Of a stretch of 39,571 nt of DNA, positions 1 through 39,571 are shown piece by piece. Made by a program: the position numbers and the translations under genes. Source of the stretch: Roseivivax isoporae LMG 25204 (GTDB taxonomy: Bacteria > Pseudomonadota > Alphaproteobacteria > Rhodobacterales > Rhodobacteraceae); assembly GCF_000521865.1 (NCBI RefSeq), contig NZ_JAME01000038.1, positions 1 through 39,571 of the forward strand, given 5' to 3'. Numbering within the stretch: position 1 is the stretch's first letter; each line of letters opens with the position of its first letter. The notes beneath the pieces are model-generated. The model was not told the origin of the DNA. It did not search any database and saw only the letters and a program-made list of their open reading frames with translations.

Positions 1-452
1 GCGGCGCGGGCCGCTTCCCCGGCCGCGCGGGCCACGTCGCTCACCGTGGCGTCGACCTCGCCCGCCGCGGCGCGGGTCGCCTCGCGCGCGGTCTCCTCCG
101 CGCCCTCTGCCGCCTCGCCGGCCGCGTCCACGGCCGAGGACACCGCCTCGCTCAGGGTGTCGGCGGCGCCGGTCGCGGCGGTCTCGGCCGCGCGCTGCGC
201 CTCCTCGGCGGCCTCGACCGCGTCATCCGCCGCGTCCTCGATCGCGAGCTCCGCATCCTCGACGGCCGCCTCGGTTTCCGCCTCGACCTCGGCCCCGGCG
301 GACGCCAAGTCGTCCGCGGCCTCTTCCGCCGGCGCCGTGTCCTCGGCGGAAGGCGCCGGCAACGCCTCGTCCGTCTCCTGCGGGCGCAGGAACAGCGCCC
401 ACGCCCCGATGAGCACCACGATGACCGCCGCGATCCAACCCGCACTCCGCAT
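1..452 (-). CDS. Ala/Glu-rich membrane-anchored hypothetical protein (3' end beyond window)
   Basis: The minus-strand frame is open from an ATG at 452 to the window edge, about 150 codons, with no stop. Residues 4-20 (GWIAAVIVVLIGAWALF) form one N-terminal membrane segment. The rest is almost entirely Ala, Glu, Asp, Thr and Val in short repeating blocks such as EAAE, DAVE and EETAREATRAAAGE, as in amphipathic apolipoprotein-like or stalk proteins. GGAAGGA lies about 9 nt before this ATG, while an in-frame ATG at 461 sits too close to it. The membrane anchor and strongly acidic repeats suggest a periplasmic or envelope-spanning stalk. No enzymatic motif is visible. I do not recognise a named family, and the missing C-terminus may carry the informative domain. 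It is transcribed divergently from infC. Confidence 0.6.
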   Translation of the reverse strand, partial: MRSAGWIAAVIVVLIGAWALFLRPQETDEALPAPSAEDTAPAEEAADDLASAGAEVEAETEAAVEDAELAIEDAADDAVEAAEEAQRAAETAATGAADTLSEAVSSAVDAAGEAAEGAEETAREATRAAAGEVDATVSDVARAAGEAARA

Positions 453-581
453 CCGCACCATTCCTTCCGTCACGTGTTCCGTCACGGCGCGCGTCCGGCG
501 CGCGCCTCTCGGTCGTGCACATGGGGTGCCGGGAGCGCCAGACAACCGCGCCCCGCGCGGTCGTGAGCCATGTTTTGCCGC

Positions 582-610
582 TTGAAACCGGGGAGTGGCG
601 AAGTTACCTT
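582..610 (+). promoter_or_regulatory. Candidate sigma70 promoter of infC
   Basis: TTGAAA (582-587), a 17-bp spacer and TACCTT (605-610) form a housekeeping-type promoter with a good -35 and a poor -10. Transcription would begin near 617, leaving a leader of about 30 nt before the proposed AUA start at 649. An in-frame GTG at 595 would lie upstream of the transcript start, which argues against using it. Confidence 0.4.
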
Positions 611-636
611 GCGCCCCTGACTCTCTCAACGATCAC

Positions 637-651
637 AGGAGCCTTGCCATA
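637..651 (+). promoter_or_regulatory. Shine-Dalgarno and AUA start codon of infC
   Basis: AGGAG (637-641) is followed by a 7-nt spacer and ATA (649-651). This is ideal ribosome-binding geometry pointing at a non-AUG codon. The TTG at 644 is out of frame and meets TAG two codons later. The only other upstream in-frame start, GTG at 595, has no comparable spacing and adds 18 residues not expected in IF-3. Confidence 0.65.
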
Positions 652-1191
652 GCCCGCAGACCTCACAACGCGCCGCCCACGCGCGACACCGGCCCCCGCG
701 TCAACGACCGCATCCGCGTGGCCGAAATCCGTCTGATCGGCCCGGACGGGGAGAACGTCGGGGTGGTGACACCCGCGCGTGGCCTCGAACTCGCCGAAGC
801 TGCCGGACTCGACCTCGTCGAGATCTCGCCGAACGCCACTCCACCGGTCTGCAAGATCATGGACTTCGGCAAGTTCAAGTACGAGCAGCAGAAACGCGAG
901 GCCGAGGCGCGCAAGAAGCAGAAGGTGATCGAGGTCAAGGAAGTCAAGTTCCGCCCGAACACCGACACGCACGACTACGAAGTGAAGATGAAGAACGTCG
1001 TGAAGTTCCTCGAACACGGCGACAAGGTGAAGGTGACGCTCCGCTTCCGCGGCCGCGAGATGGCGCACCAGAACCTCGGGCGCGACCTGCTCGAACGCGT
1101 GGCGGAGGACGTGAAGGAAATCGGCAAGGTCGAGAACATGCCGAAGATGGAAGGCCGCCAGATGGTCATGATGATCGGCCCGGTGAAGTAA
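649..1191 (+). CDS. infC: Translation initiation factor IF-3
   Basis: IF-3 binds the 30S subunit, prevents premature 50S joining and proofreads initiator tRNA and start codon. From the ATA at 649 the protein has 180 residues, the length of the E. coli factor. It begins ARRPHN and shows the RVNDRIR segment typical of the family N-domain. The linker is Lys/Glu rich ([16 protein letters not shown]), followed by the C-domain signature [20 protein letters not shown]. Rare AUU-type starts are well known for infC because IF-3 itself discriminates against them, which allows autoregulation; AUA here would work the same way. The usual rpmI-rplT partners do not follow: a terminator comes directly after and fpr faces it on the other strand. 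The gene call is secure; the start codon is inferred from the SD and length. Confidence 0.95.
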
Positions 1192-1236
1192 CGCCGCCGA
1201 ACCACCATCGCGGAACCACACGTTTCCGGAAAGACG

Positions 1237-1260
1237 AAGGGCGCTCTTGGCGCCCTTTTT
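1237..1260 (+). terminator. Rho-independent terminator of infC
   Basis: A perfect 8-bp stem AAGGGCGC / GCGCCCTT (1237-1244 and 1250-1257) has a 5-nt loop and ends in a run of five T (1256-1260), 45 bases after the infC stop. Confidence 0.85.
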
Positions 1261-1281
1261 CGTGTCCGGTCGTCGGAGGTC

Positions 1282-1311
1282 GTGGCGCGGGTCCCGTGCG
1301 GCCCGCGCCAC
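1282..1311 (-). terminator. GC hairpin downstream of fpr
   Basis: A perfect 10-bp stem, GTGGCGCGGG / CCCGCGCCAC (1282-1291 with 1302-1311), lies 12 bases past the fpr stop. No T-run follows on the minus strand, so it may stabilise the mRNA end or act with the nearby infC hairpin rather than terminate alone. Confidence 0.4.
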
Positions 1312-1323
1312 GACGAAAAGAGG

Positions 1324-2178
1324 TCAGTCGAGGAAGGCCTTCTCGACCACGTAGTGGCGCGGCGCGGAATTCGCGCCCTCTTCGAGTCCGTAGCCCTCGA
1401 GCAGTTCCTTGATCTCGAGGTTGAAGGCGAGGTTGCCGCAGACCATGGCGCGGTCGCGCTCGGGGCTCATGGGCTCGACGCCCAGGTCCTCGAACACCTT
1501 GCCCGAGCGCATGAGATCGGTGATGCGGCCCATGGTCGGGCTCTGCTCGCGCGTCGTGGTCGGGTAATAGCGCAGCTTGGCGAGGTTCTCGGTCCCGATC
1601 AGCTCGGCCAGCAGTTCGTCGTTGCGGATCGTCTCGATCAGCTCGGCGCCGTAGGCGAGCTCGCCCACCTCGCGGCAGGTGTGGGTCAGGATGACCTCGT
1701 CGTAATCCTCGTAGGTCTGCGGATCGCGCAGCAGCGACGCGAAGGGCGCGATGCCCGTGCCGGTGGCGAAGAGCCAGAGCCGCTTGCCCGGCAGCAGCGC
1801 GTCGTGCACCAGCGTGCCCACCGGCTTCGGCCGCAGGATGATCTCGTCGCCGGGCTGGATGTGCTGCAGCTTCGAGGTCAGCGGGCCGTCCTGCACCTTG
1901 ATCGAGTAGAACTCGAGCTCCTCGTCCCAGGAGGGCGAGGCGATGGAATAGGCGCGCAGCAGCGGTTTCTGCTTGCCGGTGGCGGGATCGGGATCGCCCA
2001 TGAGGCCGATCATCACGAACTCGCCCGAGCGGAACCGCAGCGAGGCCGGGCGCGACACCCGGAACGAGAACAGCCTGTCGGTCCAGTGCCGCACCGATGT
2101 CACGGTCTGCGCGTCGGGGAGGGTCGGTTTGTTCACGGGTTTCGCCTGCGCGTCTGTCACGGGTCTCTGCTCTGTCAT
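1324..2178 (-). CDS. fpr: Ferredoxin-NADP reductase
   Basis: This FAD enzyme exchanges electrons between NADPH and ferredoxin or flavodoxin. From the ATG at 2178 it has 284 residues. The FAD motif RAYSIAS and the NADP-site segment GTGIAPFASLLRD are visible, and the C-terminus ends VVEKAFLD as in bacterial plant-type reductases. The chosen start has GAGGA 6 nt upstream. A further in-frame ATG at 2229 adds MYANKMAAPF, which is not family-like and lies inside the probable promoter. The gene sits 94 bases downstream of the cys operon on the same strand. CysI here has no attached flavoprotein subunit, so I infer that Fpr plus ferredoxin may feed sulfite reduction. Its own upstream dyad suggests separate control as well. 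Confidence 0.92.
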   Translation of the reverse strand: MTEQRPVTDAQAKPVNKPTLPDAQTVTSVRHWTDRLFSFRVSRPASLRFRSGEFVMIGLMGDPDPATGKQKPLLRAYSIASPSWDEELEFYSIKVQDGPLTSKLQHIQPGDEIILRPKPVGTLVHDALLPGKRLWLFATGTGIAPFASLLRDPQTYEDYDEVILTHTCREVGELAYGAELIETIRNDELLAELIGTENLAKLRYYPTTTREQSPTMGRITDLMRSGKVFEDLGVEPMSPERDRAMVCGNLAFNLEIKELLEGYGLEEGANSAPRHYVVEKAFLD

Positions 2179-2214
2179 GTCACATCCTCGCGGGCGCTGA
2201 AAGGGCGCCGCCAT

Positions 2215-2230
2215 TTTGTTAGCATACAAA
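2215..2230. promoter_or_regulatory. Inverted repeat upstream of fpr
   Basis: TTTGTTAGCATACAAA is a dyad with 5-bp arms TTTGT/ACAAA around a 6-bp AT-rich core, in an otherwise GC-rich gap. On the minus strand it overlaps TATGCT, a possible -10. No convincing -35 is present at the right distance, as in activator-dependent promoters. The regulator is unknown. Confidence 0.3.
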
Positions 2231-2272
2231 CAAGTTTCAGGAAAGCGCGACGTGATGCCGCGCGGGCCCGGA

Positions 2273-2665
2273 TCAGCCCCGGATGCGCGCCTGGTAGTCG
2301 TGCGCGCGCCAGTCGGCGCGGGCCATCCACTGGTCCTCGGGCTGCCGCTCGGCCAGATCGTCGGCGATCTCGACCTCGTCGAAACCCGCGCGCCGCGCCA
2401 TGGCGTACTGGTCGGCGATCACGTGGCCCTGCGCCCGAAGCCGCCCGCGATAGCCGCGCAGACGCAGGAGCCGCGCCAGCGTGAAGCCGCGCCCGTCCGA
2501 GAAGGAGGGGAAGGCCACCCGGACCATGCGGACCGACCCGAGCCGGTCCGCCACCTCGGGCGCGTCGAGGTCGGCGTCGGAGGCAAGGTCCAGCGCCTCG
2601 GCGCCCTCGAACCCGTCCGTCCAGTCGTCGGGGCCGAAGCCCCTGTCGGTCACGATCACGCTCAT
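2273..2665 (-). CDS. DUF934 family protein, cys-operon partner
   Basis: The protein has 130 residues. DUF934 proteins are small and of unproven biochemical role, and are typically encoded next to cysH/cysI in proteobacteria; some annotations call them oxidoreductase-like. The recognisable segments are VRMVRVAFPSFSDGRGFTLA and LRLRGYRGRLRAQGHVIADQ, which contain the family's conserved F-x-D-G-R-G and G-Y-x-G-x-L-R-A-x-G-x-V motifs. Its ATG overlaps the cysH stop in an ATGA, implying translational coupling. It is the last gene of the cys operon before fpr. Family assignment is confident; function is not established. Confidence 0.85.
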   Translation of the reverse strand: MSVIVTDRGFGPDDWTDGFEGAEALDLASDADLDAPEVADRLGSVRMVRVAFPSFSDGRGFTLARLLRLRGYRGRLRAQGHVIADQYAMARRAGFDEVEIADDLAERQPEDQWMARADWRAHDYQARIRG

Positions 2666-3459
2666 GCCCGTTCTCCCGTTCTCGCGGCGCGTCCGTCGAT
2701 GAAGTGGATGCCGCATTCGTCCTTGTCCTGCCCGCGCCAGCGTCCCGCGCGCGGATCCTCGCCCTCGGCCACCTTCGTGGTGCAGGGCTGGCACCCGATC
2801 GACGGGTAGCCCTGCGCCACCAGAGGATGCCGGGGCAGGCGGTTCTCGTCCATGTAGGCGCGCACGTCCTCTGGCGCCCAGTGCGCCAGCGGGTTCACCT
2901 TGATCCGGCCCGTCGCCTCCTCGAGCTCGAAGAAGTCGAGCGCGGCGCGGCGGCCGGACTGGTAACGCTTGCGCCCCGTGATCCAGCCGTCGAACCCCTC
3001 GAGCGCGGTCTCGAGCGGCACGGTCTTGCGCAGCGCGCAGCACGCGTCCGGGTCCGAGAAGCGCAGCGCGCCGTAGGGATCGCGCGCCTTGAGCGTCTCC
3101 TCGTCGGTGCGCAGGATGCGCACGTCGCGCAGGCCCAGCCGCTCGGCCACCTCCGCCTGGTAGACCAGCGTCTCGGCGAAGAGAAGGCGGGTGTCGATGA
3201 ACAGGACCGGCGTCCGGCGGTCGACCATCGCCACGAGGTGCAGCAGCGCCACCGATTCCGCGCCGAAGCTCGAGACCATGGCGATGCGCCCGGCCTCGGG
3301 GTCGTTCAGCGCCCCGCGCAGGACGTCCGTCGCGCCGTGATGCCGGTAGCGCGCGTTGAGCTTCGCCACCCGGTCGCGCAGCGCGGCCATCCGGTCCCCG
3401 TCCGGGCCCGGGGTCGGGGTCCCGGCATCGGGGTCGGGTCTGATCGGATCAAGCCGCAT
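2662..3459 (-). CDS. cysH: Assimilatory adenylyl-sulfate (APS) reductase
   Basis: The enzyme reduces APS to sulfite using thioredoxin in cytoplasmic sulfate assimilation. It has 265 residues in the PAPS-reductase fold. The 4Fe-4S cysteines that separate APS from PAPS reductases are present: a CC pair at 140-141 and CxxC at 223-226. The C-terminal catalytic ECGIH motif has its Cys at 249. The substrate loop SSFGAES lies near residue 63. The first 20 or so residues are Pro/Asp/Gly rich and may be a dispensable tail; the start at 3459 overlaps the end of cysI by 11 bases. DUF934 follows in an ATGA overlap. No ATP sulfurylase gene is in the window, so APS supply must be encoded elsewhere. Confidence 0.95.
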   Translation of the reverse strand: MRLDPIRPDPDAGTPTPGPDGDRMAALRDRVAKLNARYRHHGATDVLRGALNDPEAGRIAMVSSFGAESVALLHLVAMVDRRTPVLFIDTRLLFAETLVYQAEVAERLGLRDVRILRTDEETLKARDPYGALRFSDPDACCALRKTVPLETALEGFDGWITGRKRYQSGRRAALDFFELEEATGRIKVNPLAHWAPEDVRAYMDENRLPRHPLVAQGYPSIGCQPCTTKVAEGEDPRAGRWRGQDKDECGIHFIDGRAARTGERA

Positions 3460-5137
3460 CTGCCCGTGCCTCGTCTTTCGACGTGCCCTTGGCGGGGTAG
3501 AGCGCCGCCTTGAACGGCCCCATGCCCACCCGGCGATAGGTCTCGAGGAACGTCTCGCCGGGGCCCTCGCGCTCGGAGAGGTAGGTGGTCACGATGGTCT
3601 CGATCGCCGGCACGATCTCCTCGGCCGAGAAGCCGGGGCCGGTGCGCTCGCCGAGCGCCGCATCCTGCGTGTGATCGCCGCCAAGCGTGATCTGGTAGTT
3701 CTCGACGCCCGCGCGGTCGAGCCCGAGGATGCCGATATGGCCCACGTGGTGATGGCCGCAGGCGTTGATGCAGCCCGAGATCTTGATCTTGAGCGCGCCG
3801 ATCTCGTGCTCGATCTTCAGCTCGTCGAAGCGCGTCGCGATCTCCTGCGCGATGGGGATCGACCGCGCCGTGGCGAGCGCGCAGTAATCCATGCCCGGGC
3901 AGGCGATGATGTCCGACACGAGCCCGATATTCGCGGTGGCCAGGCCGTGCGCGCGCAGGATGGCGTGCAGCTCCGGCAGGTCGGACTTGTGCACGTGCGG
4001 CAGCACCACGTTCTGCTCGTGGCTGATGCGCAGCTCGTCGTGGCCGAACCGTTCGGCCAGGTCCGCCATCACGCGCATCTGCTCGGCGGTGGCGTCGCCC
4101 GGCGTCGCGCCGTGCGCCTTGAGGCTGATCTCGACGATGGCATAGCCCGGCGCGCGGTGGGCGCTCAGGTTCGTGTCGGCCCAGGCGCGGAACACCGGGT
4201 CGGCATCGCGCGCGGCGTCGTAGGCGTCGGTCGGCGCGTTGCGGAACGCGGGCGCGGCGAACTGCGCCTCGATCCCGCGCAGGAGCTCGAGGTCGACGCC
4301 CGAGAACTGCGGCCGGACTTCGGCAAAGCGCGCCTCGACCATCTCGCGGATCGCGTCGATCCCGTGCTCGTGCACGGTGATCTTGATGCGGGCCTTGTAC
4401 TTGTTGTCGCGCCGGCCGAGCAGGTTCCACACCGACACGATGGCCTCGAGATAGGGCAGCAGGTCCGCCTGCGACACGAAGCCGTTGATGACCTTGCCGA
4501 TCATCGGCGTCCGGCCGAGGCCGCCGCCCACCAGCACCGCGTAGCCGATCTCGCCCGCGTCGTTCCGGACGATGCGCAGGCCGATGTCGTGCGCCGCCGT
4601 CACCGCGCGGTCGTTGGGCGCGCCGGTCACGGCGATCTTGAACTTGCGCGGCAGGAACTGGAATTCCGGGTGGTCGGTCGACCATTGCCGGATCAGCTCG
4701 GCCACCGGGCGCGGATCCGCGATCTCGTCGGCGGCGGCGCCGGCGAAATGGTCCGCGGTGACGTTGCGGATCGTGTTGCCCGAGGTCTGGATCGCGTGCA
4801 TGCCGACCTCGGCCAGCGCGTCCAGCATGTCCGGCACGTCGCGCAGTTCGGGCCAGTTGTACTGGATGTTCTGCCGCGTGGTGAAGTGGCCGTAGCCCTT
4901 GTCCCAGCGCTCGGCGAGATAGGCGAGCTGGCGCATCTTGGCGCTGTCGAGCGTGCCGTAGGGGATCGCCACCCGCAGCATGTAGGCATGGAGCTGCAGG
5001 TAGAGGCCGTTCATCAGCCGGAGCGGCCGGAACTCCTCCTCGGTCAGCGATCCGTCGATGCGGCGCTCCACCTGGGCGCGGAACTGGCGGTTCCGCTCGG
5101 CCACGAAGGCGGCGTCGAACTCGTCATAGCGGTACAT
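3449..5137 (-). CDS. cysI: Siroheme sulfite (nitrite/sulfite) reductase hemoprotein
   Basis: The enzyme carries out the six-electron reduction of sulfite to sulfide. It has 562 residues with the duplicated ferredoxin-like and siroheme/4Fe-4S domains. The coupled siroheme-cluster cysteines are Cys413 and Cys419 (CPGMDYC) and Cys456 and Cys460 (CINAC). The N-terminal half has the substrate-side segment HFTTRQNIQYNW. The start has GAGGA 7 nt upstream. There is no CysJ flavoprotein gene in the cluster, so the protein is probably ferredoxin-dependent; fpr downstream fits this. Nitrite reductase is the alternative reading of the family, but the operon with cysH and cysG favours sulfite. Confidence 0.93.
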   Translation of the reverse strand: MYRYDEFDAAFVAERNRQFRAQVERRIDGSLTEEEFRPLRLMNGLYLQLHAYMLRVAIPYGTLDSAKMRQLAYLAERWDKGYGHFTTRQNIQYNWPELRDVPDMLDALAEVGMHAIQTSGNTIRNVTADHFAGAAADEIADPRPVAELIRQWSTDHPEFQFLPRKFKIAVTGAPNDRAVTAAHDIGLRIVRNDAGEIGYAVLVGGGLGRTPMIGKVINGFVSQADLLPYLEAIVSVWNLLGRRDNKYKARIKITVHEHGIDAIREMVEARFAEVRPQFSGVDLELLRGIEAQFAAPAFRNAPTDAYDAARDADPVFRAWADTNLSAHRAPGYAIVEISLKAHGATPGDATAEQMRVMADLAERFGHDELRISHEQNVVLPHVHKSDLPELHAILRAHGLATANIGLVSDIIACPGMDYCALATARSIPIAQEIATRFDELKIEHEIGALKIKISGCINACGHHHVGHIGILGLDRAGVENYQITLGGDHTQDAALGERTGPGFSAEEIVPAIETIVTTYLSEREGPGETFLETYRRVGMGPFKAALYPAKGTSKDEARADAA

Positions 5138-5194
5138 GGCTCTCTCCTCGGGCCCGGCGCGCGACGCGCGGCCCTGATCGCTCTGTGGGATGTC

Positions 5195-5494
5195 TCAGGC
5201 GTCGGCCTGCTTGCCGTGGAACCGGTTCGACGGCCCGGTGCGGCGGAACGCCTCGCGGAAATGCACGGGCTCTGGTCCCGCATCGCCGGGCGCCATGTCG
5301 GCGAGGTAGACGCCCACGACCTCGGACGTGCGCTTCTCCGCCTCGATCAGGCGGATCTGCGCGTCGGCCTCGTCGGTCAGAAGCTCGGCCTCGGACAGCC
5401 GGCGCGTCCAGCTGCCATCCTCGGCGAGGTAGACGACGTCACCCTCGAGAAGCGCGTTCGCGGTGACGACCTTGGGGGTGAAGGGACGGGGCAT
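5195..5494 (-). CDS. DUF2849 family protein, sulfite-reductase associated
   Basis: This 99-residue protein begins MPRPFTPKVVTANALLEGDVVYL, a pattern typical of DUF2849. Family members are short alphaproteobacterial proteins encoded beside cysG and cysI, and their function has not been established. The start codon shares one base with the cysG stop (TGATG), so translation is coupled. It lies between the siroheme synthase and the siroheme enzyme, which suggests a role in siroheme delivery or enzyme assembly. That role is inferred from position only. Confidence 0.85.
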   Translation of the reverse strand: MPRPFTPKVVTANALLEGDVVYLAEDGSWTRRLSEAELLTDEADAQIRLIEAEKRTSEVVGVYLADMAPGDAGPEPVHFREAFRRTGPSNRFHGKQADA

Positions 5495-6945
5495 CAGAGC
5501 GCCTCCTGCGTTGCGTGTGTCGCGCGGCCGGACGCGGCGTCCGGCGCAAGGGAAGGGGGTGCGGCCAGGGCCGCCTCGGCCGCCCGCGGCGCGAGCCCGT
5601 AGAGGACCAGCGCGGGCCCGGCGAGGCCGGCCTCGGCGATCGCGCCGGGCAGCGCGTCGAGCGTGGTCGCCAGCACCCGCTGGTCGGCCCGGCTCGCGTT
5701 CTCGACCACCGTCACCGGCGTCGCGCGGTCGGCGCCGTGCATGATGAGCCGCCCCTGGATGAAGCGCGCGGCGCGCTTGCCCATGTAGATCGCGGCGACG
5801 CCCCCTGGCGCGGCCAGCGCGCGCCAGTCCTGCTCGGCGAAGCCCTTCATGTCGTGCCCGGTCAGGAACCGCACCGAGGCGTTGCGCCCGCGCCGCGTCA
5901 GGCTCTGCCCGATGGCCGCGACCGAGGCCGAGGCCGCGGTGATGCCGGGCACCACATGCCAGGACACGCCCGCGGCGTCGCAGGCCTCGATCTCCTCGTC
6001 CAGCCGTCCGAACACCGTGGGGTCGCCGCCCTTGAGGCGCACCACCTGCGCGCCCTCCTGCGCGTGCTTCACGATCAGCGCGTCGATCTCGCCCTGCGTC
6101 ATGGACGGGCCGAACCCTTCCTTGCCGGCATCGATCATCACCGCCTCGCGGCGGGCGAGCTCGAGGATCTCGGGCGCGACCAGCCGGTCGTGGATCACCA
6201 CGTCCGCGGTGTCGAGCGCGCGGCGCGCCTTCAGGGTCAGAAGTTCCGGGTCGCCCGGTCCCGCGCCGACGAAGGCCACGTGCCCCGGTGCGTCCTCGGC
6301 CGCCCGGTGGCGGGCGAGGAGACGCTCGAGCGCTGCCTGGGCGGCCGCCTCGGCATCGGCGTCCTCGGCCGCGTCGGCCGCGCGCGGACCCTCGGCGAAA
6401 TAGTAGTCGGCCCAGAAATCGCGCCGGCGCCGGCCCATGGGCAGCGCCTCGGCCGCGCGGCGGAACGCCTTGCCCACCCGGGCCAGGAGGCCCAGCCGTG
6501 CCGGCAGCCGCGCCTCGAGATCGGCCTTGATCGCGCGGGCGAGGACCGGGGCCGCGCCCTCGGTGCCGATGGCGACGGTGACCGGGTCGCGGTCGACGAT
6601 GGCGGGGGTGATGAACTGGCTGTCCGCCAGGTTGTCGACGACGTTGACGAGCGCGCCGTCGGCGCGCGCGATGGCCGAGGTGCGCGCGTCCTCGGCGGCA
6701 TCCTCGTCCGCGGCATAGAAGAGCACCGCGCAGAGCGCGTCGCCCGGCGCCATGGCGCGGCGCACGAGCCGCAGGCGCCCGGCCTCCGCCCACGCGGCGA
6801 TCTCGGGCGCGGCGTCCTCGGCGAACACCGTCAGGTGCGCCTCGGTCTTGAGCAGGAGCCGCAGCTTGGCCAGCGCGGCCTCGCCGCCGCCGGACAGCAC
6901 CACGCGCCGCCCGGCGAGCGCCACGAAGATCGGAAAATGTTGCAT
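5494..6945 (-). CDS. cysG: Siroheme synthase (uroporphyrinogen-III methyltransferase / precorrin-2 dehydrogenase)
   Basis: The protein makes siroheme for CysI. It has 483 residues. The N-terminal dehydrogenase/ferrochelatase module (1 to about 200) opens with a Rossmann loop, VVLSGGGEAALAKLRLLLK; the usual VGGG is SGGG here. The C-terminal SUMT module, from about residue 220, has the SAM motifs VGAGPGDPELLTLKA and VVRLKGGDP. An Ala/Asp-rich linker joins the two, and an Ala-rich tail follows. The start at 6945 has GGAGG 7 nt upstream. It is the first gene of the cys operon and diverges from the Lrp-type regulator at 7096. Confidence 0.93.
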   Translation of the reverse strand: MQHFPIFVALAGRRVVLSGGGEAALAKLRLLLKTEAHLTVFAEDAAPEIAAWAEAGRLRLVRRAMAPGDALCAVLFYAADEDAAEDARTSAIARADGALVNVVDNLADSQFITPAIVDRDPVTVAIGTEGAAPVLARAIKADLEARLPARLGLLARVGKAFRRAAEALPMGRRRRDFWADYYFAEGPRAADAAEDADAEAAAQAALERLLARHRAAEDAPGHVAFVGAGPGDPELLTLKARRALDTADVVIHDRLVAPEILELARREAVMIDAGKEGFGPSMTQGEIDALIVKHAQEGAQVVRLKGGDPTVFGRLDEEIEACDAAGVSWHVVPGITAASASVAAIGQSLTRRGRNASVRFLTGHDMKGFAEQDWRALAAPGGVAAIYMGKRAARFIQGRLIMHGADRATPVTVVENASRADQRVLATTLDALPGAIAEAGLAGPALVLYGLAPRAAEAALAAPPSLAPDAASGRATHATQEAL

Positions 6946-6985
6946 GGGGCATCCTCCGCCAGGCCGTCGTCACTTGCAGGAGATA

Positions 6986-7042
6986 TAGAATTTTGTCCCG
7001 GTTTCTGGCTAGGGGAGTGGCGAAACAAGGACATTCGTTCTA
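6986..7042. promoter_or_regulatory. Paired inverted TAGAA-TGTCC elements between cysG and the Lrp gene
   Basis: TAGAA-TTT-TGTCC occurs on the plus strand at 6986-6998 and TAGAA-CGAA-TGTCC on the minus strand at 7042-7029. Their centres are about 43 bp apart, roughly four helical turns, in a divergent intergenic region. They are candidate binding sites of the adjacent Lrp/AsnC protein. Confidence 0.35.
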
Positions 7043-7095
7043 AGGAGGGGAGGGGCGATGGTCGATCGTCCGTGAGCATGGAGGCTGGCGGAACG

Positions 7096-7554
7096 ATGGT
7101 CCGCATCGACGCGACGGATCGGAAAATCCTCTCGGAACTGCAACGCGACGCGGGACAGTCGCTGGACGAGATCGCCCGCGCGGTGGGGTCGTCGAAGACG
7201 CCCGTGTGGAACCGCATCCGCAAGCTGCGCGAGGCCGGCGTGATCGGCGCGCAGACCGTGCGGCTCGACCCCGAGGCGCTGGGCTTCGAGGCGTGCTTCT
7301 TCGTGCTGATCCGCACGTCCGAGCACGAGGCCGACTGGCAGCGCCGCTTTCTCGAGGCGCTGCAGAAACGCCCCGAGGTTCAGGAGGCGCACCGCCTCGC
7401 GGGCGACATCGACTACATCCTCAAGGTCCGCGTGCAGAACGCGCGCGCCTACGACGCCTTCTACCAGGCGCTGATCTCCGAGGTGAAGGTGCACAACGTC
7501 ACCGCGCTGCTGTCGATGGAGGAGATCAAGTCGACGACCGACCTGCCGCTCTGA
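7096..7554 (+). CDS. Lrp/AsnC family transcriptional regulator
   Basis: The protein has 152 residues, standard for the family. An N-terminal winged HTH (DRKILSELQRDAGQSLDEIA, then SKTPVWNRIRKLREAGVI) is followed by a RAM/AsnC ligand-binding and oligomerisation domain. The latter carries the family patterns PEVQEAHRLAGDIDYILKV and YDAFYQAL. The ATG at 7096 is preferred over one at 7078 because GGAGG lies 11 nt before it and the family usually starts close to the HTH. It is divergent from cysG, so it probably controls the sulfur operon in response to an amino acid, plausibly cysteine or a related signal. The ligand is not visible in the sequence. It converges on the P450 gene with a 6-base gap. 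Confidence 0.9.
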   Translation: MVRIDATDRKILSELQRDAGQSLDEIARAVGSSKTPVWNRIRKLREAGVIGAQTVRLDPEALGFEACFFVLIRTSEHEADWQRRFLEALQKRPEVQEAHRLAGDIDYILKVRVQNARAYDAFYQALISEVKVHNVTALLSMEEIKSTTDLPL

Positions 7555-7560
7555 GGCGCG

Positions 7561-8736
7561 TCAGTCCCAGCGCACCGGCAGCGCCTCGAGGCCGCGGAAA
7601 TGGTAGCTGTCGCGGTAGCGCGGCGCCTCCGCGAGCCTGAGCCGCGGCAGCCGGGCGAAGAGGATGGGCAGCGCCACCTTCAGCTCGAGCCGTGCGAGCG
7701 GCGCGCCCACGCAGAAATGCACGCCCCCGCCGAACGCGGCGTGCCGTCCCGGCGCGCGTGCCGGGTCGAACCTGTCGGGCGCCGTGCAGAATTCCGGGTC
7801 GCGGCCCGCGGATGCCAGGAGCAGCCCCACCTGCGTCCCCGCCGCCAGGCGCGCACCGAACACCTCCACGTCCTCGTAGACCCAGCGGGTGAACAGGTGC
7901 AGCGGCGGGTCGAAGCGCAGGATCTCTTCCGCGGCCGCCTCCGCGCCCGCCTCGTCGACCCGCAGGTCCCGCTCGAGCAGCGCCTTCACCCCGTTGCCGA
8001 TCGCGTGCACCGTCGCCTCGTGCCCGGCATTCAGCAGCAGGATGCAGGTGGCGATCAGCTCGTCCGTGGACAGCCGCGAGCCGTCCTCCTCGGCCGCGAT
8101 CAGGTGGGTCAGCAGGTCGTCCGCCGGCTGCGCCCGACGGGCATCGATGTAACCCCGCAGGAAATCGGCGAAGTCGCGCGCCGCCGCCGCCGCGCGGTCC
8201 TCGACGGCGCGCGTGCGGCCCGCCTGGTACATCGCCACCATGTCGTGCGACCAGCGCAGCAGGTCGTCCGCCATCTCCTCCGGCACGCCGAGGAGCCGCG
8301 CGATGACGATCACCGGCAGCCGCTCGGCGAAGCCCGCCAGCAGGTCGTCGCCCCCGGGTTCCAGCCCGTCGATCAGCCCGTGCGCCAGCGCCCCGATCTC
8401 GGGCCCGAGCCCCGCGATCCGCCGCGAGGTGAAGGCGCGCAGCACGAGCCCCCTCAGCCGCGTGTGCCGCGGCGGCTCGAGCTCGAGCATCGAGTGCTCC
8501 TCGACCGCCGCGAAGGGCGCGAGATGCGCGGGCCACGCGGTCTCGGCCCCCGGCGGCGCCGCGCGTCCGAGCCTGCGGTCGCGCAACAGCGCGTCGACCG
8601 CCCGGTGCGACGCGGCACAGGGCATTCCGTAGTCCTGCCAGATCGCGATGTCGCCGGCGCCGCGCAGGCGTGCGTAGAACGGGTAGGAGTCCTGGACGAA
8701 ACTCGGCTCGCGGGGGTCTTGGGAGAATGTCTGCAT
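7561..8736 (-). CDS. Cytochrome P450
   Basis: This is a bacterial class I-type P450 of 391 residues that would need external ferredoxin and reductase. The heme-binding signature FGGGVHFCVG has the axial Cys at 342. The ExxR pair is Glu271/Arg274. The I-helix oxygen-activation segment is AGHEAT (237-242), with Ala replacing the first Thr of the common AGxETT. The meander/heme stretch RFDPAR precedes the Cys loop. Another ATG at 8799 would add 21 residues and overlap the start codon of dctB, so the start at 8736, typical of these soluble P450s (QDPREPSFVQDSYPFY), is preferred. The substrate is unknown. No redox partner is adjacent; fpr at 1.3 kb could serve indirectly. Confidence 0.93.
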   Translation of the reverse strand: MQTFSQDPREPSFVQDSYPFYARLRGAGDIAIWQDYGMPCAASHRAVDALLRDRRLGRAAPPGAETAWPAHLAPFAAVEEHSMLELEPPRHTRLRGLVLRAFTSRRIAGLGPEIGALAHGLIDGLEPGGDDLLAGFAERLPVIVIARLLGVPEEMADDLLRWSHDMVAMYQAGRTRAVEDRAAAAARDFADFLRGYIDARRAQPADDLLTHLIAAEEDGSRLSTDELIATCILLLNAGHEATVHAIGNGVKALLERDLRVDEAGAEAAAEEILRFDPPLHLFTRWVYEDVEVFGARLAAGTQVGLLLASAGRDPEFCTAPDRFDPARAPGRHAAFGGGVHFCVGAPLARLELKVALPILFARLPRLRLAEAPRYRDSYHFRGLEALPVRWD

Positions 8737-8797
8737 CGGGGCCCTGAAACCGCTTCGCGCTGGCGCTGGCAAGGGCGAAATTGCTAACAGATCCGTC

Positions 8798-10546
8798 ATG
8801 GGTCGGCTCGCCTCCTCCCGCGCCGCGCTGGTGGCGCTCTACCTCGCCATGACCGCCGCCGCGGCCGCGGGCACGTGGGTCTACGGCTTCGGCCAGGCGC
8901 TGGGCCCGCTCGCCGCGCGCGGCAGCTCGGACCTCGCGCTCGCCGCCGACCGGCTGGTGACCCAGCTGCAGCGCTACCGCGAGGTCGCGGTGCTGATGGC
9001 CGATCATCCCGCGCTCGTCGCGCTGCATGCGGGCGGTCCGCGCGCGGCGGCGGACCGGGTCCTGCTCGACGCCGCCGACAAGACCGGGTCGCTGTCGATG
9101 CTCTACGTCGATCTCGCGGGGCGGGTGCTGGCCGCCGCGCATCCCGGCGCGCCGCGCGCCCTGCCGCCGGGCCCGCATCTCGAGCGCGCGCGCGACGGCG
9201 CGCTGGGTCAGCGCCTGTCGGCCCGGCCCGGGGGGGCGCGCGTCTTCTCCTACGCCGCGCCGCAATTCGGCCCCGACGGGCGCGTGCACGGCATGCTCGT
9301 CGTCTCGGCCGACATCGCCCGGCTCGAACAGGTCTGGCGCGGCTCGCTGCCCACCGTCTGGTTTGCCGACGCCACCGGCACCGTGGTCGCCACCAACCGG
9401 CGCGAGCTCCTTGGCTGGCGCAAGGGCGACGGCGACGACGTGATCTCGCCCGCGGGCCGCGTCTACCGCACCACGATGCAGCGCCGCGCGGGCCTCGTCA
9501 TCCGCCGGCAGGACTGGTCGCCTTACGTGCCGCCCGCGGCGCTCTACCTGACCGAGGCGCTGCCGGTGATCGGGCTCGACGCCATGGCGCTCGTTGACGT
9601 GGCGCCGGCGCGGCGCATCGCGGCGCTGCAGGCGGGGGCGGTGGCGGCGGTCGTGCTGTTCTTCGGCGCGCTCCTGTTCCTCGCCACCGAACGCCGCCGC
9701 GCGCTCGCGCAGGCCAATGCCGCCCTCGAGGGCCGCGTCTCGGCCCGGACCCGCGCGCTGTCCGAGGCGAATGCCGCGCTCCGCCGCGAGGTCGCCGAGC
9801 GGCAGGAGGCCGAGGCGGCGCTCAAGCGCGCGCAGGCCGAGCTCGTGCAGGCCGGAAAGCTGACCGCCCTCGGCAAGATGAGCGCCGGCATCAGCCACGA
9901 GCTGAACCAGCCGCTGATGGCGATCCGGTCCTTCGCCGAGAACGGGCAGGCCTTCCTCGACCGCGGCCGTCCCGACCGGGCGGCCGAGAATCTCGGGCGG
10001 ATCTCCGACATGGCGGGCCGCATGGGCCGCATCATCCGCAACCTGCGCGCCTTCGCCCGGCAGGAAGCCGAGCCCGCCAGCCGGGTGGGCCTCGCCGCGG
10101 TGGTCGAGGGCGCGCTCGAGATGGTGCAGGACCGTGCGACCGCCATGGGCGCGACGCTCGACTGGCAGCGACCGGACACCCCCACGGTGGTCATGGCGGG
10201 CGAGGTGCGCCTCAGCCAGGTGATCGTGAACCTGCTGACGAACGCGCTCGATGCCATGGCCGACGCGCCCGAGCGCCGCGTGACGATCCGCGTGGGGCCG
10301 GGCGCGACCGACGGCCGCGTGGCGCTCACCGTGCGCGACACCGGCCCCGGCATCTCCGATCCCGACCGGATCTTCGACCCGTTCTATTCCACCAAGGAGG
10401 TCGGCGCGACCGAGGGCATGGGGCTCGGCCTCTCGATCTCGTACGGGCTCGTGCAGGGCTTCGGCGGACGGCTCCGGGGCGAGAACGCGCCGGGCGGCGG
10501 CGCGCTCTTCACCGTCGAGCTCGACCGCGCGGAGGCCTTCGCGTGA
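8798..10546 (+). CDS. dctB: C4-dicarboxylate sensor histidine kinase DctB
   Basis: DctB is an inner-membrane kinase sensing periplasmic C4-dicarboxylates and phosphorylating DctD. It has 582 residues, with TM1 near 10-30 and TM2 near 276-297. The two frame a periplasmic double-PAS-like domain of about 245 residues. A coiled coil of about 300-350 (QANAALEGRVSARTRALSEANAALRRE) connects to HisKA with His367 in GISHELNQPL. The ATPase carries the N box (LLTNALDAM, Asn482), DTGPGI (514-519) and GMGLGLS. The stop overlaps dctD by 4 bases. The ATG overlaps, in CATG, the upstream ATG of the divergent P450. No clear SD precedes it, so the exact start is moderately certain. The order dctB-dctD-dctPQM supports dicarboxylate sensing. 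Confidence 0.92.
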   Translation: MGRLASSRAALVALYLAMTAAAAAGTWVYGFGQALGPLAARGSSDLALAADRLVTQLQRYREVAVLMADHPALVALHAGGPRAAADRVLLDAADKTGSLSMLYVDLAGRVLAAAHPGAPRALPPGPHLERARDGALGQRLSARPGGARVFSYAAPQFGPDGRVHGMLVVSADIARLEQVWRGSLPTVWFADATGTVVATNRRELLGWRKGDGDDVISPAGRVYRTTMQRRAGLVIRRQDWSPYVPPAALYLTEALPVIGLDAMALVDVAPARRIAALQAGAVAAVVLFFGALLFLATERRRALAQANAALEGRVSARTRALSEANAALRREVAERQEAEAALKRAQAELVQAGKLTALGKMSAGISHELNQPLMAIRSFAENGQAFLDRGRPDRAAENLGRISDMAGRMGRIIRNLRAFARQEAEPASRVGLAAVVEGALEMVQDRATAMGATLDWQRPDTPTVVMAGEVRLSQVIVNLLTNALDAMADAPERRVTIRVGPGATDGRVALTVRDTGPGISDPDRIFDPFYSTKEVGATEGMGLGLSISYGLVQGFGGRLRGENAPGGGALFTVELDRAEAFA

Positions 10547-11766
10547 CCCGCCGCGTGCTCCTCGTCGACGATGACGCCGCGGTGCGCGAGGCGCTGGCGC
10601 AGACGCTGGAACTGGCCGATCTCGACCCGCTCGCCGCGGGGTCCTTCGTCGAGGCAAAGGACCACATCGCGCCCGCCTTCGACGGCGTGATCCTGTCCGA
10701 CATCCGGATGCCCGGGCGCGACGGCTTCCACCTGCTCGACTTCGCGCGCCGGGTCGATCCCGACCTGCCGGTGATCCTGCTGACGGGCGAGGGCGACATT
10801 CCCATGGCCGTGCGTGCCATGTCCGCGGGCGCCTTCGACTTCCTCGAGAAACCCTGCGCGCCCGCCGATCTCGTGGCGGTGGTGACGCGCGCGCTGCGCA
10901 CCCGCACGCTGGTGCTCGAGAACCGTCGCCTCAAGGCCGAGCTCGAGACCGGCGATCCCGCTGCGCGGATGATCTTCGGTCTGTCCGACGCGGCCGAACG
11001 GCTGCGCGCGGCCGTCCGCCAGGCCGCCCGGCTCGGGGCAGAGGTGCTGGTCTCCGGCGCGCCCGGCACCGGCATCTCAAAGGTGGCCGAGGTCATCCAC
11101 CTGACGAGTGCCCGCGGCAAGCGCCCGTTCGAGAAGCGCGCGGCCCACGGGCTCTCGCGCGACGCGCTCGCGGGGCTCTGGCAGGCCTGCGCCGGCGGCA
11201 CGCTCTTTCTCGACGAGATCGCGCGCCTGCCGCTCGACAGCCAGGTCGCGCTCGTGGACGCGCTCGACGCGGGCGGCGCGGTGCTGATCGCGGGCACCAC
11301 CGAGCCGCTCGAGCCTGCGCGCGAGGCGGGCACGCTCTCGGCCGAACTCTACTGGCGGCTCGGGGTGATGGAGGTGCGCATCCCTGCGCTCGCCGAGCGG
11401 CCCGAGGACATCCCCGTGCTCTTCCGCCACTACGTCGCGCAGGCGAGCGAGCAGGCGGGCCTCACCCCGCCCGAGATCACCTCCGACGTGATCGCGGGCC
11501 TGATGGCGCGGGACTGGCCCGGCAATGCCCGCGCGCTCATGTCCGAGGCGATGCGCTTCGCGCTCCGGCTCGACAGCGGCACCCGCCGCGCCGAGGGCGT
11601 GGGCCTCGCCGAACGGCTCGCGCAGGTGGAGCGCTCGCTGCTGGCCGAGGCGCTCGAGGCCTCGCAGGGACAGGCGAGCGAGGCCGCGCGCCGTCTGCGC
11701 CTGCCGCGCAAGACCTTCTATGACAAGCTCGCGCGCTACGGGCTCCGGCCCGAGGATTTCCGCTGA
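10543..11766 (+). CDS. dctD: DctD-type response regulator with degenerate AAA+ domain
   Basis: DctD is the DctB partner and presumed activator of the TRAP genes. It has 407 residues. The receiver (1-120) has the acidic pocket DDD 9-11, phospho-acceptor Asp53 (SDIRMPG), Thr81 and Lys103. The NtrC-like AAA+ domain (about 145-345) is altered: Walker A reads GAPGTGISK (172-180) instead of GESGTGKE, so the catalytic Lys is Ile. The GAFTGA sigma54-contact loop is absent: about 25 residues normally between Walker A and Walker B are missing. Walker B (GGTLFLDEIARLP) remains. A Fis-type HTH ends the protein (SEAARRLRLPRKTFYDKLARYGL). These losses imply sigma54-independent activation, as known for Rhodobacter NtrC. 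Confidence 0.9.
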   Translation: MTRRVLLVDDDAAVREALAQTLELADLDPLAAGSFVEAKDHIAPAFDGVILSDIRMPGRDGFHLLDFARRVDPDLPVILLTGEGDIPMAVRAMSAGAFDFLEKPCAPADLVAVVTRALRTRTLVLENRRLKAELETGDPAARMIFGLSDAAERLRAAVRQAARLGAEVLVSGAPGTGISKVAEVIHLTSARGKRPFEKRAAHGLSRDALAGLWQACAGGTLFLDEIARLPLDSQVALVDALDAGGAVLIAGTTEPLEPAREAGTLSAELYWRLGVMEVRIPALAERPEDIPVLFRHYVAQASEQAGLTPPEITSDVIAGLMARDWPGNARALMSEAMRFALRLDSGTRRAEGVGLAERLAQVERSLLAEALEASQGQASEAARRLRLPRKTFYDKLARYGLRPEDFR

Positions 11767-11816
11767 CCCCACCGCGAATCGCCGGGCCGGCCGATTCGGC
11801 CCCTCGGGTCCGACCT

Positions 11817-11865
11817 GTGCGGAAATCCGCACTGGGGGCGCGAACACCCGTGCGGTTTTCCGCAC
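11817..11865 (+). promoter_or_regulatory. Tandem dyads, candidate DctD operators upstream of dctP
   Basis: GTGCGGAAATCCGCAC (11817-11832) and GTGCGGTTTTCCGCAC (11850-11865) share the form GTGCGG-N4-CCGCAC. Their centres are 33 bp apart, about three helical turns. They lie between dctD and dctP, upstream of a sigma70-like promoter, where a dimeric activator of dctPQM would bind. Assignment to DctD is by position and symmetry. Confidence 0.6.
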
Positions 11866-11893
11866 GCACTGCATCCGATCCGCGCGCCGTCCG

Positions 11894-11922
11894 TTCGCAA
11901 GCCGCTGGATCTAAAGGATAAA
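11894..11922 (+). promoter_or_regulatory. Candidate sigma70 promoter of dctPQM
   Basis: TTCGCA (11894-11899), 17 bp and GATAAA (11917-11922) match four of six bases in each box. The promoter follows the nearer dyad by about 28 bases, placing the dyads near -70 and -104 relative to a start close to 11929. No GG-N10-GC sigma54 element is present in the gap. The leader of about 130 nt ends in GGGAGG before dctP. Confidence 0.4.
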
Positions 11923-12061
11923 AGCCCCGCCTTGCGCCCTGCGCATGGCAGGCTTGCCCCGGGCGCGAAGCGGCAGTTTCCTGCCGTCGCGGTCCGTCAG
12001 GAGGACACGACGCCACGGACCACGCACGCGCCATTTGCACGACACACCCGGGAGGATTTCC

Positions 12062-13063
12062 ATGAAGACGCTTCTTTCGACCGCCGCGGCGGCCGCCATC
12101 GCCCTGTCCGCCGGCCAGGCCCTCGCCCAGTGCGACGACGGCGAGATCGTCATCAAGTTCAGCCACGTGACGAACGCCGACAACCACCCCAAGGGCATCG
12201 CCGCGTCGCTGCTGCAGACCCGCGTGAACGAGGAGATGAACGGGACCGCCTGCATGGAGGTCTACCCGAACTCGACCCTCTACGACGACGACCAGGTGCT
12301 CGAGGCCATGCTGCAGGGCGACGTGCAGTTCGCCGCGCCCTCGCTGTCGAAGTTCGAGCAGTTCACCAAGGTCTTCCGCATCTTCGACCTGCCGTTCATG
12401 TTCAAGAACATCGAGGCGGTCGACGCCTTCCAGGCCTCCGAGGCGGGGCAGGCGATGAAGGAATCCATGGTGCGCCGCGGCGTCCTCGGCCTCGAGTTCT
12501 GGCACAACGGGATGAAGCAGCTGTCGGCCAACAAGCCGCTGATCGAACCCGCCGACGCGCAGGGCCTGAAGTTCCGCGTGCAGCCCTCCGAGGTGCTCAA
12601 GGCGCAGTTCGAGGCGCTGGGCGCGAGCCCGCAGCCGATGGCCTTCTCCGAGGTCTACGGCGCGCTGCAGACCGGCGTGGTCGACGGGCAGGAGAACACC
12701 TGGTCGAACGTCTACGGCCAGAAGTTCTTCGAGGTGCAGGACGGCACGACCGAAACCAACCATGGCGCGCTCGACTACCTCGTGGTGGTCTCGACCGACT
12801 GGTGGGACGGGCTCGACGCGGGCGTGCGCGACCAGCTCGCCACGATCCTCAACGAGGTGACCACCGAGCGGAACGCGGCCGTGGCCGAGGTCGACGCGCA
12901 GGCGCGGCAGGCGATCCTCGATGCCGGCGGCGAGATCCGCGAGCTGACCACGGAGCAGCGCCAGATGTGGGTCGACGCGATGCTGCCCGTCTGGGACCAG
13001 TTCATCGACGACGTGGGCCAGGAAAACGTGGACGCCGCACAGGCGCTCAACGCCAACTTCTGA
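12062..13063 (+). CDS. dctP: TRAP transporter solute-binding protein DctP
   Basis: DctP is a periplasmic C4-dicarboxylate-binding protein that delivers substrate to DctQM. It has 333 residues with a Sec signal peptide (cleavage after ALA at residue 22, before QCDDG). The DctP hallmarks are visible: IKFSHVTNADNHPKG, DVQFAAPSLSKF, and the carboxylate-binding Arg region GLKFRVQPSEVL. The downstream substrate segment is FSEVYGALQTGVVDGQEN. The start has GGGAGG 7 nt upstream, and the leader carries paired dyads. A GC hairpin between this gene and dctQ could protect the dctP message and allow the usual excess of binding protein over permease. The adjacent DctBD supports malate, succinate or fumarate as substrates. 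Confidence 0.95.
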   Translation: MKTLLSTAAAAAIALSAGQALAQCDDGEIVIKFSHVTNADNHPKGIAASLLQTRVNEEMNGTACMEVYPNSTLYDDDQVLEAMLQGDVQFAAPSLSKFEQFTKVFRIFDLPFMFKNIEAVDAFQASEAGQAMKESMVRRGVLGLEFWHNGMKQLSANKPLIEPADAQGLKFRVQPSEVLKAQFEALGASPQPMAFSEVYGALQTGVVDGQENTWSNVYGQKFFEVQDGTTETNHGALDYLVVVSTDWWDGLDAGVRDQLATILNEVTTERNAAVAEVDAQARQAILDAGGEIRELTTEQRQMWVDAMLPVWDQFIDDVGQENVDAAQALNANF

Positions 13064-13080
13064 TCCGCTCCCACGCGGGC

Positions 13081-13110
13081 GGCCCGGTCCCCGGACAAGG
13101 GGGCCGGGCC
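13081..13110 (+). other. Intercistronic hairpin between dctP and dctQ
   Basis: The arms GGCCCGG(T)CCCC and GGGG(G)CCGGGCC pair around a 6-nt loop without a following T-run. Such stable hairpins between a binding-protein gene and its permease genes usually protect the upstream mRNA or partly attenuate transcription. Confidence 0.5.
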
Positions 13111-13148
13111 GGTCCGCGCGCGTGGCCCCAGCGCAGCGAGAGTTCCCG

Positions 13149-13838
13149 ATGGCAAAGACCCCCCCGCCCGATTCGGCGCTCGGCCGTTTCGTGAACGAAT
13201 TCGAGGAGACGTGCATCGCGCTGATCCTCGGCGCCATGACGCTCATCACCTTCGTGAACGTCGTCCTGCGCTACGGCTTCAACACCGGCCTCATCTGGGG
13301 CCTCGAGGCGACGTCGTTCCTGTTCGCCTGGCTCGTGCTCTTCGGCGTCAGCTACTGCGTCAAGGTGACGGCGCATCTGGGCGTCGACGCGGTGACGGGC
13401 GCGCTGCCGCCCGCATGGCAGCGCGGCATGGCGCTCGCCGCCGCCGCGATCTGCATCGCCTACGCGGCGCTCCTGATGAAGGGCGCGTGGGACTACTGGG
13501 CGAACTTCGCCAACCTGCCGCAGACCACCGGCCGCTGGTTCCCCACCGGCCTCGAGGAGATGGGCCGCACTTCCTACCGCGCCTGGTACGAGGTCATCGA
13601 CATCCCGTTCCCCGAATGGCTGCGCTGGATCGAGCCGCTGATGAACGAGGGCGAGCATTACGAGAAGCTCCCCCGCTTCATCCCCTACGCCATCCTGCCG
13701 ATCGGCGTGGCGCTCCTGCTCTTCCGCTTCTGCCAGGCGGCGTGGCGCATCTGGACCGGCCACAGCCGGAGCATGATCGTCAGCCACGAGGCCGAGGACG
13801 CGGTCGAGGACGTCGCCCACATGAACCGCGAGGGCTGA
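13149..13838 (+). CDS. dctQ: TRAP transporter small permease DctQ
   Basis: DctQ is the four-TM small subunit that partners DctM in the inner membrane. It has 229 residues, long for a DctQ. TM segments are evident near 20-38, 52-70, 95-112 and 182-202. The family pattern NVVLRYGFNTGLIWGLEATSFL sits in the first third. A hydrophilic stretch of about 65 residues (DYWANFANLP to YEKLPRF) is inserted between TM3 and TM4, as in malate/succinate-type DctQ proteins of Rhodobacterales. The start at 13149 is chosen because GAGAG precedes it and homologous N-termini are short; an in-frame ATG at 13122 lies in the hairpin-containing gap. It is separated from dctM by 3 bases. Confidence 0.92.
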   Translation: MAKTPPPDSALGRFVNEFEETCIALILGAMTLITFVNVVLRYGFNTGLIWGLEATSFLFAWLVLFGVSYCVKVTAHLGVDAVTGALPPAWQRGMALAAAAICIAYAALLMKGAWDYWANFANLPQTTGRWFPTGLEEMGRTSYRAWYEVIDIPFPEWLRWIEPLMNEGEHYEKLPRFIPYAILPIGVALLLFRFCQAAWRIWTGHSRSMIVSHEAEDAVEDVAHMNREG

Positions 13839-13841
13839 TCC

Positions 13842-15218
13842 ATGGAAGTCGCGATCCTCTTCCTCCTGACCGTCGGCCTCATGCTGATCGGCGTGCCCAT
13901 CGCCGTCGCGCTGGGCTTCTCCTCGACACTGTTCCTGCTGGTCCTGTCGGACACCTCGCTGGCCTCGGTCGCGCAGAGCTTCTTCCAGGCGATGGACGGG
14001 CACTACACGCTGCTCGCCATCCCGTTCTTCATCCTCGCCTCGGCCTTCATGTCGACGGGCGGCGTGGCGCGGCGGATCATCCGCTTCTCCATCGCCTGCG
14101 TCGGCCATTTCCCGGGCGGGCTCGCCATCGCCGGCGTCTTCGCCTGCATGCTCTTCGCGGCGCTGTCGGGCTCCTCGCCCGCGACCGTGGTCGCCATCGG
14201 CTCCATCGTCATCGCCGGCATGCGGCAGGTGGGCTACACCAAGGATTTCGCGGCGGGCGTCATCGCCAACGCAGGCACACTCGGCATCCTGATCCCGCCG
14301 TCGATCGTGATGGTGGTCTATGCCTCCGCAACCGACACCTCGGTCGGGCGGATGTTCCTCGCGGGTGTCATCCCCGGCATCCTTGCGGGCGTCATGCTGA
14401 TGGTCACGATCTACGTCATGGCCATCGTCAAGAAGCTGCCGCGCGGCGAGTGGCGCGGCTGGGGCGAGGTCGCGGCGTCGGGACGCGACGCGGCGTGGGG
14501 CCTCTTCCTCATCGTCATCATCCTCGGCGGCATCTACGGAGGCATCTTCACGCCGACCGAGGCCGCGGCGGTCGCCGCCGTCTACGCCTTCCTCATCGCG
14601 AACTTCGTCTACGCGGACATGGGGCCGCTCAAGACCGCCGAGGACCGGCCGAACCTGCCGCTCTGGCGCAAGCCGCTGGCCCTCGTGACCGTGTTCTTCC
14701 ACAAGGACACCAAGGACACGATGTTCGAGGCGGGCAAGCTGACCATCACGCTGATGTTCATCATCGCCAACGCGCTCATCCTCAAGCACGTCCTGACCGA
14801 CGAGCAGATCCCCCAGCGCATCGCCACGGCCATGCTCGACGCGGGTCTCGGGCCGGTCATGTTCCTCGTGATCGTCAACGTGATCCTGCTGATCGGCGGG
14901 CAGTTCATGGAACCCTCGGGGCTCCTCGTGATCGTCGCGCCGCTCGTGTTCCCCATCGCGATCGAGCTCGGGATCGACCCGATCCATCTCGGCATCATCA
15001 TGGTGGTGAACATGGAGATCGGGATGATCACGCCGCCCGTGGGCCTCAACCTCTTCGTGACCTCGGGCGTGGCGGGCATGTCGATGATGGCGGTGGTGCG
15101 CGCGGCGCTGCCCTTCCTCGCGGTGCTCTTCGTGTTCCTGATCCTCGTGACCTACGTGCCGATCCTGTCCACGTGGCTGCCGACGATGATGATGGGGCCA
15201 GAGATCGTCATCCGCTGA
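13842..15218 (+). CDS. dctM: TRAP transporter large permease DctM
   Basis: DctM is the large membrane subunit that forms the Na+-coupled translocation path. It has 458 residues and about 12 hydrophobic segments. Family motifs include GVPIAVALGFSS, ALSGSSPATVVAIGSI, AAGVIANAGTLGILIPPSIVMVVY, and the C-terminal repeat GMITPPVGLNLFVTSGVAGMS. A cytoplasmic insertion of about 70 residues (ADMGPLKTAEDRPNLPLWRK to MFEAGKL) is characteristic of this DctM group. GAGGG lies 7 nt before the ATG. It is the last gene of dctPQM, followed by a GC hairpin at 15242. Confidence 0.95.
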   Translation: MEVAILFLLTVGLMLIGVPIAVALGFSSTLFLLVLSDTSLASVAQSFFQAMDGHYTLLAIPFFILASAFMSTGGVARRIIRFSIACVGHFPGGLAIAGVFACMLFAALSGSSPATVVAIGSIVIAGMRQVGYTKDFAAGVIANAGTLGILIPPSIVMVVYASATDTSVGRMFLAGVIPGILAGVMLMVTIYVMAIVKKLPRGEWRGWGEVAASGRDAAWGLFLIVIILGGIYGGIFTPTEAAAVAAVYAFLIANFVYADMGPLKTAEDRPNLPLWRKPLALVTVFFHKDTKDTMFEAGKLTITLMFIIANALILKHVLTDEQIPQRIATAMLDAGLGPVMFLVIVNVILLIGGQFMEPSGLLVIVAPLVFPIAIELGIDPIHLGIIMVVNMEIGMITPPVGLNLFVTSGVAGMSMMAVVRAALPFLAVLFVFLILVTYVPILSTWLPTMMMGPEIVIR

Positions 15219-15241
15219 CGGGGCCCGAGGCCGCGGCGACG

Positions 15242-15262
15242 GCGCTCCCGCTTCGGGGGCGC
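15242..15262 (+). terminator. Hairpin after dctM
   Basis: GCGCTCCC and GGGGGCGC pair over 8 bp, with one G-U when transcribed from the plus strand, around a 5-nt loop. It lies 23 bases past the dctM stop. No T-run follows, so termination strength is uncertain. Confidence 0.4.
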
Positions 15263-15363
15263 TGTCCTGCGTTCCCGGACGTGACAAGTGTGGATCCGGG
15301 GAACGGGCCCGGATCGTGCTACGTTCGGGACGCGTACCGCCGCAACCCAAAGACAGAGGCCGC

Positions 15364-15978
15364 ATGTTCGACTGGATGACCGCCAATTCCGACGCCCTGA
15401 CGCTCGTCGCAAACCTCGGGATGGTGGGAGTCTGGCTGATATATCTCAACGTGTTCCTGGTGGGGTTCACGCGGCAGAACCGGACCGTGCTGCACATCAG
15501 CCGCGCCGCCGCGGACGACCGCCGCGGGCGCTGCCTGATCACCAACATGGGCGCGCAGAACGTCTACCTGCTTGCCGTGATCGTCGATCTCGAGACCGAG
15601 GACGGCCACAGCCGCGCGCTCGTGACCGACCGCGAGGAATTCTCCAAGGAGGATTTCGACGATCTCCTCCAGCGGACGCTGCAGGGCCCGCTCGGCTCGG
15701 GCGAGGCGCGCGACATCGGCAGCTTCGAGGATCTCGCGCGGCGCGCGCAGATGCGGCGCGGCACGAATTTCGACCTTTCGCGCATCTGCGCCATGAAGAT
15801 CACGGTGGTCGCGGCCCCGAACCAGGTCCGCGAGCTCTGCGGCGCCTACAAGCAGTTCGACGTGCGCGAGGTCGACAATCCCGACGCCGCGCGGTTCGTG
15901 CCGCGCTCGCTCCTGTCGCCGCAGATCACCGGGCCCTTCCGGACCCGGCGCCTCGCGGCGATGATCGACGACCGCTGA
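15364..15978 (+). CDS. Single-TM hypothetical protein
   Basis: The protein has 204 residues and I do not recognise a named family. One hydrophobic segment at about 14-38 (LVANLGMVGVWLIYLNVFLVGF) is followed by a soluble domain. That domain contains RTVLHISRAA, the beta-rich CLITNMGAQNVYLLAVIVDLET, and the acidic EEFSKEDFDDLLQRTLQ. These resemble small membrane-anchored proteins scattered through Rhodobacterales. GAGG lies 5 nt before the ATG at 15364. It follows the TRAP operon after 145 bases and converges on tpiA with a 4-base gap. Its coding character is supported by codon usage like its neighbours and a clean start and stop. No function can be proposed. Confidence 0.75.
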   Translation: MFDWMTANSDALTLVANLGMVGVWLIYLNVFLVGFTRQNRTVLHISRAAADDRRGRCLITNMGAQNVYLLAVIVDLETEDGHSRALVTDREEFSKEDFDDLLQRTLQGPLGSGEARDIGSFEDLARRAQMRRGTNFDLSRICAMKITVVAAPNQVRELCGAYKQFDVREVDNPDAARFVPRSLLSPQITGPFRTRRLAAMIDDR

Positions 15979-15982
15979 ACGG

Positions 15983-16726
15983 TCAGCCCGCGTCGTTCAG
16001 CGCCGCCACGATGGGCGCGAAATCCGCGGGCTTGAGGCTTGCCCCGCCAACCAGCGCGCCGTCGACGTTCGGCACGGCAAAGATCTCGGCCGCGTTCGCC
16101 GCCTTGACGCTGCCGCCGTAGAGAAGCGGGATCGCGCCCGCCACGCCGGCGCCGAAGCGGTCCGCCAGCCGGGCGCGCAGCGCGTCGTGCACCTCGCCGA
16201 TCTGCGCGGGCTCGGCCACGCGGCCGGTGCCGATGGCCCAGATCGGCTCGTAGGCGATCACGAGGTTCTCGGCCGTGGCGCCCTCGGGCACCGATCCGTC
16301 GAGCTGCGCGCCCACCACGTCGAGCGTCCGGCCCGCCTCGCGCACCTCGAGCGTCTCGCCGAGGCAGAGGATCACCCGCAGCCCCGCGGCCCATGCCGCC
16401 TGCGTCTTGGCCGCGACGTCCGCGTCGGTCTCGCCGTGGTCCTGCCGCCGTTCGGAATGGCCGAGGATCACCAGGGTCGCGCCCGCGTCGGCCAGCATCG
16501 GTGCGGACACGTCGCCCGTGTGTGCGCCCGCCTCCTTGGCGTGGCAATCCTGTCCGCCGATGGCGATGCCGCGGGCCCGGTCGGCGGCCAGCGCGATGTA
16601 GGGGAAGGGGGGACAGATCGCCACCTCGGCCGCGCCGCCCGCGCTGTCGGCCAGCGCTTCGAGCGCGTCGAGCGCCGCCCGCGATCCGTTCATCTTCCAG
16701 TTACCGGCGGCGAGCTTGCGAGCCAT
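15983..16726 (-). CDS. tpiA: Triosephosphate isomerase
   Basis: TpiA interconverts dihydroxyacetone phosphate and glyceraldehyde 3-phosphate in central metabolism. It has 247 residues, normal length. All catalytic residues are visible: Lys11 in GNWKMNG, His90 in ILGHSERR, and Glu160 in AYEPIWAIGTG. The latter leads into flexible loop 6, and the phosphate-binding GGSVK is near the C-terminus. AGGGA precedes the ATG. It is the last gene of a minus-strand run (satD, DUF3307, acetyltransferase, HesB protein), though the 73-base gap upstream leaves room for its own promoter. Confidence 0.97.
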   Translation of the reverse strand: MARKLAAGNWKMNGSRAALDALEALADSAGGAAEVAICPPFPYIALAADRARGIAIGGQDCHAKEAGAHTGDVSAPMLADAGATLVILGHSERRQDHGETDADVAAKTQAAWAAGLRVILCLGETLEVREAGRTLDVVGAQLDGSVPEGATAENLVIAYEPIWAIGTGRVAEPAQIGEVHDALRARLADRFGAGVAGAIPLLYGGSVKAANAAEIFAVPNVDGALVGGASLKPADFAPIVAALNDAG

Positions 16727-16799
16727 GACTTTTCCCTTCTGTCCGTTCCGCGCCCATCATGTGGCCGGGCGGGCAGAGGTCAAGGCTCGGCCGGGCGGT

Positions 16800-17177
16800 T
16801 CAGGCCCCGCGCTCGGCGCTCAGCGACTCGACGTCCTTGAAGCGGATCGACTCGCCGCAGCCGCAGGCGTCGGCCACGTTCGGGTTGCGGAACTTGAAGC
16901 CCGATTCGAGCAGCGAGGTCTCGTAGTCGATCTCGGTGCCGAACAGGAACATCTGCGCCATGGGCGCGATCAGCACCCGCGCGCCGTCGCGCTCGACGAC
17001 CTCGTCGTTGCTGTCGGCGGCGTCCACGTAGTCCATGGTGTATTCCATGCCCGCGCAGCCGCCTTTCTTCACGCCGATCTTCAGCCCGAAGCGGCCGTCC
17101 TTCTGCATGAGCCTGGATATCTGGCGAACCGCCGCGTCGGTCATGGTGACGGGGGCCTGGCCGGGAATGGCGAACAT
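16800..17177 (-). CDS. HesB/IscA-family iron-sulfur cluster assembly protein
   Basis: This is an A-type scaffold or carrier for Fe-S clusters. It has 125 residues. The three conserved cysteines are present: Cys41 (GGCAGM) and the C-terminal pair Cys105 and Cys107 (ACGCGES). The family core GLKIGVKKGGCAG-x-Y is also present. AGGAGG lies 8 nt upstream of the ATG. No other suf/isc genes are adjacent, but a DUF59 assembly protein lies 3.6 kb away. It could be called SufA, ErpA or IscA; the sequence alone does not separate these. The genes above it are unrelated in function. Confidence 0.92.
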   Translation of the reverse strand: MFAIPGQAPVTMTDAAVRQISRLMQKDGRFGLKIGVKKGGCAGMEYTMDYVDAADSNDEVVERDGARVLIAPMAQMFLFGTEIDYETSLLESGFKFRNPNVADACGCGESIRFKDVESLSAERGA

Positions 17178-17210
17178 GGGGCGCGCCTCCTCTTGCGTTA
17201 CCCTACGGAT

Positions 17211-17783
17211 CTAGTCGGTCGGGGCCTTGCGAACAAGGGGGCGTGCCGGATTGCCCGCGACCGTGACCCCCTCGGCCACGTCGCGCGTCACCACGGCGCC
17301 CGCGCCGATCACCGCGCCGTCGCCCACGGTGACCCCCGGCAGGATCAGCGCGCCGCCGCCGATCCAGACCGCCCGCCCGATGGTGACGGGACGCCCGAAC
17401 TCGAGCCCCGCCTCGCGCGTCTCGCGGTCGCGCGGATGATCCGCGGTCAGGATCTGCACGTAGGGCCCGATCTGCGTGTCGTCGCCGATCCGGATCGGAC
17501 ACACGTCGAGAAGGATGCAGCCGTGGTTCAGGAACACCCGCGACCCGAGCGTGACGTTGAACCCGTAATCCATGTGCACCGGCGCGCGGATCTCGGTCGA
17601 CGCGCCGATCCCGCCCAGGATCGCGTCCAGCAGCTCCGCCCGCCCGGAATCGCCGAAGATCGTGCCGTTGTAGTCCCGCAGGAGCCCCTGCACCCGCTTG
17701 CGGGCCGCCGAAAGCTCCGGATCGCCCGGATCGTAGAGATCGCCCCGCACCATGCGGTCGCGCTGGCGTGTCGCGTCGGTCAT
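17211..17783 (-). CDS. Maltose/galactoside-type O-acetyltransferase (hexapeptide repeat)
   Basis: This is a CoA-dependent sugar acetyltransferase of the LacA/Maa group. It has 190 residues. An N-terminal helical segment (RMVRGDLYDPGDPELSAARKR) is the Mac domain, followed by left-handed beta-helix hexapeptide repeats such as VTLGSRVFLNHGCI, IRIGDDTQIGP and VTIGRAVWIGGGALILPGV. The catalytic His116 lies in TADHPRD. The start codon overlaps the DUF3307 stop in ATGA, so the two are co-translated. The true sugar acceptor is unknown; maa would be the nearest symbol, but the activity cannot be fixed from sequence. Confidence 0.9.
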   Translation of the reverse strand: MTDATRQRDRMVRGDLYDPGDPELSAARKRVQGLLRDYNGTIFGDSGRAELLDAILGGIGASTEIRAPVHMDYGFNVTLGSRVFLNHGCILLDVCPIRIGDDTQIGPYVQILTADHPRDRETREAGLEFGRPVTIGRAVWIGGGALILPGVTVGDGAVIGAGAVVTRDVAEGVTVAGNPARPLVRKAPTD

Positions 17784-18526
17784 GGCAGTCCTCCGAGGCG
17801 GCCGATCAGGGCCGCGGTTGCGTAGCTGCCGGCGAGCGCCCAGGCGACCGATCCCAGCGTGCCGACGATCACGTATTCCCCCATGGCCCGGTCGCCGCGG
17901 GTGGCGTCGAAGCGCAGGATCGACTTGGCCGCGATCAGGAAGGCGACGCCCGTGGGCTGGCCGGCGAGCACCAGGATGAAGGTCAGAAGCCGCTCGAGCG
18001 CGCCGATCCGCGCGCCCGCGTTGGGCAGGCTTCCCGACAGGACCGCGCGGCGGACCGCGTGGGCGCGCATGGGCGCGAGCAGCTTCTCGACCGCGAAGCC
18101 GCCGGCGCGCACCGTCACGATGAGCCCCGCGGCCAGCGCGCAGAGGACGGGCAGGGAGGCCGCGACCGGCGCCGGCAGCATCTGCCAGGCGCTCGCGTGC
18201 CAGAGCCCGGGCAGCGTCAGCGCGACGACGCCCAGCACCGCGAGATGCGCCAGCTGGTCGAGGCAGAAGGGCAGGAGCGTGTCGGCCCGCATCCGCTTGA
18301 TCCGGTCGGTCACCGCGTGGCTGACCGCGATCGCCAGCGCGGCCAGCGCCGCCTGCCACGTGGGCGCGGCGATCGCGGCAAAGCTCGCCGCCAGCACCAT
18401 CGCCGCGTGCAGGCCCTGCGTCGCGATGCGGTCCTTGCGCTTCACCATCGCGTCGGTCTGGAACACGAAGTCCGCCAGCGCATGGGCCAGGAGGAGGACG
18501 GCAAAGGTCTCGGCCGCGCCGGTCAT
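17780..18526 (-). CDS. DUF3307 family integral membrane protein
   Basis: The protein has 248 residues with six or more hydrophobic segments. The N-terminal HALADFVFQTDAMVKRK and the AVSHAVTDRIKR region are diagnostic of DUF3307. These proteins are commonly encoded next to SatD-family genes, as here, and their biochemical role is not established. The ATG at 18526 is selected because GAGGAAAG precedes it closely; longer in-frame extensions run through paired dyads that look regulatory. The gene is ATGA-coupled to the acetyltransferase. The dyad at 18539-18556 abuts the ribosome-binding site, suggesting transcriptional or RNA-level control separate from satD. Confidence 0.82.
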   Translation of the reverse strand: MTGAAETFAVLLLAHALADFVFQTDAMVKRKDRIATQGLHAAMVLAASFAAIAAPTWQAALAALAIAVSHAVTDRIKRMRADTLLPFCLDQLAHLAVLGVVALTLPGLWHASAWQMLPAPVAASLPVLCALAAGLIVTVRAGGFAVEKLLAPMRAHAVRRAVLSGSLPNAGARIGALERLLTFILVLAGQPTGVAFLIAAKSILRFDATRGDRAMGEYVIVGTLGSVAWALAGSYATAALIGRLGGLP

Positions 18527-18538
18527 GCGGCTTTCCTC

Positions 18539-18584
18539 ACAAGCCCTAAGGCTTGTAAATTCAGAAACAACCCCTCGGGCTTGT
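18539..18584. promoter_or_regulatory. Two tandem 18-bp dyads between satD-like gene and DUF3307 gene
   Basis: ACAAGCCCTAAGGCTTGT (18539-18556) is a perfect 7-bp-arm dyad. ACAACCCCTCGGGCTTGT (18567-18584) is the same pattern with one mismatch per arm. The starts are 28 bp apart, and both have the form ACAA-N10-TTGT. They fill the 67-base gap just upstream of the DUF3307 start. They are candidate operators, possibly for the HTH-containing SatD protein, or an RNA hairpin touching the SD. Confidence 0.45.
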
Positions 18585-18593
18585 GGCCGCCCG

Positions 18594-19229
18594 TCATGTC
18601 CCGGACCCCGGCACGGCACCTTCGAAGGCCTCGAGCGCCGCCTCCAGCGCCTCGGCTCCCGCGCCGTCGAGCCGCGCCGCCACCGCCTGCTGGCTGATGC
18701 CGAAGCGCGCGGCGATCTCGGCCTGGGTCGGCGGGGCGGGCACCAGCGCCAGCGCCGCCGCCTCGGCCTGCGCCCGGCTCCAGCCGCGGCTCACCGCGTC
18801 GCAGAGCGTGACGAGCGCCGGGGCGAGTGCCGGGGCGCCCCGGGCCGCGAGGACCAGCCGCGTGCCCCGGCCCATGGCGTCGAGCGCGTCGCCTGCGGCG
18901 TGAAAGGCCGGGCCGTCCGCGTCGGACAGGTCGCGGCTGCCGGTCCGGGTGGCGCCGCCGAGCCCGATCGCGACGCGCATGGCGGGCCGGTCCTCGGCGC
19001 GCAGGTCGGCGCGCAGGACCAGCGCCGCGCGCAGCGCGCGCGCGCCCTCGGGCACCAGCGCCTGCCAGCCGTCGCCGCGGAACCGCGTCAGCCGTGCCGG
19101 GCCGCCGCACCACGGCGCCATCCGCGAAAGGCTCCGCGCCAGCGTGTCGAAACTCGCCTCGACCGCCTCGCGCCCCGCCTTCCGCGACCCGACGATGTCG
19201 CCCGTCAGGACCGCCGCCCGTTCCGTCAT
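18594..19229 (-). CDS. SatD-family protein with C-terminal HTH
   Basis: The protein has 211 residues. The N-terminal part has the family signature VLTGDIVGSRK and, 35 residues on, LTRFRGDGWQAL, a layout recalling nucleotide-cyclase-like folds. A helix-turn-helix lies at about 168-188 (TQAEIAARFGISQQAVAARL). SatD proteins are named from a streptococcal acid-tolerance locus and their mechanism is unclear. The HTH, and placement before DUF3307 with dyads between them, suggests an autoregulatory or sensing role. The start at 19229 is chosen because GGCGGA precedes it and the family begins close to the GDIVGSR motif; further upstream codons read Arg/Gly-rich non-family sequence. Confidence 0.8.
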   Translation of the reverse strand: MTERAAVLTGDIVGSRKAGREAVEASFDTLARSLSRMAPWCGGPARLTRFRGDGWQALVPEGARALRAALVLRADLRAEDRPAMRVAIGLGGATRTGSRDLSDADGPAFHAAGDALDAMGRGTRLVLAARGAPALAPALVTLCDAVSRGWSRAQAEAAALALVPAPPTQAEIAARFGISQQAVAARLDGAGAEALEAALEAFEGAVPGSGT

Positions 19230-19337
19230 TCCGCCTGCCCGGTTGCTGCCACCTCGCGGGGCAGCAGACACGATCGCGGCCCCGCGGGCAAGCGCACCCG
19301 GCACGCTGGACCGTTCCGATGCTGTCCCCCCGGCACG

Positions 19338-19372
19338 AAAACGCGCGCCGCCCCGGGCAGGGACGGCGCGCG
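19338..19372 (-). terminator. Rho-independent terminator of the GDPD gene
   Basis: Perfect 9-bp arms CGCGCGCCG and CGGCGCGCG (19342-19350, 19364-19372) are followed on the minus strand by TTTT (19341-19338). This separates gdpD from the satD run. Confidence 0.75.
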
Positions 19373-19393
19373 ACCGTGCGGTTCGGGAGGGGC

Positions 19394-20623
19394 TCAGAGG
19401 CCCTTGCAGTTCGCGTAGTAGGTGACCGTCGCCGGCCAGTCCGAGAACACGCCCTCGACACCCACGTCCTGCGCCAGAACGTCGAGGATCTCGTAGTAGT
19501 CGCCGTCACGGTCGATGGCGTCGGTGACGGTGTGGAAGTACCAGCCGCCGCCGTTCGCCAGCGGACCGGACCGTTCCAGCGTCCACGCGATGATGCCGAT
19601 ATCCGCGTCCTTGAGCTGCCGCGCCAGTTCGGACGGCACCATCTCGCCCGCCTCGTCCAGCGTCACGAGGAACGGCATCGCGGGGGCGGCATAGTTCACG
19701 CCCTGCGCCTTCAGCTCTTCGGGCACGAAGCCCCAGGTCTCCGGGTCCATCCCGTCGAGGCCCTCGATCGAGCTGTCGTCCATCAGGTAGACCGCCTGCG
19801 CGCCGAACTCGGGCTCGTTCTCGATCCAGTAGACCACGTCGTTGAAGTCGAAGGATTGCGGCCAGACCCGCGACGGATCGATGCCCGCCTCCTTGTACTC
19901 GTCGATCAGCTTCTGCGCGTAGTCTTCCTGGCTGAAGCCGTCGAAGGGCATCTCGACCGAGGCCGATTTCAGCTCGGGGGTGAAGTCCGCGCCCAGCCGG
20001 TCGAAGAGCGCGATGGATTCCGCGTGCGTCATCAGCGTCGCGTCGTTGGCGTAGAGGTCGGTGCGCCAGTCGGCGGTGCCGGCGAGGTACTCCTCCGCGG
20101 TGGTCGCGGCGGCGTTGGCTGCGTCCATCTTGGGCTCGAGCGTGCGGAACTCCTCGAGCGTCAGGTCCGAGGTGCGGCACTCGGCCGTGGCCTCGGTGTC
20201 CCCGGAGGCGGGCGAGAACGGCGTGGTGCACTTCGACGCGAGGTCCGTCGCGACGATGTTCGTCGTGGTGTGCAGGTCGTTCTGCGCGTGGCGGCAGACC
20301 AGCTCCTTGTCCGCCGTGAAGGTCACGTCGCATTCGAGCACGCCTGCGCCCTGGCCGGCGGCGGCGTGGTTCGATTCCACCGTGTGCTCGGGGAACATCA
20401 GCGGCGCGCCGCGGTGCCCGATCGAGAACTTCGTGCGCTCGGGCGTCTGGCCCATGCAGGACATCAGCTCCTGCTTGAGCGGGCCGTCCTCCATCTTGTC
20501 GATCAGGAAGAAGGGCCGCGGGCCGTAGCTCAGGCCGTCGGAATAGGCGGCCGCCTCGTCCTGCGCGAAAGCTGCCGCGGGCAGCGCGACCATCGCGGAG
20601 CCGAGAAGAAGGGCGCGGATCAT
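19394..20623 (-). CDS. Periplasmic glycerophosphodiester phosphodiesterase
   Basis: The enzyme hydrolyses glycerophosphodiesters to glycerol 3-phosphate and an alcohol. It has 409 residues with a Sec signal peptide (AFA at residue 20, then QD). The catalytic GDPD motif [15 protein letters not shown] has His70, Arg71 and Glu79, followed by metal ligands in ECDVTFT (Glu97, Asp99). The length exceeds cytoplasmic UgpQ (about 250), as in periplasmic GlpQ-like enzymes, with an insertion rich in Asp/Glu/Ala. AGAGG lies 7 nt before the ATG. It is monocistronic, closed by a strong terminator. A phosphate- or lipid-recycling role is inferred. Confidence 0.92.
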
Positions 20624-20759
20624 CGGGAAACCTCTCTGAAATGTTGGAGCTTCCGGATGCTAGCACTTGATGACGGCCGCGTGATATCCCCGTTACGTTT
20701 TCATGACGCCCCGCGCGTCCCGCGGCCGGCCCGTGACAGGCGGCCCGCGCGGCGACACG

Positions 20760-20789
20760 AAAAAAGGCCGCCGGAACGTTCCGACGGCC
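20760..20789 (-). terminator. Rho-independent terminator of the DUF59 gene
   Basis: GGCCGCCGGAA pairs with TTCCGACGGCC (20766-20776, 20779-20789; one internal mismatch), and on the minus strand a run of six T follows (20765-20760). It lies 30 bases past the stop. Confidence 0.85.
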
Positions 20790-20819
20790 CATCCTGCCCG
20801 GATCGCGCGGCGTGGCGCC

Positions 20820-21182
20820 TCACATGAAGCCCAGCTCCAGCCGCGCCTCGTCCGACATCATGTCCATGCCCCAGGGCGGGTCCCAGGTGATCTCCACGTC
20901 GACCTGCTTCACCCCCGCGATGGGCTCGACCGCGTCGGCCAGCCAGCCCGGCATCTCGCCCGCGACCGGGCAGCCCGGCGCGGTCAGCGTCATGATGATG
21001 CGCACCTCGTTCTCGGCCGAGATCTCGATCGTGTAGACGAGGCCCAGGTCGTAGATGTTGACCGGGATCTCCGGGTCGTAGACGCCGCGGCACGCCTCGA
21101 CCACCTGGTCGTAGAGCGGATGGTCGGTCGAGGACGGCGCGATCAGCGGCGCGCCTTCCAGCTTGGGGCTCGCTTCGGTCAT
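20820..21182 (-). CDS. sufT: DUF59/MIP18-family SUF-type Fe-S assembly protein (SufT-like)
   Basis: This protein of about 120 residues matures Fe-S proteins alongside the SUF pathway. The family core DPEIPVNIYDLGLVYTIEI is present, followed by MTLTAPGCPVAGEMPGW with the conserved Cys71, and the C-terminal WDPPWGMDMMSDEAR. The standalone DUF59 form resembles SufT. In many alphaproteobacteria it sits inside the suf operon; here it stands alone with its own promoter and terminator. AGAGGA lies 10 nt before the ATG. PaaD, a phenylacetate-pathway paralogue, is the main alternative, but there are no paa genes nearby. Confidence 0.85.
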   Translation of the reverse strand: MTEASPKLEGAPLIAPSSTDHPLYDQVVEACRGVYDPEIPVNIYDLGLVYTIEISAENEVRIIMTLTAPGCPVAGEMPGWLADAVEPIAGVKQVDVEITWDPPWGMDMMSDEARLELGFM

Positions 21183-21208
21183 GGCGACGGGGTCCTCTGC
21201 CTTCGGAA

Positions 21209-21257
21209 ATCCGGAGTAGTTGAGTGAAGATATAGGAAATGGGCGGAACCGGGTAAA
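21209..21257 (-). promoter_or_regulatory. Sigma70 promoter and AT-rich operator-like element of the DUF59 gene
   Basis: On the minus strand TTTACC (21257-21252), 17 bp, then TATATC (21234-21229) give a plausible promoter. Immediately downstream, at the likely transcript start, ACTCAACTACTCCGGATT (21226-21209) is an AT-rich stretch. It is placed where an iron or Fe-S repressor of the IscR/Rrf2 type would act. The regulator is a guess. Confidence 0.4.
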
Positions 21258-21340
21258 GGGCCCCGGGGGCTGCGCGGCCGCGGCGGCCGCGGCCGGGCGC
21301 CGCACTGGTCGGGGCGGGGCGGGGCGATATCTCCCGCCGC

Positions 21341-22228
21341 ATGAACCAGATGACCCCGCCAGACACGGCCCGCACGCGCCCGCCGCAGGACCCGCACCCG
21401 GTCTGGCGCCTCGTCGCGCTCGTGGCGGGGCTCCTCGACCCGCCGCCGGGCCGCCCCCGCATCCTCGCGGCATGGGCCTGGGGTATTCTCTGCCACCTCG
21501 TGTTCGCCGCGGCCATCCTCGCGATGGTCGTGGGCCTCTGGTCGGGCATGACCGCAGGAATCGGCGCCGTGCCCTGGCCCTGGGCCGCGCTCGCCAACCT
21601 GGCGCTTCTCGTGCAGTTCCCGTTCCTGCACTCGCTCCTGCTCAACACCCGCGCGGGCCGCGTGCTGCCGCATCTCGCCCCGGGCGGCGCCCGCGGGCAC
21701 GGCCGCACGCTCGTCAGCACCACCTACACGATCATCGCCTCGCTTCAGCTCCTCGCGCTCTTCACGCTCTGGACGCCCTCCGGCATCGTCTGGTGGCGCG
21801 CCGAGGGGACGGCGCTCTGGATCGTGGCCGCGCTGCACGGGGCGTCCTGGCTCTTCCTGATGAAATCGAACCTCGACGCGGGCGCCGAGCTGCAATCGGG
21901 CGCGCTCGGATGGATGTCCATGGTGCAGGACCGCGCCGCGCCCTGGCCCGACATGCCGGTGCGCGGGCTCTTCCGGGTCATCCGCCAGCCGATCTACGTG
22001 GGCTTCTCGCTCGTCCTCTGGACCGTTCCGGTCTGGACGCCGGACCAGCTGCTGCTGGCCGCCGGCCTCACCGCCTACAACCTGATCGCGCCCGGCGCGC
22101 TCAAGGAACGCCGTTACCGCGCCCGCTTCGGCGACCGCTTCGCCCGCTACCAGGCGCGGGTGCCCTACATCCTGCCCGGCGCGCGGCCCTCCCGCGCCCC
22201 GCTCACCGAGGACCCCGCCGATGGCTGA
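21341..22228 (+). CDS. Membrane-bound methyltransferase of the ICMT/NnrU-like type
   Basis: The protein has 295 residues with about five or six TM segments (near 45-68, 82-98, 125-143, 157-172 and 215-245). The C-terminal signature is RQPIYVGFSL, then KERRYRARFGDRFARYQARVPYILP. It follows the RxPxYxG and E-x6-FG-x2-(Y/F)-x2-Y pattern of isoprenylcysteine carboxyl methyltransferases, with Gln replacing the usual His. The central layout (an LHS motif, then SLQLLALFTLW) also recalls the NnrU/MddA group, which includes methanethiol methyltransferase. The substrate cannot be assigned. It overlaps the next methyltransferase gene by 8 bases, which implies joint action. No strong SD is seen, so the start is tentative. 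Confidence 0.75.
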   Translation: MNQMTPPDTARTRPPQDPHPVWRLVALVAGLLDPPPGRPRILAAWAWGILCHLVFAAAILAMVVGLWSGMTAGIGAVPWPWAALANLALLVQFPFLHSLLLNTRAGRVLPHLAPGGARGHGRTLVSTTYTIIASLQLLALFTLWTPSGIVWWRAEGTALWIVAALHGASWLFLMKSNLDAGAELQSGALGWMSMVQDRAAPWPDMPVRGLFRVIRQPIYVGFSLVLWTVPVWTPDQLLLAAGLTAYNLIAPGALKERRYRARFGDRFARYQARVPYILPGARPSRAPLTEDPADG

Positions 22229-22934
22229 CAGTGCCCGCAACGACCTGACGATCTACGACAGCGAGGCCGGCCGCTGGTGGTCGGACGAGGTCCGCTGGCT
22301 GCGCACGCTGCGCAACCTCGTGCCCGGGCGACTCGCCTTCTTCGACCGGCACGTGGACTGGCAGGACCGCGACGTGCTCGATCTCGGCTGCGGCGGCGGC
22401 TTCATGGCCGAGGCGCTCGCCCGCCGCGGCGCCCGCGTCACCGGGATCGACCCGGCGGGCGAGGCGATCCGCGCCGCCGCCGCCCATGCCGAAACCGAGG
22501 GGCTCGGCATCCGCTACGACACCGGCACGGGCGAGGACCTGCCCTATGCCGACGGGGCCTTCGATGCCGTCGTCTGCGTCGACGTGCTGGAACACGTGGC
22601 CGACCTCGACCGCGTCCTGGAGGAAAGCGCGCGGGTCCTGCGTCCCGGTGGAACGTTCCTGTTCGACACGATCAACCGCAACCGGCTTGCCAGCTTCGTC
22701 GCCGTCACCATGGCCGAGGACGTGGTGGGCCTCCTGCCGAGGGGGACGCACGATCCGGACATGTTCATCACGCCCTCGGAGATGCGCAGCGCGCTCTCGG
22801 CGGCGGGGCTGACGCCAGGACGCTTCACCGGGCTCGGGCCGCGCGGGCTGAACCGGCGCGGCGACATGACCTTCGGGCCGCTGCCGCTCACCTGGATCCA
22901 GTACATGGGCCTCGCGGCAAAGCCCGGCGCCTGA
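22221..22934 (+). CDS. UbiG-like class I SAM-dependent methyltransferase
   Basis: The protein has 237 residues. SAM motif I is VLDLGCGGGFMAEALA (about 52-67), motif II is in VTGIDPAGEAI, and the acidic post-motif is EDLPYADGAFDAVVCVDVLEHV. The N-terminal YDSEAGRWWSDEVRWLRTLRNLVPGRLAFF is a variant of the UbiG WWD-P-xG-x-LH-x2-NP-x-RL signature. The protein therefore belongs to or near the ubiquinone O-methyltransferase family. It could be true UbiG or a paralogue acting on another lipid or quinone. Coupling to an ICMT/NnrU-like membrane methyltransferase is unusual for UbiG and favours a paralogue. It ends exactly where the convergent rimB-rimK gene ends, with no gap. Confidence 0.85.
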   Translation: MADSARNDLTIYDSEAGRWWSDEVRWLRTLRNLVPGRLAFFDRHVDWQDRDVLDLGCGGGFMAEALARRGARVTGIDPAGEAIRAAAAHAETEGLGIRYDTGTGEDLPYADGAFDAVVCVDVLEHVADLDRVLEESARVLRPGGTFLFDTINRNRLASFVAVTMAEDVVGLLPRGTHDPDMFITPSEMRSALSAAGLTPGRFTGLGPRGLNRRGDMTFGPLPLTWIQYMGLAAKPGA

Positions 22935-24341
22935 TCAGATCAGCTTGCCGCGCCGCACCGGCGCCGGGCGCACGCGCTCGGCGATATGGTCGTAGAGAAG
23001 CCCCGCGATGTTCTTCTTCGTCGCCGTCTCGATGCCCTCGAGGCCGGGCGAGGAATTGACCTCGAGCACCTTGGGCCCGCTCTCGGACCGGAGGAGGTCG
23101 ACCCCCGCGAAGTTCAGCTTGAACGCCCGCGCCGCGCGCACCGCGGTCTCGCGCTCGGCCTTCGAGATGCGCACCACCTGCGCCGAGCCGCCGCGGTGCA
23201 GGTTCGACCGGAAATCGCCCTCGGCGCCCGTGCGCTTCATCGCCGCCACGACCTTGCCGCCCACGACGAGGCATCGGATGTCCTCGCCCGCCGCCTCCTT
23301 CACGAAGTCCTGCACGAGGAAGTTCGCGCGCAGGCCGCGGAAGGCGTCGATCACCGATTGCGCGGCCTTCTTGGTCTCGGCCAGCACCACGCCCTTGCCC
23401 TGCGTGGATTCGAGCAGCTTCACGATCATCGGGGCCGTGCCCACGAGCCGCATGAGCGAATCGGTGTCCTTGGGCGACGAGGCGAAGGCCGTGTTGGGCA
23501 TGCCGATTTTGTGCCGCGCCATCAGCTGGTGGGCGTAGAGCTTGTCGCGCGACGCGGTGATGCCCTCGGACCCGTTCACGCAGAACGTCCCGATGGTCTC
23601 GAACTGGCGGATCACGGCGGTGCCGTAGGCGGTGATCGAGGCGCCGATGCGCGGGATCACCGCGTCGTAGCGGGGCAGGCGGGCGCCATCGTAATGCACT
23701 TCGGGCGCCATGGCGTTGATCGCCATGTAGCAGCGCGTGGTGTCGATCACCTCGACCGTGTGCCCGCGTGCCTCGCCCTCCTGGACCAGGCGGCGGGTGG
23801 AATAGTTGTTCTCGCGGCTCAGCACCGCCACGCGCAGCGCCCGGTTCGGCGCGGCGCTGCGGACCCGGCCGCTGGCATAGACGTCGTAGGACAGTTCCGG
23901 CTGCAGGAAGCGGTCGGTCGCCACGATGGTGATGTGGTCCTTCAGCGCCTCGCGCCCGAGCAGCATCCGGCTCGCCATGCTGGCGCGGTTGGTCAGCGTC
24001 AGCTCGATGGGCCAGCTGTCGCCGCCCACGGTCAGCGTGCAGCGGATGACGTAGCGGCTTTCGCTCTCGCCGTTCGACGAGGTGACCATGCGGCGGTCGA
24101 CGACCTTGGCCGAGCAGGGGATCACCGGGTGGTCCCGTCCCGGCACCGGATGCACGGTAAAGCGCACCTGCGGCGCCTGCGCCGATCCGAACGTCTCGAT
24201 GTCCGAGGCGTGCAGCGCCGAGGTGCGCGCGCCGGTATCGACCTTCGCGCGCAGCGCGGGCAGGCCCAGATCGGGCAGGGCCACCCATTCCTCCCAGCCG
24301 AAGCGGATGAGGTTCTGGGCGGGATCGGGCATGTCGGTCAT
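22935..24341 (-). CDS. rimK: RimB-RimK fusion: retropepsin-like protease plus S6-glutamate ligase
   Basis: This single protein has 468 residues. Residues 1 to about 160 form an ATP-dependent zinc protease/RimB-type domain with the aspartic-protease-like motif [11 protein letters not shown] (Asp35) and the LLGREAL turn. Residues from about 168 on form a full-length 300-residue RimK ATP-grasp ligase ([47 protein letters not shown]). RimK adds glutamates to the C-terminus of ribosomal protein S6. In Pseudomonas the separate RimB protease is reported to trim RimK-modified S6. The fusion would couple addition and removal in one chain. GAGGAA lies 6 nt upstream of the chosen ATG. It may share a transcript with the DUF2189 gene 73 bases upstream. 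Confidence 0.9.
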
Positions 24342-24414
24342 GAGGCGTTCCTCGTCGGTCGCGCGCGGACGGGCTATCAAGCCCCGCGCGCGGCGGCAAG
24401 GTGAGGCCCGGCCG

Positions 24415-25227
24415 TTAAGGATGCGTGACGCGGCGCCCCGTCCGGTCGAGCGCGCCCGCAGCCTCCGCCCGGCGGTAAAGGTGCCAGCTCGCGTGGCCGA
24501 GAACCGGCAGGACCACGAAGAGCCCGAGGAAGAAGGGCAGGAGGGCGAGGAACGTCGCCCCCGCGATGATCGCGGCCCAGAGGATCAGGGTGGCCGGGTT
24601 CTCGCGGGTGACGCGCAGGCTCGCCCGCATGGCGGTCACCACGTCGACCTTGCGGTCGAGGAGCATGGGCAGGCTCACCACCGTCAGCGCGAAGAGAAGG
24701 AAGGCCAGCACGCCGCCGAAGCCGAGCTCGGTCAGCACCATGGCGAGGCCCGCCCCCGAGAGGTAGGTGGCGAGGTCCTGCGCCGGCCCGCGCATGGCCG
24801 AGGGCCCCATGAAGAGGGCAAAGAGCAGGTGCGCGAAGAAGCTCCAGAAGAGCACGTAAAGGAGGATCATCGCGCCCGCCCAGGGGATCTGGCGCGTGCG
24901 CTCGGTCCAGACCACCCCGAGGACGTCGGCGAAGCGCGGCCGCTCGCCCCGCGCGCGCCGCCGCGACACCTCGTAGAGGCCGACCGCGAGGAAGGGCGCC
25001 GCCAGCGGAAAGCCCAGCGTCAGCGTCAGCGTCCAGGTGAAGAGCCCCGCGCCAAGCTGCAGAAGCGCGAGCCCGAGCACCACGTAGACCGCGCTGAAGA
25101 AGAGCCCGAACTGCGGCGCGGCGCGGAAGTCGGCGGCGCCCGCGCGCAGGACCGTCGCAAGGTCCGCGGGCGTCAGCGCACCGGCCCTGCGCCGTGGCGG
25201 CAGGGCGTCGGACTGGGTGTCGGACAT
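24415..25227 (-). CDS. DUF2189 family membrane protein
   Basis: The protein has 270 residues with a hydrophilic N-terminus and about six TM segments. It has the DUF2189 pattern [23 protein letters not shown], then [16 protein letters not shown], and late [22 protein letters not shown]. Function is unknown. GGAGG lies 7 nt before the ATG. It is divergent from tgt across a region holding three 11-bp direct repeats, and upstream of rimBK on the same strand. Confidence 0.85.
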
Positions 25228-25315
25228 GTCCTGTCCTCCCCTGTTCGTGTCGGTCGCGCTGTGCAGGCGATGCTAGCGGCGCCCCCGAGTCGGGACAAGC
25301 GGGACCGTGGCGCCG

Positions 25316-25348
25316 GCCATACCCGGGCCATACGCGTGCCATATCCCT
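25316..25348. repeat. Three 11-bp direct repeats upstream of tgt
   Basis: GCCATACCCGG, GCCATACGCGT and GCCATATCCCT stand head to tail from 25316. They share GCCATA at exactly 11-bp intervals, about one helical turn. They end 56 bases before the tgt start and lie in the divergent region shared with the DUF2189 gene. They are possibly a cooperative protein-binding array. Confidence 0.6.
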
Positions 25349-25404
25349 GCGGGCCCGTCTTTCCCGCCTTGCCGAGGGCCTCCGGATGCGGCAGAGGACG
25401 GCAC

Positions 25405-26532
25405 ATGTCCGGCTTCTCCTTCACCCTCGACGCCACCTGCGGCAAGGCCCGCACCGGCCGCATCTCGACCCCCCGCGGCGAGATCCGCACGCCCGCCTTC
25501 ATGCCCGTGGGCACGGCCGGCACCGTCAAGGCGATGCTGCCCGACAGCGTCGCCGCGACCGGCGCCGACATCCTCCTCGGCAACACATACCACCTGATGC
25601 TGCGCCCCGGCGCCGAGCGCGTGGCACGGCTCGGCGGGCTTCACGCCTTCATGAACTGGGACCGCCCGATCCTCACCGATTCCGGCGGCTTCCAGGTGAT
25701 GAGCCTTTCGGACCTGCGCAAGCTCACCGAGGACGGCGTCACCTTCAAGAGCCATATCGACGGCTCGCGCCACATGTTTTCTCCCGAGAAAAGCATGGAA
25801 ATCCAGAAGCTTCTGGGGTCTGACATCGTGATGGCCTTCGACGAGTGCCCGGCCCTGCCGGCGCCGCGCGACCGCATCGAGGCGTCGATGCGGCTGTCGA
25901 TGCGCTGGGCGCAGCGCTCGCGCGACGCCTTCGGCGACCGGCCCGGACATGCGCTCTTCGGCATCCAGCAGGGCGGGCTCGAACCGGACCTGCGCGCGGA
26001 ATCGGCCAAGGCGCTGAAGGCGATCGGCTTCGACGGCTACGCGGTGGGAGGGCTCGCCGTGGGGGAGGGGCAGGAGGCGATGTTCGCCTGCCTCGACACC
26101 GCCTGCGACATGCTGCCGGAGGATCGCCCGCGCTACCTGATGGGCGTGGGCAAGCCCGACGACATCGTGGGCGCCGTCGCGCGCGGCATCGACATGATGG
26201 ACTGCGTGCTGCCCTCGCGGTCCGGCCGCACCGGCCAGGCCTGGACCCGCCGCGGGCAGGTCAACCTGCGCAACGCGCGGCACGCCGACGATCCCCGTCC
26301 CCTCGACGAGGCCTGCACCTGTCCCGCCTGCCGCAGCTATTCCCGCGCCTATCTGCACCACGTCGTGCGGTCCGGCGAGATGATCGCGGGCATGCTGCTG
26401 ACGTGGCACAATCTCCATTACTACCAGGAACTTATGGCGGGGATCCGGGCCGCTGTCGCAGCCGGGACCTTCGCCGGGTTCGAGGCCGGGTTCCATGCTG
26501 CCCGCGCCGAGGGAGACATTCCGCCCCGGTGA
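25405..26532 (+). CDS. tgt: tRNA-guanine transglycosylase
   Basis: The enzyme exchanges guanine 34 for preQ1 in Asp, Asn, His and Tyr tRNAs in queuosine synthesis. It has 375 residues, standard length. The TIM-barrel motifs are intact: [11 protein letters not shown] with Asp92 (general base), [11 protein letters not shown], and [14 protein letters not shown] with nucleophile Asp266. Zinc ligands are Cys304, Cys306, Cys309 (CTCPAC) and His335. AGAGGA lies 6 nt before the ATG; longer in-frame extension reads through the repeats and is not coding-like. QueA is not adjacent. It converges on ggt with 24 bases between. Confidence 0.97.
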
Positions 26533-26556
26533 TCCAGGGGCGGACGGCGCGGGGTG

Positions 26557-28365
26557 TCAGTCCCCGAGCGCGATCCCCTCGCGGCGCGGATCCGCACCGC
26601 CCCGAAGGCCGTCCGGCCCGATGGCGATGAGGTGCAGGCCCGAATTGAGCTCGCCCACCTCGGTCTCGAACCCGGCCTCGCCGAGCGGGCCGGCCAGCGC
26701 CTCGGCGTCGGTGCCGGCCTCGAGATCCATGGTGCCGAAGCGGTTCAGCACGTGCGGCGCCGCTGCGGCCTGCTGCACGTCCATGTCGAAATCGATCACG
26801 TTGACGATGGCCTGCGCCACGTAGCCGATGATCCGGCTGCCGCCGGGCGAGCCCACGACCAGCACGGGCTGGCCGTCGCGCAGGACGATGGTCGGCGCCA
26901 TGGACGACCGCGGCCGCTTGCCCGGCTCGAGCCGGTTGGCGATGGGCCGGCCGTCCTCGTGCGTCGCAAAGCTGAAATCGGTGAGTTCGTTGTTCAGCAG
27001 GAACCCGCCCGGTGCCATGAGCCGCGAGCCGAAGCCGTTCTCGATGGTCGTGGTCATGGACAACGCGTTGCCCTCGGCGTCGACGATCGAGATGTGCGAG
27101 GTCGACGGGAGCTCGATCGACACGTCGTCGCCCCAGACCAGCGCGTGATCCCAGTCGGGCGTGCCCGGCGTTGCCTCCTCGAGCGCGCTGTCGCGCCCGG
27201 CTATGAGCGCCGACCGCGTCGCGAGATAGGCCGGATCGACGAGCCCCGCCGTCGGCATCGGCACGAAATCGGTGTCGGCCATGTAGCGGCCGCGGTCGGC
27301 GAAGGCGAGCCGCGAGGCGTCGCCGATCAGCCGCCACGTCTCGGCGTCGCCGGGTCCGCCCGCCAGCTCGAAGGCCTCGAGCGTGCCGAGGATCTGCCCG
27401 ACCGTCAGCGCGCCCGACGACGGCGGACCCATGCCGCACACCTCGTGCTGGCGGTAGGCGGCGCAGACCGGCGCCCGTTCGATCACCTCGTAGAGCGCGA
27501 GGTCGATCAGGTCGAGGTTGCCGGGATTGCCCTCGGCGGTCCTCACCGTGTCGACGATGCCGCGGGCGATGTCGCCGGTATAGAAGGCCTCGGCGCCCCG
27601 CGTCGTCATGGCGCGCAGAGTCTCGGCATAGGCCGGGTTCATGAACGTGTCGCCGGGGGCGGGTGCGGCGCCGCCCGGCAGGAAATACTCGGCCGTCGCG
27701 GGAAACCGGCCGAGATAGTCCGCGTCCTCGGCGATGGCCGCGGCAAGCCGCGGCGAGACGGCGAACCCCTCCTCGGCGAGCGCGATCGCGGGCGCGAGGA
27801 GGTCGGCCCAGTTCGCCCGGCCCCAGCGCCGATGGGCCTCCTCGAGAAGCGCGGGCGTGCCGGGCGTGCCGACCGACAGCCCACCCACCACCGCGTCGAA
27901 GAACGCGAGCGGCTCGCCGTCCTCGTCCTGGAAATGCGTCGGCCGTGCGGCGAGCGGCGCGGTCTCGCGCCCGTCGAGCGTGGTCATCTCGCCCGTCTCG
28001 GCGTCGTACCAGACGAGGAACGCGCCGCCGCCCAGGCCCGAGCTCTGCGGCTCGACGAGGCCGAGCACCGTCTGCACCGCCACCATGGCATCCGCGGCGC
28101 TGCCGCCCCCGCGCAGCACCTCGGCCCCCGCGGCGACCGCGACGGGATTGGCGGCGACGACCATCCACTCCTCGGCCTCGACCGGCCGGCCCGCGGCCTT
28201 TGCCTCGAAGGCCGCGGCGACCTCCGAGCCCAGGTCGGCGAACGCCTCGGCATCCTGCGCGGTCGCGGCCTCGGGCGCGATGGCGTCGGCCGCCTGCTGG
28301 GCCGCCGCCGGCACGACCAGCGCCGCGCCCAGCACGCAGGCGAGGGGGGGAAGGATGGCGCGCAT
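26557..28365 (-). CDS. ggt: Gamma-glutamyltransferase, periplasmic
   Basis: The enzyme cleaves gamma-glutamyl bonds of glutathione and related compounds. It is made as a 602-residue precursor that self-cleaves into two subunits. The signal peptide spans residues 1-22 (AAA then QQ). The autocatalytic nucleophile is Thr422 in the PSTSHISIVD motif, where cleavage would release a small subunit of about 180 residues. The oxyanion/glutamate site is GSPGGSRI, and the large-subunit ETAP motif (DGRETAPLAA) is present. AGGAG lies 7 nt before the ATG at 28365. In-frame upstream codons read antisense to tRNA-Thr and are not part of the gene. Thiol and glutathione recycling fits an organism with a sulfur-assimilation operon, but no link is shown. 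Confidence 0.95.
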   Translation of the reverse strand: MRAILPPLACVLGAALVVPAAAQQAADAIAPEAATAQDAEAFADLGSEVAAAFEAKAAGRPVEAEEWMVVAANPVAVAAGAEVLRGGGSAADAMVAVQTVLGLVEPQSSGLGGGAFLVWYDAETGEMTTLDGRETAPLAARPTHFQDEDGEPLAFFDAVVGGLSVGTPGTPALLEEAHRRWGRANWADLLAPAIALAEEGFAVSPRLAAAIAEDADYLGRFPATAEYFLPGGAAPAPGDTFMNPAYAETLRAMTTRGAEAFYTGDIARGIVDTVRTAEGNPGNLDLIDLALYEVIERAPVCAAYRQHEVCGMGPPSSGALTVGQILGTLEAFELAGGPGDAETWRLIGDASRLAFADRGRYMADTDFVPMPTAGLVDPAYLATRSALIAGRDSALEEATPGTPDWDHALVWGDDVSIELPSTSHISIVDAEGNALSMTTTIENGFGSRLMAPGGFLLNNELTDFSFATHEDGRPIANRLEPGKRPRSSMAPTIVLRDGQPVLVVGSPGGSRIIGYVAQAIVNVIDFDMDVQQAAAAPHVLNRFGTMDLEAGTDAEALAGPLGEAGFETEVGELNSGLHLIAIGPDGLRGGADPRREGIALGD

Positions 28366-28482
28366 GGGGAATCTCCTCTCTGTGACACCCTGAGGATGCG
28401 GCAGCCCGACATGAAGTCCAGCGCCGATCCCCGTAAGCGCGGCCTTGTCCCCGACCCGCGCAGCGCGTATTGGAGCCGTCGT

Positions 28483-28558
28483 GCCGGTATAGCTCAGCTG
28501 GTAGAGCGTCTGATTTGTAATCAGAGGGTCGGGGGTTCGAGTCCCTCTGCCGGCACCA
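28483..28558 (+). tRNA. tRNA-Thr (anticodon UGU)
   Basis: This is a 76-nt cloverleaf. The acceptor arms GCCGGTA and TGCCGGC include one G-U. The D-arm is GCTCAGCTGGTAGAGC. The anticodon stem TCTGA/TCAGA has the loop TTTGTAA, giving UGU. The T-arm contains GGTTCGAGTCC. CCA is encoded at 28556-28558. It stands alone between divergent ggt and the end of the RND gene. Confidence 0.97.
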
Positions 28559-28627
28559 CTCCTCCCCAGGTTCACCCAAGATCACCGGGTCCGGAGAGTG
28601 CCCGCGCCTGCCGAAGGCGCCCGGGCT

Positions 28628-31600
28628 TCAGGTCGACGCGGGCGCGCCGGACCCGTCCGCTGTCCCGCCTGCCTCCGCCGCCTCGGGCCGGTCGCGCTGC
28701 AGCAGGTCGTAGAGGACCGGTGTTAGGAACAGCGTCAGGATCGAGGCACCGAGGAAGCCCCCGATGATGACGATGCCGATGGAGAACCGGCTCTCGGCGC
28801 CCGCGCCCGAGGAGATCACGAGCGGCAGCGCGCCCAGAACCGTCGACAGGACCGTCATCAGGATCGGCCGCAGCCGCACCGCGGACGCCTCGATCACCGC
28901 CTCGCGCACCGACTTGCCCTGCTCGCGCAACTGGTTCGCGAACTCCACGATGAGAATGCCGTTCTTGGCCATGAGGCCGATCAGCATGACCATGCCCACC
29001 TGCGTGTAGATGTTCACGGCCTCGCCCACGGCCAGCAGCGTCAGGAGCGCGCCCGCGACCGCGAGGGGCACCGACAGCATGATGACCACCGGCTGAATGA
29101 AGCTCTCGAATTGCGCGGAAAGCACGAGGAAGACCACGAGCAGCGCGAGCGCGAAGGTCACGACGATGCCGCCGGACGTCTCCTGGTAGGTCTCGGCCTG
29201 GCCTGCATAGAAGATCTGCATGTCCGACGGCAGATCCTCGGCGATGGTCTCGATCCGCTCGATCGCCTCGCCGATGTTCACGCCCTCTCCGAGCGCCGCG
29301 CTGATCTCGACCGAGGGCTGCCGGTCGAAGCGGTTGTAGGCGTCGACCGAGGCACGGCGTTCGAGCGTCACGAGCCCGTCGAGTGCGACGAGGTCGCCCG
29401 TACCGCTGCGCACGTTCAGCCGGCGCAGGTCGTCGGGGCTCGCGCGCAGGTCCTCGGGGGCCTGCAGGATCACCGGGTACTGGCGGTTTTCCGAGATGAA
29501 CTCCGTCACCTCGGCCGAGGCGAAGAACACCCGCACCGCGTCCGACACCGTCTGCGCGTCGATGCCGATGTCGCGCGCGAGGTCGCGGTTCACGGTGATG
29601 TCGTAGCCGGGCGTGTTCACCTCGTAGCCGCGGCGCACGCCGACGATGCCGGGCTCGGCGCGCAGCCGTTCCTCCATCTGCGCGGAATAGTCCGCCGCCG
29701 CGTCGAAGCTCGGCGCGGTCACGATGAGCTCGAGCCCCGAGCCGCTGCCCGCGCCGAGCCCCGAGGGGGCGAAGCTGCGCACGCTCGCGAGCGTGATCGC
29801 GTCGAGTTTCGGGGTCAGTTCGGCCACGACGTCGCGCGGAGCCATCTCGCGCTCGCCCCAGGGTTCCATGACCGCGACGATGAAGGCGCGTCCGGTCTCG
29901 CCGTACTGCCCGACGATGGAGATGGTGTCGGCCACGATCCCGTCCTCGCGGTAGGGCGCGATCAGCTCCTCGACCTCGCGCACCGCGGCATCGGTGAGGC
30001 CGAGGGCAGAACCGGAGGGCGCCGAGATGCTGACGAAGAAGACGCCGCGATCCTCGTCGGGCGACAGCTGGGAGGGCAGCGCCTGGTAGAGCGTCCACGA
30101 CATCCCGCTCAGTGCCGCGGCGATCCCGAGGACGAGGACCGGCATCCGGATCGCCCGCGACAGGAGGCTGCGATAGCCTTCGGACATCCGCCGCGTGACG
30201 CCGTGCACGAGGCGCGAGAAGCGGCCCGTGTTGCCCCCCTGGCGCAGCACGCGCGCCGCGATGACCGGGCAGAGCGTCAGCGCCACGAAGGTCGAGATCG
30301 CGACGGCGATCGCCAGGGTGATGCCGAACTCGCTGAAGAGCTTGCCGATCTCGCCCGACAGGAACGAGAGCGGCACGAACACCGCGATGAGCGTCAGCGA
30401 GGTCGACACGACGGCAAAGAACACCTCGTTCGCGCCGGCGCGGGCGGCCTCGTTTGGCGCATCACCCGCCTCGACCTTGCGCTGGATGTTCTCGAGCACG
30501 ACGATGGCGTCGTCGACCACGAGGCCGATCGCGAGGATCAGCGCGAAGAGCGTCAGCACGTTGACCGAGAAACCCGCGAAGGCGATTCCGGCGCAGGCGC
30601 CGAGGAGCGCGATCGGGATGGTCACGGCGGGCACGACGGTGGCGCGCAACGAGGTCAGGAAGACGTAGATGACCGCGACCACGATGGCCACGGCGATGAG
30701 CAGCGTCGACAGGACCTGCCAGATCGAGTTGCGGATGAAATCCGCGTCGTCGGAGGTCACCGAAAGCGTCGTGCCGGACGGCAGGTCCGCCTGGATCTCC
30801 GCGACCTCGGCGTTGACCTCGGACGAGATCGACAGCGTGTTGGCCGAGGATTGCCGAAGCACGCCCAGGCCAATCGCCGTCTCGCCGTTCGAGCGGAAGA
30901 CGGAATCGTCGGTCTCGGTGCCGATCTCGACCCGCGCCACGTCCTCGAGCCGCACGATGCTGCCGTTCTCGCGCCGGACCACGAGGCGTTCGAAATCCTC
31001 GACATCGCTCAGCCGGGTCTCCGTGCGCAGGAGATAGTTCCGCGACGCGCTCTCGAGCTGGCCCGAGGGCAGTTCGAGGTTGTTGGCGCGTAGCGCGGCC
31101 GCGATGTCGTTGGCGGTGATGCCGCGCGCGGCCATCGCCTCGGGACGGAGCCAGATGCGCATGGCATAGGGCCGGTCGCCGTAGATCTGCACCGCCGCAA
31201 CCCCGTTCAGGGTCTCGAAGCGGTCGACCACGAAACGGTCGGCGTAGTCCGTGAGCGCCGACGCCGACAGCTGGTCCGAGGTCATCGTCATCCAGATGAT
31301 CGGGTCGCCCTGGCTGTCGTTCTTTTCGACCTCGGGCTCGTCGGCCTCCTCGGGCAGGTCGCCCGAGACCGACTGCACCGCGGCGCGCACGTCCGATGCC
31401 GCCTGGTCGATGTCGCGGTCCTGGTTGAAGGTGATGACCGTGCGCGACCCGCCGAGTTCGGATTCCGTCTCGATCCGGTCGATGCCCGCGACGGTCGAGA
31501 TCGCGCCCTCGACGACGCTGGCGATCTCGTTGTCGACCACGCTCGGCCCCGCGCCGGTATAGGAGACGCTGACCGTCACCTCGGCGGTCGAGGTGTCGGG

Positions 31601-31711
31601 CAACTCGCGCACCGGCATGCGCATGAGGCCCGCGATGCCGAGCACCACGATGAGGATCGACACGACGGTGGCCAGGACCGGCCGGCGGACGCTGAGATCG
31701 GGAAGGGTCAC
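28628..31711 (-). CDS. RND multidrug efflux transporter permease
   Basis: This is an inner-membrane H+-driven drug/metabolite exporter of the AcrB/MexB hydrophobe group. It has 1027 residues. The N-terminus is VRRPVLATVVSILIVVLGIAGL (TM1). The proton-relay pair Asp400-Asp401 is in GLVVDDAIVVLENIQRK. Two duplicated periplasmic loops of about 300 residues separate 12 TM helices in a 1+5+1+5 pattern. The start is a GTG that overlaps the adaptor stop (GTGA), showing translational coupling. No TolC-like outer-membrane gene follows, so that partner must be shared. The closest named types are MdtBC or MexF-like, but substrate specificity cannot be read. Confidence 0.95.
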   Translation of the reverse strand: MTLPDLSVRRPVLATVVSILIVVLGIAGLMRMPVRELPDTSTAEVTVSVSYTGAGPSVVDNEIASVVEGAISTVAGIDRIETESELGGSRTVITFNQDRDIDQAASDVRAAVQSVSGDLPEEADEPEVEKNDSQGDPIIWMTMTSDQLSASALTDYADRFVVDRFETLNGVAAVQIYGDRPYAMRIWLRPEAMAARGITANDIAAALRANNLELPSGQLESASRNYLLRTETRLSDVEDFERLVVRRENGSIVRLEDVARVEIGTETDDSVFRSNGETAIGLGVLRQSSANTLSISSEVNAEVAEIQADLPSGTTLSVTSDDADFIRNSIWQVLSTLLIAVAIVVAVIYVFLTSLRATVVPAVTIPIALLGACAGIAFAGFSVNVLTLFALILAIGLVVDDAIVVLENIQRKVEAGDAPNEAARAGANEVFFAVVSTSLTLIAVFVPLSFLSGEIGKLFSEFGITLAIAVAISTFVALTLCPVIAARVLRQGGNTGRFSRLVHGVTRRMSEGYRSLLSRAIRMPVLVLGIAAALSGMSWTLYQALPSQLSPDEDRGVFFVSISAPSGSALGLTDAAVREVEELIAPYREDGIVADTISIVGQYGETGRAFIVAVMEPWGEREMAPRDVVAELTPKLDAITLASVRSFAPSGLGAGSGSGLELIVTAPSFDAAADYSAQMEERLRAEPGIVGVRRGYEVNTPGYDITVNRDLARDIGIDAQTVSDAVRVFFASAEVTEFISENRQYPVILQAPEDLRASPDDLRRLNVRSGTGDLVALDGLVTLERRASVDAYNRFDRQPSVEISAALGEGVNIGEAIERIETIAEDLPSDMQIFYAGQAETYQETSGGIVVTFALALLVVFLVLSAQFESFIQPVVIMLSVPLAVAGALLTLLAVGEAVNIYTQVGMVMLIGLMAKNGILIVEFANQLREQGKSVREAVIEASAVRLRPILMTVLSTVLGALPLVISSGAGAESRFSIGIVIIGGFLGASILTLFLTPVLYDLLQRDRPEAAEAGGTADGSGAPAST

Positions 31712-32793
31712 TCGAGGGCCTCGCGCGGAACGGTTTCGTCGATCTCGACCGGCGCGCCGTCTGACAGCTGGTCCCAGCCGGTGACGACCACCTGCGCCCC
31801 GGCATCGAGCCCCTCGACCTCGGTCAGCGCGCCGAGCGAGGCGCCTGCCACGACGTCGGTGCGCTGCGCGGTGCCGTCCGTGACGGTGTAGACATAGGTC
31901 GTCAGGCCCTCGCTGATGATCGCGTCGTCGGCGATCGCGAGCCCCTCGTAGGTGCCGAAGACGAGCCGCGCGTCGGCGAACATGCCGCCGGCGAGCCGTC
32001 GCGCGTCGTTCTCGAACACGGCCCGAACCGGGAAGGTCCGCGAGGCGGGGTCGATTTCCGGCGCGCGCACCGCGACCTCGCCCTCGAACCGTTCGTCCGG
32101 GTAGGCGGGGACGGTGATGCTGACCGACAGCCCCGGTCGCACGCGGTCGAAATACTGCTCTGGCAGCGCCGCGTCGAGTTCTACCGAGGACAGGTCGACG
32201 AGCCGTGCGACCGGCGAGGAGGTGTCGAGGAACGCGCCTTCCTCGATGTCGACGAGACCGACGGTGCCCGCGAAGGGTGCGGTGACCCGGCGGTCCTCGA
32301 TATCGGCACGGGCGGCCTCGACGGCGGCCTGCGCCCGGACGAAGGCGGCGCGCGCCTCCTCGAGGCTCGCCTCGGCGGCGGTGTTGCGGTCGTTCAGCTC
32401 CTCGATCCGGGCGAGCTCCTGCCGCGTCTCGCTGAGCGTCGCCTCTGCCTCGGCGAGTGCCGCCCGCGGCGCGCTGTCGTCGAGCTGCACGATCAGGTCG
32501 CCTTCGGCCACCTGCTGGCCCGAGATCACCGCGACCTCCGTGACGCGGCCGGTCGCGTAGGGCACGAGGTCGACGGCCCGCACCGGCATCAGCGATCCGA
32601 TCACCGAAACCGCGTCGTCGATGTCCCGTGTCTCGGGCGACACGACGCCGACACGCGTGGCCTCGCGGCTCTCGCCGCCGCCCTCCTGGGCGTCCTCGGA
32701 TTGCGCGAGCAGAAGGTCGGTCCCCACGAGCCCCACCGCGCCCAACAGCGCGATCACGCAAAGACCGAGGATGATTTTCAACGCTTTCTTCAT
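31708..32793 (-). CDS. RND efflux periplasmic adaptor (membrane fusion protein)
   Basis: The adaptor links the RND permease to an outer-membrane channel. It has 361 residues, with an N-terminal TM anchor at about 7-29 (KIILGLCVIALLGAVGLVG) rather than a lipoprotein signal. It is followed by a split lipoyl half-motif (GRVTEVAVISGQQVAEGDLI), a coiled-coil hairpin (AALAEAEATLSETRQELARI to ASLEEARAAFVRAQAAVEAARADI), the second half-motif (VTAPFAGTVGLVDIEEGAFL), and a beta-barrel and MP domain. The ATG at 32793 has GGAG 4 nt before it. It is the first gene of the operon, and its stop overlaps the permease GTG. No regulator is adjacent. Confidence 0.93.
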   Translation of the reverse strand: MKKALKIILGLCVIALLGAVGLVGTDLLLAQSEDAQEGGGESREATRVGVVSPETRDIDDAVSVIGSLMPVRAVDLVPYATGRVTEVAVISGQQVAEGDLIVQLDDSAPRAALAEAEATLSETRQELARIEELNDRNTAAEASLEEARAAFVRAQAAVEAARADIEDRRVTAPFAGTVGLVDIEEGAFLDTSSPVARLVDLSSVELDAALPEQYFDRVRPGLSVSITVPAYPDERFEGEVAVRAPEIDPASRTFPVRAVFENDARRLAGGMFADARLVFGTYEGLAIADDAIISEGLTTYVYTVTDGTAQRTDVVAGASLGALTEVEGLDAGAQVVVTGWDQLSDGAPVEIDETVPREALE

Positions 32794-32962
32794 GACGCTC
32801 CGCCGCCTGACACTCGTGCCCGGACGTAACGCCGAGGCAGGTGTGTCCATCAGGGTCGCGCGTTCGTGAAGATCGGGCGGAGAAATGTCATCGGCCGAAA
32901 CATCGACCCCGGCGGGTCACGCCCGGGCGCCGCGGGCCCTGCACGGGACCCGGATGGGACCT

Positions 32963-32987
32963 GCCCGGAGAGGGATCCTCCGGGCAT
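32963..32987 (-). terminator. Hairpin after bphP
   Basis: Perfect 8-bp arms TGCCCGGA and TCCGGGCA enclose a 9-nt loop, 8 bases past the bphP stop. There is no T-run, so termination is probable but incomplete evidence. Confidence 0.5.
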
Positions 32988-32995
32988 GCGGCCCG

Positions 32996-35542
32996 TCAGC
33001 GCGTGGCGAACCCCGAATCGGCCAGCGCGGCCGCGATCGTGTCGTTCGAGAACGGCTTCTGGATGATCCGGCAGGGCGGGTAGAGCATGCGCAGGTCGCC
33101 GTTCTCGCCATAGCCCGTGGCCAGCACGAAAGGCACACCCTGCCGCGCGAGCGCCTCGGCCACGCGCACCGATTGCTGTCCACCGAGGTCGACATCGAGC
33201 AGCGCCACCTCGTAGGTGTTCGCCGCGACATGCGCGAGGCCCTCCTCGACATTCGCGGCGATGTCCACGTGACCGGCACCGAGATCCGACAGGATGTCGG
33301 CCGCGTCCATGGCGATGATCATGGCGTCCTCGACCACCAGGGCCCGGCCGGTCAGCCGCGCCGCGGGCTTGCCGGACGCGACGGTCACCCGCTGGAGAGG
33401 CACGATGTTCTCGGGTTCGGACAGGTGGCGCGGCGGCACGCGGAACCGGGCGCGGACGCCGGTCATGCGGTAGTCGAGTTCGGCCTCGCCGTGCAGCTCG
33501 TAGGGAATCGACCGCTCCACGATCGCGGTGCCGAAGCCGCGCCGCTCGGGCGGGCGCACCACCGGGCCGCCGGTCTCGACCCAGGCGATCTCGACCGCGC
33601 CGGCGGCGTCGCGGGTCAGCGCGATCTCGAGCCGCCCGCCCGCCGCGCCGAGCGCGCCGTGCTTGACCGAGTTGGTCGTCATCTCGTGCAGGACGAGCGC
33701 GAGCGTCGAGTACGCGTCAGGCGCCACCAGCACGTCGTCGCCCACGATCCGCGCGCGGTCCGTGTCCTCGACATAGGCCGCGAGTTCGAGCCGCATGAGC
33801 TCGATCAGCGAGCAGGGCGCCCATTCGGTGCGCGTGAGCTGGTCGTGCGCCCGGGCCAGTGCCTGGATGCGGCCATCGAGGCTCGACGCGAAGCGGTCGA
33901 GTGTCGTCTCGGACCGGCGGGACTGCGAGATGAGCCCGCGCATGAGGTTCAGGATGTTGCGCACGCGGTGGTTCAGCTCGGCGATGAGCAGTTCCTGCCG
34001 TTCCTGAGCGCGCTTGCGCTCGGCGTTCGCGGCGTCGCTGATCCGCAGGAAAATCTCGAGCAGCAGCGCGCGCAGCGCGTCGGCCGCCTGCAGCGCGTCG
34101 GCGTCCCACGGCAGGGACTGGCCACGCACCTCCTGTTCCCACGCGGCAAAGCTCTTGCGCGGTGAAAGCCGCAGCCCGTCCTCGACCTTGTCGGGCTTGC
34201 CGGCCCAGGTGACGGTCTGGCGTTCCTCGCGCCGGAAGAGCACGAGGTAGTCGCGCGGGCTGCGCGAGATCGGGATGGCAAGCATCCCCGCCGCAGCGTC
34301 GGAATAGGCCTCGGCCGCGGGCAGGTCGCGGCCGAGGGCATCGGTCGCGTAGACCCGCGAGGCGGCGGTCGTGTTCAGGAACCGCGTGAGGGCCGCGAAG
34401 TCCGCCGCGCCCGGCGTGCTGCCGGACAGGGTGAGCCGCCCGTCGGTGAACAGCGCCATGCCGTCGTGCGGAATCGTGGCGCCCAGCTCGTCCGACACCG
34501 CGACGAGGCTCTCGGCAAGGTCGCTGCCGTCGGCCATGGCATGCATGAGCCGGCTCTGCAGCGCCCGGATGCCGCTTTCGGTGTCGGTGCGCTTGCGTTC
34601 CTGCAGCCGCGTCAGCTCGTAGGCGAAGAGGTGGCCGAACAGTTCGATCGCGGTGCGCGTCTCGAACGGCACGAAGCGCGGCTTGCTGCTGTGGCAGGCG
34701 AAGAGACCCCAGAGCGCGCCGTCCTTCATGATCGACACGGACATGGAGCTGCCGACGCCCATGTTGCGCAGGTACTCGATGTGCACCGGCGACACCGCGC
34801 GCGTGACCGCGAGCGACAGGTCGAGCGGGTCGCCCTCGGGCGAGCGGTCGGGCCGGATCGGCACGCCGGGGTCGTTCACGTCGGCGATGAGCCGCAGCAG
34901 GGACCGGCTGTAGAGCGCGCGCGCCTGCTGCGGAATGTCGGAGGCCGGAAAGCGCAGGCCGAGATAGCTCGGCCGGTCACCGTCGCGCGCCTCGGCGATG
35001 ACCTTGCCCGAGGCGTCCTTCTGGAACTGGTAGACCATGACCGAATCGAAGCCGGACAGCAGCTGCAGCCCGCGCGCGGCCTGCTGCGCGACCTCCTCCA
35101 CGGTGGTGCCGTTCCGCACCCGCTGGATCAGCGGGTAGGTGGCGGCGAGCACGTCGTCGGCGTTCTCGCCGGTGCGCGGCTCGAACTCGATCACGAGGTG
35201 CCGGCCACTCTGGTGCACCGACACGTCGAAATGCCGGTCCTGGATCGGGAAATCGAAGATCCGCGTGGCCCGTTCGCCGCCCTCGATGTTGCGCAGGCGC
35301 GCCCGGACGAGCCGCAGCGCCTCGTCGGGCAGGATGTCCGCCAGGGGGCGGCCGAGCGGGTCGTGCGCCCCGGGCCCGATCATGTCGGCGAGGTTCGCCG
35401 AGGCGTACTGCACCATCCAGTCCGAGGAGACGGCCAGGAGCGCGCCGTAGCTCTGGACCCGGCCCAGCAGGTGGATCGGCTCCCGGTCACATTCGGTGAG
35501 GTCGGTGCCGAACGTGTCGTGCGTCGAGGAGATCTGGCTCAT
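32996..35542 (-). CDS. bphP: Bacteriophytochrome with HWE histidine kinase and fused receiver
   Basis: This is a biliverdin-binding red/far-red photoreceptor kinase of 848 residues. The PAS domain is N-terminal with chromophore Cys18 in LTECDREPIHLLG. The GAF domain has the DIP motif (202-204) and the His in SPVHIEYLRNMGV. The PHY domain has the tongue motif SPRKSF (460-465) with WAGKP. The kinase is HWE type: His525 in AELNHRVRN, Asn-box LHEMTTNSVKHGAL, and the W-x-E AWVETGGP (Trp654, Glu656). A C-terminal receiver has Asp783 and Lys829. The ATG overlaps the bphO stop in ATGA, fixing the start at 35542 rather than 35569. Autophosphorylation to the fused receiver is inferred. No photosynthesis genes are nearby. 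Confidence 0.95.
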   Translation of the reverse strand: MSQISSTHDTFGTDLTECDREPIHLLGRVQSYGALLAVSSDWMVQYASANLADMIGPGAHDPLGRPLADILPDEALRLVRARLRNIEGGERATRIFDFPIQDRHFDVSVHQSGRHLVIEFEPRTGENADDVLAATYPLIQRVRNGTTVEEVAQQAARGLQLLSGFDSVMVYQFQKDASGKVIAEARDGDRPSYLGLRFPASDIPQQARALYSRSLLRLIADVNDPGVPIRPDRSPEGDPLDLSLAVTRAVSPVHIEYLRNMGVGSSMSVSIMKDGALWGLFACHSSKPRFVPFETRTAIELFGHLFAYELTRLQERKRTDTESGIRALQSRLMHAMADGSDLAESLVAVSDELGATIPHDGMALFTDGRLTLSGSTPGAADFAALTRFLNTTAASRVYATDALGRDLPAAEAYSDAAAGMLAIPISRSPRDYLVLFRREERQTVTWAGKPDKVEDGLRLSPRKSFAAWEQEVRGQSLPWDADALQAADALRALLLEIFLRISDAANAERKRAQERQELLIAELNHRVRNILNLMRGLISQSRRSETTLDRFASSLDGRIQALARAHDQLTRTEWAPCSLIELMRLELAAYVEDTDRARIVGDDVLVAPDAYSTLALVLHEMTTNSVKHGALGAAGGRLEIALTRDAAGAVEIAWVETGGPVVRPPERRGFGTAIVERSIPYELHGEAELDYRMTGVRARFRVPPRHLSEPENIVPLQRVTVASGKPAARLTGRALVVEDAMIIAMDAADILSDLGAGHVDIAANVEEGLAHVAANTYEVALLDVDLGGQQSVRVAEALARQGVPFVLATGYGENGDLRMLYPPCRIIQKPFSNDTIAAALADSGFATR

Positions 35543-36186
35543 GGCGTCGGTCTTTCGCAATAATCCCATGCGAGCGCCGCCGCCGCCCGATAAACGTCAA
35601 AGCCCCGGCCCGCATGCGCGGCGACACGCGCGGCGCGCGTCCCGTCCGGGGGCAGGAGGTCGAGGCGCGCGCGGAAGGCGCGCCAGGCCCCGGCCGGCAT
35701 GGCCAGGGAAAAGGCCGCGGGGCGCCGCGCGCCGGTGCGCGCCAGCATCTCGGCCAGCACCACCGTCCCGAGCCGCGAGCCGAGCACGATGTACCCGACC
35801 GCAAGCGTGTCGAGCGGCGCCGCCGCCTTCAGGCCCGGAAGGGCAGTCTGCCCGCGCGCCGCGCAATCCGCGGCGAGCGCGTCCCGCAATTCGTCCGCGA
35901 CGCGGCCTTCCTCGGGTGCGGGCGCGCCCTCGCGCGCCGCGAGGAGGGCGTCGAGCGCGATCGCCTGCGCCGCGAGGAACCAGTCGAGCCGGCCGGCCGG
36001 ATCGTCGGTGAACGGCGCGAAGGCTGCCTCGGTGGCATCGTGCTGGGGCCGCGTCAACACACGCAGGCGTTGCGAGACCGTCTCTGCCACCCGTCCGCGG
36101 CCCGCACGCGGCCCGGGCTCCGCGAGCGTCGCGGGGCCGGAGGGAGTGGCCGTGTCGGGAGTGGAGGGGAGCCGGTTGTCCAGCAC
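35539..36186 (-). CDS. bphO: Biliverdin-producing heme oxygenase
   Basis: The enzyme opens heme to biliverdin, the chromophore for BphP. It has 215 residues from a GTG at 36186, which has AAGGG 6 nt upstream and a promoter about 30 bases back. The first 33 or so residues are Pro/Thr/Ala rich and non-conserved; the oxygenase fold begins at VSQRLRVLTRPQHDATEAAF, with proximal heme ligand His49. Downstream, GYIVLGSRLGTVVLAEML matches the distal-helix Gly-rich region. A later GTG near residue 33 is a possible alternative start. The stop overlaps bphP in ATGA, tying chromophore supply to receptor synthesis. Confidence 0.9.
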   Translation of the reverse strand: MLDNRLPSTPDTATPSGPATLAEPGPRAGRGRVAETVSQRLRVLTRPQHDATEAAFAPFTDDPAGRLDWFLAAQAIALDALLAAREGAPAPEEGRVADELRDALAADCAARGQTALPGLKAAAPLDTLAVGYIVLGSRLGTVVLAEMLARTGARRPAAFSLAMPAGAWRAFRARLDLLPPDGTRAARVAAHAGRGFDVYRAAAALAWDYCERPTP

Positions 36187-36215
36187 GCTTGACCCTTTCG
36201 CTGTCAACGCGGCCC

Positions 36216-36244
36216 AACATATTCCAGTCGCGAGTCGCTGCCAA
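36216..36244 (-). promoter_or_regulatory. Sigma70 promoter of bphO-bphP
   Basis: On the minus strand TTGGCA (36244-36239), 17 bp and TATGTT (36221-36216) give a strong housekeeping-type promoter, with a transcript start near 36208 and a leader of about 22 nt. Confidence 0.6.
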
Positions 36245-36264
36245 TGGCGACCCGCGGATTGTAT

Positions 36265-36284
36265 CGGAAACCGTGCGGTTTCCG
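36265..36284. promoter_or_regulatory. 20-bp perfect dyad between valS and bphO
   Basis: CGGAAACCGTGCGGTTTCCG has 9-bp perfect arms around TG. It lies 13 bases after the valS stop and about 65 bp upstream of the predicted bphO transcript start. It could terminate valS, although no T-run follows on either strand, or be an operator of the light-sensing operon. Confidence 0.55.
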
Positions 36285-36296
36285 TCGCGGAAGGGC

Positions 36297-39200
36297 TCAG
36301 CCGATCTCGGCCAGCCTCTCGCGCGCGGTGCGGAGGGCGGATTCCTCCTCCTCGCGCGCCGCAAGCGCCTCGCGCGTTTCCTCGACCACCTCGTCGGGTG
36401 CGCTCTCGACGAATTTCGGGTTCGAGAGCCGGCCGCGCAGGCCGCCGATCTCCTTGCCGAGCTTGCCGAGCGTCTTGTCGAGGCGGGCCATCTCCTCGCC
36501 CACGTCGATGAGGCCCTCCAGCGGCATGCCGAAGGTGGCCCCCCCAACGGGGATGGTCACGGTGCCCTTGGGGAAGCTCTCGACCCGCTCGAGCGTGGCG
36601 ATGCGGGCGAGCCGCTTCACCAGCGCCTCGTTCGCCTGCCAGGCGCGGTCGCCGTCGGCATCGAGACCCAACACGAGGAGCGGCACCTCCATGCCCGCCG
36701 GCACGCGCATCTGCGCGCGCGCGGACCGCACGCCCTCGATCAGCGCGATGACCCAGGCCATCTCGCGCTCGGCCTCGGGTGTGACGAGGGCCGCCGCAGC
36801 GTCCTGCGGCCAGTCGGTAACCACCAGCATGTCCGCGCCGAGCCCCAGTTCGGACCAGAGTTCCTCCGTCACGAAGGGCATGAACGGGTGCAGCATGCGC
36901 AGGCAGCGGTCGAGCACCCAGCGCATGGTCTCGCGCGTCTCCTGCACGGTTTCGGGCGCGTCGGAGGACAGAAGCGGCTTGGCGAACTCCACATACCAGT
37001 CGCAGACGACGCCCCAGACGAAACTGTAGAGCGCGTTTGCCGCGTCGTTGAAGCGGAACGCGCCGAGGGCCGCGTCGACCTCCTCGCGCACCTTCGCGGT
37101 TTCGCCCACGATCCAGGCGTTCGCTGTCTGCCGCCGCGGCGCCTGCATGTCCCAGCTCGCCACATCCGGCGCGAAGACGCCGTTCATCTCGGCGAAGCGG
37201 CAGGCGTTCCAGAGCTTGGTGCCGAAGTTGCGGTAGCCCGCGATGCGGTCCTTCGACAGCTTCAGGTCGCGGCCCATCGCCGCCATGGAGGCGAGGGTGA
37301 AGCGCACGGCGTCCGCGCCGTATTCCTCGATCAGGTCCAGCGGGTCCAGCACGTTGCCGAGCGACTTCGACATCTTCTTGCCCTTCTCGTCGCGGACGAG
37401 CGCGTGGACATAGACGGTGTCGAAGGGCCGTTCGCCGACGACCGCATACTGCATCATCATCATCCGGGCGACCCAGAAGAAGATGATGTCGAACCCGGTG
37501 ATCAGCACCGAGGTCGGGAAGTAGCGCTTCAGTTCCGCCGTCTCCTCGGGCCAGCCGAGCGTGCCGATGGGCCAGAGCCCGGACGAGAACCACGTGTCGA
37601 GCACGTCGGGGTCGCGGAAGACGGGGACGGTGCGCGGCGCTTGCCGCTGCCCGGTCGCGATCCCGCTGTCCGCGCTCTCGACATAGTCCTGCAGCAGTTC
37701 CAGCGCGCCGGCCTCGTCGGCGGTCACCCGGAAATCGGCGTCCTCGCCCCAGAGCACGCGCAGCTTGTCGATCGCCTCGGCTTCGGTCGCGGCGCAGACA
37801 TGGTGCCACTCGGTGCCGCCGCCGGGATTGGGCGCGTACCAGACCGGGATCTGGTGCCCCCACCACAGCTGGCGCGAGATGCACCACGGCTCGATGTTCT
37901 CGAGCCAGTGGAAATAGACCTTGCGGTCGCGCTCGGGCAGGATCGTGACCGTGCCGTCGCGCACCGCATCGAGCGCCGGCCCGACGATCTTCGTCGTGTC
38001 GACGAACCACTGGTCGGTCAGCATGGGCTCGATCACCACCTTCGAGCGGTCGCCGAAGGGTTGCATGATGGGCTTCGCCTCGACTAGCGGCACGAGCTGA
38101 TCCGCGCGCGCCTCGCCGCCTTCCTCGGGGGCCGCGGGGGCCTTGGTCCCGAGCCGCGGATCGGTGGGCGGCACCATGACCGCGAGGCCCTCGGCGGTGA
38201 TCTGTTCGACCACGCGGGCGCGCGCCTCGAACCGGTCGAGCCCGCGCAGCGCGTCGGGGACGAGGTTGACCGCGTCCACCTCGGTCTCGGTCAGGCTGCG
38301 CTCGCCCTTGGCGACCGACAGCGCGAGGGCGGCGGCCTCGGCATAGGGGGCGCCGTCGGAGCGCATGCGCGCCGCGGTATCCATCAGCCGGTAGCAGGGA
38401 ATGTCGCCGCGCTTGGCCACCGCGTAGTCGTTGAAGTCGTGCGCGCCGGTGATCTTGACCGCGCCCGAGCCGAAATCGGGATCGGGATACTCGTCGGTGA
38501 TGATCGGGATCAGGCGGCGATGTTCCTTCGGCCCCACGGGAATCTCGCAGAGCTGGCCCACGATCGGCGCGTAGCGCGCATCCGACGGGTGCACCGCGAC
38601 CGCTCCGTCGCCGAGCATCGTCTCGGGGCGCGTGGTCGCGATGGAGATGTAGTCGCGCTCCTCCTCGAACAGCACGGTGCCGTCCGCGTCGCGCTCGACA
38701 TAGGTGTAGGTCGCACCGCCGGCGAGCGGGTACTTGAAGTGCCACATGTGGCCCGGCGTCTCGACGTTCTCGACCTCGAGATCGCTGATCGCGGTCTCGA
38801 AATGCGGGTCCCAGTTCACCAGCCGCTTGCCGCGGTGGATCAGGCCCTTGTCGTAGAGGTCGACGAAGACCTTGATGACCGCGTCGTGGAAGTTGCCGTC
38901 CTCGCCCGCGGGCGCGCCGGGGGCGCCGGACATGGTGAAGGCGTTGCGCGACCAGTCGCAGGATGCGCCGAGCCGCTTCAGCTGGTTGATGATGGTGCCG
39001 CCGGACTGGCCCTTCCACTCCCAGACCTTCTCGAGAAAGGCCTCGCGGCCCAGGTCGCGCCGGCCGGCATTGCCCTCCTGCGCGAGCTTGCGCTCGACGA
39101 CCATCTGCGTGGCGATGCCGGCATGGTCCTGCCCGGGCTGCCACAGCGTGTCGTCGCCGCGCATCCGGTGCCAGCGCACGAGGATGTCCTGCAGCGTGTT

Positions 39201-39377
39201 GTTGAAGGCGTGGCCCATGTGCAGGCTGCCCGTCACGTTCGGCGGCGGGATCATGATGCAGAAGGTGTCGGCGCCGTCCCGCGCATGGGCGCCCGCGCGG
39301 AACGCGCCCGCCTCTTCCCAAGCGGCGTAGAGCCGTGCCTCGGCTTCCTGCGCGTCGAAGGTCTTGTCCATCGCCAT
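36297..39377 (-). CDS. valS: Valyl-tRNA synthetase
   Basis: This class I synthetase has 1026 residues, slightly longer than E. coli ValS (951). The HIGH motif is HMGH (53-56 in [15 protein letters not shown]) and the KMSKS motif is at 668-672 ([11 protein letters not shown]). The CP1 editing domain carries [10 protein letters not shown], and [15 protein letters not shown] is present. A C-terminal coiled coil closes the protein ([24 protein letters not shown]). The stretch 340-440, rich in charged and Pro residues, adds the extra length. The ATG at 39377 is chosen over that at 39371 because GGGA lies 8 nt upstream. The leader contains a small GC hairpin (39397-39413), with the predicted small RNA beyond it. 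Confidence 0.97.
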
Positions 39378-39497
39378 GGTCGTCGTCCCGTGCCAGGCCC
39401 CGCACGGCGGGGCGCATCCGTCAGTCGCGCACGGTCTAGCGAAGCGGGACGGGAAGGGAAAGCGGCCGTGCCGCGCTTTGTGGGGGAGGAAAGGAGG

Positions 39498-39571
39498 GCG
39501 GCGACCCCCAAGGGAGGAGGAAAAGGAGGTCGCCGCGCAGTCCGAAGGCCCCAAGGGAGGAGGAGAGGACC
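39498..39571 (-). ncRNA. Tandem CUCCUCCC-loop hairpin small RNA (CcsR/cuckoo type), 5' end beyond window
   Basis: On the minus strand two hairpins follow each other. The first (39571-39547, cut by the edge) has a stem of at least 6 bp, GGUCCU/GGGGCC, with loop CUCCUCCUCCCUU. The second (39536-39498) has a 12-bp stem, GCGGCGACCUCC/GGGGGUCGCCGC, with a 15-nt loop UUUUCCUCCUCCCUU. Both loops expose CUCCUCCC, complementary to Shine-Dalgarno GGGAGGAG. The imperfect stem pairs are G-U on the minus strand but would be A-C on the plus strand, which fixes orientation. This matches the R. sphaeroides CcsR / alphaproteobacterial cuckoo RNA design. The pyrimidine-rich tail (39497-39481) may aid release of the transcript. 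Confidence 0.75.

Follow-up and report, generated by a model that had tools for sequence, protein, structure and literature searches.

Sequence comparison makes it very probable that the last 74 bases of the DNA analyzed here, read on the minus strand, are the 3′-most unit in an array of CcsR-type RNAs repeated in tandem, and that this array lies in the 3′ UTR of a DUF1127 (ccaF1-like) gene. The window, by which we mean the whole stretch of 39,571 nt that was analyzed, is contig C38 in its entirety, taken from a 4.9 Mb draft genome of Roseivivax isoporae in 203 contigs, and it ends inside the tandem repeat; an earlier note on this sequence had described the left hairpin as cut. The same note had proposed a CcsR/cuckoo architecture, which is supported by the DUF1127 gene, the same-strand array, the two-hairpin units and the CCUCCUCCC loops described below; its deduction of the system from 74 bases was largely right, and what is new here is mainly context, namely the length of the array, an orphan copy, a shared upstream element and leads to targets. 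The features, all on the minus strand, are as follows.

39498-39536: hairpin 2 of the CcsR-type unit, a 12-bp stem with a 15-nt loop containing CCUCCUCCC (from folding and covariation)
39542-39571: hairpin 1 of the CcsR-type unit, a loop with CCUCCUCCC and 3′ arm GGGGCCUUCGG, the 5′ arm being cut by the contig end (from complete homologues in relatives)
39512-39519: anti-Shine-Dalgarno loop motif CUCCUCCC of hairpin 2, invariant in the alignment except for one nearly invariant column
39555-39562: anti-Shine-Dalgarno loop motif CUCCUCCC of hairpin 1, its columns invariant in the alignment
39462-39474: possible end of the array transcript, a weak terminator-like site, GCGGC-ACG-GCCGC followed by UUUCCCUU (one found against a shuffle mean of 0.1)
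36297-39377: valS, encoding a 1026-aa valyl-tRNA synthetase, which follows the array on its 3′ side and is outside the RNA; the first 400 aa are 82-90% identical to those of 8/8 genus relatives

The two hairpins are adjacent and have variable stems, and each holds CUCCUCCC embedded in CCUCCUCCC in its loop; the second helix is complete, while the first is reconstructed from relatives. Hairpin 2 has a predicted fold of -26.0 kcal/mol with 12 pairs and a 15-nt loop, and the fold of the 132-nt region has a z-score of -3.30, with none of 200 shuffles equally stable. Together with the covariation described below, these values confirm the claim that two adjacent minus-strand hairpins present anti-Shine-Dalgarno loops, and the suggestion that the wobbles in the stems pair only on the minus strand is borne out by the last 74 bases folding to -36.0 kcal/mol on this strand and to -31.5 kcal/mol on the plus strand, with one pair of alignment columns (61/88) being G-U in 21 of the 31 rows. 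Folded alone, hairpin 1 (39542-39571) takes a shape that differs from the one originally drawn, because the contig end removes the outer portion of the 5′ arm; the intended fold of hairpin 1 is a prediction from complete units in relatives. At gathering score Rfam gave only a tRNA for the window, and the hairpins matched no family, leader families included; we built a covariance model for the two-hairpin unit (R1) in this analysis. A tRNA gene is present in the window at 28483-28555 on the plus strand.

Alignment of 35 units (33 from genomes G001-G007 together with the orphan copy and the unit of the window), of which 31 are distinct, yields two helices. Across the 31 distinct rows 97.4% of the cells pair and 11 of the 15 pairs have changed on both sides, and although both the derivation of the structure from these same rows and their kinship favor it, the counts of changes are large. 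The covariation score was reached by none of 500 shuffles, and control structures slid by one to three columns were 38-65% paired. The first helix retains four pairs in the aligned model (90% paired), this small number arising because the alignment there is loose, and the loop motif is nearly invariant across all 35 units.

A start codon that would put the hairpins inside a coding sequence had been named in the earlier note as evidence against its reading, and an open reading frame of this kind does exist, since an ORF in the valS frame can be followed upstream as far as a TTG at 39554. This frame could be taken to mean that the hairpins are an N-terminal extension of ValS, or simply low-complexity purine/pyrimidine sequence arising by chance, and four of eight genus relatives (G001, G006, G007 and G008) have no stop in the valS frame between the last loop motif and the ATG. 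The other four do have an in-frame stop in this interval (G002, G003, G004 and G005, that of G004 lying just past the motif), the stems covary, and the units are tied to DUF1127 rather than to valS. On the stops and the covariation we reject the coding interpretation of the TTG frame, and we give an extension of ValS or a chance origin almost no prospect of being correct.

The array can be seen at greater length in the genus relatives (G001 to G008, of which G003 is Roseivivax halotolerans and G007 is Roseivivax lentus), where one strand carries, in this order, a DUF1127 gene, two-hairpin units and valS. The DUF1127 frame is 5′ of the array on the same strand in all seven relatives whose contig reaches it (G001-G007), and valS is 3′ of the array in all eight. 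A divergent mraZ gene is found 5′ of DUF1127 in G002, G003, G005 and G006 as well as in the R. isoporae genome itself (G000); in G001, G004 and G007 at least 3 kb 5′ of DUF1127 were examined and no mraZ was seen. Each unit has two stem-loops and several homologous units stand in tandem in these relatives, with six in the ungapped arrays of G002, G004 and G005 and four in those of G003 and G007; in R. isoporae the assembly covers the 5′ flank of the array and its last unit. The earlier description of the hairpins as lying upstream of valS is correct as to the 3′ neighbor, but they are one two-hairpin unit of a longer array rather than a stand-alone pair, and the 5′ neighbors are DUF1127 and mraZ.

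Four of the nine assemblies (G000, G001, G006 and G008) are broken or N-filled inside the array: that of G001 has at least six units with 95 Ns inside, that of G006 contains 410 Ns, and the G008 contig (C8) begins within the last hairpin. Because arrays break or gap draft assemblies, CcsR copy number in draft genomes is likely to be under-counted.

In a wider sample, too, the units follow the DUF1127 gene. A search of genomes with a DUF1127 alignment (A2) gave at least 466 relatives, of which the best 80 loci, the ones closest to the query, were kept; in 77 of them two-hairpin units occur on the same strand no more than 1300 nt 3′ of DUF1127, compared with none of the 80 in an opposite-strand control. 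The number of units per locus, counted by motif pairs, ranges from one to seven. Two loci (L119 and L127) have DUF1127 and no unit in the stretch examined, which was up to 1300 nt, and a third (L125) has none within the 52 bases of 3′ flank examined. The R1 model gave 274 matches with E up to 0.1 from 82 sources, including eight in L071; applied to whole genomes with stricter filters it matched 28 of 61, all 28 being among the 37 genomes from the same family; the 24 from other families of this class gave none. The nine same-family genomes without a match under these filters include G008, which was missed because its array is cut.

The hairpins precede the valS start by about 120-194 nt on the same strand, and with valS 3′ of the array in every genus relative one could suppose that they are a cis-acting leader of this gene, such as an attenuator or T-box. 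In the flanks examined at the 80 loci, mraZ is present without valS in 47, valS without mraZ in 14, both in one, and neither in 18, such that valS accompanies only 15; these counts, and the presence of units at 77 of the 80, argue that the array goes with the DUF1127 gene, its proximity to valS being a local feature. There is in addition a weak terminator-like site between the array and valS, and neither a match to an Rfam leader family at gathering score nor a constant association with valS was found. A valS leader is thus very unlikely.

The other side of the array in this genome is most likely on a second contig. The genome contains four DUF1127 matches, three of them above the family cut-off, and on contig C54 (15,383 bases) a DUF1127 (ccaF1-like) ORF at 15006-15224 is divergent from mraZ; the DUF1127/ccaF1-like gene that the earlier note proposed to look for further to the right is probably this one. 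C54 ends 159 bp after the ORF with ...CCCGAACCGAGCTG, a context which in relatives is the start of a unit. C54 and C38 are taken as two sides of one array because relatives have the order DUF1127, array, valS and because the two contigs end matchingly, and the position of DUF1127 5′ of the array on the same strand, which is that of CcsR and CIN1 loci and is seen directly in the relatives, is deduced from C54 in this genome. We infer the junction between the contigs and the presence of further units between them. A direct join with no more units was set aside, since the AA before GGTCC that is expected from relatives is missing, and since a single copy would presumably have been joined by the assembler. 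The three further DUF1127 matches in the genome are L051, L052 and L053, one of them below the cut-off, and the only two genome matches of the R1 model lie elsewhere.

The bases just past 39571 on the plus strand had been predicted to be TTCGG, and are probably TTCAG instead. Four units in relatives (one in G003 and three in G005) have a 3′ arm, GGGGCCTTCGG, identical to that of the window, and because all four read CTGAAGGTCC we expect TTCAG here; the terminal sequence of C54, ...CCGAGCTG, fits this expectation. Elsewhere in the genus (in G001 and G002, for example) there are units that have another sequence here and also another 3′ arm. The prediction would therefore hold in four of five letters and in the pairing of the stem, with a U-G pair replacing C-G, and fail in the fourth letter, as judged from the units of relatives.

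We have also examined the sequences upstream of DUF1127, in 86 distinct regions comprising eight from the genus and 78 from other loci; an earlier set of 88 regions counted two loci twice (L075, which is G007, and L081, which is G003). The pattern TGC[AG]-N6-GCAT occurs in 82 of the 86 regions and ATTGTGCA in 75; in the set of 88 the counts were 84 and 77, against means of 0.67 and 0.5 in 30 mononucleotide shuffles, the observed counts being inflated by the kinship of the loci. A copy of TGC[AG]-N6-GCAT with no preceding TTG, distinct from the one that overlaps TTGTGCA, is present in 78 of the 86 regions, and in 71 of the 74 regions where this is measurable it starts 36-37 nt before TTGTGC. 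A conserved block before DUF1127 (L058, 14903-14927; L071-L150) has TGC[AG]-N6-GCAT followed by ATTGTGCA and GCAGCA, and resembles the LsrB site of NfeR1. The NfeR1 promoter is described as having an LsrB-bound TGCA-N6-GCAT at -72 to -60 (PMC10746234), and we estimate by counting that the Roseivivax element would be at a similar distance from the presumed -10. By eye the element fails to match the published VtlR box, GCAT-N3-TG-N3-T, and matches the NfeR1 form TGCA-N6-GCAT.

An RpoH-type promoter had also been suggested to lie further right. Besides ATTGTGCA, a pattern of this type, TTG-N17-22-CAT.T, occurs in 54 of the 88 regions against a shuffle mean of 4.8, and the RpoH family has one match over the cut-off and a second below it; an RpoH-like promoter region upstream of DUF1127 is thus plausible, with the reservation that in this genome the -10 is weak.

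An extended form of the upstream pattern, ATGCRNNNNNNGCATNGCNGCNTTG, which was written after viewing the aligned regions, occurs twice in the genome with up to one mismatch, and its backward control not at all. One occurrence, with one mismatch, is before DUF1127 on C54; the other, with no mismatch, is on contig C1 and precedes an orphan two-hairpin CcsR-like RNA (L317; C1 211911-212002, minus strand) by about 64 nt; by eye this RNA lies between Lrp-like and uvrD-like genes. The genome search found no DUF1127 on C1. Two other matches, in G004, also have no DUF1127 motif nearby; one (L306) is without the box, and in the other (L307) the first motif is preceded, at about 50 nt, by a single TGCA-N6-GCAT in unextended form. 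In a limited literature search we saw no report that connects either LsrB or VtlR to CcsR or to Roseivivax.

Candidate targets were sought in nine genomes as AAGGGAGGAG, the exact 10-nt complement of the loop, located 3-10 nt before an ATG. There are 56 such sites, nine of them in the R. isoporae genome, and none for the backward pattern; 55 were kept (L211-L219 and L222-L267), one opposite-strand site within the G005 array being left out, and two of the ORFs are shorter than 80 aa. By Pfam, solute-binding proteins account for 16 of these 55 genes and for none of 29 genes with the Shine-Dalgarno control GAAAGGAG (Fisher p = 8e-4), a comparison made post hoc after viewing the hits, with a control that is small and has some doubtful starts, and with any strong Shine-Dalgarno sequence pairing in part with the loop. 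The control retained 29 of 30 loci (one 16-aa ORF was dropped), and its classification used 25 of the 30 Pfam families matched there, the rest being judged from N-termini; a first control pattern was dropped as having too few sites (eight). Several of the genes recur, as judged from Pfam or by eye, including PaaK in four of the nine genomes, SoxA in three, and a 174-aa protein with a Tat-like leader in four. As a lead, the candidate targets in R. isoporae include the mRNAs of periplasmic solute-binding proteins, of phenylacetate-CoA ligase, and of sulfur oxidation, the last with soxA and a flavocytochrome c sulfide dehydrogenase-like protein.

The near invariance of the anti-Shine-Dalgarno motif in the 35 units would also be expected if the loops mimicked the 3′ end of 16S rRNA globally, damping all mRNAs with strong Shine-Dalgarno sequences and having no defined set of targets. 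Exact 10-nt complements are few, however, with nine in the R. isoporae genome, and the recurrence of complements before PaaK, SoxA and the 174-aa protein places them before the same kinds of genes, and we consider a global mimic fairly unlikely. It could be argued, too, that the array is mainly a protein-binding decoy comparable to CsrB, titrating the DUF1127 protein or another RNA-binding protein, with pairing to mRNAs being secondary. The many similar loops in tandem (up to seven units by motif, and eight by the model in L071) would suit such a role, and CcaF1, according to published accounts, binds RNA and acts on the CcsR transcript (PMC10253847, PMC8625941). Yet the loop is an exact anti-Shine-Dalgarno motif, the same motif in NfeR1 is reported to silence by seed pairing (PMC10746234), and the orphan copy is on a contig with no DUF1127 match; a decoy as the main function is unlikely.

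We prefer an array of mRNA-pairing RNAs, and tentatively suggest, as a possibility with rather less than an even chance, that a LysR-type activator similar to LsrB/VtlR may, alongside RpoH, control the CcsR-type RNAs of the Rhodobacteraceae as a regulon, in which array length could set dosage and which may turn down TRAP/ABC solute-binding uptake and sulfur oxidation through exact AAGGGAGGAG ribosome-binding sites. The upstream element common to two CcsR-type loci and the short list of candidate targets are both leads that can be tested. By analogy with CcsR1-4 of R. sphaeroides and the rhizobial NfeR1, one stress-induced transcript would be cut by RNase E, with the help of the DUF1127 protein, into short RNAs, each of which would offer two anti-Shine-Dalgarno loops for pairing with G-rich ribosome-binding sites and so block translation of selected mRNAs. 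CcsR lowers C1-metabolism mRNAs (flhR).

The RNAs AbcR1 and AbcR2 of the Rhizobiales have another sequence and structure and are not known to form tandem arrays behind a DUF1127 gene. They resemble the Roseivivax RNAs in having similar anti-Shine-Dalgarno motifs; their regulon is described as mostly transport and metabolic mRNAs, and their genes as activated by LsrB/VtlR (PMC10746234). Nearer are αr14/NfeR1 (SmelA075 and SmelA099) of Sinorhizobium and other rhizobia, which are grouped with CcsR in one anti-Shine-Dalgarno (cuckoo) family, RS0680a of R. sphaeroides being described as two stem-loops with the motif in each and placed beside the rhizobial CCUCCUCCC RNAs (PMC3927594). NfeR1, which is reported to silence ntrBC through anti-Shine-Dalgarno seeds at the translation start (PMC10746234), shares the CCUCCUCCC loops on variable stems and the upstream TGCA-N6-GCAT element (PMC10746234, PMC3927594), but differs in having three or four hairpins per RNA and a sigma-70 promoter, and the text consulted makes no mention of a DUF1127 gene.

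The closest counterpart is CcsR1-4 (formerly RSs0680a-d) with ccaF1 (RSP_6037) in Rhodobacter (Cereibacter) sphaeroides, where a DUF1127 gene is likewise described as followed by same-strand tandem RNAs with two anti-Shine-Dalgarno stem-loops each. According to published accounts, ccaF1 is a DUF1127 gene that has an RpoHI/RpoHII promoter, RNase E cuts CcsR1-4 from its 3′ UTR, and the protein that it encodes contributes to their maturation (PMC10253847, PMC8625941, PMC8307010, PMC5036791, PMC7866481); the transcript is described as stress-induced, processed by RNase E and CcaF1, and Hfq-dependent (PMC8625941, PMC7866481, PMC5036791). A putative RpoH-type promoter region upstream in Roseivivax may be a further likeness. 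The Roseivivax array differs in abutting valS, in the additional orphan copy carried by this genome, and in its length, with four to six units in the ungapped arrays (and at least six in the gapped array of G001) as against four in R. sphaeroides. A published stress-RNA system is in this way extended through the genus, with arrays longer than the four-copy case.
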